DNA of 64,000 bases from Spirochaetota bacterium (GTDB taxonomy: Bacteria; Spirochaetota; UBA4802; UBA5550). The notes under the pieces were generated by a model that did not search any database, was not told the DNA's origin, and saw only the letters and a list, made by a program, of their open reading frames with translations. The position numbers were made by a program, and so were the translations under genes. Below are positions 1 to 64,000 of this stretch, one piece after another; the stretch's first letter is position 1; each line of letters opens with the position of its first letter. Location of the stretch: positions 1 through 64,000 of the forward strand of contig JALOTL010000012.1 of NCBI GenBank assembly GCA_025457915.1, written 5' to 3'.

Positions 1-133
1 GATATTTGATCAGCGCCTCCTTTATCACCTCGAATACCAGCACCAGCGAGGGAGAAAAAACAATAACCAGACTCGTGGATATTATTATTACCAGCAGATA
101 TCCGTATTTACGGGCAATTCCGATGTTTAACAA
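1..133 (-). CDS. N-terminus of a membrane protein, cut by the left edge
   Basis: An open frame runs off the left end of the window. Reading back from a TTG at 133 it gives about 44 residues that begin LLNIGIARKYGY and continue into a strongly hydrophobic stretch, so this is probably the first membrane segment of an inner-membrane protein. A TGA stop lies a few codons upstream of the TTG. No good Shine-Dalgarno sequence precedes it, so the exact start is uncertain. It follows the 490-residue secreted protein on the same strand with almost no gap, as in an operon. The family cannot be named from this fragment. Confidence 0.35.
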   Translation of the reverse strand, partial: MLNIGIARKYGYLLVIIISTSLVIVFSPSLVLVFEVIKEALIKY

Positions 134-146
134 TATGGAGTGCTTT

Positions 147-1619
147 TTAGAATAAGAAATTCATTGAAGCTGAGTACATGCCGCCCTTTTCAGTTTCCCT
201 CATCGAGAATGAAAATGACGAGGATCCGGCTTCCCTTTCCATTTCGAGTTTATAGAAGCTGTAATTTGGTTTTAACAGATACGACAGGGCCAGGTCGATT
301 ATCTTTATTCCGCCAAGAATGGGGAATGCATACCTGGCCTTTCTGGCGTTCCTTGCATTATACGCGCCGTATCCGGCGATGGCCATTTCTGCGAAATAAA
401 AGCCCCATCCCGGGATCCTGTAGCCTTTGTAGAAAAGGCCTCCGCCCGGAATGAATACGGAAAGAGCAAGTGCCGCACTGTCTTTTTCCCTGTAAAAGGG
501 GGGGAACTGGGAGGATTTTTCATATAACGATGCAAGCTGGTCTATGTATGATGCGGAGAAGGTTACAGGAATTGTGGACCAGAGAAATATCTGAAGGTTC
601 TGCATCCCTTTTGTTTTATCCCTGTCCATGACCCACGGAAAGTAGTTTACCTTGAATCCCGTAATGAATTCCGGGAGAAGATGATGGTTCAGTATCAGGG
701 CCGCGGAGAGGAATACCCCAGCAAGATCAGGATCCGTTTTTTTATATCCGAGGTACTCCGATGTAAGGTAGGAGCCGTATCCCGGCAGGCAAGTATTCGC
801 CCCCATATTTATCACGCAGAAGCTTTCCACGAACCTTTTTTCAAAATCGTCGGATTTGCTCTTTTCTATATTCGTAAAGGCATATCTCAACCCCGTGCTT
901 GAATCGATCTGGTCATTGACCTGCTTGACTGCGCCTGAAATTTTAGGGCTGGAATGTATGGTCAGGCGTTTTTTCGATGCGGCCTCACCGGTCAGTTCGG
1001 CCAGGGAGACGTATCTCCCGGTTTCGGTTATCATGATCGTTCCAGCGTCTGTTGAATATTTTCCTGGGTTCAGCCCGTGCCACTGCCCGGCGTCTATGAT
1101 ATGAAGGTTTCCTGACTTTTCAATTACTCGCGCGCGCACGTCAAGCCCACTGTGAATATATGCTATCTCCCTGGCGATCTTGTATGCGATATTGGAAGGT
1201 ATCCTGCTTCTTACCGTAATGCTTTTTCTCATCCCGGATGTTTCTTCGGAAGCCGGAATTATTTCAAGATCGGCCGCGAAATAACCTTCGACCGGATAGC
1301 ATTTTATGAGAACGCACAGCTCGACCCCGAGCAGCTCTATCAGCCGTTTGATGTTGATGCTGCCTTCCTTTTTGGCGAGGTCCATGTTTTGCGCGATTTT
1401 TTTCCGGTCGACCGGATAATATCTTCCGAGGCTCATGAACATTTCGGATGCGGCATCGCATGACCTTTCGGAGATGAGGTTGAATTCCTGGATCTGCTGG
1501 TATACCGGTATTATGGCCACAGACTCCCTTGGCTGATCTGCCGCTAATAGATTGACGGAAAAGAGGCGGAAGAAAAAAAGAACCGCAAGCGGGAGTAATT
1601 TTTCTGGTTTAATCTTCAT
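147..1619 (-). CDS. Secreted/membrane-associated protein of unknown function, paralogue A
   Basis: A 490-residue protein with a signal peptide at residues 1-27 (charged start, hydrophobic core, ending LLAADQ). Residues 30-150 form an alpha/beta domain that recalls the TolB/CsgG-like domains of envelope proteins. The C-terminal third has several hydrophobic segments and a glycine-rich motif, IPGGGLFYKGYRIPGWG, resembling the PGxGQxYNG signature of DUF5683-type membrane proteins. The next gene upstream (1771-3252) has the same length, order of parts and motif, so the two look like diverged tandem duplicates. Function unknown; an envelope role is inferred from the signal peptide and hydrophobic segments. 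Confidence 0.75.
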   Translation of the reverse strand: MKIKPEKLLPLAVLFFFRLFSVNLLAADQPRESVAIIPVYQQIQEFNLISERSCDAASEMFMSLGRYYPVDRKKIAQNMDLAKKEGSINIKRLIELLGVELCVLIKCYPVEGYFAADLEIIPASEETSGMRKSITVRSRIPSNIAYKIAREIAYIHSGLDVRARVIEKSGNLHIIDAGQWHGLNPGKYSTDAGTIMITETGRYVSLAELTGEAASKKRLTIHSSPKISGAVKQVNDQIDSSTGLRYAFTNIEKSKSDDFEKRFVESFCVINMGANTCLPGYGSYLTSEYLGYKKTDPDLAGVFLSAALILNHHLLPEFITGFKVNYFPWVMDRDKTKGMQNLQIFLWSTIPVTFSASYIDQLASLYEKSSQFPPFYREKDSAALALSVFIPGGGLFYKGYRIPGWGFYFAEMAIAGYGAYNARNARKARYAFPILGGIKIIDLALSYLLKPNYSFYKLEMEREAGSSSFSFSMRETEKGGMYSASMNFLF

Positions 1620-1770
1620 AAATGATCACTGCATTTGAATCCGGTAAGTGTATAAGTATCGTTTCAGCAGTCAAATTATTTTTAAAACAGTCGTGCTGAG
1701 GGTTGATCTGCCCGCGCCTGGCCGGGACATCGGGAAAAAAACCATAATGACGGCCGGAGATGATGAGCCG

Positions 1771-3252
1771 CTAGAAATTATAAGTCCAGGCTATTCCCGT
1801 TGTAACCCTGGATTCCCTGTCCGAATAAATAACCGGTTCAAACGTGGTTTCTTCAGGGTCGCCGCTTTCGATCCTGTCCTTCATCAGCAGAACATGGGCG
1901 AATTCAAAAATCCTTATCGCCCCTGCTATTCCGAGGAAGGTATACGCCCTTTTTCTGCTGTATGGGGCCGTGACGTAGGATTTTGTGATGAAGTTGTAGC
2001 GTCTTGAAGATGAGAATTCCTTCAGAGTATAGTACATCATGATATTGTCGAGATGAAAAAAAGCATAACCCCACAGGCGGTCGCCCTTGTAGAAATGACC
2101 CGCGCCCCCGCCGGCGATGGAAAAGAACGTCGCGATATAAGGGCTCCCGAGATACGGGGGGGCCTTTTTGAATTTCGAAGCATCTTCAATGTCCCTGTGA
2201 CCTATCGCATCTACCGTGAGCGACAATCCTCCGGTGAAAAGCATATAGTATGCATATCTGCTTTTGGCGACATCCGATCTGGAGGCGTCGGATTTTCTTT
2301 TTCTGATGTAATTGAGATTGTTTTTAAATCCGCTGATTTCAAGATAGAGATACGGTACCGAATTGACGCTCCAGAGAACGATCCCCTGCCAGTCTTTTTT
2401 ACCGTAATAAATCAGAGGGGCCGCGACGGGCATCAGTGAGCTTGCAGGCACGGTGAACAGCACGCCGTATAACACCTGCCATGGTGAAGATTTCTGGAAG
2501 ACCATCTCGGATTTCCGCATATGTGATATTTCAGTCATGCGCCTTGAGCTGTCCTCGAAAGAATGTAAAACGAAATCCCCCCTGGTAACGGCATCCCCGG
2601 AGACCTGCAGGCCGTTTTTCAGCGTAACCCGTCCTTTTTTTCTGAAGTTTTTGAATCCTTTATCCTTCGTCGAAATGGCTTCAAAAAGATCATAGGAACC
2701 GGACAGTGCGGAATTAGACCTCGCCCTGCCGTTATCGTCCACGGACAGGTACAGGGGATGTTTGTAATTTTTAAGAATTCCGATTATGAACCTTGATACG
2801 TGCTCTTCGAACAAATAGCTCGTATTAAGGGTGCCGAGTCTTTCACTTGCGTCGATTTTAAGAGAATATCTGTAAATCAATCTTCCGTTGTATGGAAGTG
2901 CCGTCCCGTAGGCTGAAAGAACCAGGATGAGAGTATCGCCCTGGTCATCCAGTTTCCCGGCAACCGCGAGGTTGATTCCGGCGTCCTGCGCGAACTGGAC
3001 GAGGCACCTTTCTTCCATGCAGCCGAATTTTTTAAGCTCGTCCTTCAGCGGTGAAACGTCGAAAATTTTCAGTGACGTTATTATCGTATTAAGATGGGAT
3101 TCTATCACGGGGCATGAAACCTGCGCCCTGGCGCTGCCGGCTTCGATCCATGCTATGCCGATGGACGGCTTGGGATCCCGCGCGTCCGCGGCATACAGGG
3201 ATATGGATAAAAGCATTATAAGGGCCGCAAGGCATGCCGCATTAATCTTCAA
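1771..3252 (-). CDS. Secreted/membrane-associated protein of unknown function, paralogue B
   Basis: A 493-residue protein with signal peptide MKINAACLAALIMLLSISLYAADA. The start is a TTG at 3252, chosen because AGGAGGGG lies directly upstream; it overlaps the end of btuR by 11 bases. The N-terminal domain (about 28-150) begins PSIGIAWIEAG and resembles the matching part of paralogue A. After a variable middle there are hydrophobic stretches and the motif IAGGGAGHFYKGDRLWGYA, again like DUF5683-type proteins. Overlap with btuR suggests co-transcription with the cofactor genes, but nothing in the protein points to a cofactor role. Confidence 0.75.
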   Translation of the reverse strand: MKINAACLAALIMLLSISLYAADARDPKPSIGIAWIEAGSARAQVSCPVIESHLNTIITSLKIFDVSPLKDELKKFGCMEERCLVQFAQDAGINLAVAGKLDDQGDTLILVLSAYGTALPYNGRLIYRYSLKIDASERLGTLNTSYLFEEHVSRFIIGILKNYKHPLYLSVDDNGRARSNSALSGSYDLFEAISTKDKGFKNFRKKGRVTLKNGLQVSGDAVTRGDFVLHSFEDSSRRMTEISHMRKSEMVFQKSSPWQVLYGVLFTVPASSLMPVAAPLIYYGKKDWQGIVLWSVNSVPYLYLEISGFKNNLNYIRKRKSDASRSDVAKSRYAYYMLFTGGLSLTVDAIGHRDIEDASKFKKAPPYLGSPYIATFFSIAGGGAGHFYKGDRLWGYAFFHLDNIMMYYTLKEFSSSRRYNFITKSYVTAPYSRKRAYTFLGIAGAIRIFEFAHVLLMKDRIESGDPEETTFEPVIYSDRESRVTTGIAWTYNF

Positions 3253-3763
3253 TTCCCCTCCTTGCGTTAACGCCCATGCCGAAATAGTGTTTGATCATTT
3301 TCATTTCCGTCACCAGATCAGCCAGGGATATTATTTCATCGTCCGCTCCCCTGCCTGTAAGAACGAGTTCCTTTTCAGGCGGTTTCATATGAATCAGTTC
3401 CTTTATATCTTCGAATGATATCACCCCCAGGGACGCGGCGGTGATGACCTCGTCGAGAATGACGACGCGGAATTTTCCGTCGGCGACGACATCCCTGGAC
3501 CTCTGAAGCGCCTTTGCGGCATGTCTGATGTGCTCGTCGAGCGGGTCTCCCGGTCTGCAGAGACCCTCGCACCCGTAATGCTCAACGGATATCAAGCCGC
3601 CGAGCATGCCGGCCGCGTCAAGCTCGGATGACCTTTTTCCTTTCATGAACTGGATCACGACAGTCCGCAAACCGGCGCCCGCGGCCCTGAGCGCAAGGCC
3701 GAACGCGGCAGTAGTCTTGCCCTTGCCTTCGCCGGTGTATATATGAACGTATCCCCTGTCCAT
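3242..3763 (-). CDS. btuR: Corrinoid (cob(I)yrinic acid a,c-diamide) adenosyltransferase
   Basis: A 173-residue protein of the BtuR/CobO/CobP family, full length. The P-loop GEGKGKTTAAFG sits at residues 11-22, followed by the family segments VVIQFMKG and VVILDEV. These enzymes transfer the 5'-deoxyadenosyl group of ATP to cob(I)alamin or its precursors in the cytoplasm. The gene starts 4 bases after the larC stop, so it belongs to the larE-larB-larC transcription unit. No other cobalamin gene is nearby, so it may serve salvage of imported corrinoid. Confidence 0.93.
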   Translation of the reverse strand: MDRGYVHIYTGEGKGKTTAAFGLALRAAGAGLRTVVIQFMKGKRSSELDAAGMLGGLISVEHYGCEGLCRPGDPLDEHIRHAAKALQRSRDVVADGKFRVVILDEVITAASLGVISFEDIKELIHMKPPEKELVLTGRGADDEIISLADLVTEMKMIKHYFGMGVNARRGIED

Positions 3764-3767
3764 GCGG

Positions 3768-4964
3768 TCAATCCGCCGGCTCCGTCCCGGTTGCTTTTTC
3801 TTTAAGAGCGAGTCTCCTCGCCTCGTCGTATATTTCCCTGAGCGGCGCGCCGGATTCGACCGCGGCTTTTCTGCAATCCTCGTATTCCGGGGATGCTGTA
3901 ATCATCCGCTCCTTCATCATGTGAATCTTGACCCTTATCCGGCCGTAACGGGTAGGGACGGCGATGGATTTTCTTGCCAGCTTCATTCTTTTCGACCCGC
4001 TGATCCTCAGTCCCGAGGTCGTTGTTTCAGCAAAGATTATTTCAGATATCCGGTCAAGATCGTCCCTGCCGGCTATCACGGTAAGCACCGAGGCCGGCCT
4101 TGATTTTTTCATTATTGCCGGAACCAGGTATGCGTCCGCGGCGCCCGCGTTCAGAATCCTGTCGATTACATGCTCGTAGATTTCTGGATTCATGTCGTCG
4201 ATGTTTGTTTCGATAATCAGCACGTCGTCCCTTTCGAATTTTTCTCCTTCTTCAGCCTCGCCTATTATCACCCTCAAAACGTTCGGGTCCTCCAGGTCCC
4301 TTGATCCCGCGCCGTATCCAGACCCGAGGGCCTTCATCTCCGGTATCCCGCCGAAACTTTCGGCAAGGACGGAGAGGAGGGCGGCTCCAGTAGGGGTGGT
4401 AAGCTCCGATTTAGTATTGCCGGAATATACGAGCGCGCCCTCGAGAAGGATTATCGTGGCAGGAGACGGCACTGGAAGATTGCCGTGGGCCGCCGAGATC
4501 ATGCCGCCGCCGAGGTTTACCGGCGATGAATATATTTTTTCTATGCCCATCAGTTCCAGACCGACGGCCGCTCCCACTATGTCTATGATCGAATCGACGG
4601 CGCCGACCTCGTGGAATTCACAATCCTCCGCCGGGACCCCGTGGACCTTCGACTCGGCCCCGGCCAGCCTCATGAATACATCCGAGCTGATTTTTTTAGC
4701 CCTGCCGCTTATGCCGCTTTTGTTAATTAGGGCAAGAATGTCGGAAAGATTCCTGTGGATGGCTGATTCCCCGTGGCTGACAGTGAACCTGGTGCAGGAG
4801 ATGCCCTTTCTGGACGTTTTTTCAGAGGTCAGTTCGTAGCCTTCGAGTCCTGTTTTTTTTATTTCATTTTTCAGGGCGGTGAAATCGAGGCCGCAGTCTA
4901 TGAGGGAGCCGATGAACATGTCCCCGCTGATGCCGGAAAAGCAGTCTATATACGCCGTCTTCAT
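3768..4964 (-). CDS. larC: LarC, nickel insertion protein for the Ni-pincer cofactor
   Basis: A 398-residue DUF111-family protein, here one uninterrupted frame; in Lactobacillus plantarum the gene is split in two and joined by a frameshift. Family features are the N-terminal YIDCFSGISGDMFIGSLIDCG, the segment EFHEVGAVDSIIDIVGA, TPTGAALL near residue 195, and ETNIDDMNPE near residue 250. LarC is a CTP-dependent enzyme that puts nickel into pyridinium-3,5-bisthiocarboxylic acid mononucleotide, the last step of cofactor synthesis. The start codon overlaps the larB stop by one base (TGATG), a sign of translational coupling. Confidence 0.93.
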   Translation of the reverse strand: MKTAYIDCFSGISGDMFIGSLIDCGLDFTALKNEIKKTGLEGYELTSEKTSRKGISCTRFTVSHGESAIHRNLSDILALINKSGISGRAKKISSDVFMRLAGAESKVHGVPAEDCEFHEVGAVDSIIDIVGAAVGLELMGIEKIYSSPVNLGGGMISAAHGNLPVPSPATIILLEGALVYSGNTKSELTTPTGAALLSVLAESFGGIPEMKALGSGYGAGSRDLEDPNVLRVIIGEAEEGEKFERDDVLIIETNIDDMNPEIYEHVIDRILNAGAADAYLVPAIMKKSRPASVLTVIAGRDDLDRISEIIFAETTTSGLRISGSKRMKLARKSIAVPTRYGRIRVKIHMMKERMITASPEYEDCRKAAVESGAPLREIYDEARRLALKEKATGTEPAD

Positions 4965-5728
4965 CAGGGACGGGCCGTCTGCCTGTTGATCATCCCGGCG
5001 AAATAGCCGGCACCGAAGCCGTTGTCGATGTTGACGGTGACGACGCCCGGGGAGCAGGTGTTCAGCATCGTAAGGAGCGCGGAGAGTCCGCCGAAGCTGG
5101 ACCCGTATCCGGTGCTTGTCGGGACCGCGATGACCGGCCTGTCCGTGATTCCTCCGATTATGCTCGGGAGGGCGCCGTCCATGCCGGCGACAACCACTAT
5201 CACTCCGGCGTCGAATACTTTTTTCACGTTTCCGAACAGCCTGTGTATCCCGGCGACGCCTGCATCATAAAGCCTTTCGACATTGTTTCCCATCGTCTCG
5301 GCCGTAAAGGCGGCCTCTTCCGCGACCGGGATGTCGGATGTTCCGGCCGTCACTATGAGGACGCTTGATTCGGTAATGATCTCTCCCCTGCGTCCTATCA
5401 GTATCATCCCGGACGTTTCATTGAATTGCGAGCCGGGTATCGTTTTTTTTACGGATTCATAGATGTTCCTGTCGGCCTTCGTGGCAAGTATGGTTGAGTG
5501 TCCGTCCGCCATTTTTTGGAGTATCTCGGTTATCTGGTCTATGGATTTGCCCTTGCAGTAAACGACCTCCGGGTATCCCTTGCGGATGGCCCTGTGGCTG
5601 TCGATAAGTGCGAATCCCAGGTCTTCGAAGGGGAGTGACTTCAGTGAGTTTATCACCTCTTCGATTTCTATCCTGCCTTCCCTGTAGCTTTCAAGCAGGC
5701 CGATGAGTTTTTCCCTGTCCAATATCAA
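4964..5728 (-). CDS. larB: LarB, pyridinium-3,5-biscarboxylic acid mononucleotide synthase
   Basis: A 254-residue protein related at its C-terminus to PurE-type AIR carboxylases. Diagnostic stretches are VVYCKGKSIDQI, VTAGTSDIPVAEEAA, DAGVAGIHRLF, VVVAGMDGALPSIIGG and VPTSTGYGSSFGG. LarB carboxylates and hydrolyses nicotinic acid adenine dinucleotide to give the pyridinium biscarboxylate mononucleotide, the first dedicated step of the nickel-pincer cofactor. The assigned start is a TTG that overlaps the larE stop (TTGA), with AAGGA just upstream; a second in-frame TTG lies two codons later. Confidence 0.92.
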   Translation of the reverse strand: MILDREKLIGLLESYREGRIEIEEVINSLKSLPFEDLGFALIDSHRAIRKGYPEVVYCKGKSIDQITEILQKMADGHSTILATKADRNIYESVKKTIPGSQFNETSGMILIGRRGEIITESSVLIVTAGTSDIPVAEEAAFTAETMGNNVERLYDAGVAGIHRLFGNVKKVFDAGVIVVVAGMDGALPSIIGGITDRPVIAVPTSTGYGSSFGGLSALLTMLNTCSPGVVTVNIDNGFGAGYFAGMINRQTARP

Positions 5729-6555
5729 CCGTTCCTTGAGATGGATGCGTTCATGCTGCCCATTCGGTATCCCTCGAGGTCGAGAGAGACGTAAAGGAAT
5801 CCGAGTGACTTTAATTTCTCCGCTATTTTTTTGGAAGTATTTTTTTCCGCCAGTAGGGCAATATTTTCAGGATCGACCTCGATCCTGGCCGTGTTATATT
5901 CCAGCCTTACCCTTACGTTCCTGAACCCGAACTGTCTTATATATCGCTCCGCTTCGTCAACCATTTTGAGTTTTTCAACGGTAATCACCGTGCCGTATGG
6001 GAATCTTGTAGCCAGGCAGGGATTGGGCGGCCTGTCCCATGTTTCCAGGCCGAGGTGCTTCGACACCTCCCGTATTTCCGCCTTTGAAAAATCCATATCC
6101 TTCAGCGGGCTTCTTATACCGAGCTCGTTCAGGGCTCTGACCCCGGGCCTGTAGTCATCAAGATCGTCCCTGTTGGATCCTTCCATCACCGCTTTAATAT
6201 CCTCCGAGACCGAATATTCAATGATTTTTTTAAATACCTCCAGCTTGCAGTGATAGCACCTGTCCGGGGGATTGGATCTGAACGCCGCATTTTTCAATAT
6301 GTCGTATTTTAAAATGACATGTTCGATCCTGTGATGTTCGGCAAACTTTATTGCTTCTTCAATTTCCGCCCTTGTATATACACCTGATGCGACAGTCACG
6401 GCCACCGCGTTTTTCCCCATGGATTCCCTGGCGGCATATGCCAGCAGGGAGCTGTCCGTGCCTCCCGAAAAGGCGACCGCGGCTTTTTTCATGGATGAAA
6501 GGACGGCGACAAGGTCCCTGTATTTTGCCAGTGATGAATTCAGAGTATCAGACAT
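5725..6555 (-). CDS. larE: LarE, ATP-dependent sulfur transferase of the Ni-pincer cofactor pathway
   Basis: A 276-residue PP-loop protein. The SGGTDSS pyrophosphatase motif is at 30-36. Three cysteines stand out: C100 and C103 in DRCYHCK, and C180 in NPCLATRFPYG. The single-cysteine LarE of L. plantarum gives up its own cysteine sulfur; enzymes with these three cysteines bind a [4Fe-4S] cluster and can act catalytically, and this copy belongs to that group by residue pattern. LarE converts the two carboxylates of the LarB product to thiocarboxylates. It is the first gene of the larE-larB-larC-btuR unit, with a gene-poor 700-bp stretch upstream. Confidence 0.92.
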   Translation of the reverse strand: MSDTLNSSLAKYRDLVAVLSSMKKAAVAFSGGTDSSLLAYAARESMGKNAVAVTVASGVYTRAEIEEAIKFAEHHRIEHVILKYDILKNAAFRSNPPDRCYHCKLEVFKKIIEYSVSEDIKAVMEGSNRDDLDDYRPGVRALNELGIRSPLKDMDFSKAEIREVSKHLGLETWDRPPNPCLATRFPYGTVITVEKLKMVDEAERYIRQFGFRNVRVRLEYNTARIEVDPENIALLAEKNTSKKIAEKLKSLGFLYVSLDLEGYRMGSMNASISRNG

Positions 6556-6930
6556 AATCTAAACCGCAATATTCATATGGACTCGGAAAAGGATGTTTTA
6601 AAAGAGTCCGCCATTAGGGATCGATGCTTATTTGCAGTCGCCTTTTTGTCATCTCCTTGCATGAAATCCTCCCTTCGGTCGTCAGTCTGGCAACGGGCTT
6701 AAATATTCATGCCTGTCGCATCCTGTGCGGCATCGACAGAGCGAACTCGAGGAGACATAAGGCAGAATGCCATAATAAAGTCTGCGTATAACATCCTGTT
6801 AGTGCTTCCGTGCACGTCAGACAGAACATCTGATAAAATCAGGAGTTGTGATTAATAGAAAGGAAATCCCTGATTTTTAGAAATGCCCATAAAGATAATA
6901 TCAGGTTTTTCATCTGTGATTACAACGAAA

Positions 6931-6978
6931 ATTCCTGTTTGAATATATTTTAAGGGATATTTCATTCAAAACAGGAAT
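6931..6978. repeat. Inverted repeat, possible hairpin
   Basis: ATTCCTGTTTGAAT at 6931-6944 is matched in inverse orientation at 6964-6978 with one extra base. The loop is about 19 bases and A/T-rich. No run of T follows on either strand, so it is not a clear terminator. Confidence 0.5.
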
Positions 6979-7168
6979 ATAATCATTATTTGGAATTACT
7001 TGAAAACTGAAAGCGCAGTTCCACACGGGAAAAGAAATCAAGAGTTCCGTCGGATGTTTTTAATGATGCCGGTCGTTGAATAACCGACCGCTTTCCGGTT
7101 ATATTATTGCGGTGGAAAAAATGAAGGATGCGTTAACTAAGAGCCCAGCATCCAGGTTATTTAAATTC

Positions 7169-7197
7169 TTGACAGATTGAACCATAAAGAAAAATAT
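7169..7197 (+). promoter_or_regulatory. Candidate sigma-70 promoter for the 154-residue lipoprotein
   Basis: A consensus -35 box TTGACA is at 7169-7174. An A/T-rich element, AAATAT, begins 17 bases later at 7192. It lies about 75 bases upstream of the GTG start at 7273. The -10 match is weak, so this is tentative. Confidence 0.4.
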
Positions 7198-7272
7198 ACA
7201 TAATGCGCTTACCGTGAATCTGTCATTATACATGTTAAGTGTTGTAATTAATAATCAAATTGGAGGGTTTTT

Positions 7273-7737
7273 GTGAAAAAGATATTCGTAATTTCTTTAG
7301 TGGTTCTCGCTCTTGCGATGGTTGGCTGCACAAAGAAACCGAGCGACACGCTTGGCAAACTTCAGTCGGCTGCAAAATCAGGCAACCTCGAAGATGCGAA
7401 AAAGTATTACACCAAGGGGACCGTAAAGGCGATGGAAGAGCTCCAGAAGCTGTTCCCGGTCGATCCTAAAAAAGGCGACAATAAATTTGCAGAGGGCGCT
7501 AAGTGGACCGTTGTAAATGAAAAGATAGACGGCGACAAGGCCGAGGTGAAAGTCAAATATACGGATCACCCTGATCCCAAGATGAAGGGCGCGGAAATCA
7601 CCTTCAACATGAAAAAAGAAGACGGGGATTGGAAGCTCGATCTCGAAAAAGAGCTCAACATGGCTCTTTCCATGTTCAAGGGCATGGGCGGGCAGATGAA
7701 TAATATGTTGAAAGGCCTGAAAAACCTCGGAAAGTAA
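7273..7737 (+). CDS. Small lipoprotein, DUF4878-like
   Basis: A 154-residue protein with a lipoprotein signal peptide: MKKIFVISLVVLALAMVGC, lipobox MVGC, Cys19. The mature part (SDTLGKLQSAAKSGNLEDAKKYY, then a beta-rich WTVVNEKIDGDKAEVKVKY segment ending in DGDWKL) has the plan of the DUF4878/NTF2-like lipoproteins found in many bacteria. The start is GTG at 7273, fixed by GGAGGG about 8 bases upstream. It stands alone, with its own terminator at 7760-7794. The C-terminal tail is methionine- and glycine-rich. No enzymatic role can be inferred. Confidence 0.85.
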   Translation: MKKIFVISLVVLALAMVGCTKKPSDTLGKLQSAAKSGNLEDAKKYYTKGTVKAMEELQKLFPVDPKKGDNKFAEGAKWTVVNEKIDGDKAEVKVKYTDHPDPKMKGAEITFNMKKEDGDWKLDLEKELNMALSMFKGMGGQMNNMLKGLKNLGK

Positions 7738-7759
7738 TTAACTGAGAGTCAAGGAAATG

Positions 7760-7794
7760 ATGAGCCGGCTACAAAATAGCCGGCTCATTTTTTT
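7760..7794. terminator. Rho-independent terminator shared by two convergent genes
   Basis: A perfect 12-bp stem (ATGAGCCGGCTA at 7760-7771 with its complement at 7777-7788), a 5-base loop and six T on the plus strand. The stop codon of the converging minus-strand hydrolase-like gene (7769-7771) lies inside the stem. Confidence 0.9.
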
Positions 7795-8689
7795 CCCCTA
7801 TGAATTTTTCGATGATTTCGTTCAAATCACCGCTTTTTTCTATCATCAGAAGATGGCTGCATCCCTCGAGAAAATGTTTTTTACGGGGATTGATTATTTT
7901 ACACAGATCCTCTCCCGCCCAGGACGGGAGCACCCTGTTTTCACCGCCCCAGATCAGAATGGAGGGCGGGGCGGCATCCACAAACAACGGATCATCGAGT
8001 TTTTTAAATCCCTCAAAATTTTCCAGGATATCGAAGAGAACCCGCATTGATTCCTTTTTTGTAAATAGCGAAACAAGATGCGACATCAATCCCCCGGGCA
8101 CATCGTATCCCTTTTTGAACTGCTTCTTTATGCAATATCCGGCAGCGAATCCCGGAAGGGTTATTCCGGCCGAAGCGGCTTTTATCAGCCTGTACGCGGC
8201 TTTTTTTCTGGATATCCTCCAGTAAAGAATACCAGACGGACCGGCCATTGTCGTGTTGAATGTGGCTGTATTTATAAGCACCAGGGATCTGACCCTGGAA
8301 GCGTGGATCGCGCCGTAATTCAAGGCAATGCCCGCGCCCATGCCGACGCCAGCAAGCGTAACCCCGTATAAATGCTCGGACATGATGAGCGCGTCCAGAA
8401 ATTCCGTGAAGAAATCCAGTGTCAGGCCGGAAGGTGGCCGTTCGGATCCGCCGAAACCCGGCAGGTCGACGGCATATATCCTGCGGGTTTTCATGAAATA
8501 TTTTATCTGCTCCTCCCAGATGGTATGGTCGCCTGCCGCATTGTGCAGAAAGATTAACGGGTCGCCGGAGCCCGCTGCCATATGCTTTGTTTTCAGTCCT
8601 TTAAAAATGAATGTCTTCATGCCCATGTAATCACATAATGAACTTTTAACCGATATAACAAGCAAAAAAATTGCGATGTATGACTTCAC
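7769..8689 (-). CDS. Alpha/beta-hydrolase-fold protein lacking the usual nucleophile
   Basis: A 306-residue protein with the alpha/beta-hydrolase layout: PLIFLHNAAGDHTIW near 45-58 (oxyanion-hole region), YAVDLPGFGGSERP near 72-85, and a nucleophile elbow at 114-118 that reads GVGMG. Active members have G-x-S-x-G, so Ser is Gly here. The acid site in the GGENRVLP segment appears to be Asn in place of Asp. The C-terminal His (GCSHLL) is present. It is therefore either a non-catalytic member or uses other chemistry. The given start is GTG with a hydrophobic leader; an ATG at residue 22 (MGMKTFIFKG) is a good alternative. Neither start has a clear Shine-Dalgarno sequence. Confidence 0.8.
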   Translation of the reverse strand: MKSYIAIFLLVISVKSSLCDYMGMKTFIFKGLKTKHMAAGSGDPLIFLHNAAGDHTIWEEQIKYFMKTRRIYAVDLPGFGGSERPPSGLTLDFFTEFLDALIMSEHLYGVTLAGVGMGAGIALNYGAIHASRVRSLVLINTATFNTTMAGPSGILYWRISRKKAAYRLIKAASAGITLPGFAAGYCIKKQFKKGYDVPGGLMSHLVSLFTKKESMRVLFDILENFEGFKKLDDPLFVDAAPPSILIWGGENRVLPSWAGEDLCKIINPRKKHFLEGCSHLLMIEKSGDLNEIIEKFIGEKNEPAIL

Positions 8690-8753
8690 GGATCATCGCA
8701 TGAAAAGAGGCCCGGACAGTCCGGATCAGCGTATGTTTTGGATTTATAAGCAA

Positions 8754-8787
8754 TAAAAAAGGGGCGTAAACGACGCCCCTTTTTTTA
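8754..8787. terminator. Bidirectional rho-independent terminator
   Basis: A 7-bp GC-rich stem (GGGGCGT at 8761-8767 with its complement at 8773-8779) is flanked by A-rich sequence on the left and seven T on the right, so it can act on both strands. The nearest transcript to end here is that of the sigma-54 activator on the minus strand. Confidence 0.8.
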
Positions 8788-8892
8788 ATTGATTCATTCT
8801 GGGGTTAAACGTGTTTTTTTTGAAATAATGCACGCCGATTATGGATCTTGTTGTATAAATCATTTTTCTTCAATATAAAATTAATATTAAAA

Positions 8893-8919
8893 CCGGATGA
8901 ATGTCATCCGGAAAATTTT
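8893..8919. repeat. Hairpin with 8-bp stem
   Basis: CCGGATGA at 8893-8900 pairs with its complement at 8904-8911 across a 3-base loop. A mixed A/T run with six T follows on the plus strand, so it is terminator-like. Confidence 0.6.
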
Positions 8920-8930
8920 TTAGAAAGTCA

Positions 8931-8963
8931 CCCCTTCGGCCAGATGCAGGAAGGCCGAAGGGG
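8931..8963. repeat. Hairpin with 11-bp perfect GC-rich stem
   Basis: CCCCTTCGGCC at 8931-8941 pairs exactly with 8953-8963 across an 11-base loop. No T run follows on either strand, so this is an unexplained structure and not a clear terminator. Confidence 0.6.
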
Positions 8964-9094
8964 AAATGTCTGTGGAGATAAATGAGGCCAATTTGAAATC
9001 ACTTTAGTTAGTGTTATATTCATTCGCTAACTACTATTATATAACGCATTTTATATGCCAATTGCTTGATTATTAATTAAAATTAAGCGCGAAA

Positions 9095-9126
9095 TAATAC
9101 CGATTTTTTAAAAAAAATCGGTATTA
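9095..9126. repeat. Perfect 15-bp hairpin with a tiny loop
   Basis: TAATACCGATTTTTT at 9095-9109 pairs exactly with 9112-9126 across two bases. It is the closest of the hairpins to the 3' end of the sigma-54 activator gene, about 110 bases beyond its stop. Confidence 0.6.
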
Positions 9127-9237
9127 AGTGCTCATTATTTAATTAATGTGTTACAGAAATGACTTTTTTAAGGGTAGTTTTTTTTGAAAGTAATTTGGGC
9201 GATTATAATCTTATTTTGAGACTAATTTTGAGATTTA

Positions 9238-10614
9238 TTAGCTTATTATACCATATTTTTTTAATTTTCTATAGAGTGTAGCCCTGCTAATATCAAGCAT
9301 CACGGCAGTTTTATCAGCATTGCCCCTGGATATTTTATAAGCTTCCTCAATGGCTTTTCTTTCAAGTTCTTCAAGAGTCGGCATGCTTTTACGGGTTTCT
9401 GTTTCTTCTTTGTGTTCGTCCTCTTTTTTCGTATCGCTTTCAGAATCCGTCTGCCCGAAAAATTTAATGTCCCTTATCGTGGAATCCATGCTTTGCACGG
9501 CGGCCCTTCTTATTATATTTTTGAGTTCCCTGATATTGCCCGGCCAGGAATAATTAATAAGGGAATTCATGGCCTCTTCGCTTAAGGACATCTGGTCAAT
9601 TTCGTAGAAACCGCAGAATTCTTTCAGGAAGAACTCCGCCAGCACCGGTATATCTGATTTTCTTTCCTTCAATGACGGTATTTTTATAGGGTATTCCTCG
9701 AGCCGGTAATAAAGGTCCGATCTGAATTTTTTTTCAGCTATCATGGAAGAAAAATCCCTGTTCGTCGCGGATACGACTCTGAAGTCGACCTTCTGGTCGA
9801 ATTTTTCACCCAGCTTCCTTATGGTCTTGTCTTCAATGACCCTGAGCACCTTTGCCTGTATTTCCAGGTCCATATCGCCGATTTCATCCAGAAATATGGT
9901 CCCGCCGTTGGCCTGCTCGAAATATCCCCTGTGGTCCTGGAACGCGCCCGTAAAGGACCCCCTCTTGTGTCCGAAAAGAAGGCTTTCTGAAAGTTCGGTC
10001 GTAATCGCCGCGCAGTTGACGACGACGAAAGGACCGTTGGATCTTTTGCTGCCTGCATGAATGGCCCTTGCCAGAAGCTCCTTTCCCGTGCCGCTTTCCC
10101 CCAGGATGAGAACGTTTACATCCCGCTCCATTATTTTTTCAGACTGCTTGAATACCTCGTTTATCTCCGTGCTCTCGCCGACTATGCTGCTGAAAACCTT
10201 GTTGCGCCACAGGATTTCCTTCAGGCCGCCGACCTCGTTTTTCAGTTCCCGGATCGAATAGGCGTTCTCGAGAACGGTGTCGAGAAGCTCCGTGTCCAGG
10301 GGCTTCGTGAGGTAATCGAAAGCGCCCATCTTCATCGCGGAAATCGCGCTGCCTATTTCGTGTGAGGATGAAATGATTATGACGAAAATGTCAGGATGGT
10401 TTTCCATGAGATTCTTGAGGATGTCGGACTCCTTGTCGCAGCAGCTTTCGGATTCCAGTATGGCTATGTCAGGCTTGAATGACTCCAGGTATTTGTTAAT
10501 TCCGGAGGAGCTGCGCTCGAACCTTAACGAGAAATTTTTTTGGAGATGGTTTTTAAGTTCTTCCTCAAGGGAGTCGTCAATGTCTAAAAGAAGTATTTTG
10601 CCCCGATCATTCAT
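9238..10614 (-). CDS. Sigma-54-dependent response-regulator-type activator with altered receiver
   Basis: NtrC-family architecture: receiver domain (about 5-120), AAA+ sigma-54 interaction domain (about 150-370) with Walker A GESGTGKE, a GSFTGA loop (usual form GAFTGA) and the Walker B segment GGTIFLDEIGD, then a C-terminal Fis-type helix-turn-helix (AVMLDISRATLYRKLKKYGI). I place the start at ATG 10614, with AGGTG upstream, just after the yraN stop; an earlier in-frame start would lie inside yraN. The acidic pocket (D13, D14) and the conserved Lys (TKPLD) are present, but the phosphoacceptor position reads AILE54 where active receivers have Asp. It may be active without phosphorylation. No partner kinase is adjacent. 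Confidence 0.9.
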   Translation of the reverse strand: MNDRGKILLLDIDDSLEEELKNHLQKNFSLRFERSSSGINKYLESFKPDIAILESESCCDKESDILKNLMENHPDIFVIIISSSHEIGSAISAMKMGAFDYLTKPLDTELLDTVLENAYSIRELKNEVGGLKEILWRNKVFSSIVGESTEINEVFKQSEKIMERDVNVLILGESGTGKELLARAIHAGSKRSNGPFVVVNCAAITTELSESLLFGHKRGSFTGAFQDHRGYFEQANGGTIFLDEIGDMDLEIQAKVLRVIEDKTIRKLGEKFDQKVDFRVVSATNRDFSSMIAEKKFRSDLYYRLEEYPIKIPSLKERKSDIPVLAEFFLKEFCGFYEIDQMSLSEEAMNSLINYSWPGNIRELKNIIRRAAVQSMDSTIRDIKFFGQTDSESDTKKEDEHKEETETRKSMPTLEELERKAIEEAYKISRGNADKTAVMLDISRATLYRKLKKYGIIS

Positions 10615-10618
10615 CCCG

Positions 10619-10978
10619 TCACCTGAATATGTCCTCGATCCACTCGATGCCGTTTTCATCGACTGATATCAGATCAAAACGGAAGGTGGCCCCCTGTATT
10701 TCGTTCCAATTTTCGAACAAATACTTCCTGGCCGTATTCTTGATGGAATTGATTTTTTTCCTTCCTATAGAATACAGTGCGCCGCCGAATTTTTTGGAAT
10801 TTCTTTTTTTGACCTCGACGAACACCACGCTTCCGTCCTTGCCGGCTATTATATCTATCTCTCCGGTCTTGCCGGACCTGTAATTCCTCTCGAGTATTAC
10901 AAATCCTTTTTTTTCGAGAAAGTCGGCGGCTGCGTCTTCGCCGCATTTTCCTGTTATGTGTCTGTAACGACTATCCAA
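10619..10978 (-). CDS. yraN: YraN family protein (UPF0102)
   Basis: A 119-residue protein of the YraN/UPF0102 family, which has a restriction-endonuclease-like fold. Seen here: GKCGEDAAADFLEKKGF at the N-terminus, then ERNYRSGKTGEIDIIAGKDGSVVFVEVKKR, which holds the E-x-D...E-V-K nuclease-type residues. The start is TTG at 10978, with GAGGTG about 12 bases upstream. It sits between the HD-GYP-like gene and the sigma-54 activator. In many genomes yraN lies close to rnhB and trmD, as it does here. Its cellular role is not established. Confidence 0.9.
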   Translation of the reverse strand: MDSRYRHITGKCGEDAAADFLEKKGFVILERNYRSGKTGEIDIIAGKDGSVVFVEVKKRNSKKFGGALYSIGRKKINSIKNTARKYLFENWNEIQGATFRFDLISVDENGIEWIEDIFR

Positions 10979-10984
10979 TTCGGA

Positions 10985-12163
10985 TTAAAGCACCTCGAAT
11001 ATGTTCACTCCGATTTCATTTTCATCAATGGCCTTCAATATGTACAGCGATGTGTTTTCAATGAGGTTGATTATCTGTGTATCCTCTATTCTTTTTCCAT
11101 CCCTGTCGAATATGAGTTTTATGATCGGTCTGAGCGGTTTTTCCGGTATGGACCCTATGATGATGGCTATGCTGGAGTCGTTGAGCCCTACTATTGATCC
11201 TATCGGATAAACAGACATGCGCGAGAGAAAAACCCTGAGAATTACCGGATCGAATTTATTCACGCCGCTTGAAAGGAGGTTTCTCATCGCGTGATAGAAA
11301 TAAACTTTTTTCTTGTAGCTCCTGTTGGATATCTGGGCCTCGTAGCTGTCGGCTATCGCGGAAATCCTGGCGTATTCATCTATATCGTTCCCCTTGAGCC
11401 CCCTCGGGTAGCCCTTCCCGTCATATTGTTCATGGTGCTGGAGGGTTATGTTTGCGACTGATTCCTTTATCTGTCCGAGGTCCCTCAGGGCCTTGTATCC
11501 GAGAATGGGATGTGTTTTAATCTGGTTGAATTCCTGTTCCGTCAGGTTCGACTGCTTGTGGACAATGTAGACGGGCATTTTAACCATTCCGGAATCTATA
11601 AGCAGGGTGCCAAGCCCCAGCTCGTTCAATTTGGCCCTGCTGTACTTGAGGGCCATTCCTATGATTATCGCGTAAAACGTTACGTTGACCGCGTGCGTGA
11701 TGCTGTAGTCCTTGCCCTCGTCAAGGCCGTACAGGAAAAGAAAAACGTTGTTATTTTCCTGGAGGAGGTTGATGATATTGGTTACGGATTCCTCGAGCTC
11801 TCTGGTTGCGAAAACCTTGTCTTTCCTGATGCAGTTATATATGGAATTCACAGACCCCCTGGCATGGCTGTGGACCTCGATCAGTCTTTTTCTCCTCTTC
11901 AACAGGTCGTGGTATTCATCGATTATTTTTTTTTCGCTGTCATCGGACAGGGCGCCCGCAGGCATGGGCGTCCCGGCCTTCATCAGCATGCCGGCGGTTT
12001 CGACCTCTGCGACCCCCCATTTCATGAGTTTTTTAATGTCGCTTTCCTTTATCGGTGAATTGGAAGGCACGAGCATGTTGCTGCTGTCGATGTAAACAGG
12101 CTTGTCGAAAATCATTCCCGGTTTCAGATCTTCAACCGGGATTTTTTTCATTCCTCCGGCCAT
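10985..12163 (-). CDS. HD-GYP-type protein with degenerate metal site
   Basis: A 392-residue cytoplasmic protein. Residues 1-60 look like the N-terminal domain often placed before HD-GYP domains (IPVEDLKPGMIFDKPVY). The HD-GYP part is at about 150-310: a first His in SITHAVNV, HHEQYDGKGYP (the GYP element), and AIADSYEA. The HD pair itself reads LLIDSGMVKMP where active enzymes have HDIGK, so a metal-binding His and the catalytic Lys are missing. HD-GYP proteins normally hydrolyse cyclic di-GMP; this one may only bind it, or act as a scaffold. The start overlaps the FlhB-like gene by 16 bases. Confidence 0.85.
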   Translation of the reverse strand: MAGGMKKIPVEDLKPGMIFDKPVYIDSSNMLVPSNSPIKESDIKKLMKWGVAEVETAGMLMKAGTPMPAGALSDDSEKKIIDEYHDLLKRRKRLIEVHSHARGSVNSIYNCIRKDKVFATRELEESVTNIINLLQENNNVFLFLYGLDEGKDYSITHAVNVTFYAIIIGMALKYSRAKLNELGLGTLLIDSGMVKMPVYIVHKQSNLTEQEFNQIKTHPILGYKALRDLGQIKESVANITLQHHEQYDGKGYPRGLKGNDIDEYARISAIADSYEAQISNRSYKKKVYFYHAMRNLLSSGVNKFDPVILRVFLSRMSVYPIGSIVGLNDSSIAIIIGSIPEKPLRPIIKLIFDRDGKRIEDTQIINLIENTSLYILKAIDENEIGVNIFEVL

Positions 12164-12441
12164 TTATTAACCCTTTCATCAATTTTGGACCTGAATTCCT
12201 CGTTCATCCTGTAGCAGTAAGCAAGAACCTGAGTTACCGCCCTGTAAAGATTCTCGGGTATTTCAGCGCCGATTTTCATAGCTGAGAGAACTTCGGTCAG
12301 ATCCGGATCGAAATAGATTGTTATTTTGTTTTTTTCAGCGATTTCAATTAATTTGTCAAACAATATTCCCTTCGCTATGGCTATTATTCTCGGGATGTCG
12401 TCTGAATATTCCAGTGCAACGGCTTTTTTTCTATTATACAT
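12148..12441 (-). CDS. Cytoplasmic FlhB-like protein (FlhB C-terminal domain homologue)
   Basis: A 97-residue soluble protein matching the C-terminal cytoplasmic domain of the flagellar/type III export switch protein FlhB. Seen here: KKAVALEYSDDIPRIIAIAKG, then LFDKLIEIAEKNKI and AEIPENLYRAVTQVLAYCYRMN. It has no membrane segments and no NPTH autocleavage motif. The family matches YlqH of Bacillus subtilis, which likewise lies next to rnhB. It starts 1 base after the stop of the FliK-like gene, so the two are coupled. Its function is unknown; an ancient link to flagellar export is the usual suggestion. Confidence 0.85.
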   Translation of the reverse strand: MYNRKKAVALEYSDDIPRIIAIAKGILFDKLIEIAEKNKITIYFDPDLTEVLSAMKIGAEIPENLYRAVTQVLAYCYRMNEEFRSKIDERVNKWPEE

Positions 12442-12442
12442 A

Positions 12443-13510
12443 TTATGCCCTTATGTCCAATCCGGTATTTCCTGCCGCAAATTCAATCATATCCGACAGG
12501 CCTTCTTCGAACTGACGTCTTGAAATGACTTTAATATTCAAAACGGCGCCTTTAACTGCACTGTACAGGTCTTTGATGTTTTCATTCAGCAATTCAAAGG
12601 GTCTGCCGGGTTCGCAGCAAATGGTCATATTTGCTTTTTTACCCGCGTTTTTCGCAAGGATATCAACCTGGCCCAGTCCTGAAAATTCCACGGACACGGA
12701 CCAGGATCCGCCGTGTGACATGTATTTTATCGGCCTGAATTCATCGCCGTCATAATACGCGTATTCACCGTACAGGAGGCCGCCGTCTGAAAATTCGGAT
12801 TGCGTTAAAACGCCGGATAATTCTTCCATGATGCGCATATCTGGATGGTGTGCGTCTATCTTCTCGACCGATTCAAGGGCCTCGCCGATATCTGATTCCA
12901 TGTCTTTATCTTCATTCTGCCTCTTTTTCCCGGAAAATCCCGACCCGTAGCCGAGGAAATCTATCAGCGGCAGAAATACGGCGCCGCCCTTAAGGCCGCA
13001 AATGATTTCGGACAGTACCGCGGCGTGCTCCCTGCCGAGGCCTAGCCTTACCAGGCTGTTCATGAGCCTTGACGGGGATTTTGTTTTTTTCATGCGCATG
13101 CCGGCCATGCGGATTATTTCTGAATTAAGCTCGTAGAATCCGCTGATCCTCCTTTCCATGAGCCTGATCAGGTCCGGGTGATGCAGCCTGATGATCTCAT
13201 CCGGCTGCATCATGAAAAACGCTTCAAACTTGGAAATCGCGGTTTCCCTGTCGGGAAATTTGAGCAGTTTGAAGATGTAGGTGCCGCCGCTGGCCCCCTC
13301 GTACCGTATCCTTGCCTGGGTCCCTTCCGGAACGCCGGTCGTGAATTCCACCCTTATCCTTTTTCCGGCGACGTCAAGTATTGCGTGGTTGCCGTCCAGC
13401 CTTTCAAGTATTTTCGCGTTGATTACAGTTCCGCTGCCGATTTTTTTGAAGATCCCGTTGATCCCCATCCGGGCGTTTATTCTTATCAGATTTGTAAGAT
13501 CAGGGGCCAT
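12443..13510 (-). CDS. FliK-like/YlqG-position protein
   Basis: A 355-residue cytoplasmic protein. The N-terminal part (IGSGTVINAKILERLDGNHAILDVAGKRIRVEF, about 24-60) looks like a small beta domain. The C-terminal part (about 270-345: VDILAKNAGKKANMTICCEPGRPFELLNENIKDL, then NIKVISRRQFEEG) resembles the hook-length-control domain of FliK. In Bacillus the gene between rnhB and the FlhB-like gene is ylqG, which has the same context. Assignment rests on this position and a weak motif likeness. A role as partner of the adjacent FlhB-like protein is inferred. Confidence 0.65.
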   Translation of the reverse strand: MAPDLTNLIRINARMGINGIFKKIGSGTVINAKILERLDGNHAILDVAGKRIRVEFTTGVPEGTQARIRYEGASGGTYIFKLLKFPDRETAISKFEAFFMMQPDEIIRLHHPDLIRLMERRISGFYELNSEIIRMAGMRMKKTKSPSRLMNSLVRLGLGREHAAVLSEIICGLKGGAVFLPLIDFLGYGSGFSGKKRQNEDKDMESDIGEALESVEKIDAHHPDMRIMEELSGVLTQSEFSDGGLLYGEYAYYDGDEFRPIKYMSHGGSWSVSVEFSGLGQVDILAKNAGKKANMTICCEPGRPFELLNENIKDLYSAVKGAVLNIKVISRRQFEEGLSDMIEFAAGNTGLDIRA

Positions 13511-13514
13511 TTTT

Positions 13515-14213
13515 CTATTCTGGAAACAGGATGGATTTGACCGGCTCGTAGGATTTTCTGTGCAGCGGGGTTATTCCCGTCCTCATGATCGCGTCAATAT
13601 GTCTTTTCGTGCCGTAGCCCTTGTTGCTTGAGAAACCGTATTCCGGGTACTGGCCGTCTTTTTCCACCATAACCCTGTCCCTGCCTGTTTTAGCCATGAT
13701 CGAGGCGGAAGCAATTGAGATTGAAATTGAATCCCCCTTTACGACCGGGCGGCAGGGTATCCCGAGGTTGAAATTGAATTTGCCGTCTATCATTATAAAA
13801 TCCGGTTTCACCGGCAGCCTGCCGAGAAGTGAATTAACCGCCATTTCCGTTGCGCGGTTTATGTTGGTTTCATCAATTATATCATTATCAATGAATTCAA
13901 ATCCGCAGTAAAGGGAATGCTTCTTGATGATTTCTTCGGCGATGAGCCTTTTTTTGTGCGAGAGTTTTTTTGAATCGTTTACAAGAAAAATTTCCCTGTC
14001 CGGTTTCCGGATGAATAAATCGCTGAAAAGCGCTATGCCCACTGAAAGCGGTCCGGCCAGGGCCCCCCTTCCCGCCTCGTCAATTCCAGCTATTAATCTA
14101 TATCCTTTTTTCATAAGGGCGAGCTCGAGATTGAAAGACGGATAAGCAGAAAAGGCGGGATTTTCAATTCCCGCCTTTTTATTCGTTCCATTTTTTTTTG
14201 TTCCGGTAATCAC
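13515..14213 (-). CDS. rnhB: Ribonuclease HII
   Basis: RNase HII cleaves RNA in RNA-DNA hybrids and removes misincorporated ribonucleotides. The catalytic start motif [14 protein letters not shown] is at 42-55, followed by [11 protein letters not shown], the MIDGKF segment and [14 protein letters not shown], all typical. The C-terminus ends in a family-like [24 protein letters not shown]. The longest frame starts with GTG overlapping the rplS stop (GTGA) and carries about 33 extra residues. A hairpin at 14150-14179 lies inside that extension, so a start nearer [15 protein letters not shown] is possible, although the [14 protein letters not shown] segment looks like authentic family sequence. 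Confidence 0.93.
14150..14180 (-). terminator. Hairpin between rplS and the conserved part of rnhB, attenuator-like
   Basis: An 11-bp perfect stem (AAAAGGCGGGA at 14150-14160 with 14169-14179) with an 8-base loop. The minus strand continues with four T, the plus strand with five. It lies inside the 5' extension of rnhB and could reduce transcription beyond rplS. Confidence 0.6.
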
Positions 14214-14626
14214 TTGTCTTTGCCGGTTTCTTCTTCCGCTTTGACCTCTTTTGTTCCCGTCGCTACAGGGGCAAGAATTTTCATCCTTTTTTCCCTGAGT
14301 TTAGCGGATTTGCCCTTTCTCTCCCTGAGGAAATAAAGTTTTGCCCTTCTCACCTTGCCTTTTCTTGCGACGTCGATTTTCGCTATCCTGGGCGAATGGA
14401 GCGGGAAAATCCTTTCCACCCCTATATCGAATGAGAGCTTCCTCACCGTAAAGGTCTTGCTGACGCCTTTATTGTCAATGGCTATGACTATGCCCTCGAA
14501 GATCTGGATCCTTTCCCTGTTTCCTTCAACGATCCTGTAATGGACCTTGACCGTGTCGCCTACGCTGAAATTTATCTCCCTTCCCGCGGGATTGATTTCT
14601 TTTTCAATTGCCTTTAGAAGTTCCAT
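14210..14626 (-). CDS. rplS: 50S ribosomal protein L19
   Basis: L19 of the large subunit. Matches include [13 protein letters not shown] near the N-terminus, [42 protein letters not shown], and [21 protein letters not shown] place the start at ATG 14626, because GGGAGA lies at the right distance from it; an in-frame ATG two codons earlier overlaps the trmD stop. There is a charged C-terminal tail of about 20 residues beyond the usual end. The neighbouring trmD and rimM give the standard ribosomal order. Confidence 0.96.
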
Positions 14627-14628
14627 TT

Positions 14629-15327
14629 TCATTCTCCCAAAATTTTACTTTTGATATATCTTTTATACAGATCGGGCCGCACCCTTTTTGTAATCTCTAT
14701 GCTTTTCTTCATGCGCCATTCCGATATCTCCCCGTGGTTTCCGCCCATCAGCACCCCGGGAACGGCCATGTCATCTATTACAGGCGGTCTGGTGTAGTGC
14801 GGATATTCCAGAAGGCTTTTTTCAAAACTCTCTTCCACCAGGGATTCGCTGTTCGACATGAAACCCGGGATAAGCCTTGCCACCGCGTCTATGATGACCA
14901 GGGCCGCGTATTCCCCACCGGAAAGAACGTAATCGCCGATGGAGACTTCGAGATCGACATACCTGTCTATCACCCTCTGGTCAACGCCCTCGTAATGTCC
15001 GCATATGATGCATAATTCCTTTTCGGCCGCCAGCCCCCCTGCTATCTCCTGCGTCAGGAGCCTGCCGGATGCCGCGGTCAGGAGGATCCGGGTATCATCG
15101 TTCTTTGCGTCCTCGATTGCCCTGAAAAGGGGATCAGGCATCAGGACCATCCCGGATCCGCCGCCGTAGGGATAATCATCGCACCTGTTGTGCCTGTCTT
15201 CCGTATAGGAGCGGATGTCCCTTATGTCGAATTTCATCAGCCCCTTTTCCGCAGCTCTTCCCATCAGCCCCGAACTCAGGGGGGATTTGAAGAATTCCGG
15301 AAAAAGGGTGAGAATCTTAAAAATCAA
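14629..15327 (-). CDS. trmD: tRNA (guanine-N1)-methyltransferase
   Basis: A 232-residue SPOUT-class enzyme that methylates G37 of tRNAs with S-adenosylmethionine, guarding reading frame. Recognised segments: ILTLFPEFF at the start, [23 protein letters not shown] (about 112-121), [15 protein letters not shown] (the knotted cofactor site) and YPHYTRP. Full length. It overlaps the rimM end by 11 bases and the rplS region follows, so it is embedded in the operon. Confidence 0.97.
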
Positions 15328-15847
15328 ACAGTCCCTCTACTGGTTTAATATCGATTCTCATGCGTTTGATTTCAGCCGTATCAACCATCGATTCCACGAA
15401 GGGCAGCATGAAATCCTTTTCGCCGCTTGTAATCACCAGTATCGATCCTGATCCGGCATCCATGATGTCCGTAACCTCCCCGAACGGTTTGCCGTCAAGG
15501 AAGGCGGTACAGCCGATGATGTCGCAGTAATAAAAGCTTCCATCTTCCAGGCCGCTTCTAGTTTTCTCCGCGTCATCCCTGTCTATGAAAATGTCAGCCC
15601 CGCGGTAGTTTTCAGCCGAATCCCTGTCTGTGATTCCATCAAGCTGTAAAAGAGCGATTTTTCCTTTGTTAACCGAGAACCCTTTTATGGAAAAAATTCT
15701 ATATTCGCCTTTATGTTCAATGAATATGCGGTTGTTGATTTTAAACCGGTCGGGGATATCCGTTATGACGTATATTTTCAGACGGCCGTTCAGGCCGTGT
15801 ACGCCTGTAATCCTGGCGATCCTGAGATATTCCTTTTTTTCAATCAA
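15317..15847 (-). CDS. rimM: Ribosome maturation factor RimM
   Basis: A 176-residue protein with an N-terminal RimM barrel (IARITGVHGLNGRLKIY, about 8-24) and a C-terminal PRC-barrel (FYYCDIIGCTAFLDGKPFGEVTDIMDAGSGSILVI, then DFMLPFVESMV). RimM binds protein S19 and helps 16S rRNA 3'-domain processing in 30S assembly. It overlaps the start of the KH-protein end by 8 bases and trmD by 11, so the genes are tightly coupled. Confidence 0.95.
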   Translation of the reverse strand: MIEKKEYLRIARITGVHGLNGRLKIYVITDIPDRFKINNRIFIEHKGEYRIFSIKGFSVNKGKIALLQLDGITDRDSAENYRGADIFIDRDDAEKTRSGLEDGSFYYCDIIGCTAFLDGKPFGEVTDIMDAGSGSILVITSGEKDFMLPFVESMVDTAEIKRMRIDIKPVEGLFDF

Positions 15848-16076
15848 GTATCTCCAGCACCACCCTCTTTCCGGTTTTCGTCGCGGAGGCGTTGATTATG
15901 GTCCTTATGGCCCTGGCTATTCTTCCGTGTTTGCCTATGACCTTTCCTATATCATCCTTGTTCACTTTGAGCTCGAGAATGGTCGACTTTTCCCCTTCTA
16001 TTTCCTTTATCTCCACCATTTCGGGATTATCGACCAGGGATTTGATCATGTACTCTACAAGTTCTTTATAATTCAT
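15840..16076 (-). CDS. khpA: KH-domain RNA-binding protein (KhpA/YlqC family)
   Basis: A 78-residue single-KH protein. The GKVIGKHGRIARAIRTII segment at about 43-60 holds the G-x-x-G loop of KH domains. It has the normal length for the family, which lies between rpsP and rimM in many phyla. KhpA-type proteins bind RNA and in some bacteria pair with KhpB/Jag. No khpB is in the window. Confidence 0.95.
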   Translation of the reverse strand: MNYKELVEYMIKSLVDNPEMVEIKEIEGEKSTILELKVNKDDIGKVIGKHGRIARAIRTIINASATKTGKRVVLEILD

Positions 16077-16091
16077 TTCGGCCTCCGGGAA

Positions 16092-16355
16092 TTATTTTAA
16101 GCCCTTATACTTCTGCCAAATCCCTTTTTTCTTGAGTAAAGTCAAAACGGTATGGGTCGGCTGTGCGCCCTTGCCGAGCCATTTAATCACTTTTTCCTCG
16201 TCAACTTCGAACTGGACCCCATTAACTATAGGCTGATACCTGCCGAGCTGGTCTATCACCTCTCCGCTTCTTTTTTCTCTGCTGTCTATGGCCACAACTC
16301 TGTAAAACGGTCTTTTTTTGGTTCCGACTCTCTGTAAGCGTATCTTAACGGACAC
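16092..16355 (-). CDS. rpsP: 30S ribosomal protein S16
   Basis: An 87-residue S16: [28 protein letters not shown], then [11 protein letters not shown] and [16 protein letters not shown]. The start is GTG at 16355, set by a GGAGGTGGG Shine-Dalgarno sequence. It is the first gene of the operon that continues through khpA, rimM, trmD, rplS and rnhB. A promoter candidate lies at 16388-16415. Confidence 0.97.
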
Positions 16356-16387
16356 TTATCCCACCTCCAGATATGATTAGGGTGTAA

Positions 16388-16415
16388 ATTATTTTTAGGT
16401 GCGTCTATTTGTCAA
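16388..16415 (-). promoter_or_regulatory. rpsP: Candidate sigma-70 promoter of the rpsP operon
   Basis: Read on the minus strand: a consensus TTGACA (-35) at 16415-16410, a 16-base spacer, then AATAAT at 16393-16388 as the -10. It is about 30 bases upstream of the S16 Shine-Dalgarno sequence, where a ribosomal-operon promoter is expected. Confidence 0.6.
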
Positions 16416-16489
16416 CTTAAAATGCCGACGGAATGCGAAAAAGTGGGCAGTTTGAAGGCATTATTTAAAAAAAGGACATTAATACAATA

Positions 16490-17167
16490 TTATAACAGCG
16501 CCAGCTTTTTCAGTTCTTTAACGCTGGAATTGGGATCGCCGCCCCTGAAAGCCGAGTTTCCCGCGACTATCACATCGGCGCCGGCGGATACGACCTTCGC
16601 TATATTTTCAGCGTTTATCCCACCGTCCACCTGTATCAATACATCCAGGCCTTCCGCCTTCGTGAAATCCCTCAACCGCCTGATCCTGGACAATGAATTT
16701 TCCATGAAAGGCTGGCCGTAGAATCCCGGATCCACCGACATGACGAGGACCATATCCATATAGGGAAGAATGTCGAAAACGGATTCAACGGGAGTTGAGG
16801 GGACTACCGCGAGTCCGGCTTTTATGGAACTGTCCCTTATTACCTTGAGAAGCCTGGGTGAAAACCTGGTGCTTTCATAGTGAAAGGTAATTGCCCATGG
16901 ATTAAGATCGATGTATTCCTTTATGGAATCCCCGGGTTTTTCTATCATCAGGTGTATGTCCAGGGGGATTTCGGTGTGCGTTTTCAGGTTTTTTATGTAC
17001 CCCGGACCGATGGTCAGGTTGGGAACGAACCTTCCGTCCATTACGTCTATATGCAGAAGATCTATGATCGAGGGGTCGATTTTTTTCACCGAATCGCCCA
17101 TTGTCGAGAGGTCCGCGGCAATGATCGACGGTGAGAGCAATACCCTGGCGCCTTTATTCGACGTCAA
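16490..17167 (-). CDS. rpe: Ribulose-phosphate 3-epimerase
   Basis: A 225-residue TIM-barrel enzyme that interconverts ribulose 5-phosphate and xylulose 5-phosphate in the pentose phosphate pathway. Motifs: LSPSIIAADLSTM at the N-terminus, LHIDVMDGRFVPNLTIG (metal ligands His and Asp), DIHLMIEKP, MSVDPGFYGQPFM (most family members have NPGFGGQ) and IQVDGGINAENI with the second Asp. All metal ligands appear intact. It overlaps the PASTA protein gene by 14 bases, so they are co-expressed. Confidence 0.95.
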   Translation of the reverse strand: MTSNKGARVLLSPSIIAADLSTMGDSVKKIDPSIIDLLHIDVMDGRFVPNLTIGPGYIKNLKTHTEIPLDIHLMIEKPGDSIKEYIDLNPWAITFHYESTRFSPRLLKVIRDSSIKAGLAVVPSTPVESVFDILPYMDMVLVMSVDPGFYGQPFMENSLSRIRRLRDFTKAEGLDVLIQVDGGINAENIAKVVSAGADVIVAGNSAFRGGDPNSSVKELKKLALL

Positions 17168-18170
17168 TTCCTATCACCCTGATTTTTTTCTTGTTGCACA
17201 GTATGGAAACCTTGGAATTCCCCACCCTCTGGAAAACGAATTCAATTTTCTGTCCGGGCTTCATGTTTTTTGAAAAACGTATCCTTTTTGACCTGTTGTC
17301 ATCTATCACTGCCTCGTAAAGACCCTGGGCGGAATCGTCCGGGATCCTGTATAAGACTTTTTCATAGGCCACATAAGGATGTTCGTTAAGCGGGTAGTGT
17401 CTTACCCTGAGGGTAACCAGGTCGCCCTTTTTCAGCGGGGAATCCTTCGCGGGGGTCTGCGCGGCTATGAGCCCGCTTTCCCTGATGTTGCCGGTTTCGG
17501 TTATTTCTTCGTTTACCTGGACGCCTTTCGCAAGCAGGAGATCATAGCAGAGCTCGATTGACTGTTCCGTTACGTTCGGCATGGACGCGTCGACCGGGGC
17601 ATTACCGGACGAAACCAGCAGATTTATCCTGGTATCGGGCTTTATCTTTTCTCCCGGCCTGGGGTTCTGTTCGATGATGACGTTCTGCGGTGTTTTATCC
17701 GACGGCATATATGATATCACGCCTATCAGCAGGGATACGGTTTTATCGTGATAATGAATATTTTTTATTTTATTGACGGCCACCGGGAGCTCGACGCCTG
17801 CCAGGTTCGGCACGTCGACATAAAGGCTGCTCCGGCTGACGGTAAGCTTCAGGGTGCTGTCCTCGGCTACTATCCTGCCGTATTCGGGATACTGGCTTAT
17901 TATCACTCCGTCATCCAGATCGAAAACATCCCTGTACTTTATCTCGGGCTTGATCCCTTTTCTGATAAGACCGTTGTAGACGTCCATGAACCTCTTGCCG
18001 GTCACATCGGGAAGCTTTACTTCCTTTTGGGGTTTTGTAAGGAATATCAGCATCAGCGTCGAAACAAAAAGGTATATCGAAAAGCCGATAAAGAAAATTA
18101 GTGCGATGCGCCTTATAGGCCGGAAGTAATTGAATTTGTCTTCCTGGTTGATTGTTTTATCCTTTCCCAT
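17154..18170 (-). CDS. Membrane-anchored PASTA-domain protein without a kinase
   Basis: A 338-residue protein with a cytoplasmic N-terminus, one membrane segment at about 21-44 (IALIFFIGFSIYLFVSTLML) and an extracytoplasmic part with three PASTA repeats. Repeat boundaries are marked by KLPDVTGKRFMDVYNGLIRKGI, VDVPNLAGVELPVAVNKI and ASMPNVTEQSIELCYDLLLAKGV, each ending in a VIISQYP-, VIIEQNPRPGE- or IAAQTPAKDSP-like turn. PASTA domains bind muropeptides or cell-wall fragments in PknB-type kinases and penicillin-binding proteins; no kinase or transpeptidase domain is present here. Overlap with rpe is positional and gives no functional clue. Confidence 0.88.
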   Translation of the reverse strand: MGKDKTINQEDKFNYFRPIRRIALIFFIGFSIYLFVSTLMLIFLTKPQKEVKLPDVTGKRFMDVYNGLIRKGIKPEIKYRDVFDLDDGVIISQYPEYGRIVAEDSTLKLTVSRSSLYVDVPNLAGVELPVAVNKIKNIHYHDKTVSLLIGVISYMPSDKTPQNVIIEQNPRPGEKIKPDTRINLLVSSGNAPVDASMPNVTEQSIELCYDLLLAKGVQVNEEITETGNIRESGLIAAQTPAKDSPLKKGDLVTLRVRHYPLNEHPYVAYEKVLYRIPDDSAQGLYEAVIDDNRSKRIRFSKNMKPGQKIEFVFQRVGNSKVSILCNKKKIRVIGIDVE

Positions 18171-18625
18171 GCCAAGTTCCGCTGTTAGAATATTGCGTCC
18201 CGGGTATTTCAGGCGGCCGCCTGATCGGACTGCAACAGAGAATCATTTATTAAAATGACTTGAAAAATGCAAGTTTTCTTTTTGTCATATCAGGGTATTT
18301 GTCAATAATAATATACTGCCAATATTCTCAAGAATTATTTCACTTGCTTCGACAATAAGATCAGGAACAGGCCCGTCCCGGCCTTTGCGCGCTGATAAAA
18401 AACTGAAAGTGTCTTTTTTTTATATTGATAAAGGCTGAAAAACAGCTTATATAAGCAATGGCGGCCCCGGAGGACGGGTATTTTGCGCCGCATGACATCC
18501 GGATTGATTAAAAGGATTTATAAAGGATCAGGAAGGCGGCGGTTTTCCGGATCGGCCCAAATACTTATTGATATATTTTATTTTATGTTTATTTCTGTTC
18601 AATCGGTTCTCTCTCGGTTAAAATT
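18171..18625. other. Divergent intergenic stretch
   Basis: These 455 bases lie between the PASTA gene (minus) and the phosphoesterase gene (plus). No gene or strong hairpin is visible, apart from a CAGGCGGCCGCCTG palindrome near 18211. It must hold the promoters for both directions, but no consensus box stands out. Confidence 0.4.
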
Positions 18626-19747
18626 ATGGACGATGAAGTAAGAATATTGATTATGTCGGATCTCCATCTCGGGATCGACAGCGACCGGCTTTACATACCT
18701 GAAAGCGTGAGGTTGAACACATTCAGGAAGATAACCGCGCTTGCCCTCGAGCACGACATCCTTCTTGTGGCCGGGGACCTGATGGATTCCCCTGATCCCG
18801 GCGCTCAGCTCATTGATGCGGTCAGGACCGAGTTCATGAAGCTGAAGGAAAAGGGCATTGATATAATTTATACCCCCGGGAGAGGGGAGCTGGCAAAGGA
18901 GGGCGGAATATCGCCTGACATGGCCAGGTTGAACGCGTCTCATGTTTTTCTGGATCCGGATTCATCCCCCTACCTGTATCTGAAAGGTGGGCAGAGAATA
19001 TACCTTTACGGGCTCCCGGCATCCATGGCATTTGATGTAACAAAAATCAGGAAGGTCTCCGAGCAGGGATTTCACCTGGGACTTTTTTACGTGGACCTGG
19101 ACCAGGGAAGGGATGAATACGATCCAAGGGTTTATAAACTCAGCAAGTCCGACATCAGGAAACTGGATCTTGATTTTTACGCTTTCGGATACAACCATTC
19201 ATTCAGGATGTACAAGATACTCGACAAGATAATCGGGACCTATCCCGGCAGCCCGGAGGCTACATCGTGGAGGGAAACCGGGGACAGGTATGTGGTGTCC
19301 CTGTCGGTTAAGGATGACGAGATATCCCAGATTAAAAGGCTCTCGGTGAATTCCATCAAGATCCTGGATATGGTAATCAACTGCGACGAGGTCGCGGACG
19401 AAAAGGAGCTGATGGGTAAGATCGTAACCGGCAGGTCGAAGCGGGTCTCGCAGAGGGTGACGATCAACGGCGTCAGGAATTTTCACGTGGACGACTATCA
19501 GCTCAGGGGACTTGCCGGCGAGTTCTACCACCTGGAGATCAATGATAACTCTCTTCCATCGGTCGAGCTGATCGCGGGGGACTACGATACTGAAGATACG
19601 CTGAGGGGGGAATTTTTCCGGATGCTGAGGGAGAAATGCAGGGGGAGGCTTCCTGAAGGTGTGGACCGGCTGACAATATCCGAGATACTTGAAACCATAC
19701 GCAGGAAAGGAACTGACAGCATGGAGGAGTGGATGTGCAGTATATAA
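18626..19747 (+). CDS. SbcD/YhaO-like metallophosphoesterase with degenerate motifs
   Basis: A 373-residue protein whose N-terminal 230 residues follow the calcineurin-like plan of SbcD/Mre11/YhaO nucleases: MSDLHLG at 10-16, VAGDLMDSP near 49-57, then YTPGRGELA where the family has the GNH[D/E] metal site, HLGLFYVD, and FGYNHSF where the family has GHxH. Two metal-binding motifs are therefore altered, and nuclease activity is doubtful. The C-terminal part (about 240-373) resembles a capping region that contacts the ATPase partner. It is the first gene of a three-gene unit and its 3' end overlaps the ATPase gene. Confidence 0.8.
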   Translation: MDDEVRILIMSDLHLGIDSDRLYIPESVRLNTFRKITALALEHDILLVAGDLMDSPDPGAQLIDAVRTEFMKLKEKGIDIIYTPGRGELAKEGGISPDMARLNASHVFLDPDSSPYLYLKGGQRIYLYGLPASMAFDVTKIRKVSEQGFHLGLFYVDLDQGRDEYDPRVYKLSKSDIRKLDLDFYAFGYNHSFRMYKILDKIIGTYPGSPEATSWRETGDRYVVSLSVKDDEISQIKRLSVNSIKILDMVINCDEVADEKELMGKIVTGRSKRVSQRVTINGVRNFHVDDYQLRGLAGEFYHLEINDNSLPSVELIAGDYDTEDTLRGEFFRMLREKCRGRLPEGVDRLTISEILETIRRKGTDSMEEWMCSI

Positions 19748-21882
19748 AATGCGTCGCGTCCTTTCCAGGGCTGTTCGAGAGCACTGCGATAGACCTTACG
19801 GACAGGATAACAGTCATTTACGGCAGAAACGGTTCCGGGAAAACCCTTCTCTCGATGGCGTTCATAGACGGCATCTGGAGGAGCTTCTCGGGGAAAAAAT
19901 TCGTATCGGACGAGTCCTGGAACAAGATCTACATCGAGTTGATTTTCAGTCTTTCCGGGTCCGGATTTTACAAGGCCATAAACAACAGCGACAAGTTCTA
20001 TACCATCAATTACAAAAACGGCAATTATGATAAGGTCATTTTTTCTGAAAACAGGGGGGAAAATTCCGCCGAAGACGGGCAATCCGGCATAACCTCCAGG
20101 CTTTCAGAGGCAAGGGAGCTGAATGATTTTGTCATGCGGATCGATTCGGATTCATTTTTCGACTCTTCCTATGTTCCTTCGCCTTCAAACATGGACAGGA
20201 CCGTGCTGCTTCATCGGCAGCCGATCCAGAAGCTCCTCATAGACGACGATTCAGGATTTCATGATCTCCATAACTCGCTGTCCAGGATTTTCAGGAACAG
20301 CGGCTGCGACGGCAGGATAAGGAGCGAAATTGAAAAGAACGAGGAATCCCTTAGAAGCCTGAACAGGAACATAGAGATAACCGACATCAAGGATTCCAGG
20401 GCCGACAAGCTCAACAATGAAAGAAAAAATATAAGGAAGGAGCTGAATTCTCTTAACGGTTCACTTGAGAGATTCAAAGAGCAGAAGGGTGTTCTGAAAA
20501 AAATCATTGAAGACCTTGAAAAAATAGAATTTCTGAACAACGACCTTGAAAAGATCAAGTCTGAGGTCTCGAACGAACAGGAAAAACTGAGCTCCCTCAA
20601 TTTGTTGAAGGAGGACATATTCAGGATATTTCCTCAATTCAACAACATGAGGATTGAGGACAGTCCCAACCTGGAAAAGGTCCAGGAACTCTTCACGAAC
20701 ATAAGGAACATAAATGAGAAGATAGACGACATACATTTCCAGAAAGACATTAAAAGAAAAAGAGCCAGGAAAACCGCCATTTTTATCGGCATTTCGACCT
20801 TCATTTCCGTTGCATCAATACTCTATAAAAATTCATTTTCACTGAAAATGGACGTTTTTCTTCTGGGCGGGATACTGGTCTTCGCTTTTGTTTCGTGCAT
20901 CCTGGCGCTGATTTATTCCGTCATTCCGTCAAGAAGGAAAGATATACAGAAGCTCCGGGAGGAAAGAAGGTCGGTCGAGGAAGGACTGAAGGAGGTCCTT
21001 GAAAAGAGCAAGGTTGAGATCGAGGGGTACAAACTCAGCGAGCTGTATGATTTCCTGCTGCAATATTTCGAGGATTATATCGAATACACGGAACGCACCC
21101 GTGATATTGTGGACCTTAAAAAATCGCTCAAGAAGTCCGATTACCTGGTGGCAATCGAGGAAAAGCTGGATTCCCTCAGGGAGGAGGAAGAGTCGATAAG
21201 GATGGAAATCAGCGAAAACCTGAGGGCGGTAGAGATAATTAAAGACATCGAGCTGGAAACGGACAAGATCAACGGAATACTGGGAACCATAGACAGGGAG
21301 ATTGAGCTGCTTGAACAGCAGATTTCCATAAAGCAGAACATTCTATCCCAGATCGACGATGAGCTCGAAAGGAATCCCCAGAAAAGGACGTCATCCGGCA
21401 GCCCGCTCATGAGGGAGAGGGACGAGATTGAAGGCAGGCTCAACAGGCTTACGGCAAACAGGAGTTCGCTGCATTTTATTTTTGAAGTGCTTAACGAAGC
21501 GGTGAACGCCAGGAGCGAGAACAGGATGAATTCGCTTGTGTCATCAGCTTTAAGAAGATTCAATTATCTTACAAACAACCAGTACGTGACGAGGGTCGAC
21601 GAGGCATTGTACAACAGGATGCTGGCCGAGGGGAGGCTGGATGGGGATTTTAATCAGGGCACCGTATACGAGCTCCTGCTCTGCATGAAGCTTTCAATAA
21701 CCGATTACCTCCCAGAGAGAAATCAGCTGCCCCTTATAATCGACGACCCGTTTCAATTCATGGATGACGAAAGGACGACAAGGTTCAAAAGCATCATAGA
21801 CGAGGTTTCCAGGAAAAGGCAGGTGATTATTTTTACCCATCAGGGAGATAAAAAGGGCTGGGGAAATTATATTGAATTGTAG
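19735..21882 (+). CDS. YhaN/SbcC/Rad50-like coiled-coil ATPase with two membrane segments
   Basis: About 715 residues. The start is GTG at 19735, placed because GGAGG (19723-19727) sits 7 bases before it; a GTG two codons earlier is possible. Walker A GRNGSGKT is at about 30-37 and Walker B LPLIIDDPFQFMDDERT is near the C-terminus, with an ABC-type signature-like QGTVYELLLCMKLS before it. Two long coiled coils flank a hydrophobic pair of helices (about 20770-20930) that sits where Rad50 has its zinc hook. This is the YhaN-type layout, a membrane-tethered SMC-like ATPase. It would pair with the upstream phosphoesterase. Confidence 0.85.
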   Translation: MQYIKCVASFPGLFESTAIDLTDRITVIYGRNGSGKTLLSMAFIDGIWRSFSGKKFVSDESWNKIYIELIFSLSGSGFYKAINNSDKFYTINYKNGNYDKVIFSENRGENSAEDGQSGITSRLSEARELNDFVMRIDSDSFFDSSYVPSPSNMDRTVLLHRQPIQKLLIDDDSGFHDLHNSLSRIFRNSGCDGRIRSEIEKNEESLRSLNRNIEITDIKDSRADKLNNERKNIRKELNSLNGSLERFKEQKGVLKKIIEDLEKIEFLNNDLEKIKSEVSNEQEKLSSLNLLKEDIFRIFPQFNNMRIEDSPNLEKVQELFTNIRNINEKIDDIHFQKDIKRKRARKTAIFIGISTFISVASILYKNSFSLKMDVFLLGGILVFAFVSCILALIYSVIPSRRKDIQKLREERRSVEEGLKEVLEKSKVEIEGYKLSELYDFLLQYFEDYIEYTERTRDIVDLKKSLKKSDYLVAIEEKLDSLREEEESIRMEISENLRAVEIIKDIELETDKINGILGTIDREIELLEQQISIKQNILSQIDDELERNPQKRTSSGSPLMRERDEIEGRLNRLTANRSSLHFIFEVLNEAVNARSENRMNSLVSSALRRFNYLTNNQYVTRVDEALYNRMLAEGRLDGDFNQGTVYELLLCMKLSITDYLPERNQLPLIIDDPFQFMDDERTTRFKSIIDEVSRKRQVIIFTHQGDKKGWGNYIEL

Positions 21883-21887
21883 GAAAG

Positions 21888-22880
21888 ATGGACAAGAACG
21901 GACAGCTCACATTTTCCGATGACCCTATGCTGCAGGGGATCAACGAGGTCTACCAGATGATAGAGGGCGGCGATTTTTCCGCCGCGGTCAACAGGCTTGA
22001 CGAACTCATGGACCTGGACCCTGATTATCCCGGCCTGGTAGACAGCTACAGGACGGCGAAGTTCTGGAAAAACAGGTATTCTGAAATGAGCGGGTTGTCG
22101 GCCGGCAGGCTGACGGCTGAATACCTGATGAAGCAGTGGGAGATTTTCAACGAGTATGCCGAAAGCAAAAAGATGACTGAAACAAACGCCTACAGGGCGG
22201 CGATGAAACATGTCTTTTTCAAGGCCGCGGACCATTACAGGATTGCCTTCGTCGACCAGCAGGACACGACCAGTAATTTTGATTTTCTTTTGAACCTCGG
22301 GAGCTGTTTTTTAAAGCTCGAGGAATACAAGCTCGCCATTGAAACTCTCGAATATGCGAAAAGCTCTTATACGGCAAACGCGAAGCTCCTTTCCATTCTT
22401 GCGGAGGCCTATTTTCATTCCGGCGACCTGCCGAAGAGCCTTCTTTATTTCAGGGAGGCCTTTTACGTGGATCCATCCCAGATAGATCTCGGACTCATCA
22501 AGGCAAAACCGGTCAGGGACGTCATTGAAATCATCAGGAAAGATGAAAACAGCGCGATAAACGATAAGAATATGGCGGAGTGGATACCGGCTTACGCCTT
22601 CATCAACGATGTGTTTTACGTAAGGAGAAACACGAGCAGAAACCAGGTTGAGACCATTGAAAAAGAGATATACAACCTTGAGATAAACTATCAGAAATTG
22701 AGCAGGGAGCAGCTCGATGCAACCAATATAGTGCCCAGGCTCGTCAATAAATACCTGTGGCTTCTGGATTACTATGAATTTCAGAACTACAGCTTCGAGA
22801 ATATTTCCGAAATACGGGAAAGGCTGATCAAGCTTGACAGGAGGCTTTTCCAGGAGTACTTCGGGCGGAAAAAGATATAG
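21888..22880 (+). CDS. TPR-repeat protein
   Basis: A 330-residue soluble protein beginning 6 bases after the ATPase stop, behind AGGAAAG. Tetratricopeptide-like helical pairs occur at about 20-60 (INEVYQMIEGGDFSAAVNRLDELMDLDPDYPG) and 125-205 (LLNLGSCFLKLEEYKLAIETLEYAKSS, AEAYFHSGDLPKSLLYFREAFYVDPS). The C-terminal 100 residues are helical without clear repeats. It ends the unit, with a terminator at 22916-22947. It presumably provides protein contacts for the ATPase-phosphoesterase pair; that is inference from position. Confidence 0.8.
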   Translation: MDKNGQLTFSDDPMLQGINEVYQMIEGGDFSAAVNRLDELMDLDPDYPGLVDSYRTAKFWKNRYSEMSGLSAGRLTAEYLMKQWEIFNEYAESKKMTETNAYRAAMKHVFFKAADHYRIAFVDQQDTTSNFDFLLNLGSCFLKLEEYKLAIETLEYAKSSYTANAKLLSILAEAYFHSGDLPKSLLYFREAFYVDPSQIDLGLIKAKPVRDVIEIIRKDENSAINDKNMAEWIPAYAFINDVFYVRRNTSRNQVETIEKEIYNLEINYQKLSREQLDATNIVPRLVNKYLWLLDYYEFQNYSFENISEIRERLIKLDRRLFQEYFGRKKI

Positions 22881-22915
22881 CAGAATATTGTTCTTTATAA
22901 AAACATAATAAAAAC

Positions 22916-22947
22916 AAAAAAGCTGCCCCGAAGGGCAGCTTTTTTGT
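22916..22947. terminator. Bidirectional terminator between the TPR gene and acs
   Basis: AGCTGCCC at 22921-22928 pairs with GGGCAGCT at 22933-22940. A-rich sequence precedes it and six T follow, so it works for both converging genes. Confidence 0.88.
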
Positions 22948-22963
22948 CCGGTTCAACTACCGA

Positions 22964-24946
22964 TTATTTACCATAAATCTTTTTAGCGCCGTTCACTATG
23001 ACTTCGACAACGGTCGGATCGGCGAGGGTCGATATGTCGCCGAAATTTTTCGGATCGAAGTCGGCGGCTGCAACTCTCTTGAGAATCCTTCTCATTATCT
23101 TTCCGGAACGGGTCTTGGGAAGAACGTCCGCCCACTGTATTATTTCAGGAGTGGCTATGGGCCCGATCTCCTTTCTTACGTGAGCGACGAGCTCCTTCTT
23201 GAGATCGTCGGATTTCTCAACGCCGGTGTTCAGAGTAACGAAGGCGTATATTGACTGTCCCTTGATCTCGTGAGGATATCCGACAACAGCAGACTCGGCC
23301 ACTTTCGGGTGAGATACGAGAGCTGACTCGATCTCGGCTGTTCCCATACGGTGTCCGGAAACGTTGATAACGTCGTCGACTCGGCCGGTTATCTGGTAGT
23401 ATCCGTCCTTGTCCCTCTTGCAGCCGTCACCGGTGAAGTAGAGTCCCGGGAACTGGGTGAAGTAAGTGTTGAAGAACCTTTCGGGATCCCCGTACACTCC
23501 CCTCATCTGGCCGGGCCATGCTTTTCTGATGCAGAGGTTGCCCTCGCATACGCCGGTCAGTTCTTTCCCGGCATCGTCCACTATGAGAGGATCCACGCCG
23601 AAGAAGGGAACTGTAGCCATGGCCGGCTTGATGTCTATCGCGCCGGGAAGAGGCGTGATGAGTATGCCGCCGGTCTCTGTCTGCCACCATGTATCGACTA
23701 TCGGGCATTCGCCTCGGCCGATCTTCATGTAGTACCAGTTCCATGCTTCAGGATTGAGGGGCTCGCCGACTGATCCGAGAAGCTTTATCGAGGTTATGTC
23801 GTGCTTGTCCACCCACTGGTCGCCTTCTTTCGCGATGGCCCTGATCGCAGTTGGAGCAGTGTAGAATATGTTTACTTTGTATTTCTCGACTACCGCCCAG
23901 AATCTGCCGAAATCCGGGTAGCTTGGAACGCCTTCAAACATTAAAGTCGTGGCGCCGTTCGCGAGAGGACCGTAAACAATGTAGGAGTGACCGGTTACCC
24001 AGCCTATGTCGGCCGTGCACCAGTAGACGTCGCCTTCATGATAGTCAAAAATCATCTTGTGCGTGAAGGCAACGAATGTCAGGTAGCCGCCGGTCGTGTG
24101 CATGACGCCTTTCGGCTTTCCGGTTGATCCTGATGTGTAGAGAATGAAAAGAGGATCTTCCGCGTCGTTCTGCTCGGCCGGGCAGTTGGCGTCTGCTGAC
24201 GCCATTTCGGCTTCATACCATTTGTCGATCTTGTCGTTCCAGTCGACCTGGACCTTGTCGCCGACTCGTTTTACAACGATGTGGAGACGAACCTGCGGGC
24301 TCTCTTTGATGGCCGCATCGGCATTGGTCTTCTGGGGAACGGCTTTGGCGCCCCTGAATGTTCCGTCGCAGGAAACTACGACCTGGCTCTTCGCGTCGTT
24401 AACGCGGTCGCGGAGAGCTTCAGCGGAAAAACCGCCGAAAACGACAGAGTGGATTGCGCCTATCCTGGTGGCTGCCAGGATGCCTATCGCGAGTTCCGGG
24501 ATCATCGGGAGGAAGAAGGTGACAACGTCGCCTTTCTTCACGCCGTTTTTCTTGAGAACGTTCGCGAATTTGCAGACTTCTGTATGAAGCTGTTTGTAGG
24601 TGAATTTTTTTGATTCGTTCGGGTCGTTTCCTTCCCAGATGAGGGCTACCTGGTCCCCTCTTTTTTCGAGGTGCCTGTCAAGGCAGTTATAGGAAACGTT
24701 GACTTTCGCGCCCGTGAACCATTTCACGTAGAGGTCTTTTACGGATTTTCCGTAACTGCAGTCCATGACCTTGTCCCATTTCTTGAACCAGGTGATGTAC
24801 TCTTCAGCGATTTTTCCCCAGAACGCGTCTGGATTGGTCACTGATTCTTTCCACATTTTTTCATATTCGGGCCGGCTTTTGATATAAGCCTTTTGTCTGA
24901 ACTTTTCCGGTACTGGATAAATTTCCTTTAAGGTGACTTCTGCCAT
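22964..24946 (-). CDS. acs: Acetyl-coenzyme A synthetase
   Basis: A 660-residue AMP-forming enzyme, full length. It makes acetyl-CoA from acetate, ATP and CoA through acetyl-AMP. Motifs: [15 protein letters not shown] near 170, the ATP-binding [19 protein letters not shown] (about 270-288), [26 protein letters not shown], the hinge-region [14 protein letters not shown] and [20 protein letters not shown], and [14 protein letters not shown], whose Lys is the usual acetylation target that switches the enzyme off. An AcuC-type deacetylase is encoded 3 kb away and could reverse that modification. Base and codon use here are more conserved-looking (few AGG Arg codons) than in neighbours, as expected for a highly expressed gene. 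Confidence 0.97.
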
Positions 24947-25041
24947 TTAATACCTCCGATTTTTTTATAATAATATATTTAGGGAAATCGCCGGTTTACT
25001 TTTGTTTGCCTTGAATTATTCCCGAGCAATCCCAAAATTAT

Positions 25042-25644
25042 TCACTTTTTACCGGCTTTGCTTTTCAGGTATTCCGATATTTTCCTGTCGTATCCCGAGG
25101 TCGTTTCGAAAACCTTTACCGCAAGCCTGTAGTTGGTTTCCCTGCTTACCGTCCCGCCGTTTTTTTTCATCTCGTCAAGGACGGGCCTGTAATCCGATGG
25201 ATCTATGATGACCGTAACGCTTTCAAAATTTTTTGCCGCCGATCTCAGCATCGCGGGGCCGCCGATGTCTATATTTTCTATCGCGTCGTTAAAAGTTGAT
25301 TCTGGTCTGGATATCGTCTGTTCGAAGGGATAAAGGTTGATGATAACCATGTCTATGTTTTCTATCCCGTGCTCCTTCATGGTCCTGACGTGTTCAGGGT
25401 TTGACCTGACGCCGAGCAGCCCCCCGTGGATCTTGGGATGCAGTGTCTTCACCCTGCCGTCCATCATTTCAGGGAAACCTGTGTGTTCGGATACGTCCCT
25501 GACCTGGAGTCCCGCATCCCGGAGCATTTTAGCCGTTCCTCCGGTAGAGAGGAACTTGATATTGAACGAGGAAAGTTCCCTGGCTAAATCAAGTACCCCG
25601 GATTTGTCAGAAACGCTTATTAGAGCTCTTTCAATCTTGGCCAT
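25042..25644 (-). CDS. purH: Stand-alone IMP cyclohydrolase domain of PurH
   Basis: About 200 residues matching only the N-terminal half of the bifunctional PurH (normally about 510 residues). Motifs: [63 protein letters not shown] and [17 protein letters not shown]. This domain closes FAICAR to IMP, the last step of purine synthesis. The frame stops cleanly (KAGKK-stop) and no formyltransferase domain follows. It is either a naturally split enzyme, with the AICAR formyltransferase step supplied elsewhere, or an old truncation. Start at ATG 25644, which has GAAGGTAGAG upstream. Confidence 0.9.
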
Positions 25645-25848
25645 CTCTACCTTCAATCAGCTTTTTTATAACAAAAAGGAGCGAATGTATATAATTAACC
25701 GGAGGTGTACACTACAAATTATATATGGAAATTGACAAGCATTTTTTGGCGCACCCGATAATTAATTTTTTTTGTTGCTATGTTCAGTTTTATTCAATGA
25801 ATATCCGCCATAAACAGGCGATCTTACTCAATAAAGGTTTTTTTCAAT

Positions 25849-26640
25849 ATGATTACGGCAGACTGTCTTGCTTATTATAAAAACTGGTTCAGGAACTATG
25901 TTGAAGAATACAGGCATGGCGACGAGGAGTTTGTCGGGAATATAGATTTGAAGATCGTCCATACTGAAAGGGTCAGGCTGGAAATTATACCTCTGGGTAA
26001 AAGCCTGGGGATTTCGGATGATGATCTTCGCACGGCTGAACTTGCCGCACTCCTGCACGATATAGGAAGGTTCGAGCAATATAAAAAATACAGGACCTAT
26101 TCGGATATCAAGTCCGAAAGCCATGCCGCAATGGGGCTCGAAATACTTGAGTCTAATTCGGTTCTTCTCGGGCTTGATGATGAAACGCGCTCTATTATAG
26201 ATACATCTGTAGGCTGGCACAGTGCGGTATTTTTACCTGAAGAAAAATCGCCGAAAGAAATATTTTTCCTTAAAATGCTCAGGGATGCTGATAAAATAGA
26301 CATTTTACGTGTTGTGACGGAAAATTACCAGCGCCCTGAAGTCAGAAATCCGGCAATCGATCTGGATCTTCCCGACGACCCTTCAGTTTCTGATATAGTA
26401 TATGAAGATTTGAATGCTGAAAGGCTTGTCAGGATTGAAAATTGCAGAAGCGTCAATGATTTCAAACTCCTCCAGATCGGCTGGGTGTATGATATAAACT
26501 TCCCCCATACCTTCGGCATTATAAAGGAAAGGGATTATTTCAGGAGGGTTTTCGATTCACTACCGGATGATCCCAGGATTTTTTCTATAAGGAAGAAAAT
26601 AATGAAAAGGGTGGAGCATGAGAGCTCCGGCATGAATTAA
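25849..26640 (+). CDS. HD-domain phosphohydrolase
   Basis: A 263-residue protein of the HD superfamily. Metal-binding residues are visible: His in LKIVHTERV (about 38), the HD pair in ALLHDIGRFEQY (about 74-75), His in SESHAAMG and VGWHSAV, and Asp in RDADKIDIL (about 146). Such enzymes hydrolyse phosphomonoesters or nucleotide phosphates; the substrate cannot be told. A possible promoter with TTGACA at 25732-25737 lies upstream. The MFS transporter gene begins 10 bases after its stop, so the two are probably one operon. Confidence 0.85.
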   Translation: MITADCLAYYKNWFRNYVEEYRHGDEEFVGNIDLKIVHTERVRLEIIPLGKSLGISDDDLRTAELAALLHDIGRFEQYKKYRTYSDIKSESHAAMGLEILESNSVLLGLDDETRSIIDTSVGWHSAVFLPEEKSPKEIFFLKMLRDADKIDILRVVTENYQRPEVRNPAIDLDLPDDPSVSDIVYEDLNAERLVRIENCRSVNDFKLLQIGWVYDINFPHTFGIIKERDYFRRVFDSLPDDPRIFSIRKKIMKRVEHESSGMN

Positions 26641-26650
26641 GGATCGATCA

Positions 26651-27826
26651 ATGACCTCGCAGTTTACCAGGGAAGAGAACAGGCTCATTACGGGCATCAG
26701 CCTTATGACGGCGATCAGGATGCTGGGCGTCTCGATTATAATACCGGTTTTTTCAATTTTTGCGACCGGGATAGAAGGGGCCACTGCGGTTCTTGCCGGT
26801 GTTGCCGTGGGAGTTTTCGGCATTTCCCAGACGATATTCCAGGTCCCCATAGGCATCATGAGCGACCGGTGGGGCAGAAAACAGATGACAATGGCCGGAC
26901 TCGCGGTTTATTTCATCGGCACAGTTCTTTCGGGTCTTTGCACGGACATATATCAGCTCATAGCCGCCAGGTTTATCGCCGGCGCCGGCGCCGTGTCGGG
27001 TGTTACCCTGGCATGGCTTACGGACGGCATCTCGCTGGGCAACAGGAACCGGGCCCTTTCATATGTCGGTATGTCGATAGGCTTTGCCGTGATAGCGGGC
27101 TTTTCAATAAGCCCGGTTGTGGCCGGGTATTTAGGGGTATCCTTTCTTTTTTATATCTGCGCCGCGCTGACGGTCGCTTCCGGTATTTATGCGGCCCTGT
27201 TTCTCGAGAACAACGACCCGTCCCTGGCCGCGATGTTCGATGAGGAATATCACCTGGAGAAGGCCGGGATCGCCGCAGTGTTCAGGGACGCGGACCTCAT
27301 CAGGATCAACATAGCCGGCCTGGTGGGGAGCGCATGCCTTTCCGGCATGTTTTTCGTGCTGCCGATACTTATAAACAGGCAGATAGATCTGGAACGGATG
27401 TGGGTGATATACCTGCCGATGGCCGTAATCGGGACCATGCTGATGTTCTTTTTCAGCAAAAAGGCCGATGTCATCGGTCCGGTCAAGGTTGCGGCGATCG
27501 GGTTCGGATTCGAGATGGCCGGCGTGGCGACGGCCATGATTTCAGAGGGGCTTGTTTTTTTATTCACGGCGTTCGTGCTTTTTTATGCGGGCAACTGCAT
27601 CATTTCGCCGGTCCTTCCAGCCGCCGCATCGAAATATCCGTCCAACAGGCAGAAGGGCACTATCCTGAGCATGCTGAACTCCTCCCAGTTCATTGGATCG
27701 GGAATCGGGGGTCTTATCGGGGGCCTGATGCTCAGGCATTCAAGCGGACTTTTTTTCGCGATGATGATAATTCTGCTTCTCGTGGCGCAATCCGCGATAA
27801 TCGGCTTCAGGAATTATGAAAGATAG
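26651..27826 (+). CDS. MFS transporter
   Basis: A 391-residue inner-membrane protein with about 12 hydrophobic segments. The MFS loop 2-3 motif is present as GIMSDRWGRKQMT near residue 75, and GAGAVSGVTLAWLTDGI lies in helix 4. There is a central cytoplasmic loop with an acidic stretch (FDEEYHLEKAG, about 195-206). It resembles drug/sugar-type proton antiporters, but the substrate is unknown. It is translated just after the HD-domain hydrolase. Confidence 0.88.
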   Translation: MTSQFTREENRLITGISLMTAIRMLGVSIIIPVFSIFATGIEGATAVLAGVAVGVFGISQTIFQVPIGIMSDRWGRKQMTMAGLAVYFIGTVLSGLCTDIYQLIAARFIAGAGAVSGVTLAWLTDGISLGNRNRALSYVGMSIGFAVIAGFSISPVVAGYLGVSFLFYICAALTVASGIYAALFLENNDPSLAAMFDEEYHLEKAGIAAVFRDADLIRINIAGLVGSACLSGMFFVLPILINRQIDLERMWVIYLPMAVIGTMLMFFFSKKADVIGPVKVAAIGFGFEMAGVATAMISEGLVFLFTAFVLFYAGNCIISPVLPAAASKYPSNRQKGTILSMLNSSQFIGSGIGGLIGGLMLRHSSGLFFAMMIILLLVAQSAIIGFRNYER

Positions 27827-27843
27827 GCCGCGGGTGCGGGTTT

Positions 27844-28992
27844 TTAAAAATGAAAATGGAAAGTGTTGTTTTTGTGGTATTCAACTATTTTTTTCGCGTA
27901 GTCCATGCACTGGTCCTTGAATGTCCCCTTAAGCACGAATGGTTCGTCGTAAAGAGAACCGGCGTCCTTTTCCGGACCGTACATCATTCCCCCCACGGCA
28001 CCGGCATAAAGGTCTTCGGGTTTCTGCCCGGTCAGGTTGGCCCAGGCCAGCGCCCACATTGATGCCGCCTTGTTGGGATTGTATCCGCCTCCGCCTGTCG
28101 CGATTATAAACGGTGCGAATTCATTGATTGTTTTAACCACCTCTCCGTAGGCGTTTGAAGTGATGTTGAGGTTCGCAAGAGGGTCGGTCCTGTGCGCGTC
28201 GGCGCCGAGCTGTGCTACTATGACGTCAGGTTTGAATTTCTCGAGGAGTTTCGGAACGATTTTGTTGAAGGCATAGAGATACACCTCGTCATCGGAATAG
28301 TTCAGCAGTGGAATGTTCACGTTGTATCCCCTTCCCTCCCCTTCGCCCGTCTCGTATTCGAAGCCTGACCCCGGAAAAAGCGTGTAACCCGATTCATGGA
28401 TCGATATTGTCAGGACGCTGTTCATATCGTAGAATGCCTCCTGCACTCCGTCTCCGTGGTGCACGTCGATGTCGACATAGGCGACCCTTTTACCGCTGTT
28501 GACCAGATGGATGATGGCGATCACAAGGTCGTTTATGTAGCAGAAGCCCTCGGCCCTGTCCCTCATTGCATGGTGGAACCCGCCGAGAGGGTTGAACACC
28601 ATGCGGGCCCTGTTTCCCAGTATCAGCTCCGCTCCCGTCAGGGTTCCGCCAGCGGACTTTACCGAATAATCGTAAACCCCCTTGAACACCGGGTTGTCCG
28701 ATGTACCGAGGCCATGCATGGGCCACCTTTCCTTGTATGCCCCCCTGTCGCATTTTTTCAGGACCTGGATGTAGTCATAGGTGTGGAAATAAAAAAGGTG
28801 CTTTTCCTTCAGGGCTTCGGGTTCTTTTATTATGGATTCATTCCGGTCGAAGAGCGAGTACCTGTTAAGCAGTTCCAGCATCATCCTTGCCCTCGCGGGC
28901 TTGAAGGGGTGGCTGGGAGAGTATTCGTAGTCGGAGACCCTGTTGGAGTAAATCAGGACGTTTCTGCAGGCCGGATTTTTTTCCCTTTTCAT
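27844..28992 (-). CDS. acuC: AcuC-type deacetylase (histone deacetylase superfamily)
   Basis: A 382-residue zinc hydrolase of the arginase/deacetylase fold. Catalytic segments are GGFHHAMRDRAEGFC (the His-His dyad), YVDIDVHHGDGVQ (Asp and His zinc ligands) and QLGADAHRTDPLANL (Asp ligand), with the closing GGGGY turn. AcuC removes acetyl groups from acetylated lysine, in Bacillus from acetyl-CoA synthetase. acs in this window makes that the natural substrate to test. The start overlaps the DedA gene stop by four bases. The C-terminal end is His/Phe-rich (NNTFHFHF). Confidence 0.9.
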   Translation of the reverse strand: MKREKNPACRNVLIYSNRVSDYEYSPSHPFKPARARMMLELLNRYSLFDRNESIIKEPEALKEKHLFYFHTYDYIQVLKKCDRGAYKERWPMHGLGTSDNPVFKGVYDYSVKSAGGTLTGAELILGNRARMVFNPLGGFHHAMRDRAEGFCYINDLVIAIIHLVNSGKRVAYVDIDVHHGDGVQEAFYDMNSVLTISIHESGYTLFPGSGFEYETGEGEGRGYNVNIPLLNYSDDEVYLYAFNKIVPKLLEKFKPDVIVAQLGADAHRTDPLANLNITSNAYGEVVKTINEFAPFIIATGGGGYNPNKAASMWALAWANLTGQKPEDLYAGAVGGMMYGPEKDAGSLYDEPFVLKGTFKDQCMDYAKKIVEYHKNNTFHFHF

Positions 28993-29636
28993 GTCGGGTC
29001 CTTTCCGCCGCCGTCTTTCTTTTTTTTGTAGATCCGGTAGCAGAGATACGCGATCACCCCGACCGCGATGGCTATGCCTGCCGCGATGTTGTACTTCTTC
29101 ATGATGTCCGCTATTTTTTCTTTAACCACGTCCCAGTTGTTTCCCAGCATGAATCCGGCCTGTATCCAGATCAGGTTCCATACGGAAGCGCTTAAAAGGG
29201 ACAGGAGAAACACCCTGTGGATCTTAAGCCTCGAAATCCCGGACACGATTGAAATTACAGACCTTATCCCGGGGAGAAACCTGTTGGCCAGAACGATGAA
29301 ATAGCCGTACCGGTTGAACCATTCCTCGGCCTTCACAATCGCTTCGGCGGAGAATGCCTTGTAGTTTTTGTTTATGAAAAATTCCCTTTCGAGAAACCTT
29401 CCCACCATGAAAAGCGCCATGAATCCGACGACGCTTCCCAGGGTCGTAGAGATGTATACCATGAGATAATCCAGCCTGCCTGTGCCGACCAGAAACGCCC
29501 CGAAGGCCGTTATGGTATCGCCAGGTATGGGAGGGAAGAGGTTTTCAACCACCGCGCTCGCGAAGAGGAAGAAGTATAAAAAGACATTGTTCTGGGGCAG
29601 AAGAAAATCGATCAGATCCTGTAGCAATTTTTCCAT
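28989..29636 (-). CDS. DedA-family membrane protein
   Basis: A 215-residue integral membrane protein of the DedA/SNARE-associated family. Hallmarks are the ENLFPPIPGDTITAFGAFL segment (about 31-49), a glycine-rich middle, and RFLPGIRSVISIVSGISRLK (about 117-136) with the conserved Arg and Gly. DedA proteins are linked to lipid flipping across the membrane and to proton-motive-force homeostasis. It ends in a lysine-rich cytoplasmic tail. Its stop overlaps the acuC start. Confidence 0.92.
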   Translation of the reverse strand: MEKLLQDLIDFLLPQNNVFLYFFLFASAVVENLFPPIPGDTITAFGAFLVGTGRLDYLMVYISTTLGSVVGFMALFMVGRFLEREFFINKNYKAFSAEAIVKAEEWFNRYGYFIVLANRFLPGIRSVISIVSGISRLKIHRVFLLSLLSASVWNLIWIQAGFMLGNNWDVVKEKIADIMKKYNIAAGIAIAVGVIAYLCYRIYKKKKDGGGKDPT

Positions 29637-29705
29637 TGGAACACCCGGTTGGAGGATAAAAAAATAATTAATGGATTAAATCCATGATGCTGCTCTATTA
29701 ACAGT

Positions 29706-29730
29706 ATATTTAAACGATATGTTTAAATAT
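29706..29730. repeat. A/T-rich inverted repeat
   Basis: ATATTTAAAC and its exact complement are separated by five bases, in the intergenic stretch between the dedA and FadL-like genes. A T-rich run follows on the plus strand. It could be an operator or a weak terminator. Confidence 0.45.
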
Positions 29731-29879
29731 TATTTTTTTCTATTTATGAATTGATTTTTATAAACCAGTAAAATAGGGGTGTTTAAAAATGCAAATAATA
29801 ATCCATCCCGCTGAGGGTTTTAGGTGGGCCCGATGTGATCAATGATGGTTATTTGTACAATTTACAACGGGGTTATATT

Positions 29880-31205
29880 ATGATAAAAAAAGCTCTATGG
29901 GCGGCTTTATTCCTGTTTATTTTTATCGGTAATCTTTATTCACAGGCGCTGGACATACCATTCATATTCGGAGCCAAGCACAACGCCATGGCGGGTGCCG
30001 GATCGGCTCATGTAAAGGGCGGGACCAGCATAGCCATGAACCCGGCAGGACTGGCCGAGATCAAGGATTTCGAGGCTGAAATTACGGTGACAAACATGTA
30101 CATGGAACTCAAGGCCCCGGTAAACGGGCCCGGAACCAGGAGCACGACCAAGGCTTACTATCCCCTGATGTTTTTCGGCATGGGTAAGAGGCTGAATGAC
30201 ATATTTACAGTGGGCTTCCTCGTGTATACGCCTTCGGGCGGCGGCGCGGTTTTTCACGGCATCAACGTCGGCGATCCGTACCTCCCGAGAAACGATTTCA
30301 ACGGCAAGCTGGCCTTCGTCGAGTTCGGACCCTGCCTGGCAGTCAACCTTCCCTGGGGATTTAAACTGGGGTTCGTGTACAGGTTCAATTACATCGAACA
30401 GTGGGCGTCGATGTACGACGTGTCGATGCTTGCATTAAAGACATACAATTATTCCCACCTGCGCGGATACGGCATGCAGGGAGTGAGGGCCGGGATCCAG
30501 TGGCATCCCATCGACCAGCTCCATATCGGGGCCTCATTCAGGACGAGGGTCGTAATGGACATCAAGGGGGATTCAAGGGTGACCATAGCTCAGGACAACG
30601 TCACTTCAACGTTAATTCCCGGGCTGCCCGTGACCGGCCTGGCCGGGCTGAGGATGACCCTCCCCACCGCGTCGACCGCGAGGTACGCTGAAATGATGAC
30701 CGTCGGGATAACCTATGAATACCTGAAGGATACGGTCTTCCTGAGCTTCGACTATTCGAGGACCTGGTACAGCTGCTACAAATCCATAACGGTCCAAAAA
30801 CCCTTCCCGATGATGATACCTGTTAAGGCAAAGGACACGGACATATTCAGGTTCGGCGCCGAGCTCTGGATAAACAAGAACGTCCCGCTGAGGTTCGGGA
30901 TAGGGCATGATTCGGGATGCGCAAACGAAAAGTATCACAACTACAGGACGAACGGAGCGCCAGCGCCCGCGTACTATTTCGGGATCGGGACCGGGTACAG
31001 GTTTGAGAAGGACCTGGAGATCAACATTGCCTTCAACTACATGGTCAACACGGGCAGGGTGGGGTATGAAAATAACCCGTTCCCTTATTCATTCATACCA
31101 ACGGGAAACACTTTTACGCCGAGTTATAACCTTCTTCCGGCTCAGCCGGGATATTATTCCTCCCGGGGATATTTTGGTTCAATCGAAGCAAAATACAGCA
31201 TATAA
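29880..31205 (+). CDS. FadL/OmpP1-type outer-membrane transport protein
   Basis: About 441 residues with a cleavable signal peptide (MIKKALWAALFLFIFIGNLYSQ). The start ATG at 29880 has a GGGG element seven bases before it. The mature N-terminus, NAMAGAGSAHVKGGTSIAMNPAGLAEI, is the hatch-like NPAGL signature of FadL/OmpP1/TodX proteins, and the rest is alternating beta-strand sequence with aromatic residues. The last strand ends in GSIEAKYSI, where aromatic C-termini are typical of outer-membrane proteins. Such barrels let hydrophobic substrates, often long-chain fatty acids, cross the outer membrane; a link to the acyl-CoA genes nearby is plausible. Confidence 0.88.
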   Translation: MIKKALWAALFLFIFIGNLYSQALDIPFIFGAKHNAMAGAGSAHVKGGTSIAMNPAGLAEIKDFEAEITVTNMYMELKAPVNGPGTRSTTKAYYPLMFFGMGKRLNDIFTVGFLVYTPSGGGAVFHGINVGDPYLPRNDFNGKLAFVEFGPCLAVNLPWGFKLGFVYRFNYIEQWASMYDVSMLALKTYNYSHLRGYGMQGVRAGIQWHPIDQLHIGASFRTRVVMDIKGDSRVTIAQDNVTSTLIPGLPVTGLAGLRMTLPTASTARYAEMMTVGITYEYLKDTVFLSFDYSRTWYSCYKSITVQKPFPMMIPVKAKDTDIFRFGAELWINKNVPLRFGIGHDSGCANEKYHNYRTNGAPAPAYYFGIGTGYRFEKDLEINIAFNYMVNTGRVGYENNPFPYSFIPTGNTFTPSYNLLPAQPGYYSSRGYFGSIEAKYSI

Positions 31206-31222
31206 ATACAGCCGGAAAATTG

Positions 31223-31250
31223 AAAACGGCCCGCGAGGGCCGTTTTTTTT
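31223..31250 (+). terminator. Rho-independent terminator after the FadL-like gene
   Basis: AAAACGGCCC at 31223-31232 pairs with 31237-31246 across a four-base GCGA loop, followed by more T. Its location 18 bases after the stop fits. Confidence 0.9.
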
Positions 31251-31286
31251 ATTCCCGGTCTGTTTATAATATTAACTCTCCAGTCA

Positions 31287-32114
31287 TCAGTTGGAAGACA
31301 TCTTTCTGAATTTTTTTATCATTGCTTTATTCAAAAGATAAATCAGCGAAGGGAAAATTTTGTTTATCATGAAGAGAAACCTGGCATGGAACGGGAATAC
31401 TATCATTTTTTTGTTTCCTGCCACCCCCCTGAGTATGATTTCCGCCGCCCTCTCGGGCCCCATCATCCTCGAGGGCAGTCCCGATACGTATTTTTTCCTA
31501 TCAACCTTTTTCACAGTTATGGAATCATAGAAGGCGGTTTTTATCACGCCGGGACAGACCAGCGTCATGTTTACGCCGAGGTCCCTGGCCTCGGCCATGA
31601 GGGAAAGGGTCAGCCCGGCAAGGGCGAATTTTGAAGCGGTATAAGGCACGTTGATTGAAAAGGGAATGATCCCCGCCATGGACGCGATGTTGATTATATG
31701 TCCGCCTCCCCGGGCGATCATCAGGGGGTAGATCTCCATTATTCCATTTACAGCGCCCCGGAAATTGACGTTGAACACCATGTCCATGTCCCTTGCGGTA
31801 CAGTCCCTGAAGTCGCAGCTGAAGCCGACGCCGGCATTGTTGAAAAGGAAGTCAATCCTTCCGAATTTTTTCAGGGACGCCTTCAGCGCCTTCCTGAAGG
31901 ACCCGGGATCTGTCACGTCGGTTTTCATCGCCGCCGCCGTTCCGCCGCCCCTGATTATTTCAGAGGCGACAAGATCCGCGCCGGAAAAATTTTTATCCGC
32001 CACCGTCACCGCCGCGCCGTTTTTCGCAAGCGCCAGGCACAGGGCCCTTCCGATCCCGGACGAACCTCCGGTAACGAAAGCTGTCCTGCCGTTGAATTTT
32101 TTTCTTATTCCCAT
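31287..32114 (-). CDS. Short-chain dehydrogenase/reductase
   Basis: About 275 residues. The Rossmann cofactor motif GGSSGIGRALCLALA is near the N-terminus, NNAGVG follows, and the active site is YTASKFALAG with Ser upstream in INIASMAGI. The C-terminus is hydrophobic and basic (FLFMINKIFPSLIYLL...MIKKFRKM), suggesting membrane contact. I place the start at ATG 32114, because AAAGGG is 8 bases upstream; the longer frame starts with TTG inside the end of the UbiA remnant. The substrate is unknown. Confidence 0.88.
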   Translation of the reverse strand: MGIRKKFNGRTAFVTGGSSGIGRALCLALAKNGAAVTVADKNFSGADLVASEIIRGGGTAAAMKTDVTDPGSFRKALKASLKKFGRIDFLFNNAGVGFSCDFRDCTARDMDMVFNVNFRGAVNGIMEIYPLMIARGGGHIINIASMAGIIPFSINVPYTASKFALAGLTLSLMAEARDLGVNMTLVCPGVIKTAFYDSITVKKVDRKKYVSGLPSRMMGPERAAEIILRGVAGNKKMIVFPFHARFLFMINKIFPSLIYLLNKAMIKKFRKMSSN

Positions 32115-32128
32115 GCGTTTAACCCTTT

Positions 32129-32419
32129 TCAAATCAAGCCGGCTGTCTGAAATATTTTTCCGCGGTACGGGTTTCTGCCGGCATAAGCCCTTGCCGGCCC
32201 GTTGACAGGGTCGAATTCAATGTCGCGGCGGTCGTTCACGAGATATCCCGCGCAGACGACAAGGAATAGCGATGCGATTCCCGGGGTCATCGTTTCAGTA
32301 GCGCCGGGTTTGTCCAGGTGCATGATTGACCCGCAGGAATAAACCGGTATCGTGAAAAAGCCTGAGATTATTAATAACGTTTTTCCCGGCCTGAAGATGC
32401 TGTAATATTTTAGAATCAT
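32129..32419 (-). pseudogene. Truncated UbiA-type prenyltransferase remnant
   Basis: A frame of about 96 residues, beginning MILKYYSIFRPGKTLLIIS. It holds one or two membrane segments, then VNDRRDIEFDPVNGPAR, which is the first Asp-rich motif (N-D-x-x-D-x-x-x-D) of the UbiA superfamily. Intact members have about 280 residues and a second Asp motif; here the frame stops soon after the first. It abuts the SDR gene. It is read as the remains of a UbiA gene cut by deletion, not as a working enzyme. Confidence 0.6.
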
Positions 32420-32566
32420 TGAATTCCCGGATGCGGCGGATACCATTGCCGCCCGAGACGAAGATTTTTACTTTACATGATTGCCCTGAAATGATTTTAT
32501 CCATGAGTTTACCTGGTTTCGCTCAAAGGTCAAGCATAAACTTAAGGAATTGAAAAGGAGAAAATA

Positions 32567-33265
32567 ATGGAAACTGCCGTTATCAAGAGACGCCATATTT
32601 TTTTTCTGATGGCACTTGCGGTGCTCTGCTCCGGGACCCTGTTTGCGGGCGGGGAGGCCGTGATAGACGCGGGCGCCGGGCTGAGGATGAGGGAGGCCCC
32701 GGGGCAGGAAGCGAAGATAATTACCGTGGTTCCCGACAAGACAAAAGTGGCCATCCTGGAGGAAAAGCCGCCGGTCGTCGAGGTGGCGGGCAGGAAGGGA
32801 ATGTGGACCAGGATTAAATGGGGCAAACACAGCGGCTGGGTTTTCGGCGGATTCCTGTCGAAGGAGTCCGGGAATGTCACTGTCCTGGCGCTGAGGCCCG
32901 ATATGCCGACTGACTGGGTCCAGGTCAGGAAGGAAAAAGGCGAATGGGTGACGAACACGTACTGCAATGCCGAGAAGCCCAGTGTCAGGATAGAAAGGGG
33001 CCCGTCGGGCGCGGCGATTTTAATCGGCTATGGGCAGGACGGCGTCAGGCTGGAGATTGAGAGGATAATAGACCAGAATGAAGTCATGTTTTTCGTAACC
33101 AGGCCGACAGGCGGACAGAAATCCTACAAGATAAGGTTCCAGTTCACTAAGGAAAAGGGGATTGGGAAATGGAGGGTCTTCGGCGACATGGACAAGGACG
33201 GATTCTTCATAGACAGGGACTCGGCGAAGGGAATTAAAAATATCCAGGAAAAATGCGACCAATAA
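32567..33265 (+). CDS. Secreted SH3-domain protein
   Basis: A 232-residue protein with a signal peptide (HIFFLMALAVLCSGTLFAGG). The bacterial SH3 domain covers about 28-100: GAGLRMREAPGQEAKIITVVPDKTKVAILEE, ending WTRIKWGKHSGWVFGGFL. The remaining part (about 120-225) is beta-rich without a recognised family. SH3b domains usually bind cell-wall peptides. The start ATG at 32567 is preceded by AAAGGAGA. It stands alone. Confidence 0.85.
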   Translation: METAVIKRRHIFFLMALAVLCSGTLFAGGEAVIDAGAGLRMREAPGQEAKIITVVPDKTKVAILEEKPPVVEVAGRKGMWTRIKWGKHSGWVFGGFLSKESGNVTVLALRPDMPTDWVQVRKEKGEWVTNTYCNAEKPSVRIERGPSGAAILIGYGQDGVRLEIERIIDQNEVMFFVTRPTGGQKSYKIRFQFTKEKGIGKWRVFGDMDKDGFFIDRDSAKGIKNIQEKCDQ

Positions 33266-33381
33266 TGATCCGGGTTTTTTTCCGGTAAGCCGTTTAATTC
33301 ATTTTTCAAATTTTTTAAACGCATATGAATGTGTTAAGGAATATTATCATCAGCAGATATTTTTTTGGACGGTTAAATTAA

Positions 33382-34566
33382 ATGAAAAAAGAAAAGTTGA
33401 AACTCTTCACCCCCGGCAGCATAGGTCCGGTCAGGCTCAGGAACAGGTCGATACGCTCGGCGGCATTCGAGGGAATGTGCCCGGACGGGATCCCGTCCGA
33501 GTCGCTTTTCAATTATCACAGGTCGGTCGCAGAAGGCGGGATAGGCATGACGACCGTGGCCTACGTGGCCGTGTCCAACGACGGCAGGTCTTTCGCCCAC
33601 CAGGCCTGGATGAGGCCGGAGATCGTGCCGAACTTCAAGAGGCTCACGGACGCTGTTCACAGAGGCGGGGCGAAGGCCTCGGTGCAGATAGGCCATTGCG
33701 GCAACATGGCGGACAGCTCTGCCACGGGCGAGAGGCCGCTCGCTCCAACCGGCAGGGTAAACATCTACGGGCCCACCTTCCCGAGGGCGATGAACGAGGA
33801 CGACATGCTCAGGGTCGCTGCGGATTTCGGGAGAACGGTCGAACTGGCCCGCAAGTCCGGGTTCGACGCCGTTGAGGTGCATGCGGGCCACGGCTATCTC
33901 ATAAGCCAGTTTCTTTCGCCTTACACAAACAGGAGGAAGGACCGTTGGGGAGGGAGCCTTGAGAACAGGGCCCGATTCATGAGGCTCGTTCTTGCCGGGG
34001 TCAGGAAGGCCGCGAAAAAGGACATGGCTGTGATAGTGAAGATGAACCTCCGCGACGGATTCAGGGGCGGGATGGAGCTGGATGAGGCCGTCGAGGTGGC
34101 GGGGATGATCGAGGAGTGCGGTGCCGACGCAATCGTCCCGAGCGGTGGCTTCGTGAGCAGGGCGCCGATGTACGTGATGAGGGGAGAGTGGCCCAGGAGG
34201 GAGCTGGTCAGGCACATCACCAGCCCGTTCATGAAATTCGGGATTTCGGTTTTCAGCCGCTTCATGATACAGAACGAGCCTTTCCGCGAGGGGTATTTCC
34301 TCCCGGACGCACTTTCGGTCAGGAAGGCGGTCAAGATCCCGGTAATCTACGTGGGCGGGGTACTGTCCCTGCAGAAGATAGAGGAGATCCTCGGCATGGG
34401 TTTCGATTTCGTGGCCATGGCCAGGGCCCTCATCATAGAGCCCGATTTCATCAGCAGGCTGAAGAACGGCCGATCGCTCGTTTCAAGGTGCGCTGAATGC
34501 GCGCCATGCAACCGCTGCATCGCCACGATGTATACTGGAGAGGCCGAGTGCATGTTGGGCAGGTGA
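33382..34566 (+). CDS. NADH:flavin oxidoreductase of the old-yellow-enzyme family, iron-sulfur type
   Basis: A 394-residue TIM-barrel flavoprotein. FMN-site and substrate residues appear in RNRSIRSAAFEGM near the start, ASVQIGHCGNMA, EVHAGHGYLISQFLSPYTNRRKDRWGGSLENRARF (the family catalytic His-x-x-His-type helix) and VIYVGGV...MARALIIEPDF. The C-terminus carries SRCAECAPCNRC and a further Cys, the [4Fe-4S] cluster region of 2,4-dienoyl-CoA reductases, but the following NADPH/FAD domain of those enzymes is absent. An ene-reductase on an unsaturated acyl or related substrate is likely. A second homologue lies convergently at 34853-36052. Confidence 0.88.
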   Translation: MKKEKLKLFTPGSIGPVRLRNRSIRSAAFEGMCPDGIPSESLFNYHRSVAEGGIGMTTVAYVAVSNDGRSFAHQAWMRPEIVPNFKRLTDAVHRGGAKASVQIGHCGNMADSSATGERPLAPTGRVNIYGPTFPRAMNEDDMLRVAADFGRTVELARKSGFDAVEVHAGHGYLISQFLSPYTNRRKDRWGGSLENRARFMRLVLAGVRKAAKKDMAVIVKMNLRDGFRGGMELDEAVEVAGMIEECGADAIVPSGGFVSRAPMYVMRGEWPRRELVRHITSPFMKFGISVFSRFMIQNEPFREGYFLPDALSVRKAVKIPVIYVGGVLSLQKIEEILGMGFDFVAMARALIIEPDFISRLKNGRSLVSRCAECAPCNRCIATMYTGEAECMLGR

Positions 34567-34576
34567 CCGGGGTGAT

Positions 34577-34610
34577 AAAAAAAGGCCCGGTAAAATCCGC
34601 CGGGCCTTCC
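34577..34610. terminator. Terminator-like hairpin downstream of the first OYE gene
   Basis: GGCCCGG at 34584-34590 pairs with 34600-34606 (plus an AA/TT extension) around a nine-base loop. A-rich sequence lies before and after, so termination may be stronger on the minus strand. Confidence 0.65.
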
Positions 34611-34650
34611 AATAAAAAATTATTTGCTGATTTGGATCAGTACAGCCGAC

Positions 34651-34833
34651 TCATTTCACCGTTACGGGCTTTCTGTCCACGACGTTATACTGTTTTGTCG
34701 GATAATCGCTGTGGAGACGCACCTCGTATTTTCCCGCCGCCTTCACTTTCGCAAGCGGAACGTCTACGGTCGCCTGGTTGTTCGGAACGAATGTTCATGA
34801 TCCCCATTTGTTCTTCATGTCAAATACATTCAT
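34651..34833 (-). pseudogene. Small interrupted gene remnant with an in-frame TGA
   Basis: On the minus strand an ATG at 34833 opens MNVFDMKNKWGS, then a TGA at 34797-34795, and the same frame goes on for 47 codons to a TGA at 34653-34651. The second part reads FVPNNQATVDVPLAKVKAAG, then KYEVRLHSDYPTKQYNVVDR, and is well-formed beta-domain sequence. It looks like the end of a secreted or extracytoplasmic domain whose gene has decayed. No family is named, and a Sec-type read-through is unlikely. Confidence 0.45.
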
Positions 34834-34852
34834 TGAATAAATTAAACGCGTT

Positions 34853-36052
34853 CTATTTAGCTTCCGGGACCCTGCCGTTGTAGCATTTCAAAGGATTCTC
34901 CATAACCCCGATGAGGCAGATGCCGCAGTTGATGCATCGTGATTCCGATTGCCTTCCGGACCTGAATTTATTCACGATGCCCGGCTCGATGATGAACGGC
35001 CTGCTCATGGATATGAAATCTGCCCTGTTTTCCGCGATCGCGTTTTCAATGTCAGCAAGACGCCTCATGCCGCCGACCGCGATGACCGGTATATCCACCT
35101 CGCGCTTTATTTTTTCCGCGGCATCAATGTTGTAATTCGTGAGCGGCCTGTAGTTTTTCAAGAGAAGAGGGGAAGCGATTTTAAAAAGGGCCTTCTTTAT
35201 TCCCGGCATGTCCCTTATCACCGGCATCATCCTTGCCATCGCTTCTGCCGGGTTAATCGACATCCTGATGCTGTTGAACCCGTCGTTTCCGCTGCCGCAT
35301 GAAACTTCTATGGCGTCGAATCCGTGCTTCTGGAAAAGAACCGCGGTCTTCAAGGCCTCGTTCATCCTCATGCCGCCCCTCTCGAAATCGTATGCGTTCA
35401 TTTTTACCCATATGGGATAATCGCCTGCAAGATCCCTGGCCTTCTCCATGATCCGGGCGATAATCCGGAACCTGTTTTCCGTATCTCCGCCCCACATGTC
35501 ATTCCTCCTGTTCTGGGCCGGAGACAGGAACTCGGAAAGAAGGTACCCGTGGGCCGCATGCAGCTGCGCGCCGCTGAAGCCGGCCTTTTTCGCGCGCAGT
35601 ACCGCGCCTGCGAAGCCGTCTATGATGCCTTCGATTTCATCACCGGTAAGCGCCCTTGCGCGCGCCTGGGACGAGGCATAAAATTTTTTCGATGGGGCCA
35701 CCGCCTGCCCGCCGGTTATCGAGGGGCCCGTCTGGCCGCCGGCATGGGCGAGCTGGATGATGATCGGCGTACCGTGCTTTGTTACCCTGCCGCTGAGCTT
35801 CCTGTACTCCGCGAGGTGTTCATCGCTGTCTATCATGCACATTCCCTTAAATGCCTTGCCGTTTTTCCTGACACCGGCGAAACCTGTTATGATGGCGCCG
35901 GCGCCTCCCTCGGCGATCTTCATGTAAAGATCGGATAGAGCTTCAAGCGGCCGGCCATTTTCATCGGCCATCCCTTCGAATGTCGCGGACCTAATCAGCC
36001 TGTTCTGAAGCTTTATTTTTCCGATGACGGCTTTTTCAAAAATTTGATTCAT
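34853..36052 (-). CDS. Second old-yellow-enzyme-type NADH:flavin oxidoreductase
   Basis: A 399-residue protein with the same plan as the 33382-34566 product: RLIRSATFEGMADENG at the start, IIQLAHAGGQTGPS, QLHAAHGYLLSEFLSPAQNRRNDMWGGDTENRFR, VIAVGGM, SMSRPFIIEP, and a C-terminal SRCINCGICLIG...CYNG cluster motif. It is about as distant from the first copy as separate subfamilies are. It diverges from the GntR regulator gene, with a palindromic operator candidate between, so this gene may be controlled by that regulator. Confidence 0.88.
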   Translation of the reverse strand: MNQIFEKAVIGKIKLQNRLIRSATFEGMADENGRPLEALSDLYMKIAEGGAGAIITGFAGVRKNGKAFKGMCMIDSDEHLAEYRKLSGRVTKHGTPIIIQLAHAGGQTGPSITGGQAVAPSKKFYASSQARARALTGDEIEGIIDGFAGAVLRAKKAGFSGAQLHAAHGYLLSEFLSPAQNRRNDMWGGDTENRFRIIARIMEKARDLAGDYPIWVKMNAYDFERGGMRMNEALKTAVLFQKHGFDAIEVSCGSGNDGFNSIRMSINPAEAMARMMPVIRDMPGIKKALFKIASPLLLKNYRPLTNYNIDAAEKIKREVDIPVIAVGGMRRLADIENAIAENRADFISMSRPFIIEPGIVNKFRSGRQSESRCINCGICLIGVMENPLKCYNGRVPEAK

Positions 36053-36131
36053 TCAATATCTCCCGGTTTACCCTAAAATATTTTCGCCTGTCTTCAGTAA
36101 TGGCCAAATAAAATAAAATCAACTTTTTTTC

Positions 36132-36177
36132 TTGACAAAAAGATGTTATTATTAAGTTGTATCTTTGTAGATACAAC
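36132..36177 (+). promoter_or_regulatory. Promoter-operator region of the GntR regulator
   Basis: A consensus -35 TTGACA is at 36132-36137. A perfect 9-bp inverted repeat follows: GTTGTATCT at 36156-36164 and AGATACAAC at 36169-36177, four bases apart. Its right arm lies just beyond the expected -10 region. Its size and place suit a dimeric winged-helix repressor, so it is the likely operator of the downstream GntR protein and perhaps of the divergent OYE gene. Confidence 0.6.
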
Positions 36178-36257
36178 AATACAAGTGATCGTGGATTTTT
36201 CTGCCATTCCGCCGGCTTGCCGCAGCGTGACTTTACGCGCGCCGGATCGCGGAGCCG

Positions 36258-37019
36258 GTGAAAATCGGCGACAATGACAGTCTCTTGAAAAAAATCATAT
36301 TAGAAAACGTCCATATACCTCTGCACTACCAGATATCCGACTATCTGATGATGATGCTGGAAAAGGGGGAACTGGGCTCTGATAAAAAACTCCCTACCGA
36401 GGAGGAGCTCTGCAATATATTTGACGTAAGCAGGACGACCGTGCGAAGGGCCCTTGATCATCTTCTGCAGAAGGGTTTCCTTTATAAGAAGCAGGGCAGG
36501 GGCACTTTCTGGACGGAGACCGTCCAGAAGATCAAGAAGGAAAAACTATCGGGTATCAACCGGGAAATATTCAGGATTACGAAAAAAACTGTCGCGAGGG
36601 TGATATCTAAGGAGACCTCGACGGTCAATCCTGAAATAAACAGGGAGCTGAGACTGCCGGAAGACCGCGAGGTGGTTACTTTCAAGAGGATCCGGCTGGC
36701 GGACGGGGAGGTGATGAGCTTCACAATCAATTACCTGCCGAGGGAGTACGGCGACGGAATACACAAAGCGCATCTGGAGAAGATGACCATGCTCGAGACG
36801 CTGGAGAACGTGCTCGGCGTGGACCTGGGCGTGATCGAACACGTGGTCGAGATAACGAGGGCAACGCAGGAGATCGCTAAAAATCTCGGCATCTCCAATC
36901 TCGATCCCGTCCTGACGGTCAAGACATCGGTGTTCAATACCGGCGGCGATCCGATCGAGGTGGTCTGGACTTATTTCGTTGAGAATAAATACAAGTTCAG
37001 GGTGGTGCTGGATAAGTGA
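36258..37019 (+). CDS. GntR-family (HutC/UTRA) transcriptional regulator
   Basis: A 253-residue regulator. A winged helix-turn-helix occupies about 20-90: PLHYQISDYLMMMLEKGEL, LPTEEELCNIFDVSRTTVRRALDHLLQKGFLYKKQGRGTF. The C-terminal UTRA ligand-binding domain is at about 105-250 (VVTFKRIRLADGEVMSFTINYLP, IEVVWTYFVENKYKFRVVL). GntR/UTRA proteins usually repress nearby catabolic genes until a small acid or sugar binds. The start is GTG. It precedes the acyl-CoA synthetase and OFA transporter genes in the same direction. Confidence 0.92.
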   Translation: MKIGDNDSLLKKIILENVHIPLHYQISDYLMMMLEKGELGSDKKLPTEEELCNIFDVSRTTVRRALDHLLQKGFLYKKQGRGTFWTETVQKIKKEKLSGINREIFRITKKTVARVISKETSTVNPEINRELRLPEDREVVTFKRIRLADGEVMSFTINYLPREYGDGIHKAHLEKMTMLETLENVLGVDLGVIEHVVEITRATQEIAKNLGISNLDPVLTVKTSVFNTGGDPIEVVWTYFVENKYKFRVVLDK

Positions 37020-37121
37020 ATTACGGGAATCGTCAACGGCCGCACGCATTTTAGAATAATCATGCGGCGCTGATCGACGACCGACGACATGAAATAAAAA
37101 AATATCTGGAGGAGAAAAAAT

Positions 37122-39020
37122 ATGGGAAAGTATCAAGAGGCTTACGACGAATCAATCAAGAACCCGTCGAAATTCTGGGGAGAGGCCGCAAAGGACATCC
37201 GCTGGATCAAGGAGCCGACGAAGGTTCTCGATGATTCCAACAAGCCGTTCTACCGCTGGTTTACTGACGGCGAGATCAATACCTGCTACAACGCGCTGGA
37301 TTACCATGTAGAAAACGGCAGGGCCGATCAGACCGCCATCATCTACGACAGCCCGGTAACGGACACCATTAAGAAATATTCATACAGGGAGCTCCTGGAT
37401 GAAACATCGAGATTCGCAGGCGTCCTGAAGTCACTGGGCGTGGCCAAGGGCGACAGGGTCATCATATACATGCCTATGATACCGCAGGCGGCGATAGCAA
37501 TGCTGGCCTGCGCGCGGATCGGGGCGATACATTCAGTGGTTTTCGGCGGGTTCGCCTCGAACGAGCTCGCGATCAGGGTGGATGACGCGAAACCCAGGAT
37601 AATAATTTCCGCGTCCTGCGGCATCGAGGGGAAAAAGGTCATCGAGTACAAACCCCTGCTTGACAAGGCCATAGAGCTTTCCAGGTACAAACCTGAAAAG
37701 TGCATCATTTATCAGAGGAAACAGGCATCTTCTCCGCTGACAGCCGGGCGAGACCTTGACTGGGACGAAATGATGAAGAAGGCCGGGCCGGCAGGATGCG
37801 AGAAGCTGAAGGCCACCGACCCGCTTTACATACTTTATACGTCCGGGACCACCGGGATCCCGAAGGGCGTCGTGAGGGACAACGGCGGACATGCCGTGGC
37901 CTTGAAATGGAGCATGAAAAACGTGTACGACGTCAGCCCCGGCGACGTGTACTGGGCGGCATCCGACGTGGGCTGGGTCGTCGGCCATTCATACATAGTA
38001 TACGCGCCGCTTCTTTACGGATGCACCACCATCATGTACGAGGGAAAACCCGTTGGCACCCCTGACCCGGGGGCTTTCTGGAGGGTCATATCCCAGCACA
38101 ATGTAAAGGTCCTGTTCACCGCACCGACGGCCTTCAGGGCGATAAAAAAAGAGGACCCGAACGGTGAGTTCTTTAAAAAATACGACCTCTCCAGCTTCAA
38201 GGCCCTTTTCCTCGCGGGCGAGCGCCTTGATCCCGACACGTACGAATGGGCGAGCAGGCTGCTCAAGAAGCCGGTGATAGACCACTGGTGGCAGACTGAA
38301 ACCGGATGGGCCATCGCCGCGAACTGCATAGGCATAGAAAACCTTCCGGTGAAGGCCGGGTCTCCGACCAAGTGCGTTCCCGGATACCAGGTGGAAATAC
38401 TGGACAGTGAAGGCAGGCAGCTACCTAATGAAACTGAAGGCATCGTGGCCATCAGGCTGCCCCTGCCTCCGGGTACCCTGCCCACGCTGTATCAGAACGA
38501 CGATAAGTTCAAGGAATCGTACACCGACCCGTTTCCCGGATATTATTTCACGGGCGACGGCGGGTATTATGACAGGGACGGATACATATACATCATGGGA
38601 AGGGTTGACGACGTGATAAACGTTGCGGGCCATCGACTTTCCACCGGGGCCATGGAAGAGGTCATCGCGAAGCACCCGGACGTGGCGGAATGCGCGGTCG
38701 TCGGCGCGGCCGATGATTTCAAAGGGCAGCTTCCTCTGGGATTCGTCGTGCTCAAGGCGGGAGTCAAGCGCAGCGGGGACGAGATCATCAAGGAGCTTGT
38801 CCAGATGATACGCGACCAGATAGGGGCCGTGGCCGCCTTCAAGCAGGCGCTTATAGTGGAAAGGCTGCCGAAGACCAGGTCCGGTAAAATTCTCAGGGCG
38901 ATCATGAGAAAGATCGCGGACGGCGCCGAATACAAGGCGCCTTCGACGATCGACGACCCGGCCATACTCACGGAGATCGAGGGTCATTTGAAGACCATAG
39001 GTTACGCTAAAAAGCAATAA
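37122..39020 (+). CDS. prpE: PrpE-like acyl-CoA synthetase (propionate type)
   Basis: A 632-residue AMP-forming ligase, with GGAGGAG ahead of ATG 37122. Motifs: VVFGGFASNELAIRV, YTSGTTGIPKGVVRDNGGHAVAL (the DNGGH stretch is typical of propionyl-CoA synthetases), DVGWVVGHSYIVYAPL, DHWWQTETGW (Acs has a Gly where this has Trp-Ala), [38 protein letters not shown], and [15 protein letters not shown] with the acetylatable Lys. It would activate propionate or a related short acid. Its place between a GntR regulator and an OFA transporter suggests import, then activation, of one carboxylate. Confidence 0.88.
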   Translation: MGKYQEAYDESIKNPSKFWGEAAKDIRWIKEPTKVLDDSNKPFYRWFTDGEINTCYNALDYHVENGRADQTAIIYDSPVTDTIKKYSYRELLDETSRFAGVLKSLGVAKGDRVIIYMPMIPQAAIAMLACARIGAIHSVVFGGFASNELAIRVDDAKPRIIISASCGIEGKKVIEYKPLLDKAIELSRYKPEKCIIYQRKQASSPLTAGRDLDWDEMMKKAGPAGCEKLKATDPLYILYTSGTTGIPKGVVRDNGGHAVALKWSMKNVYDVSPGDVYWAASDVGWVVGHSYIVYAPLLYGCTTIMYEGKPVGTPDPGAFWRVISQHNVKVLFTAPTAFRAIKKEDPNGEFFKKYDLSSFKALFLAGERLDPDTYEWASRLLKKPVIDHWWQTETGWAIAANCIGIENLPVKAGSPTKCVPGYQVEILDSEGRQLPNETEGIVAIRLPLPPGTLPTLYQNDDKFKESYTDPFPGYYFTGDGGYYDRDGYIYIMGRVDDVINVAGHRLSTGAMEEVIAKHPDVAECAVVGAADDFKGQLPLGFVVLKAGVKRSGDEIIKELVQMIRDQIGAVAAFKQALIVERLPKTRSGKILRAIMRKIADGAEYKAPSTIDDPAILTEIEGHLKTIGYAKKQ

Positions 39021-39028
39021 GAGGTACA

Positions 39029-39068
39029 GGAAAGCCCGGCAGCCGTTGATTCCGCTGCCGGGCTTTCC
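39029..39068 (+). terminator. Strong hairpin after prpE
   Basis: A 15-bp perfect stem (39029-39043 with 39054-39068) and a 10-base loop. No clear T run follows, so termination may be partial and leave some read-through to the transporter gene. Confidence 0.7.
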
Positions 39069-39148
39069 GTATAAATAAAATCTCACGGCAGGGACAGGTC
39101 TTGTCCGCTCCCTGCAAAGAAAAAAACAATTCCGGCCGTAAGTTATTA

Positions 39149-39179
39149 AGGCCGCCGTCATCGTTTCAGACGGCGGCCT
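39149..39179. repeat. GC-rich hairpin before the OFA transporter gene
   Basis: AGGCCGCCGTC at 39149-39159 pairs exactly with 39169-39179 across nine bases. It lies about 40 bases upstream of the transporter start, where it could affect expression. No T run follows. Confidence 0.6.
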
Positions 39180-39219
39180 CCGGCCAGTATTTTGCATAAA
39201 AAACAACCAGGAGGAGAAA

Positions 39220-40461
39220 ATGACAGGAAATGAAAAAACAGCGGGTGCCGTCATGCCGCGCTGGATCCCGCTTGTAGGCGGAATTCTCAGCAGCACCACC
39301 TGCGGCGCCCTTTTATACGCGTGGAGCGTTTTCATCAAACCGCTCAACGCGGAGTTCGGATGGAGCAGGGCGGACATAGCAACCGCGTTCGCGATAGCGT
39401 GTCTGGTGTTCGGACTGATGACCTACCCGGCGGGAAGGCTCAGCGACAAGTACGGTCCGAGGATAGTCGTTCTTGTCGGGGGGATCATACTCGGAATCGG
39501 GTTCGTTCTTTCGGGATACATACAGACGAAGGCCGAGCTTTACCTGACATACGGCGTTGTTGCCGGTTTCGGCGGGGGACTCGTTTATCTTCCTCCCATT
39601 GCTACCGCACCCAAATGGTGGCCGGAAAGGAGGGCGCTGGCAACCGGATTCGCGGTGGTGGGACTGGGACTGGGTTCCTTCATAATGGGGCCGCTCGCGA
39701 CATACATAATCGAAAATGCCGGATGGAGGTACGTGTTTATTTATGTCGGGATCGCCATGGGGATCATAGCCGTCGCCTCGTCGTTCAGCCTCAGCGTACC
39801 CCCCGCGGGATGGAGGCCGGCAGGGTGGACCCCGCCGGTGGAAAAGGGACAGGACCCCTCGAGGGAAAGGAGGGACTATACCTTTCAGGAGACGGTAAAG
39901 ACGCTGCAGTTCTGGCTTCTTTACATCGCTTATTTCTGCGGCTCTTTCGCCGGATTGATGGTGATCGGTCATATAGCGGGTCACGGGACCGACCAGGGTC
40001 TGACGCCGATGAAGGCCGCTTTCGCATCCAGCTGCCTTGCCATCATGAACGCCGCCACAAGAGTCATCTCGGGATATATTGCCGACAGGCTCGGGATAAA
40101 GATCACCTTTACGGGTGTTTTCATATTGCAGGTGGCCGCCATGGCCCTCCTGTACCCGTCGGGACAGTCGTACATAGCGTTATGGGCGGTGGCCGCGGTG
40201 ATCGGATGGAACTACGGGGCCATGTTCACCATGTTCCCGGCGACCTGTCTCCAGTACTTCGGACCGACAGCGCAGGGAAGCAACTACGGCCTCCTTTTCA
40301 CAGCATGGGGCCTGGCCGGATTTGCCGGTCCGTACGTCGGCGGGTGGCTGAAGGATTCCACCGGGACATATTACATGCCGTTCATTGTCGGGGCGGCCGT
40401 GGTAGCCGTTTCAGCTGTGATCGTCGCCCTTGTGAAGGCGCCGGAAAAAAAGCACGTTTAG
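39220..40461 (+). CDS. OFA-family MFS transporter (oxalate/formate antiporter type)
   Basis: A 413-residue inner-membrane protein with about 12 hydrophobic helices. OFA-family hallmarks: [31 protein letters not shown] near the start, then [20 protein letters not shown], and [28 protein letters not shown] in helix 4-5. Many OFA members move small mono- or dicarboxylates. A strong AGGAGGAG precedes ATG 39220. With the synthetase and regulator upstream, it probably imports the acid that PrpE activates. Confidence 0.9.
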
Positions 40462-40485
40462 ACGCGGTATCTGAAAATTATATGA

Positions 40486-40524
40486 AAAGCGGGACATGGA
40501 TTATCCATGTCCCGCTTTGTTTTA
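40486..40524. terminator. Terminator between the OFA gene and the acyltransferase fusion
   Basis: A 15-bp perfect stem (40486-40500 with 40504-40518), a three-base loop, then a T-rich run on the plus strand. It separates two converging genes. Confidence 0.88.
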
Positions 40525-40547
40525 TATTGAATTAAAAAACAGGCCGC

Positions 40548-42725
40548 CTACTTTTTCCTGAAATTTTCCTCGAGGAATGCAAGAACCCTGGCCGCCACCC
40601 TGTCGAACTCCTTGCCCCTCACAATCCCGTGCCTGTTCGCATAAATCCTGCAGAGTTCCTTATCGGCCGTACCCAGCTTGTCGAATATCTCCAGCCCGCT
40701 TGCCGGGTTCACTATGGGGTCGTTCGATCCCTGGACTATCATGGTCGGGGTATCCACGTCCGGCAGCCTCTCTTCCACGGTTTTCATCAGCTTTTCAAGC
40801 TCCGATACGCCTCGAACCGGGTTCCTGAAATAATTTATGTTGGGGTTCTCCGGGGTGTTGGTGATGTATTCCATTTTGCCCCTGTTCAATTTAAACCTGG
40901 AAAGAAAGTTGTTCCACACCACCACGGCCGAAGACAGTCTCGATGCGATGTTCTGAAGGTGAAGCGGCGCGTTAATGGATACTATGCATTTGAACCTGTT
41001 TTTTTTATTGGCCGCCTGGAGAAGGGCGAGCCCGGCGCCTGTTGAGAAGCCAACTATGGCGAAGTCCCTGACGGTGTTTTTCATCACAACGTAGCCCCTG
41101 TTCACGGACTCGTACCACTCGTCCCAGTTCCTTTCGGCCAGGTCCTCCGGCGACGTGCCGTGACCCCTTAGCCTGACGCCATACACAGTATAGCCTTTAC
41201 CGTAAAGGAAATCCGCGAGGACCCTGATTTCTTCCGGCGCGGCCATGTATCCATGTACGAGTATCACTCCCCTCTCGGAAAAGCACCTCTTGAAGAAGAA
41301 TGGCGATCCGATCTCAGTGGGCTTGCTTTCCCCGGGAATTTTGTATTGTTTGTAATCGTCAAGGAATATCTCCCGGTCGTGCGCTATGAACCTCTTCCTT
41401 ATTTTTCTTCTCAGAAAAAACGGGGACATAAGCATTATCCTGTGGAGCCATTTAATGAGTCCTTTTATCGGCTCTATCTCGTTTTTAAGAACTTCGACGA
41501 TATTGTCTTTCCTGACCGAATGGAACTTGTATATCCTCTGGAATTTTGACCCGTTCCTGATGATGCAGCCGTCCCTGAGCGTTACCAGGCCCGCGGATTC
41601 CGCGGCCTCGACGAAGCTGCCGTATTTGCTGTGGAAATCGTCGGTATTCAGATAGTCCTGTTTTTTTATCAGGCTTGAATGGAAGTTTGAAATCCCCAGC
41701 TCCTTTATTTTTTCTATCGCCAGGTTCGCCCTGTTTTTGAAGTCCGTCTCGTCTATCCTGTTTTTCGGGTACATGGCGAGAATGTACGAGAAGATATGGT
41801 CGTGGTTCACGGTCGTCATAGTGTAAATGCATTCCATGTACCTCTGCATGAGCTTCAGTGACATGCTCGTCAAGTGTGAATTATCCGACAGCTCGCCGTC
41901 AAGGTACAGATCGTGGTTGGATATCATTTTCCTGATCGAGCCTTTATCGAATAGATACTTTTTTATGAGTATCGGTTCACCGAAGGTAACGTCGATGTCA
42001 ACGCCCTCGAGCAGCATGGTCCCCTCAACCAGGAGTTCCTCCTCCAGTCTCGGTGAAACCTCCTTCGAGAATTTCTGGATGATTTTGTTGATCGAGTTGT
42101 CCCTTGCCCTGACGGGATAGTAGGTGATGTTGACCGGAACGATGTAGGTTTCCCTGTTGAGAACGTCCTCCGTGCTGTCGGTTATGCCGAAGCGCTCCAT
42201 TATTTTCTGGACAGCGTTCTGGTTCCCGCTTTCCTGGAGGAACCTGATTTTTTCACGGTAGAACTGGGATACGAGCGCGGTCCTGGCGGCGCCGCTGTGA
42301 GGCGGGCGCCTGATGCCGACGTTGTAGACCATGTATTTGCCCTTCTCGATGATCTTCTTGTCCTTGATCATCTGGCCTTCCGGGAATATGACAACCGGGT
42401 TTTCGTCGGTGAGGAGGCATTTAATCATCAAATTGTCCCTTTCAGGGTCGCGGGTCGATATCGCCCCCAGCTTGACCATCAGGTTTCCCAATCCGCCGCC
42501 GAAAAAGGAATAATGCGCGAGCGAAATTGGAAACTTGCCGGTGGTCCTCTGGACCAGGTAAGGTATGAATACCGTCTCCATTCTCGTGAAATGGTTGACG
42601 ACATAAAGGACCGGGTCGTCAGGGATGTTTTCCGCGCCGTGGACCCTTATCTTGGCGCCGGAGTTTTTAAAAAGACTGTCCAGCGCCGTCCCTATGGTTT
42701 TAATAAGAATATTCGATATCTCCAT
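40548..42725 (-). CDS. Fusion of a PlsC-type acyltransferase and an alpha/beta hydrolase
   Basis: A 725-residue protein. The N-terminal 230 residues follow the glycerolipid acyltransferase plan: VVNHFTRMETVFIP (the H-x4-D motif reads H-x4-E), AISTRDPERDN, and VIFPEGQM. A helical middle region (about 270-430) has no family I can name. The C-terminal 240 residues are an alpha/beta hydrolase: VILVHGYMA, VRLRGHGTSPEDL, nucleophile elbow GFSTGAG, acid in QGSNDPIV, and His in NRHGIVRG. The product may acylate and then deacylate a lipid. The start ATG has AGGAGAG upstream. No frameshift is seen between domains. Confidence 0.85.
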   Translation of the reverse strand: MEISNILIKTIGTALDSLFKNSGAKIRVHGAENIPDDPVLYVVNHFTRMETVFIPYLVQRTTGKFPISLAHYSFFGGGLGNLMVKLGAISTRDPERDNLMIKCLLTDENPVVIFPEGQMIKDKKIIEKGKYMVYNVGIRRPPHSGAARTALVSQFYREKIRFLQESGNQNAVQKIMERFGITDSTEDVLNRETYIVPVNITYYPVRARDNSINKIIQKFSKEVSPRLEEELLVEGTMLLEGVDIDVTFGEPILIKKYLFDKGSIRKMISNHDLYLDGELSDNSHLTSMSLKLMQRYMECIYTMTTVNHDHIFSYILAMYPKNRIDETDFKNRANLAIEKIKELGISNFHSSLIKKQDYLNTDDFHSKYGSFVEAAESAGLVTLRDGCIIRNGSKFQRIYKFHSVRKDNIVEVLKNEIEPIKGLIKWLHRIMLMSPFFLRRKIRKRFIAHDREIFLDDYKQYKIPGESKPTEIGSPFFFKRCFSERGVILVHGYMAAPEEIRVLADFLYGKGYTVYGVRLRGHGTSPEDLAERNWDEWYESVNRGYVVMKNTVRDFAIVGFSTGAGLALLQAANKKNRFKCIVSINAPLHLQNIASRLSSAVVVWNNFLSRFKLNRGKMEYITNTPENPNINYFRNPVRGVSELEKLMKTVEERLPDVDTPTMIVQGSNDPIVNPASGLEIFDKLGTADKELCRIYANRHGIVRGKEFDRVAARVLAFLEENFRKK

Positions 42726-42734
42726 GCCGCTCTC

Positions 42735-43145
42735 CTAATTTTTCCATCTGTCGTTCAGGTAATCGGAAATGATATCCCTGTGGTCGAACGCCATTTCTTC
42801 AGGGAGACCGTCGGCGCCGAAAACCGCCGCCTCGCTCGCGTCGTCTCTGCCGGCCGGGTTTCCCTCGGCCTCGGCTATATATACCGTGGTTATGTTGTGC
42901 TGCCTCGCGTCCCTTGCCGGGTCGGAATACGTATGGAACTGCCTTATCAGCCTCACCCTCAGGGACGTTTCCTCGTGCGCCTCCCTGACGGCGGCTTCCT
43001 CAAGCGACTCGCCGTAATCGACGAAACCGCCGGGCAGGGCCCATCCGAAAGGAGGGTTTTTTCTTTTAATCAGTACGATCTTTTTCGGCGCCGGTCCTTT
43101 CATCTCGATGATCACATCGACGGTGGGGACGGGGTTTTTATACAT
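42735..43145 (-). CDS. Nudix hydrolase
   Basis: A 136-residue protein with a complete Nudix box: [22 protein letters not shown] (about 40-61), with the G-x5-E-x7-R-E-x2-E-E pattern. It resembles ADP-ribose pyrophosphatases. It cleaves a nucleoside-diphosphate-linked compound, but which one is not visible. The stop is 9 bases before the fusion gene start, and its own start overlaps the PAS/HATPase gene by eight bases. Confidence 0.9.
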
Positions 43146-44301
43146 CCTTGATTACGGCCTCCCTGTTGAAATATTTGACGAGCGTCACCTCGTTGCCTGC
43201 TTCATTGAATAATGTCTCGTCGAAGGCGTTAATAATTATCTGGAGGCCGATTCCGTGCAGCGTGTTCAGGAGATTGCACTCGAGTTCGTTCGATGCCTGG
43301 CTGAGGAATTTATTCCATTCGAACCCCTTGCCGTCGTCCTTTACCCTGTAGGTGACCCTGTCCGGTTCGAGGATGTAGTCTATGTACACCCTCCTGTTCC
43401 TGACCATGTCGTCGCTGCAGGCATTCAGGAGGTATTCCGTGTAGTTTTTGTTTTTCTGCTTCAATTCGGTCTTTTTTTTGAAGCTTATCTCCAGGTTGCC
43501 GTGTTCTATGGCGTTGATCAGCACCTCCTGGAGGGCTATCTGGATGAACAGTACCTGGTTTGTGTCGAGCTTGCCGTCAAGGTTTCGGGTGAGCCTGTGG
43601 CAGAATATGTGAACGTTCATCACATCGTTGGACATCACGTAAAAGCATTTTTCGTTGATGAGCCATGAATTTGTAATATAGTCGCTCTGGATCATTCTCG
43701 CGCTGACGAAAATGCTGTCGAGCTCGCCCTGCTTGAACTTGGGCTTCATCTTTATATGGATGGTCTGATAATGGCCCGTGTCCTTAAGCCTCACCGGCGA
43801 TATGATCTCGGCCTCGTTGCCCTGGAAGACCTCCTTGAACCTGTCGAGCAGCATCTGCCTCAGCCTGGGGATGTCTTCTATTTGCGCCTGGTTGAAGACG
43901 TCCCTGAGCGGCTTGCCCATTATTTCCTCGGGATCGAGATCCAGCAGTTTTTTTATGGCGGGATTGAAATTCACCACCCTGCCGAAGCTGTCCAGAAGGA
44001 TGAGCATCTCGTTCGTGTCATTTATGATCAGGTCCAAAAATTTTATCTGGTCCTCAATATTGTTTTTGGCCAGCTTGTATTTTTTTATGAAATAATAGAA
44101 CAGGATGAAGTAAGTTAAGACCAGGAGCAGGGTGAGGGCGGCCATGGAGGCAATCTTGTATGTCCTTTCAATGTCTTCTATCATCAGCATGAATATGAAG
44201 GAGAGGGGAGGGATGATGATGAAAAGAAGGAACGCAGCCGGAATCTTTCTGATTATCAGAGTGTCTGTTTTTTTCAGGCTTTCTTTGATGTTGTCTATCA
44301 T
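43138..44301 (-). CDS. Membrane PAS protein with a GHKL/RsbW-type ATPase domain
   Basis: A 387-residue protein. Two membrane helices at about 20-45 and 52-73; a PAS domain at about 85-200 ([43 protein letters not shown]); then a GHKL ATPase region at about 255-380 with N-box [13 protein letters not shown], the G1-type [13 protein letters not shown] and [13 protein letters not shown]. There is no HisKA dimerisation/phosphoacceptor helix, so it is more like anti-sigma kinases of the RsbW type than a sensor kinase. It may phosphorylate an anti-sigma-factor antagonist that is not encoded nearby. Confidence 0.8.
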
Positions 44302-44446
44302 GATCGGATAACGGTTATTTTTGTTCTGATATAAGAGTATTTGCGCCCCAAGTGCAGGAAGCGGATAAAAAATAACATCAGCGGTAATTATTTCAAGTAC
44401 AATATGTGCCGAATGGATGCGGGATAAGACGGGCGGTAAAAAACGG

Positions 44447-45874
44447 TTATTTCCCGGACAGGTACCTGTCTATTGAATCGGCCGCCCTGATCCCGTCCTG
44501 TATCGCCCATACTACGAGCGAGGCGCCCCTGAAGGAGTCCCCCGCCGCGAAGACCCCTTCGGCGCTCGTCATGAAATTTTCATCCACCGAAATATTGCCC
44601 CTCGGATCGAGCCTGAGATCCAGGTTGCCGACTATGCCCTCGTGGCTGACGTGCTCGAAGCCCATGGCGATCAGTACGAGATCGGCTTCCAGCTCGAATT
44701 CGGACCCCGGGACCCCGGTCATCTTCATGCCGCCGTTCCCGTCTTTTTCCCACTGGACCCTGCTGGCGAGGATTTTTTTGACCCATCCGTGTTCTCCAGT
44801 GAAAGACCTGGCGAGGACGTTCCACATCCTTACGCCGCCCTCTTCATGGGAGCTCGACGTCTTCAGGAGCTTGGGCCACAGGGGCCAGGGCTCGTTTTCA
44901 GACCTGCGCCTTGGAGGTTCCGGAAGTATTTCTATCTGCGTGATTTTTTTTGCGCCCTGCCTGTTTGCCGTTCCAACGCAGTCGGCCCCGGTGTCGCCTC
45001 CGCCGATAACCACGACGTTTTTATTGAGGGCCTTTATGAGGTCGTTTTCATATATCCTGTCGCCCCTTACGATCCTGTTCTGCTGTACCAGGTATTCAAG
45101 TGCGAAATGTATTCCGACAAGTTCCCTGCCCTCGACGGCGAGGTTTCTTGCCTTTCTCGCGCCTATGGCCAGGCAGACGGCGTCGAATTCATTTCGGACC
45201 TCCTCAATCGAGATGTCCTCGCCTCCGACGTCGGTCCTCGTCCTTATCTGGAGGCCTTCCTCCCTGAGAAGATTCACCCTCCGGTCGATGATGTTCTTGT
45301 CCAGCTTGAAGTCGGGTATTCCAAATCTTAAATATCCTCCGACGCTGTCGGCCGACTCGAACACCGTGACGGTGTAGCCTTTTTTATTGAGCCTGTCCCC
45401 GCAGGCCAGTCCCGCTGGTCCGCTTCCTATCACGGCGACCTTTTTCCCGTTGCGGGTTTTCGGCGGCCTGGGCCTGACATAGCCCTCCTGGAAGGCCTTT
45501 TCAATAACGGCCAGCTCGTTCTGGCGTATGGTCACGGCCTCGTCGTTGATCGCCAGGACGCACGAGGCCTCGCACGGCGCCGGGCAGACCCTGCCGGTGA
45601 ATTCCGGAAAGCAGTTGGTCTCCTGGAGTATGTCGTAGGCCTCCCTCCAGTCGTCACGGTATATGGCGTCCTGCCATTCAGGCATGATGTTCGAAACCGG
45701 GCAGGCCCAGTGGCAGAAGGGGACACCGCAGTCCATGCAGCGCGACGCCTGAAGCCTCCTGTCGTCCTCCGGCAGGAGCTTTTCCACCTCGCCGAAGTCG
45801 CGGATCCTCTCCTCGACCGGCCTGTATCCGGATTCCATTCTTTTGACTTTAAGAAATCCCGTTGGATCACCCAT
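44447..45874 (-). CDS. gltD: Glutamate synthase small subunit
   Basis: A 475-residue FAD/iron-sulfur protein. The N-terminal cysteines MDCGVPFCHWACPVSN and CPAPCEASC bind two [4Fe-4S] clusters; a dinucleotide fold starts at VIGSGPAGLACGDRLNKKGYTVTVFE, and a second NAD(P)-binding fold at VVVIGGGDTGADCVGTANR. It passes electrons from NADPH to GltB. The start overlaps the gltB stop by 8 bases. Confidence 0.96.
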   Translation of the reverse strand: MGDPTGFLKVKRMESGYRPVEERIRDFGEVEKLLPEDDRRLQASRCMDCGVPFCHWACPVSNIMPEWQDAIYRDDWREAYDILQETNCFPEFTGRVCPAPCEASCVLAINDEAVTIRQNELAVIEKAFQEGYVRPRPPKTRNGKKVAVIGSGPAGLACGDRLNKKGYTVTVFESADSVGGYLRFGIPDFKLDKNIIDRRVNLLREEGLQIRTRTDVGGEDISIEEVRNEFDAVCLAIGARKARNLAVEGRELVGIHFALEYLVQQNRIVRGDRIYENDLIKALNKNVVVIGGGDTGADCVGTANRQGAKKITQIEILPEPPRRRSENEPWPLWPKLLKTSSSHEEGGVRMWNVLARSFTGEHGWVKKILASRVQWEKDGNGGMKMTGVPGSEFELEADLVLIAMGFEHVSHEGIVGNLDLRLDPRGNISVDENFMTSAEGVFAAGDSFRGASLVVWAIQDGIRAADSIDRYLSGK

Positions 45875-48800
45875 CGTATGTTTCCCCCAGTTGTTCTTCC
45901 TGTCTGATGCCCTTCAGTTTTTCGTCTATCTGCTCGATCAGCAGCTCCTTCATCGCCCTCTGGTATTCGAACGGGATCACCTTTACGAACCTGGGAACAT
46001 GCTCGTACCAGGAGTCGAGAATTTTTTTTGCCACCGTGCTTCCGGTATGCCTCACGTGCTTGTGCAGCATGTCGATTATGAAGTCCTGGTCGTCGAAATC
46101 CCTTACCGGGGTGATCTCGACCATTCCCTTGTTGCAGAAGAATTCGAAGTTCCCGTCCGCGTCGTAAACGTAGGCGACGCCGCCGCTCATTCCCGCCGCG
46201 AAGTTCCTGCCTACCCTGCCGAGTACTATTATCCTTCCGTCTGTCATGTACTCCGCGCAGTGGTCGCCCGTGCCTTCAACCACGGCCATGGCTCCGCTGT
46301 TCCTGACGCAGAACCTTTCGCCGGAAACGCCCCTTATGAAGACCTCTCCGCCGGTAGCGCCGTAAAGCACCGTATTGCCTATGATTATGTTTTCCTCCGG
46401 CTTGAATTCCGAGCCAGAGGGAGGCACCGCTATCAGCCTGCCGCCCGACAGGCCCTTGCCGAAATAATCGTTTGCGTCCCCCTCCAGCCTGAAGGTGATC
46501 CCCCTGGCCAGGAACGCTCCGAAGCTCTGCCCTGCGCTTCCGCGGAACGTGCAGTTGATGGTGTTGTCGGATAGGCCTTCCTCCCCGTATTTTTTCGAGA
46601 CCTCGTACGAGAGCATGGCCCCGACGGCCCTGTCCGAATTGTTGATCGGCATTTCAATGTATATGTTGACGTCCCTGCTGCCGCTCAGGGCCGGCCTGGC
46701 TTTTTCGATCAGCTGCCTGTCGAGGACGGTCTGTATCTTGTGGTTCTGGTTTTCGGTGCAGTAGACGCTGTTCCTGTCAGCCTCGGCCGGCCTGTAAAGT
46801 ATTGCCGAAGCGTCAACGAGCCCGGCCTTCCAGTGTCCGATCACCCTCTGCTTCAGGAGGTCCGTCCTCCCTATAAGGTCGTTGAATTTTCTCACACCGA
46901 GAGAGGCCATTATTTCCCTGGCCTCTTCCGCTATGAACCTGAAATAGTTGATGAGGTGCTCGGGTTTCCCGGAAAATTTTTTTCTCAGCTCCGGGTTTTG
47001 CGTGGCCACGCCAACGGGGCATGTGTTCTGGTGGCACTTCCTCATCATCACGCACCCCAGGACAATCAGGGCGGCGGTCCCGAAACCGAATTCCTCCGCG
47101 CCCAGCATGCCGGCGATCACTATGTCCCTGCCGGTCTTGAGCTGGCCGTCCGTCTGAAGCCTTACCCTGCCCCTGAGATTGTTCATGACCAGGGTCTGGT
47201 GCGTCTCGGAAAGCCCCAGTTCCCAGGGAATGCCGGCGTGTTTTATCGAGCTGATGGGGCTGGCGCCGGTTCCACCGTCGTAGCCGCTGATGAGTATATT
47301 GTCCGCATGGGACTTCGCGACCCCCGCGGCAATCGTACCCACCCCGCAGATCGATACGAGCTTCACGCTTATCCTGGCCCTCGGATTGGCGTTTTTAAGA
47401 TCGAATATCAGCTGTTTCAGGTCCTCGATCGAATAGATGTCGTGATGCGGCGGAGGCGAAATCAGGGTGACCCCCGATATGGAGTGCCTTGTCCTGGCTA
47501 TGATTTTGTCGACCTTGTATCCCGGGAGCTGGCCGCCCTCGCCGGGTTTGGCGCCCTGGGCGATCTTGATCTGCAGTTCGTCGGCGTTGGCCAGGTAGTT
47601 GCTGGTCACCCCGAACCTTCCGGACGCTACCTGCTTTATCGCGCTTCTAACGCAGGAACCGTCTATCCTGGGCTGGAACCTTTCCGGGTCCTCGCCCCCC
47701 TCGCCGGAGTTGCTCCTTCCGCCGATATGGTTCATCGCGGCGGCTATCGCCTCGTGTGTTTCCCTGCTCAGGGAACCGAAAGACATGGCCCCGGTGGTGA
47801 GCCGCTTCATTATTTCCTCGATCGGCTCGACCTCGCCAAGCGGTACCGGGTCTGTTTTTGCGAAGTCGAAGAGCCCCCTTATCACGTGGGGATTCCTGTT
47901 CTGTCCGTTGACGGCGGCCGAGAATTTTTTATATATGCCGTAGTTGTTGGTCCTGGTTGACCACTGCAGCAGGTGTATGCTTTCAGGGTTCCATGCGTGC
48001 TTTTCGCCGCTCTTTCGGTACCTGTAGACTCCTGCCGAGTCCGGCAGCCGCTGTCCCCCGTTAAAGGCCCCTGAATGAAATTGAATCGCCTCCCTTCCTA
48101 TTTCCTCGAGCCCGATTCCCCCTATCCTTGAATCCGTCCCAGTGAAGAATTCGTCCACGACCGTCTTCCCCAGGCCGATGCACTCGAAAATCTGCGCGCC
48201 CCTGTAGCTCCTCAGGGTGGAGATCCCCATCTTCGAAAAAATTTTCAGGAGTCCCTTGTCCACGGCCTTGATGTAGTTTTCCTCGGCCTTTTTGTAATCC
48301 AGGACCTTGCCGAGGGCGTGCTTCATCACGAGGCTTTTTATCGTTGCGAAAGAGCAATAGGGGTTTATCGCGGACGCACCGTAGCCGAAAAGCAGTGCGA
48401 AATCCATGACCTCCCTCGCACCGGCCGTTTCCAGTATGATGCTTGCCTGCATCCTTTTGCCCTTTCTTATGAGGTAGTGGTGGAGGCCTGAACAGGCAAG
48501 CAGCGAAGGCACCGGAACATTTTCCCTGTCCGCGGTCCTGTCGGAGAGGATGATGATATCAACGCCTCCATCTATGCTTTTTTCTATGTTTAAAAACAAT
48601 GTATCGAGGGCCTTCCTCAGGCCGGCACCGCCCCCGGCCAGGGGAAACGTCATCGGGAACACGCCGGCCCGGAAGTCAACCATCCCGGATTTTTTGATCC
48701 TTTCAAGGTCCGTATTCGTCAGTACCGTGTTTTTGACTTTGATCATCCTGCAGTGGTCCGGGCCTTCCGAAAGGAGGTTTTTCTGCGGGCCGATATAGCT

Positions 48801-50414
48801 TGTCAGAGACATTACCAGCTCCTCCCTGATAGGGTCTATCGGGGGATTGGTGACCTGTGCGAACGCCTGTTTGAAATAGGAGAAAAGCCTCTGGGGCTTT
48901 TCGGAAAAAACCGCTATCGGCGTGTCGGTTCCCATCGATCCGGTGGGCTCCTGCGATGTTTCAGCCATTACGGCCACGATGTCGTCCACGTCCTCCCTCG
49001 CGTAACCGTGGAGGAGGTGAAGCCTGTTGAGCGCGTCACCGGTTATTTCCACGTCCGGTTCCGAGGCTATTCTTATCGAGTTGAGATCAACCCGGTTGTT
49101 TTCAACCCAATCCCTGTACGGCTTCTCGCGGGAAATTTTTTCCTTTATTTCGCTGTCCGGAATTATCCTTCCCTCCTGGGTGTCCACCAGCAGGAGCTTT
49201 CCCGGCATCAGCCTTCCCTTGTATGATATCTGGTCCGGCGGAAATACCTGGACGCCGACCTCGGAGCCCATTACTATGATGTCGTTCTTGGTGATGACGT
49301 ACCTCGACGGCCTCAGGCCGTTCCTGTCGAGCGTGCCCCCGACATACCTGCCGTCGCAGAATATCATGGAGGCCGGGCCGTCCCACGGCTCCATGAACGT
49401 GGAATGGTATTCATAGAAGTATTTAAGGTCTTCCGGGATGGGATTTTTATCGTTCCATGATTCCGGTATCAGCATCATAAGCGCGTGGGGGAGGGACCTC
49501 CCGGCGGCGACGAGCATCTCGAGTGCGTTGTCGAATGACGCGGAGTCGCTTTTCCCGGGCTCTATGACCGGCAATATTTTCTTTATGTCATCTCCGAAGA
49601 TTTCGGAATGGAATGACGATTCCCTGGCCTTCATCCAGAACCTGTTTCCCTTCAGGGTGTTGATTTCCCCGTTGTGGGCGAGGATCCTGAACGGCTGCGC
49701 GAGGTCCCACGACGGGAAGGTGTTCGTGCTGAACCTGGAGTGTACAAGCGATATGGCGCTCATCATCCTTTCGTCCGTGAGTTCAGGAAAGTATCTCCTC
49801 AGCTGGGACGGCATCAGCATGCCTTTATAGCATACGGTCCTGGAGGAAAGGGACGGGAGGTAAAATGATTGCGCGTCCCGGTTGCCCGAGGCCCTTATGC
49901 CTTCCTCGGCCCTTTTTCTTGCTATGTATAATTTCCTTTCAAGGACCTGCTGGTCCATGCCTTCCTGACCGGAGACGAACACCTGCCTGATATCCGGCTC
50001 CGAGCTTCTGGCGATCTCCCCGAGGCAGGAATCGTCCGTTTCGATCTCCCTGTATCCCAGTACGGACAGCCCTTCCTCCCTGGCCATGGCTTCAAAATTC
50101 TTGATGCAGAAATCCGCGCCGTTTTTTTTGGGAAGGAACATCAGGCCGGTCCCGTATCTGCCGGCGTCCGGGATGGAAGGCATTTCCTCTTTGTAGAAAA
50201 AATGAGGTATCTGCATGAGGATACCGGACCCGTCGCCGGTCTTGTTGTCCGCGCTTTCGGCTCCGCGGTGCTCCATCCTTTCCAGGACCTCGAGGCCGCG
50301 TCGTATTATGTCGTAGGATTTTTTGCCCTTGATGTTTGCGACGAAGCCGATGCCGCATGCATCGTGTTCATATGACCTGTCGTAAAGTCCCTGTTTTTCC
50401 TGTATGGCTGGCAT
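45867..50414 (-). CDS. gltB: Glutamate synthase large subunit
   Basis: About 1515 residues: glutaminase (class II amidotransferase), central, FMN-binding synthase and GXGXG domains. I place the start at ATG 50414 (MPAIQEKQ), which has GTTAAGGAGA at the right distance; the N-terminal nucleophile CGIGFVA then follows a propeptide of about 19 residues. The [3Fe-4S] cysteines appear in CVMMRKCHQNTCPVGVAT. Seen too: GGRSNSGEGGEDPER and the GYDGGTGASP FMN/2-oxoglutarate region. It makes two glutamates from glutamine and 2-oxoglutarate with GltD. Confidence 0.97.
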   Translation of the reverse strand: MPAIQEKQGLYDRSYEHDACGIGFVANIKGKKSYDIIRRGLEVLERMEHRGAESADNKTGDGSGILMQIPHFFYKEEMPSIPDAGRYGTGLMFLPKKNGADFCIKNFEAMAREEGLSVLGYREIETDDSCLGEIARSSEPDIRQVFVSGQEGMDQQVLERKLYIARKRAEEGIRASGNRDAQSFYLPSLSSRTVCYKGMLMPSQLRRYFPELTDERMMSAISLVHSRFSTNTFPSWDLAQPFRILAHNGEINTLKGNRFWMKARESSFHSEIFGDDIKKILPVIEPGKSDSASFDNALEMLVAAGRSLPHALMMLIPESWNDKNPIPEDLKYFYEYHSTFMEPWDGPASMIFCDGRYVGGTLDRNGLRPSRYVITKNDIIVMGSEVGVQVFPPDQISYKGRLMPGKLLLVDTQEGRIIPDSEIKEKISREKPYRDWVENNRVDLNSIRIASEPDVEITGDALNRLHLLHGYAREDVDDIVAVMAETSQEPTGSMGTDTPIAVFSEKPQRLFSYFKQAFAQVTNPPIDPIREELVMSLTSYIGPQKNLLSEGPDHCRMIKVKNTVLTNTDLERIKKSGMVDFRAGVFPMTFPLAGGGAGLRKALDTLFLNIEKSIDGGVDIIILSDRTADRENVPVPSLLACSGLHHYLIRKGKRMQASIILETAGAREVMDFALLFGYGASAINPYCSFATIKSLVMKHALGKVLDYKKAEENYIKAVDKGLLKIFSKMGISTLRSYRGAQIFECIGLGKTVVDEFFTGTDSRIGGIGLEEIGREAIQFHSGAFNGGQRLPDSAGVYRYRKSGEKHAWNPESIHLLQWSTRTNNYGIYKKFSAAVNGQNRNPHVIRGLFDFAKTDPVPLGEVEPIEEIMKRLTTGAMSFGSLSRETHEAIAAAMNHIGGRSNSGEGGEDPERFQPRIDGSCVRSAIKQVASGRFGVTSNYLANADELQIKIAQGAKPGEGGQLPGYKVDKIIARTRHSISGVTLISPPPHHDIYSIEDLKQLIFDLKNANPRARISVKLVSICGVGTIAAGVAKSHADNILISGYDGGTGASPISSIKHAGIPWELGLSETHQTLVMNNLRGRVRLQTDGQLKTGRDIVIAGMLGAEEFGFGTAALIVLGCVMMRKCHQNTCPVGVATQNPELRKKFSGKPEHLINYFRFIAEEAREIMASLGVRKFNDLIGRTDLLKQRVIGHWKAGLVDASAILYRPAEADRNSVYCTENQNHKIQTVLDRQLIEKARPALSGSRDVNIYIEMPINNSDRAVGAMLSYEVSKKYGEEGLSDNTINCTFRGSAGQSFGAFLARGITFRLEGDANDYFGKGLSGGRLIAVPPSGSEFKPEENIIIGNTVLYGATGGEVFIRGVSGERFCVRNSGAMAVVEGTGDHCAEYMTDGRIIVLGRVGRNFAAGMSGGVAYVYDADGNFEFFCNKGMVEITPVRDFDDQDFIIDMLHKHVRHTGSTVAKKILDSWYEHVPRFVKVIPFEYQRAMKELLIEQIDEKLKGIRQEEQLGETYDG

Positions 50415-50450
50415 CTGCATTCTCCTTAACCTCATGACCCATTTTTCCAT

Positions 50451-50788
50451 TGCGTTTTATCTAAACAACTTTTAATTAATAGTATAATAAAATTATCAAT
50501 AAATTCCTCATATATTGATATGGCATCAATTTTAAAAGGGCATGTTATGTTACAATGATGTAAAAAAACCGTTTATTTGCATAAATTTTTTGACAGGGAA
50601 TAGATATTGAATATAATTCCCTGTTCTTTATAAGGAGGTATGGATTTAAGTCAGGTATTGCCGGCTGTTAAAGATTTTTTTCAAAGAAACCGGATATGAT
50701 TATCAATGAGTTAATGTTAGAATGGTATTTATTCGAATCCTTTCCCTATTAACATCATCAACCACCGAAGAGCCGTTTAACCATGGGT
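50451..50788. other. A/T-rich intergenic stretch
   Basis: This separates gltB (minus) from a small secreted protein (minus). Apart from the consensus promoter at 50590-50617, nothing is recognised. No tRNA or stable hairpin is visible. Confidence 0.4.
50590..50617 (+). promoter_or_regulatory. Consensus sigma-70 promoter with no obvious gene
   Basis: TTGACA at 50590-50595, a 16-base spacer and TATAAT at 50612-50617, both boxes perfect, on the plus strand. AAGGAGG follows at 50632-50638, but the next ATG is only one base away and opens a 19-codon frame. The first clear plus-strand gene is 900 bases further. Confidence 0.65.
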
Positions 50789-51178
50789 TCATTCTTCTAA
50801 TATTTCACCGGCGGCTTTCCCGGCTTCATCGGGCTCTTCTATTCTGACTCCGCTCCAGTCCCCCTCGCTGCTGTCGGAATCGCAAGTACCGTATTTCCCC
50901 ACGATCGATTTGCCGTCAGGCGAGATGATGAAATATCCTCTTCCGTATTCGCCGTTCATGTCTTTCCATCGGAAAAACAACCGGTTTTTTTCGAGCTTTC
51001 CCTTTAATGTGCCGGAGTATTTGCCGTAATAGGCGCCTGTCGCCGAATTGTCATTAATCGCGATCAGAAGGATGCCCCTGGACGTGTTCCATTTGCCGCT
51101 GAACCTGTTGATTGCCGGATCTGCATGGGAGCTGGTCGATGTCATTATGAATAATATGATGATAATTCGTACAGGCAT
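50789..51178 (-). CDS. Small secreted protein of unknown function
   Basis: A 129-residue protein with signal peptide (PVRIIIILFIMTSTSSHA). The mature part is beta-rich: FSGKWNTSRGILLIAINDNSATGAYYGKYSGTLKGKLEKNRLFFRWKDMNGEYGRGYFIIS, a lipocalin-like or avidin-like pattern of turns, with an acidic C-terminus. No family is named. It is isolated, with long non-coding stretches on either side. Confidence 0.7.
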   Translation of the reverse strand: MPVRIIIILFIMTSTSSHADPAINRFSGKWNTSRGILLIAINDNSATGAYYGKYSGTLKGKLEKNRLFFRWKDMNGEYGRGYFIISPDGKSIVGKYGTCDSDSSEGDWSGVRIEEPDEAGKAAGEILEE

Positions 51179-51275
51179 GGGCTTTTATAATGGTTTCATC
51201 CATATAAATCAAGCATAAATGAGACAATTTGTTTATTACGTGCAGATGATAGTGTTGAGTTTCGTAGTAGCCATG

Positions 51276-51288
51276 AGGCTCTGACCCC
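51276..51288 (+). repeat. Left copy of a 13-bp inverted repeat
   Basis: AGGCTCTGACCCC here is the exact reverse complement of 52607-52619. The two bracket the lipoprotein gene. Confidence 0.6.
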
Positions 51289-51328
51289 TCGATAAAGCTA
51301 TTTCCAGGAAATATTTTACGGGTGTCTC

Positions 51329-51376
51329 TATAAATTAGATTTTTCATTATAAAAACCGCTGGAAATCTAATTTATA
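51329..51376. repeat. 14-bp inverted repeat
   Basis: TATAAATTAGATTT at 51329-51342 is matched inversely at 51363-51376 with a 20-base spacer, so a hairpin is possible. Confidence 0.55.
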
Positions 51377-51532
51377 CATTGAAAGCACCCACAATGGAAC
51401 ATCCTGATTTGATTATTAGAGGTTATCTTATGTATTTTATATGGAAAATTTTTGTATTTAAATGTATTATTAATCCGAAAACTTCATAATATTTGATCAT
51501 TGGATTATATTTATAAAAAATTTGAATTAATT

Positions 51533-52576
51533 ATGAAAAGAGCCACTTTTTTTATTTTGATAATCGTACTTTTATTATCATCCTGCGAAAGACACGATCT
51601 TAATAAATTCAACACCCTCGGATTGCTGGCGGCATCAGTTCCAGCTGTTTATGTTGCAGGAGACTACACCCTGGGCGGAAATACCGCAGCCTGCGCATGG
51701 ATTAACGGTGCAAGGATAGACCTGACGGACCCTGCGGTCATAACAATAGCACAGGCCTCGGGTATAAGCATCTCAGGATATAATTATCACGTGGGCGGAA
51801 TTTACAATAACGGTGTGGATTTTATTCCCTGCATATGGACTAACGGAGTTAAGCAGGAGCTTTTATATACAAACAATACGTCAATTCTTGGGGTCAATTC
51901 TTACGGGCCTTTTATCACTGGAGGCGGATACTGGACTGACGGGGCCGGGGACGAGATTGCCTGTTACTGGCTGAACGGGACCAGGTTTGATATCGTCGGA
52001 GGGGGAGGGGTTAGCGCCAACGTGACATCTGTGAAGACCTGTGGTAACGGCATATACATGAGCCTGACCTATATGGGAACGCTTTGTTATTATCATAACG
52101 GCGTTCTTGTAAGTTACCCGATAACCAATTCCTACGCGGAAGACATCTTTGTCGATGGTAAAGATGTATATCTGTCAGGTTACAGGATATCCGGTCCGAA
52201 CCAGTTGCCCTGTTACTGGAAAAACGGGAAACTGGTCGATCTTCCCATTCCTGCTGGAAGCGGACTCATCACGGAAGCAGCCAGCATCTGGGTGGATACA
52301 GGTAACGTATACGCATGCGGATATTATGATCTGGCCGGGGTATCTTACGCATGTATATGGATAAATGGTACAAGAATCGACATAAGCGACGGCATCAACT
52401 GGGCGGTGGCTTATGCCATAAAGGTCAAAAACGGCAATGTATTCGTATGCGGACAAAGGCTTTACGGCGGGATCGGCAGGGCATATGTATGGATGAACGG
52501 CCAGATCCAATATCTTGATATACCCGCTGGAGCAACCGGCAGCGTTGCAAGGGCCCTGGATGTCGGTTATTATTAG
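51533..52576 (+). CDS. Lipoprotein with seven propeller-like repeats
   Basis: About 347 residues. The ATG at 51533 opens a lipoprotein signal peptide with lipobox LLSSC. The mature chain has seven units of about 45 residues. Each has the plan V/I-Y-x-x-G-Y...C-x-W-x-N-G-x-x-x-D/L; the core reads AACAWING, IPCIWTNG, IACYWLNG, TLCYYHNG, LPCYWKNG, YACIWING and RAYVWMNG. Seven such units would fit a seven-bladed beta propeller. Anchoring in the outer or inner membrane is inferred. No enzymatic residues stand out. An upstream in-frame TTG at 51500 is less likely because it would bury the signal peptide. Confidence 0.85.
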   Translation: MKRATFFILIIVLLLSSCERHDLNKFNTLGLLAASVPAVYVAGDYTLGGNTAACAWINGARIDLTDPAVITIAQASGISISGYNYHVGGIYNNGVDFIPCIWTNGVKQELLYTNNTSILGVNSYGPFITGGGYWTDGAGDEIACYWLNGTRFDIVGGGGVSANVTSVKTCGNGIYMSLTYMGTLCYYHNGVLVSYPITNSYAEDIFVDGKDVYLSGYRISGPNQLPCYWKNGKLVDLPIPAGSGLITEAASIWVDTGNVYACGYYDLAGVSYACIWINGTRIDISDGINWAVAYAIKVKNGNVFVCGQRLYGGIGRAYVWMNGQIQYLDIPAGATGSVARALDVGYY

Positions 52577-52606
52577 ATGCAGTTTTAAATCTTTCCGCAT
52601 AGGTCT

Positions 52607-52619
52607 GGGGTCAGAGCCT
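52607..52619 (-). repeat. Right copy of the 13-bp inverted repeat
   Basis: GGGGTCAGAGCCT on the plus strand, the exact complement of 51276-51288, about 31 bases after the lipoprotein stop. Confidence 0.6.
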
Positions 52620-52799
52620 TCTTCGCTGACCGGGAATGGCGTAAGCTCCGGGAAACGTATATTCTTTACGGCGGTTATTTCAGGATGAAGAAAGGGCCGT
52701 TTTTTCTTGTTATTATTTCTAACCGCTGTTTTAACCTTCATCAGGCGGGGAATTCATGCACTCTTATTGAAATTTTTCTTAATTTTGGCTCGGCGCGCG

Positions 52800-52845
52800 A
52801 AAATTTCAAGGCCCCTGTCCGGGACTTTTCATGAAGACATGGTCC
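52800..52845 (+). repeat. Left copy of a 46-bp direct repeat
   Basis: Identical to 55998-56043 except for one base (G here, T there, at position 22). The two flank the hybrid histidine kinase gene 3.2 kb apart. Confidence 0.75.
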
Positions 52846-53196
52846 ATGTTGAACAGGACGCATTTTCTTAGATATTAAAATTATTTCTGCAGCAGGTATA
52901 TCAAACAATCCTTAATCATACGAATTATAATTCATTACACGGTGAATACCTCCCTCACGGCCGGGCCTTGAGCCGGCAGGGGGCATGCCTCTTCCCGCTT
53001 CTACAAACTTCCTCGGGCGGGGGTCGCGCCTGAAGATTTAAGAGTCAGCATTTCGATGTATGCGCGGGGGGATTAATATTGAAAATAAATCATTGACTCT
53101 GAAAAAACAGATTTAATGAGTTTTTTTTATTGAACTATTCGATTGTACAATTAAAATATATACACACTCTTTTTCCAATCATCAGTAGGCTAAAAT

Positions 53197-55935
53197 TTGA
53201 AAATAAATAATTATAGTCTTCGTGCTGTTTTCACAACTATTGTTTTATTTTCGATTATTCCTGTAATCGCCCTTGTACTGTACAGCGCCTATGAAGAGAG
53301 GAACCATCTTGTAAAAGAAATCCGCAATGATATTAGCGTTAAAATAAACCAGGCTTCGCATCGGATCATCCCGATTGTTGAACGCATGAAATCAATCCTG
53401 ATAGTAATATCCAGGCATGACTCAATCATAAGACATGATACTGCTGCCGCGAATATTTTTCTAAAGGATATTATGACAAAGTTCAGTTACTTTGCCAATA
53501 TAGGCGCAACAGACAGACAGGGTATTGTATTTGCTTCTGCCACGCCCATTAGCGGCAGGATTGATCTTTCCGACAGGCTTTATGTCAGGGAAGCTATTTT
53601 AAAAAATAAACTTGCCTGCGGTGAATATCAGGTCGGCAGAATAACCGGCGTTGCTACAATTAATTTCGGGTTCCCCATAATAAACGCTTCCGGTGATATT
53701 TCAGGAGTGGTATATACCGCTATAAAAATTGAACACCTGAAAACCATCCTTTCATCTATTGATGTTCCGGATAACTCAGATTTAACATTTCTTGATGTTA
53801 ACAATACCGTGCTTTATTCAAATCTTGAAAAAATATATCCGCCGGGGAGCAGGTTCCCCGAGAATCTGCTCGGAAAGATTAATTCAGTATCAGGGAATAA
53901 TACAGTTACTCAACACGGGAAGGACGGAGTAATGCGCATATATACAAGCCGCAGATTCAGTGAACTTGAAGGCCCGACTCTTGTTCTCGGACTGCCCGAG
54001 CAGCAGGCAATGGCCAGGGTAAATATTATTACATTAAGAAATATCATTCTATTGATAATTATCGCCATTGCAGTCCTCGCAGTTTCAAGGTTGCTGTTCA
54101 ATATTTTTATCATACGCCGGATAGATGCGCTGGTCTCTGTCTCTGATTTAATTGCATCGGGGAGTTATGGTTCACAGACCGGTATAAGTCACAGCGATGA
54201 TGAACTGGGAAGGCTTGCCGCATCATTTGACCGGATGTCCATATCATTGAAAGAATATATTGATGAAAAGAAACAGACTGAAGAGATTATTAAAAAAAAT
54301 AATCAAGAACTCCAGGCTTCAAATGAGGAATACGAATCCATCAATGAAGAGCTGATATCAGCCAATGAAGAGCTTGAAAAATCAGGTAATGAACTGCATC
54401 TGGCCCATAGCCGCCTGACAGCGGTTATCAATAGCATGGATGCCATAGTTTATATTGCAGATATGCAGTCATATGAGATTTTTTTTATTAACGATTACTG
54501 CAGGAGAATATGGGGGGATATAACAGGAATGGTTTGCTGGAAATCGATCCACGGGAAGCAGAACGGTCCATGTGAATTCTGCACGAATGATAAGCTTCTG
54601 GACCTCGACGGCAGACCGGCTGGAGTTTATTCCTGGGAATTTCATAATCCTGTCAACAACCGCTGGTATCTTTGCCGCGATACTGCAATAACCTGGACAG
54701 ACGGAAAAACAGTCAGGATGGAAATCGCCGCTGATATTACCGATATTAAAAATAAAGAACAGCAGCTGCGCCAGGCCCAGAAGATGGAGACTGTCGGCAA
54801 TCTTGCGGGAGGTCTCGCCCACGATTTCAACAATGTATTAAGCGGAATAACCGGGACAATCAGCCTTATGAAATTTAATCTTAAAAAAAATAAATTCGAT
54901 CCCCTGGAGATGATTGAAAATATTCAGGTCATTGAGGAATCAGCATCAAGGGCGGCTGACATAGCCAATCAGCTGCTGACCCTGTCAAGAGGGCATAAAC
55001 TCAGCCTCGCTCCGGTTGATATTACCGAATCAATCGGGCATGTTATGAAGATATGCAAAAACAGCTTCGATAAAACAATTGAGATTAAGCTGCAGCTTTC
55101 TGCCGGGGGCATCATGATTATGGCAGACCCCGCTCAGATCGAACAGGTTGTCCTTAATATATGCGTCAACGCGATGCATGCCATGACCATTATGCGCGGC
55201 GCCAATGAGAATCAGGGGGGATGCCTCAGCGTTACAACAAACTTTATATACGCGGATGATTTTTTCAGGACTAATCATCCTGAGGCTGATGCTGAAAATT
55301 ACTGCATAATCAGTATATCCGATAACGGAGTCGGCATGGATTCAAAGACCACAGCGAAAATATTTGATCCTTTCTTTACAACGAAAAAATTGAATCAGGG
55401 TACAGGTCTCGGACTCGCAATGGTATACAATATAATCAAACAGCATAAGGGCTTCATAGATGTTTACTCGGAACAGGGCGTCGGTACAACATTCAATATT
55501 TTTCTTCCTGAGCTTAAAGAGGCAGACAGCAGGCAGAGATTATCTGAAGATCAGATATTTGCCGTAAAAGGAACAGGAACAATACTTGTTCTTGACGATG
55601 AAGATCTTCTCCGCAGAACAGCAAGGAAGATGCTTGAGGCAAGCGGATATTCAGTCGTCGATTTTCCCGATGTTGATAAAGCCATTGAGTATTATAGTAA
55701 CCATTATAATGAGATAAAAGGGGTGCTTCTCGACATGGCCATGCCGAAGCTGTCCGGCAAAGATGTATTTGAGCGGATGAAAGTGATAAACCCTGATGTA
55801 AAAGCAATAATAGTTTCCGGTTTCATGCAGGATCAGAGGATTGAGGAGGCACTCTCCAGCGGAGTTAGCGGGTTTTTACATAAACCATACGGAATGATGA
55901 GCCTGACCCGCATCATCAAAGAAATCTTCGGATAA
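53197..55935 (+). CDS. Hybrid sensor histidine kinase with Cache-type sensor
   Basis: A 912-residue protein. Membrane segments near 9-30 and 284-306 enclose a periplasmic Cache-like sensor ([36 protein letters not shown]). A HAMP-like stretch and a coiled coil (about 308-410) lead to a PAS domain (about 410-515), then HisKA with the phosphoacceptor His in [14 protein letters not shown], a HATPase_c domain ([35 protein letters not shown]), and a C-terminal receiver with Asp in [12 protein letters not shown] and Lys in LHKPYG. All signalling residues are intact. The start is TTG. No output regulator is adjacent. Confidence 0.9.
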
Positions 55936-55997
55936 AACCTCAGTGTTTAACCGGTAAACGGAATAAATTATTGACAGACCCCCCTGTCTGCACGATT

Positions 55998-56043
55998 AAA
56001 ATTTCAAGGCCCCTGTCCTGGACTTTTCATGAAGACATGGTCC
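55998..56043 (+). repeat. Right copy of the 46-bp direct repeat
   Basis: Matches 52800-52845 with one change. It begins 63 bases after the kinase stop. Both copies are followed by ATGTTG, with one extra G before it in this copy. Confidence 0.75.
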
Positions 56044-56171
56044 GATGTTGTTTCGCATAAATGGCATTGTGTCCCATGGGCCTGTACTGAATAAGGGGGA
56101 CTTTGCTAGTTATTAAAACGCAGAATTTTTATTGCTTTGCGGGATGTTCGTTGACAGGAAAATAACTAAAA

Positions 56172-56201
56172 AGCCGCGCACGCTTTCGCGTGCGCGGCTT
56201 T
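56172..56201. terminator. GC-rich hairpin, first copy of a repeated element
   Basis: A 12-bp perfect stem (56172-56183 with 56188-56199) around TTTC, with A-rich sequence to the left, so it can end minus-strand transcripts coming from the lipoprotein pair. A nearly identical 29-bp element lies at 57033-57061. Confidence 0.7.
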
Positions 56202-56268
56202 GAGTAGTCAGGTTGCTGGGTTACGCCGCCGTCGATGGATTTGGCGGATTGCCTGAGAATCGGAATCT

Positions 56269-56622
56269 TCACTTCTGATACACGAAACCCTTTCCGGTGC
56301 AACTGCCGGACTGAACAGCGCCAAGCGGTGAACAATTGATGTGCAATATCCCATCCAGCCCCACTTCGGAGGCCTTCTTGCGCATCATCGCCAGGCTTTC
56401 ATCAAACTCACTATAGCCCCCAAGTTGTTCAGTCGAAATAATACCAACGATAACATAAGGCTTCGCGGGAGCCTGGGGATCCAGGTACAATTCAATCTGT
56501 TCAGGTGTCCGCTTGCTGCGCTGATAGGATGCCCCAGTGGGAGCAAACTTGCCCTTCATCGCGCATCCGTCCAGAACCATGATGGAAATTATAGACACCA
56601 GTAAAATTCTAATCTTTGTCAT
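56269..56622 (-). CDS. Small lipoprotein, tandem paralogue 1
   Basis: A 117-residue protein with lipobox LDGC (Cys20) after a hydrophobic signal. The mature part has FAPTGASYQRSKRTPEQIELYLDPQAPAKPYVIVGIIS, then a helix (MMRKKASEVGLDGIL) and the C-terminal TGKGFVYQK. The next gene upstream shares the whole pattern, including GKGFVYQ at the end. The start has AGGAGA before ATG. It may be an outer-membrane lipoprotein; no function is known. Confidence 0.82.
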   Translation of the reverse strand: MTKIRILLVSIISIMVLDGCAMKGKFAPTGASYQRSKRTPEQIELYLDPQAPAKPYVIVGIISTEQLGGYSEFDESLAMMRKKASEVGLDGILHINCSPLGAVQSGSCTGKGFVYQK

Positions 56623-56654
56623 GGAATTTCTCCTTTAAAATTGCATTCTGAAAA

Positions 56655-57005
56655 TCACCGCTGATATACAAAACCCTTGCCGGTATGTGCTCCATCGGTG
56701 TTGTTACCCGACACTCCAATATATATTTGATAGACGCCGTCCAGGCCCAGCGCCGCCGCTTTTCTTTTCAATTCCGTCTTACAGCGGGCACTGGAAACGA
56801 ACCATACATCTTGCGTTGCAACATACCCCACGGCGATGTAGGGCCTCTCTGGGACTTTGCTGCCGTACAACAATTCCACCTCGTCGGCGGTTCTGTTGCT
56901 GCGTTTGTATTCAGATCCCGTTGATGCGAACTTGAATGAAACGCACCCGCAGGGAAGCATAATGAAAAGGATCAACATCACCCCAATAAACCTGATTTTT
57001 ATCAT
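56655..57005 (-). CDS. Small lipoprotein, tandem paralogue 2
   Basis: About 116 residues, starting at ATG 57005 behind AAGGAGG. It has a lipobox ending PCGC, then FASTGSEYKRSNRTADEVELLYGSKVPERPYIAVGYVA, a helix KRKAAALGLDGVYQI, and TGKGFVYQR. The layout matches the 56269-56622 product residue for residue in many places, so they arose by tandem duplication. An upstream in-frame extension would run through the repeated hairpin and is rejected. Confidence 0.82.
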   Translation of the reverse strand: MIKIRFIGVMLILFIMLPCGCVSFKFASTGSEYKRSNRTADEVELLYGSKVPERPYIAVGYVATQDVWFVSSARCKTELKRKAAALGLDGVYQIYIGVSGNNTDGAHTGKGFVYQR

Positions 57006-57032
57006 TAGAACCTCCTTCTCTGATCCACCTGC

Positions 57033-57061
57033 GCCGCGCACGCTTCCGCATGCGCGGCTTT
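57033..57061. repeat. Second copy of the GC-rich hairpin element
   Basis: It differs from 56173-56201 at two bases. The stem has one mismatch here. It lies just upstream of paralogue 2, so the two copies bracket the lipoprotein pair. Confidence 0.65.
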
Positions 57062-57267
57062 TTGATTTAGTCAAAAAAATATTAAGGCCTCTGTCAATTA
57101 TTTTTTACTATCTATCATTCACCCGAGGGGGGCGGAACCTGCGGGAAAATCTCATAGAATATATTTTTTATGAGATTCCGGTATTTGTTTCACAAAACCG
57201 GAATGACAAGGTACCTTTAATTTCGTGAATTAATGTAATTATAATCGAAGCACAATATTTTAATAAG

Positions 57268-58089
57268 TTATTTCGTTCTTCCCTCAAAGTGCTTCATTGA
57301 ATTGCCGCTTCCAAAGAGAGTAAGAATTCCATCAAAAATGACTGTCGGAAAAAGTTTGCAAAAACGCATCAGAAACATGCTGCCTGCAGGAAGCATGACA
57401 GTGGGGATTTCTTTTTTAACAGCACGCACAACTTTTTTTGCAACCTCATCCGGTTTTAGAAACGGCTGAAAGAGCAGCTGTTTAAATCCTTTAAACATTC
57501 CAGTATCAATGATATATGGGCACACACAGGTTATATTTACGCCTTTAACTTTCATGGCAGCGAGTTCACGCCTGAGCGATTCAGAAAATCCCACTTCAGC
57601 GAATTTGCTTGCGCAGTAATCCGCCAAGAAAGGCATGCCAAGGATGCCGCCTGCAGAAGCGATATTGACTACAGTACCGCTGTTGCGCTTAACCATGTCC
57701 GGCAGAAATTCTTTTGTAAACAAGATGTGGCCCCAGAAATTAATGTTCATTGTACGCTCCATCTCTTCGAGGGACAAATCAAGAAATGATTTTCCATATA
57801 CGATTCCAGCGTTATTTACAAGAACATCAATTGTGCTGAAATCTTTCCTGATTTTTTTTATAACACCGGCAACCTGGATTTTGTTCGAAATATCGCAGAC
57901 ATATGATGCAGCTTTAATTCCAGATTCTTTCACTTCCAGCAATGTTGCAGCAGCAGCTTCTCTGTTGATATCAATAATGGCCAGATTCGCTTTTTCCTTT
58001 GCAAAAAAATACGCCATCCGTTTTCCAATTCCGCTTCCTGCTCCGGTTATTATTATATTTTTATTTAAAAGATTAATCACTTTATTCAC
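57268..58089 (-). CDS. Short-chain dehydrogenase/reductase
   Basis: A 273-residue Rossmann enzyme with ITGAGSGIGKRMAYFFA, VNNAGIVYG, a Ser in NIASAGGI, and the active-site YCASKFAEVG. The hydrophobic C-terminal segment after residue 225 (PAGSMFLMRFCKLFPTVIFDGIL) suggests membrane association, as in retinol/hydroxysteroid-type SDRs. It opens, in gene order from the left, the minus-strand cluster reaching the right edge; its stop has no strong terminator after it. Confidence 0.88.
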   Translation of the reverse strand: MNKVINLLNKNIIITGAGSGIGKRMAYFFAKEKANLAIIDINREAAAATLLEVKESGIKAASYVCDISNKIQVAGVIKKIRKDFSTIDVLVNNAGIVYGKSFLDLSLEEMERTMNINFWGHILFTKEFLPDMVKRNSGTVVNIASAGGILGMPFLADYCASKFAEVGFSESLRRELAAMKVKGVNITCVCPYIIDTGMFKGFKQLLFQPFLKPDEVAKKVVRAVKKEIPTVMLPAGSMFLMRFCKLFPTVIFDGILTLFGSGNSMKHFEGRTK

Positions 58090-58116
58090 CTTTAACTTTA
58101 TAAAAATTCTGACTGC

Positions 58117-58755
58117 TTATTTTTTATATAGAATAAAACCTGAGGGATTTATAGATCCTCCGCCAAGATCCATATAGCCAAATCCGATATAAAGATTCCC
58201 GTTTATTTTCCGGATCTCATCGCGCATTGAACTGACAATAATATCACTATTAAATGATTTATAAACCACATGATACGAATCCTTATTGTCAAAAACCGAT
58301 TTGCCAATATGGGTTTTCATCTTACGCTCGAGTATCCTTTTATTTGGCGCTCCGGCGCTATTCTGTTTAATAATAAAAATATTAAATCCTTCGCCTTCAT
58401 TGTTTTTTAATGGAGAAAATTTTTTCCCCGTCCACTTTCCTTTTCCGAAAAAATTATCAGTAAACACCTGAACCGCAGGCGCCATTATTCCTCCGGGATG
58501 ATTCATTGCAGAAAATTCACCGGAAAAATCTCCGGCATCCGGCGCAGGCGCAGAATAAAACAGCTGAAAAAAATCTGATTTAGACAGGGCAAGAATTTGC
58601 TTAACGTCTGCTTTTTCGGAAGAGCAGCCTAATATTTCACTCATGGGTTTATTCGTATATGCGCCGCCTTTCTGCATTATATTAATAAAGACTATCCCTA
58701 TAATTAATGCTGCAACTGCTCCTGAAACAATCAGAATTTTGTGAATAATTTTCAT
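58117..58755 (-). CDS. Membrane-anchored protein of unknown function
   Basis: A 212-residue protein with one N-terminal hydrophobic segment (ILIVSGAVAALIIGIVFINIM) and an extracytoplasmic part. Features: a beta-rich middle (PGGIMAPAVQVFTDNFFGKGKWTGKKF), a segment VSSMRDEIRKINGNLYIGFGYMDLGGG near the C-terminus, and FILYKK at the end. The latter resembles lipid- or small-molecule-binding beta folds, but I cannot name a family. It lies 27 bases upstream of the SDR gene. Confidence 0.65.
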   Translation of the reverse strand: MKIIHKILIVSGAVAALIIGIVFINIMQKGGAYTNKPMSEILGCSSEKADVKQILALSKSDFFQLFYSAPAPDAGDFSGEFSAMNHPGGIMAPAVQVFTDNFFGKGKWTGKKFSPLKNNEGEGFNIFIIKQNSAGAPNKRILERKMKTHIGKSVFDNKDSYHVVYKSFNSDIIVSSMRDEIRKINGNLYIGFGYMDLGGGSINPSGFILYKK

Positions 58756-58875
58756 AGTCTTACTCCTGTTTTTTATAAACTTTGTTAGAACAATCTCAAA
58801 CCAGTTATATTAAAATGCGGCTCTTCCTATGGAAAGACTCAAGTATTAATATATTTTATTGTAGCATGTTTGAAT

Positions 58876-60288
58876 TCAAATCCTTTTAATAAGCCCCTTC
58901 TTCAGAAAATGACTTATATCCTGAAGGTATCTTCCATTAATAATTTTCATAAATGAAGCGATCATCATATTGCCTACAAGAGGAAGCACCTGTGAAGGCG
59001 AATAGAGGGGCGTGGGTATACCCAGTCTTCCACGGATAACCTGAGTGAGCTCCACCGCTGTTGCATAGCAGCTGTCAATTCTAGTTATTTTTTTTGCGTT
59101 TTTAATTTTTGCTTCTGAACAGCTTCCTATTAAAAACACCTCGCTACCTTTAGCATCAATTTCCTTATCATATTTCCCCACGACTAAAACTGCAGGTCTT
59201 GCTTTGGAAAAAGCCGCGCTTCCGGCATAACGTTCATTGAACCCGAAAAACATTTTAATTCCCATCACGCATCCGGTAAGACACTTCATGTCATCGTGAC
59301 TTCTGGCCGGGCCCCAGTAGAATCTGATCGGCGACTTCAGCCTCTTCAGTTCTTTTTCTATGTCCTGCCAGCGATAAAACTCATCATCATAGGGAAGAAT
59401 TTTTTTCGCGTGCTCATCCAGCGCCTTTATGGTTTTTATATCTCCGATCAGATTCAGCTCTTTAAGTTTTGCAGGTTTATATCCCCTTTCAACAGCTCTC
59501 TGAAGATACGGGACATCAGTAATATTATATCCAAGAAGTCTTGCGGCTGCGATATCTACAGCAAGGGGATTAATTCCCATTAGAATCAGACCAAGCCGCC
59601 TTGGAGTCGGCACTGCTTCATTGCCTACTCCGACATCGATCGCATCCATGATTATGAAATCCGGGTATCCTGCTTCAATCAGATCAACGATCTTGTCATT
59701 CAGCATAAAATCATGTCTTATGGCTCTCTCGTCATCAGAGATAATGCCGATGTTTAATTTTACTGCACCGGTCATGGAACTCACACAGTGGCATTTCAGC
59801 TTGGGGAGATAAACATACGAATCTGCATTTGCCATTTTTTCCGATATTCTTAAATTATCATGCACCTTTCCGCCGATAAAAGCGCTCTTTCTTTTTTCTT
59901 CATCGATACAGAATGCCTTAACAGAAATTTTTGACTGGCGGTTGACTTCTGAAGTAACTTTGTAATAATTGGAATATTTATATGTTAATCTGGTTGGATA
60001 TCCAATCGCAGTTTTTTCACCCATATCAATGCGTGATACGCCAACGGATTTTGACAGCACACTGAGTGATGCTTTAACCAGTGCCGGATCAGTATAAGCA
60101 GTTGATCCATATTTTCCTTTTTTAGTGGCATAAACAACATTTGGTTTTACAAAAATTTTTCCTTCAGGTTTATATCCGAAAATCTTCATCCCATCCATGA
60201 TGATGCTTTCCATTTTTTCAGGATTATATTCATCGCAGAATTTAATCATAACCCTGAAATCTTTCCTGTTAAGGCCGTGTTCATCCAT
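58876..60288 (-). CDS. DUF362-domain protein
   Basis: A 470-residue protein whose N-terminal 300 residues match DUF362: FVKPNVVYATKKGKYGSTAYTDPALVKASLSVL, VYLPKLKCHCVSSMTGAVKLNIGIISDDERAIRHDFMLNDKIVDLIEAGYPDFIIMDAIDVGVGNE and LILMGINPLAVDIAAARLLGY. Many DUF362 proteins carry ferredoxin clusters; this one has no complete CxxCxxC set, but the neighbouring ferredoxin-type gene could be its partner. AGGAGA precedes ATG 60288. The C-terminal domain (350-470) has cysteines in MKCLTGCVMG and GSCSEAK. Confidence 0.8.
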   Translation of the reverse strand: MDEHGLNRKDFRVMIKFCDEYNPEKMESIIMDGMKIFGYKPEGKIFVKPNVVYATKKGKYGSTAYTDPALVKASLSVLSKSVGVSRIDMGEKTAIGYPTRLTYKYSNYYKVTSEVNRQSKISVKAFCIDEEKRKSAFIGGKVHDNLRISEKMANADSYVYLPKLKCHCVSSMTGAVKLNIGIISDDERAIRHDFMLNDKIVDLIEAGYPDFIIMDAIDVGVGNEAVPTPRRLGLILMGINPLAVDIAAARLLGYNITDVPYLQRAVERGYKPAKLKELNLIGDIKTIKALDEHAKKILPYDDEFYRWQDIEKELKRLKSPIRFYWGPARSHDDMKCLTGCVMGIKMFFGFNERYAGSAAFSKARPAVLVVGKYDKEIDAKGSEVFLIGSCSEAKIKNAKKITRIDSCYATAVELTQVIRGRLGIPTPLYSPSQVLPLVGNMMIASFMKIINGRYLQDISHFLKKGLIKRI

Positions 60289-60298
60289 TCAGGTTCTC

Positions 60299-61312
60299 CT
60301 ATAAGATAATTTCTTTCCCAACTTTAACAACTGACAGTTTTCCGGGAAATGCTTCTTTAAATTTTTTTATTGCTGCATCCGATGTGTCATGAGGGGAAAG
60401 AACAATTTTTGCAGGATTGATTTTTTTAATGGCATGGAGTCCCGCATCAAGATCGCCATCATTCAGTCCTGACCAGGGAGGTGCGTCTTTTGCAATTATA
60501 TATTGCGGATCAATAGGACCAATCTTGCCTCTTCCGCCGTGAACAGGATAGTGCAGTCCGCCTATAATAGCATAGATCGGCTCGTTAAACAGCATGGCCG
60601 CTCTTTCAGCAATTCTTTCAATCGAAGGATGGCCGCATCCGATTATTAGCACAATTCCCTTGCCTTTAATATTTACAGCAATACTCTGTTCATATATTTT
60701 GCCCATTAAAAAAAGATGCCTTGGTATTGCTCCCATTGAAGCTACGCCCTTTTTAATAATAAAAGGATCTTTGCTTATATTAATTTCAGATACAGTATCC
60801 CATGGTGACGGCAATAATTTTTCAGGTGAATAAACTTTAACAGCAGGCAGATCTGACTTTCCATTTGATAAAGAAAATGTTCCTGCCTGCTGGTTTTTCA
60901 TTCCTCCCACGTGATCAGGATGCATATGACTGAAATATAAAATACTTATGTCAGAAATTCGTACACCGAGAGTTTTCATGTTCTGTAATAGCGGAGAAGG
61001 ATGTTCATTTTTCATATTGTATCCAACATCAAGAAGTATTACAGTATCATCTGCTTTGATAAGATATGAAACTCCGGGTTCTGTTTTTAATTGAGGCGAG
61101 TCGGAAAAATAATCTATTAGCGGAAGTATAGAAAGTCTTTCAACAGATCCGTTAAACGAAAGTTTCGGGTATTTTGCATCCTGATATTCCCTGTCAGAGG
61201 CGATTTTACCTTTCTTGACCTGGATTGTTTTTACTGTTAAAAAAGCCGCAATTGCAATAAACAGAATAGCAGGTATTATTCCGCTGATGATTAATATTTT
61301 TTTTAGTTTCAC
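60299..61312 (-). CDS. Metallo-beta-lactamase-fold hydrolase, membrane-anchored
   Basis: A 337-residue protein with an N-terminal hydrophobic segment (ILIISGIIPAILFIAIAAFL) and the metal-binding SHMHPDHVGG (H-x-H-x-D-H) at about 127-136. Further metal residues are suggested by GCGHPS and LSPHDTSDA. The start is GTG, with GGGGGA upstream. The order resembles MBL hydrolases of the 7,8-dihydropterin synthase type. The substrate is unknown. It is followed 10 bases later by the DUF362 gene. Confidence 0.82.
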   Translation of the reverse strand: MKLKKILIISGIIPAILFIAIAAFLTVKTIQVKKGKIASDREYQDAKYPKLSFNGSVERLSILPLIDYFSDSPQLKTEPGVSYLIKADDTVILLDVGYNMKNEHPSPLLQNMKTLGVRISDISILYFSHMHPDHVGGMKNQQAGTFSLSNGKSDLPAVKVYSPEKLLPSPWDTVSEINISKDPFIIKKGVASMGAIPRHLFLMGKIYEQSIAVNIKGKGIVLIIGCGHPSIERIAERAAMLFNEPIYAIIGGLHYPVHGGRGKIGPIDPQYIIAKDAPPWSGLNDGDLDAGLHAIKKINPAKIVLSPHDTSDAAIKKFKEAFPGKLSVVKVGKEIIL

Positions 61313-61330
61313 TTTACATCCCCCGGTATT

Positions 61331-62236
61331 TTAATTATGATCTGCAAATTCATTTTTTACAATATTAATATCAAGCGGTACCGGTTTTTCCGGATCGCGA
61401 TAAAATGATAATGCTTTTTCAGGACAATTTTCCAGGCACAGCCCGCATCCGATACAGATTTCCCTGTCATATAAAAATTTCTTTTCAGTCTTATTCACTT
61501 TTATCGCATTCATTGGACAAACTTCAGCGCAGTTCCCGTGCCATTTACACCTTGATTCATTGAATTTAACAGAATAACCGGATTTTGCTGTCATTGATAA
61601 TTTTTTATTGAACCTGGCTGCAAATTTAGTGGCCTTTAAACTCACGCAGGTATCAGGGTGACAGTTGCATATTATCCCGGTACTTCCGCCTGTTGCAACT
61701 TTAAAGAAGGCCTGGGTAATGTATCCCATGCTTCTGAATTTTAATATCAGCGCAAGAGCGTCTTTCTGGGATATTTTTCTTGAATTATATTTCTGTCCAT
61801 GCTCAAGCCAGAATGAGGAGAGCCCTTTGCCTACCGCAAGGCATGAAAGAATATTTTCATCCCTGTCGCCAAGAGCAACCTTGCAGGGACAGTCCATAAC
61901 AGCAATATGCTCAGGTTCCTGGAATATAATCTTATACGCATATTTAAACGGGATCATTCTTTTATTTTCAGGCGATATTGCTGATATATTTTCATTGAGG
62001 GTAATAATTTTCTTGGTATCGCTGAATGAAAGCACCTTGGCATGATAACGCGAAAATCCCATTGAAAGGACAGCTTTTAATGGCTTAAACCAGGATAAAT
62101 AATCAGACAGGAATTTTAAAAGATAATAGATAAATTTTACATAGGGGTGATAGAATTTGAAATATATATAATTATGAATAAAGCGGTCAAATCTCCTGCC
62201 ATGTTTTTTCAGCATTATTTTTGTAGATTCTTTCAT
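61331..62236 (-). CDS. Two-cluster ferredoxin-type protein with an N-terminal cysteine domain
   Basis: About 301 residues from ATG 62236; an ATG five codons earlier lacks spacing from a ribosome-binding sequence, whereas GAGG precedes this one. The C-terminus has two [4Fe-4S] motifs: CKWHGNCAEVCPMNAI and CIGCGLCLENCPEKAL. The N-terminal half has MDCPCKVALGD, SCLAVGKG and CNCHPDTC, as in the cysteine-rich domain of related electron-transfer proteins. It could carry electrons for the acyl-CoA dehydrogenases upstream. The final segment ends DINIVKNEFADHN. Confidence 0.85.
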   Translation of the reverse strand: MKESTKIMLKKHGRRFDRFIHNYIYFKFYHPYVKFIYYLLKFLSDYLSWFKPLKAVLSMGFSRYHAKVLSFSDTKKIITLNENISAISPENKRMIPFKYAYKIIFQEPEHIAVMDCPCKVALGDRDENILSCLAVGKGLSSFWLEHGQKYNSRKISQKDALALILKFRSMGYITQAFFKVATGGSTGIICNCHPDTCVSLKATKFAARFNKKLSMTAKSGYSVKFNESRCKWHGNCAEVCPMNAIKVNKTEKKFLYDREICIGCGLCLENCPEKALSFYRDPEKPVPLDINIVKNEFADHN

Positions 62237-62306
62237 AATGACTGGCCTCATAAAAAAGAGATCTGATTAAATATTGATCCAGCATAAGATAGTATGAATG
62301 CAAAGA

Positions 62307-62353
62307 AATCACCTGCAATGTGACCAAATCTTATGATTGCATTGCAGGTGATT
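62307..62353 (-). terminator. Hairpin after the first acyl-CoA dehydrogenase gene
   Basis: A perfect 14-bp stem (62307-62320 with 62340-62353) around a 19-base loop, followed on the minus strand by TCTTT. It is in the right place to end or weaken transcription from the dehydrogenase pair before the ferredoxin-type gene. Confidence 0.6.
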
Positions 62354-62420
62354 GCTGAATTTTGCGAGATAAAACCATTATAAGTGAATAAATAATAGTT
62401 TTGATTTGTATTTTTTTTTA

Positions 62421-63590
62421 TTAAGCAAATTTACTTAACACATCCCGGGCAATTAAAACCCTCTGTATTTCTGAAGTCCCCTCGCCTATATCACCAAGTT
62501 TTGCGTCACGATATAATCTTTCAACAGGGAATTCGCTGATATATCCATACCCGCCGAAAACCTGAACTGCCATATTCGCGCACTTGACAGCATGTTCGCT
62601 TGCGAAAAGTTTAGCGCATGATGCCAGTATCTGTGCATCCGGCTTGTTTATTTCCTTGGCCCACGCAGCCTGAAAGATCAGAAGTCTTGATGTATCAGTC
62701 ATAATAAGCATATCTGCAAGCTTGAATCCTATTTCCTGGAATCTGTTGAGAAATCTTCCGAAAACTTTTCTTTCCTTTGAATATGCATTGGCATAATCAA
62801 GGCATGCTGATGCAATACCAAGACATACTGTTGCCATGCCGATTCTGCCGTATTCAAGTGTCTTCATAGCCTGAATAAAACCTTTTCCAACTTCGCCGAG
62901 AACTGCGCTTTCAGGAACTTCGCAGTCCTCAAGAAAAATTTCAGCAGTTGGTGAACCGCGGAATCCCATTTTATCAAACGGTTTGCCCACGACGAATCCG
63001 GGTGTTTTGCTGTCAACAATGAAACATGTAACTCCGCCTCCGGGACCTGCATCCCTGTCATTATATGCAAAAATCAGAGCCACGTCGCAGATCGGTGCAT
63101 TCGTGATAAATGTTTTGGCTCCATTGAGAACCCATTTATTGCCTTTTTTTACTGCAGTAGTTTTCATGCTTACAGCGTCTGAACCGGCTTCAGGCTCAGT
63201 AAGGCCGAAAGCGCCGATAATATCTCCCTTGATTATTGGAACAAGATATTTCTTTTTTTGCTCGTCTGATCCAAACAGTTTAAGAGGCATACCGAATAGC
63301 CCGCAGCTTGCGCCTGCAGAAAGAAAAGTTGAAGCGCATGCCTTGGCAACCTGCTCGCTGGCGATTACATGACTTATTAAATCAATGCTTGATCCGCCGT
63401 ATTTTTCGTCATGAAGCATGCCGAGATAACCGATCGAGGCAAGTTTTTTTATATTTTCTTTTATCAAAACATTAACTTCGTCCTTGGATGCCTTATCAAG
63501 CATCTGCGCCCTGGGTTCAAGTTCCTTCTTGCAGAAATTTTTAAAATTTTCCAGGATCATTGTTTGTTCTTCACTATAATCGTAATTCAT
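62421..63590 (-). CDS. Acyl-CoA dehydrogenase
   Basis: About 389 residues. The ATG at 63590 (MNYDYSEEQTMILENF) has GGAGG seven bases before it; the longer frame has no such signal. FAD and substrate segments: GAFGLTEPEAGSDAVSMKTTAV, WVLNGAKTFITNAP, MGFRGSPTAEIFLEDCEVP, MKTLEYGRIGMATVCLGIA and FGGYGYISEFPVERLYRDAKLGDIGEGTSEIQR. The Glu in GEGTSEIQ is at the usual catalytic position of short/medium-chain enzymes. It catalyses the first beta-oxidation step and hands electrons to an ETF. It lies directly downstream of a second dehydrogenase gene. Confidence 0.95.
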   Translation of the reverse strand: MNYDYSEEQTMILENFKNFCKKELEPRAQMLDKASKDEVNVLIKENIKKLASIGYLGMLHDEKYGGSSIDLISHVIASEQVAKACASTFLSAGASCGLFGMPLKLFGSDEQKKKYLVPIIKGDIIGAFGLTEPEAGSDAVSMKTTAVKKGNKWVLNGAKTFITNAPICDVALIFAYNDRDAGPGGGVTCFIVDSKTPGFVVGKPFDKMGFRGSPTAEIFLEDCEVPESAVLGEVGKGFIQAMKTLEYGRIGMATVCLGIASACLDYANAYSKERKVFGRFLNRFQEIGFKLADMLIMTDTSRLLIFQAAWAKEINKPDAQILASCAKLFASEHAVKCANMAVQVFGGYGYISEFPVERLYRDAKLGDIGEGTSEIQRVLIARDVLSKFA

Positions 63591-63603
63591 ATCAGCCTCC
63601 TTT

Positions 63604-64000
63604 TTACATGAAACCCAGCAATCGTGATAGGATATATCTCTGTATTTCTGAAGTGCCTCCGCCGATCTGTGCGAGCTTGGCATCACGCAGCATTCTTTCT
63701 ATTGGGTAATCATGAATATATCCGTATCCTCCAAATACCTGGATTGCTTCAGAAGCCGCCTGCAGTCCCCAATCACCGACAAAGGCTTTGGCAACAGAAA
63801 GATGCCTGTGGTTGAGCGCTTTGCCTGTATCCTTGTCGTGGGCAACCTGATACACGAGCATCTTCGCTGCTTCCATTGTAACTTTTATGTCTGCAAGCTT
63901 ATGCTGAATTGCCTGAAATTCTTTGATAGGCTTTTCAAACTGCTGCCGCTCTGTGGCGTATTTCGCAGCCTCTTCGAGCATGAATCGGAGACCGCCGACA
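63604..64000 (-). CDS. Acyl-CoA dehydrogenase, C-terminal part cut by the right edge
   Basis: The frame continues past the window edge; about 130 C-terminal residues are visible. They include LEEAAKYATERQQFEKPIKEFQ, ASEAIQVFGGYGYIHDYPIERMLRDAKLAQIGGGTSEIQ and a final RLLGFM. The residue before GTS is Gly where short/medium-chain enzymes have catalytic Glu; enzymes of the long-chain or isovaleryl type keep that Glu on another helix, outside the visible part. It is 13 bases upstream of the other dehydrogenase, so both are in one operon. Confidence 0.92.
   Translation of the reverse strand, partial: VGGLRFMLEEAAKYATERQQFEKPIKEFQAIQHKLADIKVTMEAAKMLVYQVAHDKDTGKALNHRHLSVAKAFVGDWGLQAASEAIQVFGGYGYIHDYPIERMLRDAKLAQIGGGTSEIQRYILSRLLGFM

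Follow-up and report, generated by a model that had tools for sequence, protein, structure and literature searches.

Mre11–Rad50 and SbcCD combine a phosphoesterase with a coiled-coil ABC ATPase, and in YhaO/YhaN-type pairs the phosphoesterase gene is directly followed by the ATPase gene. A short Rad50-like ATPase of ~650 aa with an altered ATPase motif is known as LmuB of the Lamassu (LmuACB) systems (PMC10586767). In the DNA polymerase B subunit Dpb2 the phosphoesterase is inactivated, and the calcineurin-like fold has a structural role without catalysis (PMC7308368). The locus analyzed here, located in a 64 kb stretch of spirochaete DNA (the window), shares the gene pairing of Mre11–Rad50 and SbcCD, a predicted Mre11 fold over the whole chain, and a Rad50-type head in which most members retain Walker A and B. 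It differs from them in lacking motif III of the phosphoesterase and the ABC signature, in having a membrane hairpin in place of the zinc hook, and in including a third gene for a TPR protein. The YhaO/YhaN-type pairs compared (Latilactobacillus curvatus, Monoglobus with a 701-aa ATPase, and the spirochaete loci L062, L126, L130 and L131) have the same adjacent order and several have a hairpin at the equivalent central position, but they retain the metal ligands and the LSxG signature and have no TPR gene. Dpb2 resembles gene 1 in retaining the fold without catalysis, but belongs to an unrelated complex and serves only as a works-like comparison. The unit belongs to the broad Mre11–Rad50-like kind, yet lacks the catalytic features of the families within it. 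A literature search covering part of the published work found no description of the three-gene set.

The original prediction of tightly packed phosphoesterase, ATPase and TPR genes, the first two overlapping, agrees with the reading frames (Table 1); the gap between genes 2 and 3 is 5 nt. The unit is flanked by a divergent PASTA-domain-like gene and a convergent acetyl-CoA synthetase (acs) gene, both named from sequence. The assembly that includes the window is incomplete and consists of 50 contigs. Elsewhere in the window, acetyl-CoA synthetase-type genes are present at 22964-24946 and 37122-39020, the latter confirmed by Pfam, and the 725-aa product of 40548-42725 combines an acyltransferase domain at its N-terminus with an alpha/beta hydrolase domain at its C-terminus. 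A response regulator of the sigma-54 activator type is encoded at 9238-10659, and its relatives adjoin the three-gene unit in divergent orientation in families f2, f5 and f7.

Table 1. Features of the three-gene unit, with positions in the window.
Feature	Positions	Strand	Basis
Gene 1, Mre11/SbcD-like phosphoesterase, 373 aa, degenerate active site	18626-19747	+	ORF
Motif I, D12-L-H14, kept	18659-18667	+	alignment
Motif II, GDLMD with D51, kept	18773-18787	+	alignment
Motif III, R86-G87-E88 replacing N-H-D/E, lost	18881-18889	+	alignment
Motif IV, Y155 replacing His; lost in the window copy, His retained in 22/28 units	19088-19090	+	alignment
Motif V, Y189-N-H191 replacing H-x-H; first His lost, second kept	19190-19198	+	alignment
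Overlap of genes 1 and 2, 19 nt	19729-19747	+	ORF
Gene 2, Rad50/SMC-like ATPase with central membrane hairpin, 717 aa, GTG start	19729-21882	+	ORF
Walker A GRNGSGKT, aa 32-39	19822-19845	+	conservation scoring
Predicted membrane hairpin, aa 348-396, both flanks K/R-rich, short inter-helix loop	20770-20916	+	hydrophobicity, model
LYDFLLQYFEDYIEY, aa 439-453, most conserved ATPase block, unit-specific	21043-21087	+	conservation scoring
Degenerate ABC signature GDFNQGTVYELLLCMKL, aa 639-655, replacing LSGG	21643-21693	+	comparison with relatives
Walker B/D-loop QLPLIIDDPFQFMDD, aa 666-680	21724-21768	+	conservation scoring
Gene 3, TPR protein, 330 aa, spirochaete-wide family	21888-22880	+	ORF
N-terminal motif QLTFSDDP of the TPR protein	21903-21926	+	alignment

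Gene 1 matched the Mre11/SbcD models weakly (NF041031, 1.9e-9; TIGR00619, 3.9e-7), and neither match reached its cut-off (for TIGR00619, 30.1 bits against 77.65). Also PDB Mre11 chains matched it at the sequence level. The AlphaFold2 model of gene 1, produced with 28 relatives as input, had a mean pLDDT of 89.3, and its top PDB matches were the Mre11 subunits of MRN, Mre11–Rad50 and SbcCD complexes (E from 1.5e-15); in the predicted model the Mre11 fold covers the whole chain, the C-terminal helices included.

The full phosphodiesterase motif set (D, H, D, N, H, H, HxH) is not present in gene 1. As reference positions of Pyrococcus furiosus Mre11 we take D8, H10, D49, N84, H85, H173, H206 and H208, at which the window copy reads D, H, D, R, G, Y, Y and H, respectively. 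Gene 1 was aligned with the other unit proteins, 28 in all, and with 22 SbcD-like proteins of the same phylum that are not part of a unit. Among the 28 unit proteins, D12 was retained in 28, H14 and D51 both in 25, H208 in 27, H173 in 22, H206 in 11, H85 in two and N84 in none. In the relatives outside the unit, N84, H85, H173, H206 and H208 were all retained in 22 of 22. The catalytic His (H85) is thus missing from 26 of the 28 units, and the two retaining it read GEHE. The motif-III Asn is replaced by Glu in 13 units and by Glu or Asp in half of them, and the HxH pair of motif V is retained in 11. D12, H14, D51 and H191, all present in the window copy, are the ligands of one metal site. The aligned residues indicate that this site is mostly retained and that the second site and the catalytic His have been dismantled, most completely in family f1, to which the window belongs, and in family f3: throughout f1, motif V lacks its first His and motif III is scrambled, and in f3 nearly all ligands are lost.

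The readings GRGE for GNH(D/E) and GYNH for GHxH, given in the original prediction, were confirmed by the alignment. Its conclusion of a degenerate nuclease holds for these motif losses, but it had missed the loss of the motif-IV His (Y155), the kept ligands of one site, and the loss of the ABC signature in the partner. An intact metal site in the model, which it had named as counter-evidence, was found in part: the residues as a whole are not intact, and one of the two sites largely is.

The partial retention of ligands also gives rise to the main rival explanation, according to which the phosphoesterase is still an enzyme, with a changed chemistry or substrate, that uses a single metal or a second site with Glu substituted in it, the whole complex being a membrane-bound, ATP-regulated hydrolase. 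The four ligands D12, H14, D51 and H191 are kept in 25–28 of the 28 unit sequences counted above and were invariant in a set of 29 unit sequences, a hint that some metal binding or chemistry persists, and the acidic residues at the motif-III Asn together with the two GEHE units suggest that some members outside the family of the window could still hydrolyse something; the units keeping the HxH pair point in the same direction. The scrambled motifs of f1 and the nearly complete ligand loss in f3 argue against such an enzyme, as does the decay of the partner ATPase as well. We consider this explanation rather unlikely, and it carries most weight for the members with Glu at the motif-III Asn.

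Gene 2 matched AAA_23 with 34.7 bits, exceeding the cut-off, and its ABC head is split, carries Walker A and B, the latter reading LPLIIDDP, and sits on a coiled coil. Its AlphaFold2 model, which has a mean pLDDT of 80 and lower confidence in the coiled coil, consists of a head, long helices that enter the hairpin, and a return arm. The PDB matches of the model included Rad50, MukB, Smc5/6 and Lamassu LmuB; these alignments were long coiled coils with low TM-scores and therefore support the fold class only. Structure prediction of the single proteins, proposed as a check in the original prediction, accordingly gave a Mre11 fold for gene 1 and the Rad50/SMC fold class for gene 2.

All 27 unit ATPases examined have another sequence in place of the ABC signature; outside the unit, an S-x-G signature was retained in 20 of 20 complete relatives. 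The window ATPase and most unit members possess Walker A and B. A subclade of family f1 has lost Walker A and has a changed Walker B (loci L056, L057, L075 and L080; further L091, L095, L096, L098, L103, L106 and L110); the genera without Walker A are g2, g5, g9 and g10. Hairpin and gene order are both retained in this subclade, and the four members of it included in the ATPase tree formed a single clade (100/97).

These losses bear also on the explanation that the unit is a functional DNA-repair nuclease of the SbcCD/YhaON type with unusual motifs. The Mre11 fold with its C-terminal helices is compatible with it, and gene 1 was the sole SbcD-like match in the window's own genome, where no AAA_27 ATPase was found. 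However, the motif-III Asn is lost universally and its His nearly so, the ABC signature is lost, and one subclade has lost Walker A, which makes a repair nuclease very unlikely. The kinship with YhaO/YhaN suggested in the original prediction stands at the superfamily level but not more closely: gene 2 did not match AAA_27 (PF13514), a model that recognizes the two-gene relatives L062 and L064.

No zinc-hook CxxC was found between the arms of gene 2; a hydrophobic hairpin occupies that place, in accordance with the two membrane helices originally predicted there. Membrane insertion was predicted from hydrophobicity alone, with a Kyte–Doolittle value of 1.6 as the threshold for a membrane helix. 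In the window hairpin TM2 is strong (2.82) and TM1 borderline (1.59), and in most homologues TM1 exceeds 1.6. Central hydrophobic helices were present in 28 of 28 unit ATPases, one or both over the threshold. Both flanks of the hairpin are rich in K and R, as expected for a cytoplasmic location of the two arms.

Pairs of two genes that encode an intact phosphoesterase and a membrane-hairpin ATPase were detected in the order of the window at L126, L129, L130, L131 and L139, and elsewhere in another spirochaete order (L062) and in Monoglobus of the Bacillota (L147, 4998-8237); the motif reads GNHD or GNHE in the pairs of the window's order and of Monoglobus. A hairpin as such thus does not set the three-gene unit apart. 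Only the unit combines the loss of motif III and of the signature with the block at aa 439-453 and the TPR gene. A separate SbcCD-like pair occurs across the order of the window (L121-L125, L127 and L128), with an ATPase of ~800 aa that has no hairpin and a phosphoesterase in which GNHS or GNHC replaces GNH(D/E).

When Jensen–Shannon conservation was scored in blocks of 15 residues, the block LYDFLLQYFEDYIEY reached 0.66 and the Walker blocks 0.59-0.60. The block is retained also in the pseudo-ATPases lacking Walker A, and a pattern search did not find it in 21 two-gene relatives. The model places it on the return arm, within a helix that has breaks on either side, and it is possibly a docking site or a coiled-coil elbow.

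Gene 3 contains TPR repeats at ~113-198. In an alignment of 26 sequences, Q6, L7, F9 and D11 were invariant across the phylum, and on the basis of full-length similarity and the QLTFxDDP N-terminus gene 3 belongs to a spirochaete TPR family. Its close relatives occur order-wide and its distant ones, with 22–30% identity, in most other spirochaete families. A pattern search with the TPR alignment found members in metagenome-assembled genomes of uncultured Spirochaetes/Spirochaetota, e.g. RBG_13_51_14, HGW-Spirochaetae-5, UBA5368 and ADurb.Bin218.

Outside the order of the window, the TPR gene is located immediately 5' of a giant GreA-type gene in nine of the 11 genomes that have the TPR gene, and in a tenth the two are one gene apart. 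This arrangement recurs in most other spirochaete families; examples of the TPR gene followed by the giant gene (~900 aa) are L063 (8416-12281), L067 (8282-11925), L069 and L072. In the giant GreA-type gene tested, the GreA domains were C-terminal only; in G047, G053 and G056 the neighbour of the TPR gene matched the giant gene in its N-terminal part only. Gene 3 is a member of this GreA-linked family, but in the window's order the TPR gene lies 3' of the Mre11/Rad50-like pair and away from greA, the giant GreA of the window's own genome being on contig C44. A further, tentative reading is that the unit is a purely structural tether and that the TPR protein was recruited to link it to DNA or to the transcription machinery.

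The order of the window belongs to a little-known group of uncultured spirochaetes. Gene 1 was found in 42 of its 46 genomes, gene 3 likewise in 42, and both in 41, in which they are ~3.2 kb apart in unchanged order, as expected from the three-part set originally proposed. Genes 1, 2 and 3 were contiguous on a single strand in 27 of 27 fully read loci of the order and in the window, and absence of the TPR gene from most homologous loci, which would have counted against the proposal, was not seen: no complete homologous locus in the order lacks the gene. The three-gene observation is confirmed and is stronger than it was at first stated. Among the five order genomes in which genes 1 and 3 were not found together, only G006, where the PASTA flank is kept and all three genes are gone, is clearly a true loss; in G044, G045 and G012 a contig ends near the expected site, and G036 is fragmented. 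No fourth conserved partner gene was seen, the flanking genes varying among families.

In the trees of gene 1 and of gene 2 alike, the unit formed one clade (100/99). Genes 1 and 2 are fast-evolving: compared with the nearest genus, their identity is ~40-47%, and that of the neighbouring acs gene 82%, which could suggest decaying neighbours or genes that cluster by chance and share no function. Nevertheless, the Nei–Gojobori dN/dS ratios of genes 1 and 2 were mostly 0.08-0.17, and the pair L098/L110, which is unsaturated and belongs to the subclade with lost Walker motifs, gave 0.109 for gene 1, 0.169 for gene 2 and 0.010 for gene 3. Such low ratios, also in the pair with Walker loss, indicate purifying selection and not pseudogenes. 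The set is moreover contiguous across seven families with differing flanks, which is not expected by chance, and has been lost jointly. Pseudogene decay was rejected on the dN/dS ratios and the contiguity, and decay or a chance cluster is hardly credible.

The same distribution bears on a Lamassu-like defence against phages or plasmids. Gene 2 matched one LmuB model (6.7e-11), though it is also Rad50-like, and its model aligned with LmuB structures; a short Rad50-like ATPase with an altered motif is common to both systems. The unit differs from Lamassu in having no LmuA effector or LmuC: an LmuA effector gene was not found with PADLOC models or in the gene neighbourhoods, and genes 1 and 3 matched no PADLOC model. 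It also has a membrane hairpin, unmentioned for Lamassu in PMC10586767, and it is vertically inherited and order-wide, forming one clade in both trees and often lying next to housekeeping genes. Viral contigs included no relatives of gene 1 or gene 3, and plasmid matches to gene 1 were few and distant. A defence system was rejected on the distribution and the missing effector, and has even less probability than a repair nuclease.

The reading we prefer, with a probability of about 0.6, is that the unit encodes a membrane-anchored, non-nuclease scaffold of the Mre11–Rad50 type with a TPR adaptor. The catalytic residues have been lost while the hairpin, the coiled-coil block and the partnership have been kept, and a scaffold fits this better than an enzyme. 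We infer complex formation, absence of nuclease activity, an adaptor role and TPR docking as follows. The three products would form one membrane-anchored complex that keeps the Mre11–Rad50 architecture and from which the nuclease function is gone. The ATPase heads would be cytoplasmic, and the coiled-coil arms would end in the two-helix membrane hairpin at the place of the Rad50 zinc hook. The Mre11-like protein would be a structural subunit capping the heads, and the TPR protein an adaptor, possibly docked on the block at aa 439-453. Opening and closing of the heads by ATP binding may persist in most members; in the Walker-loss subclade, without the ATP-binding motif, the scaffold alone would remain. 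The tethered cargo may be DNA, as a first guess by descent, and the DNA-sensing or regulatory role originally suggested is conjectural.

The units form a natural series in which the nuclease motif and the ABC signature have been lost, and then, in one subclade, the ATP-binding motif, while the architecture, gene order and selection persist. Such a series would let one ask which roles Mre11–Rad50-like complexes have besides DNA cutting, and whether membrane attachment can substitute for the zinc hook. Also, a core TPR protein of the spirochaetes with unassigned function would gain a defined candidate partner.
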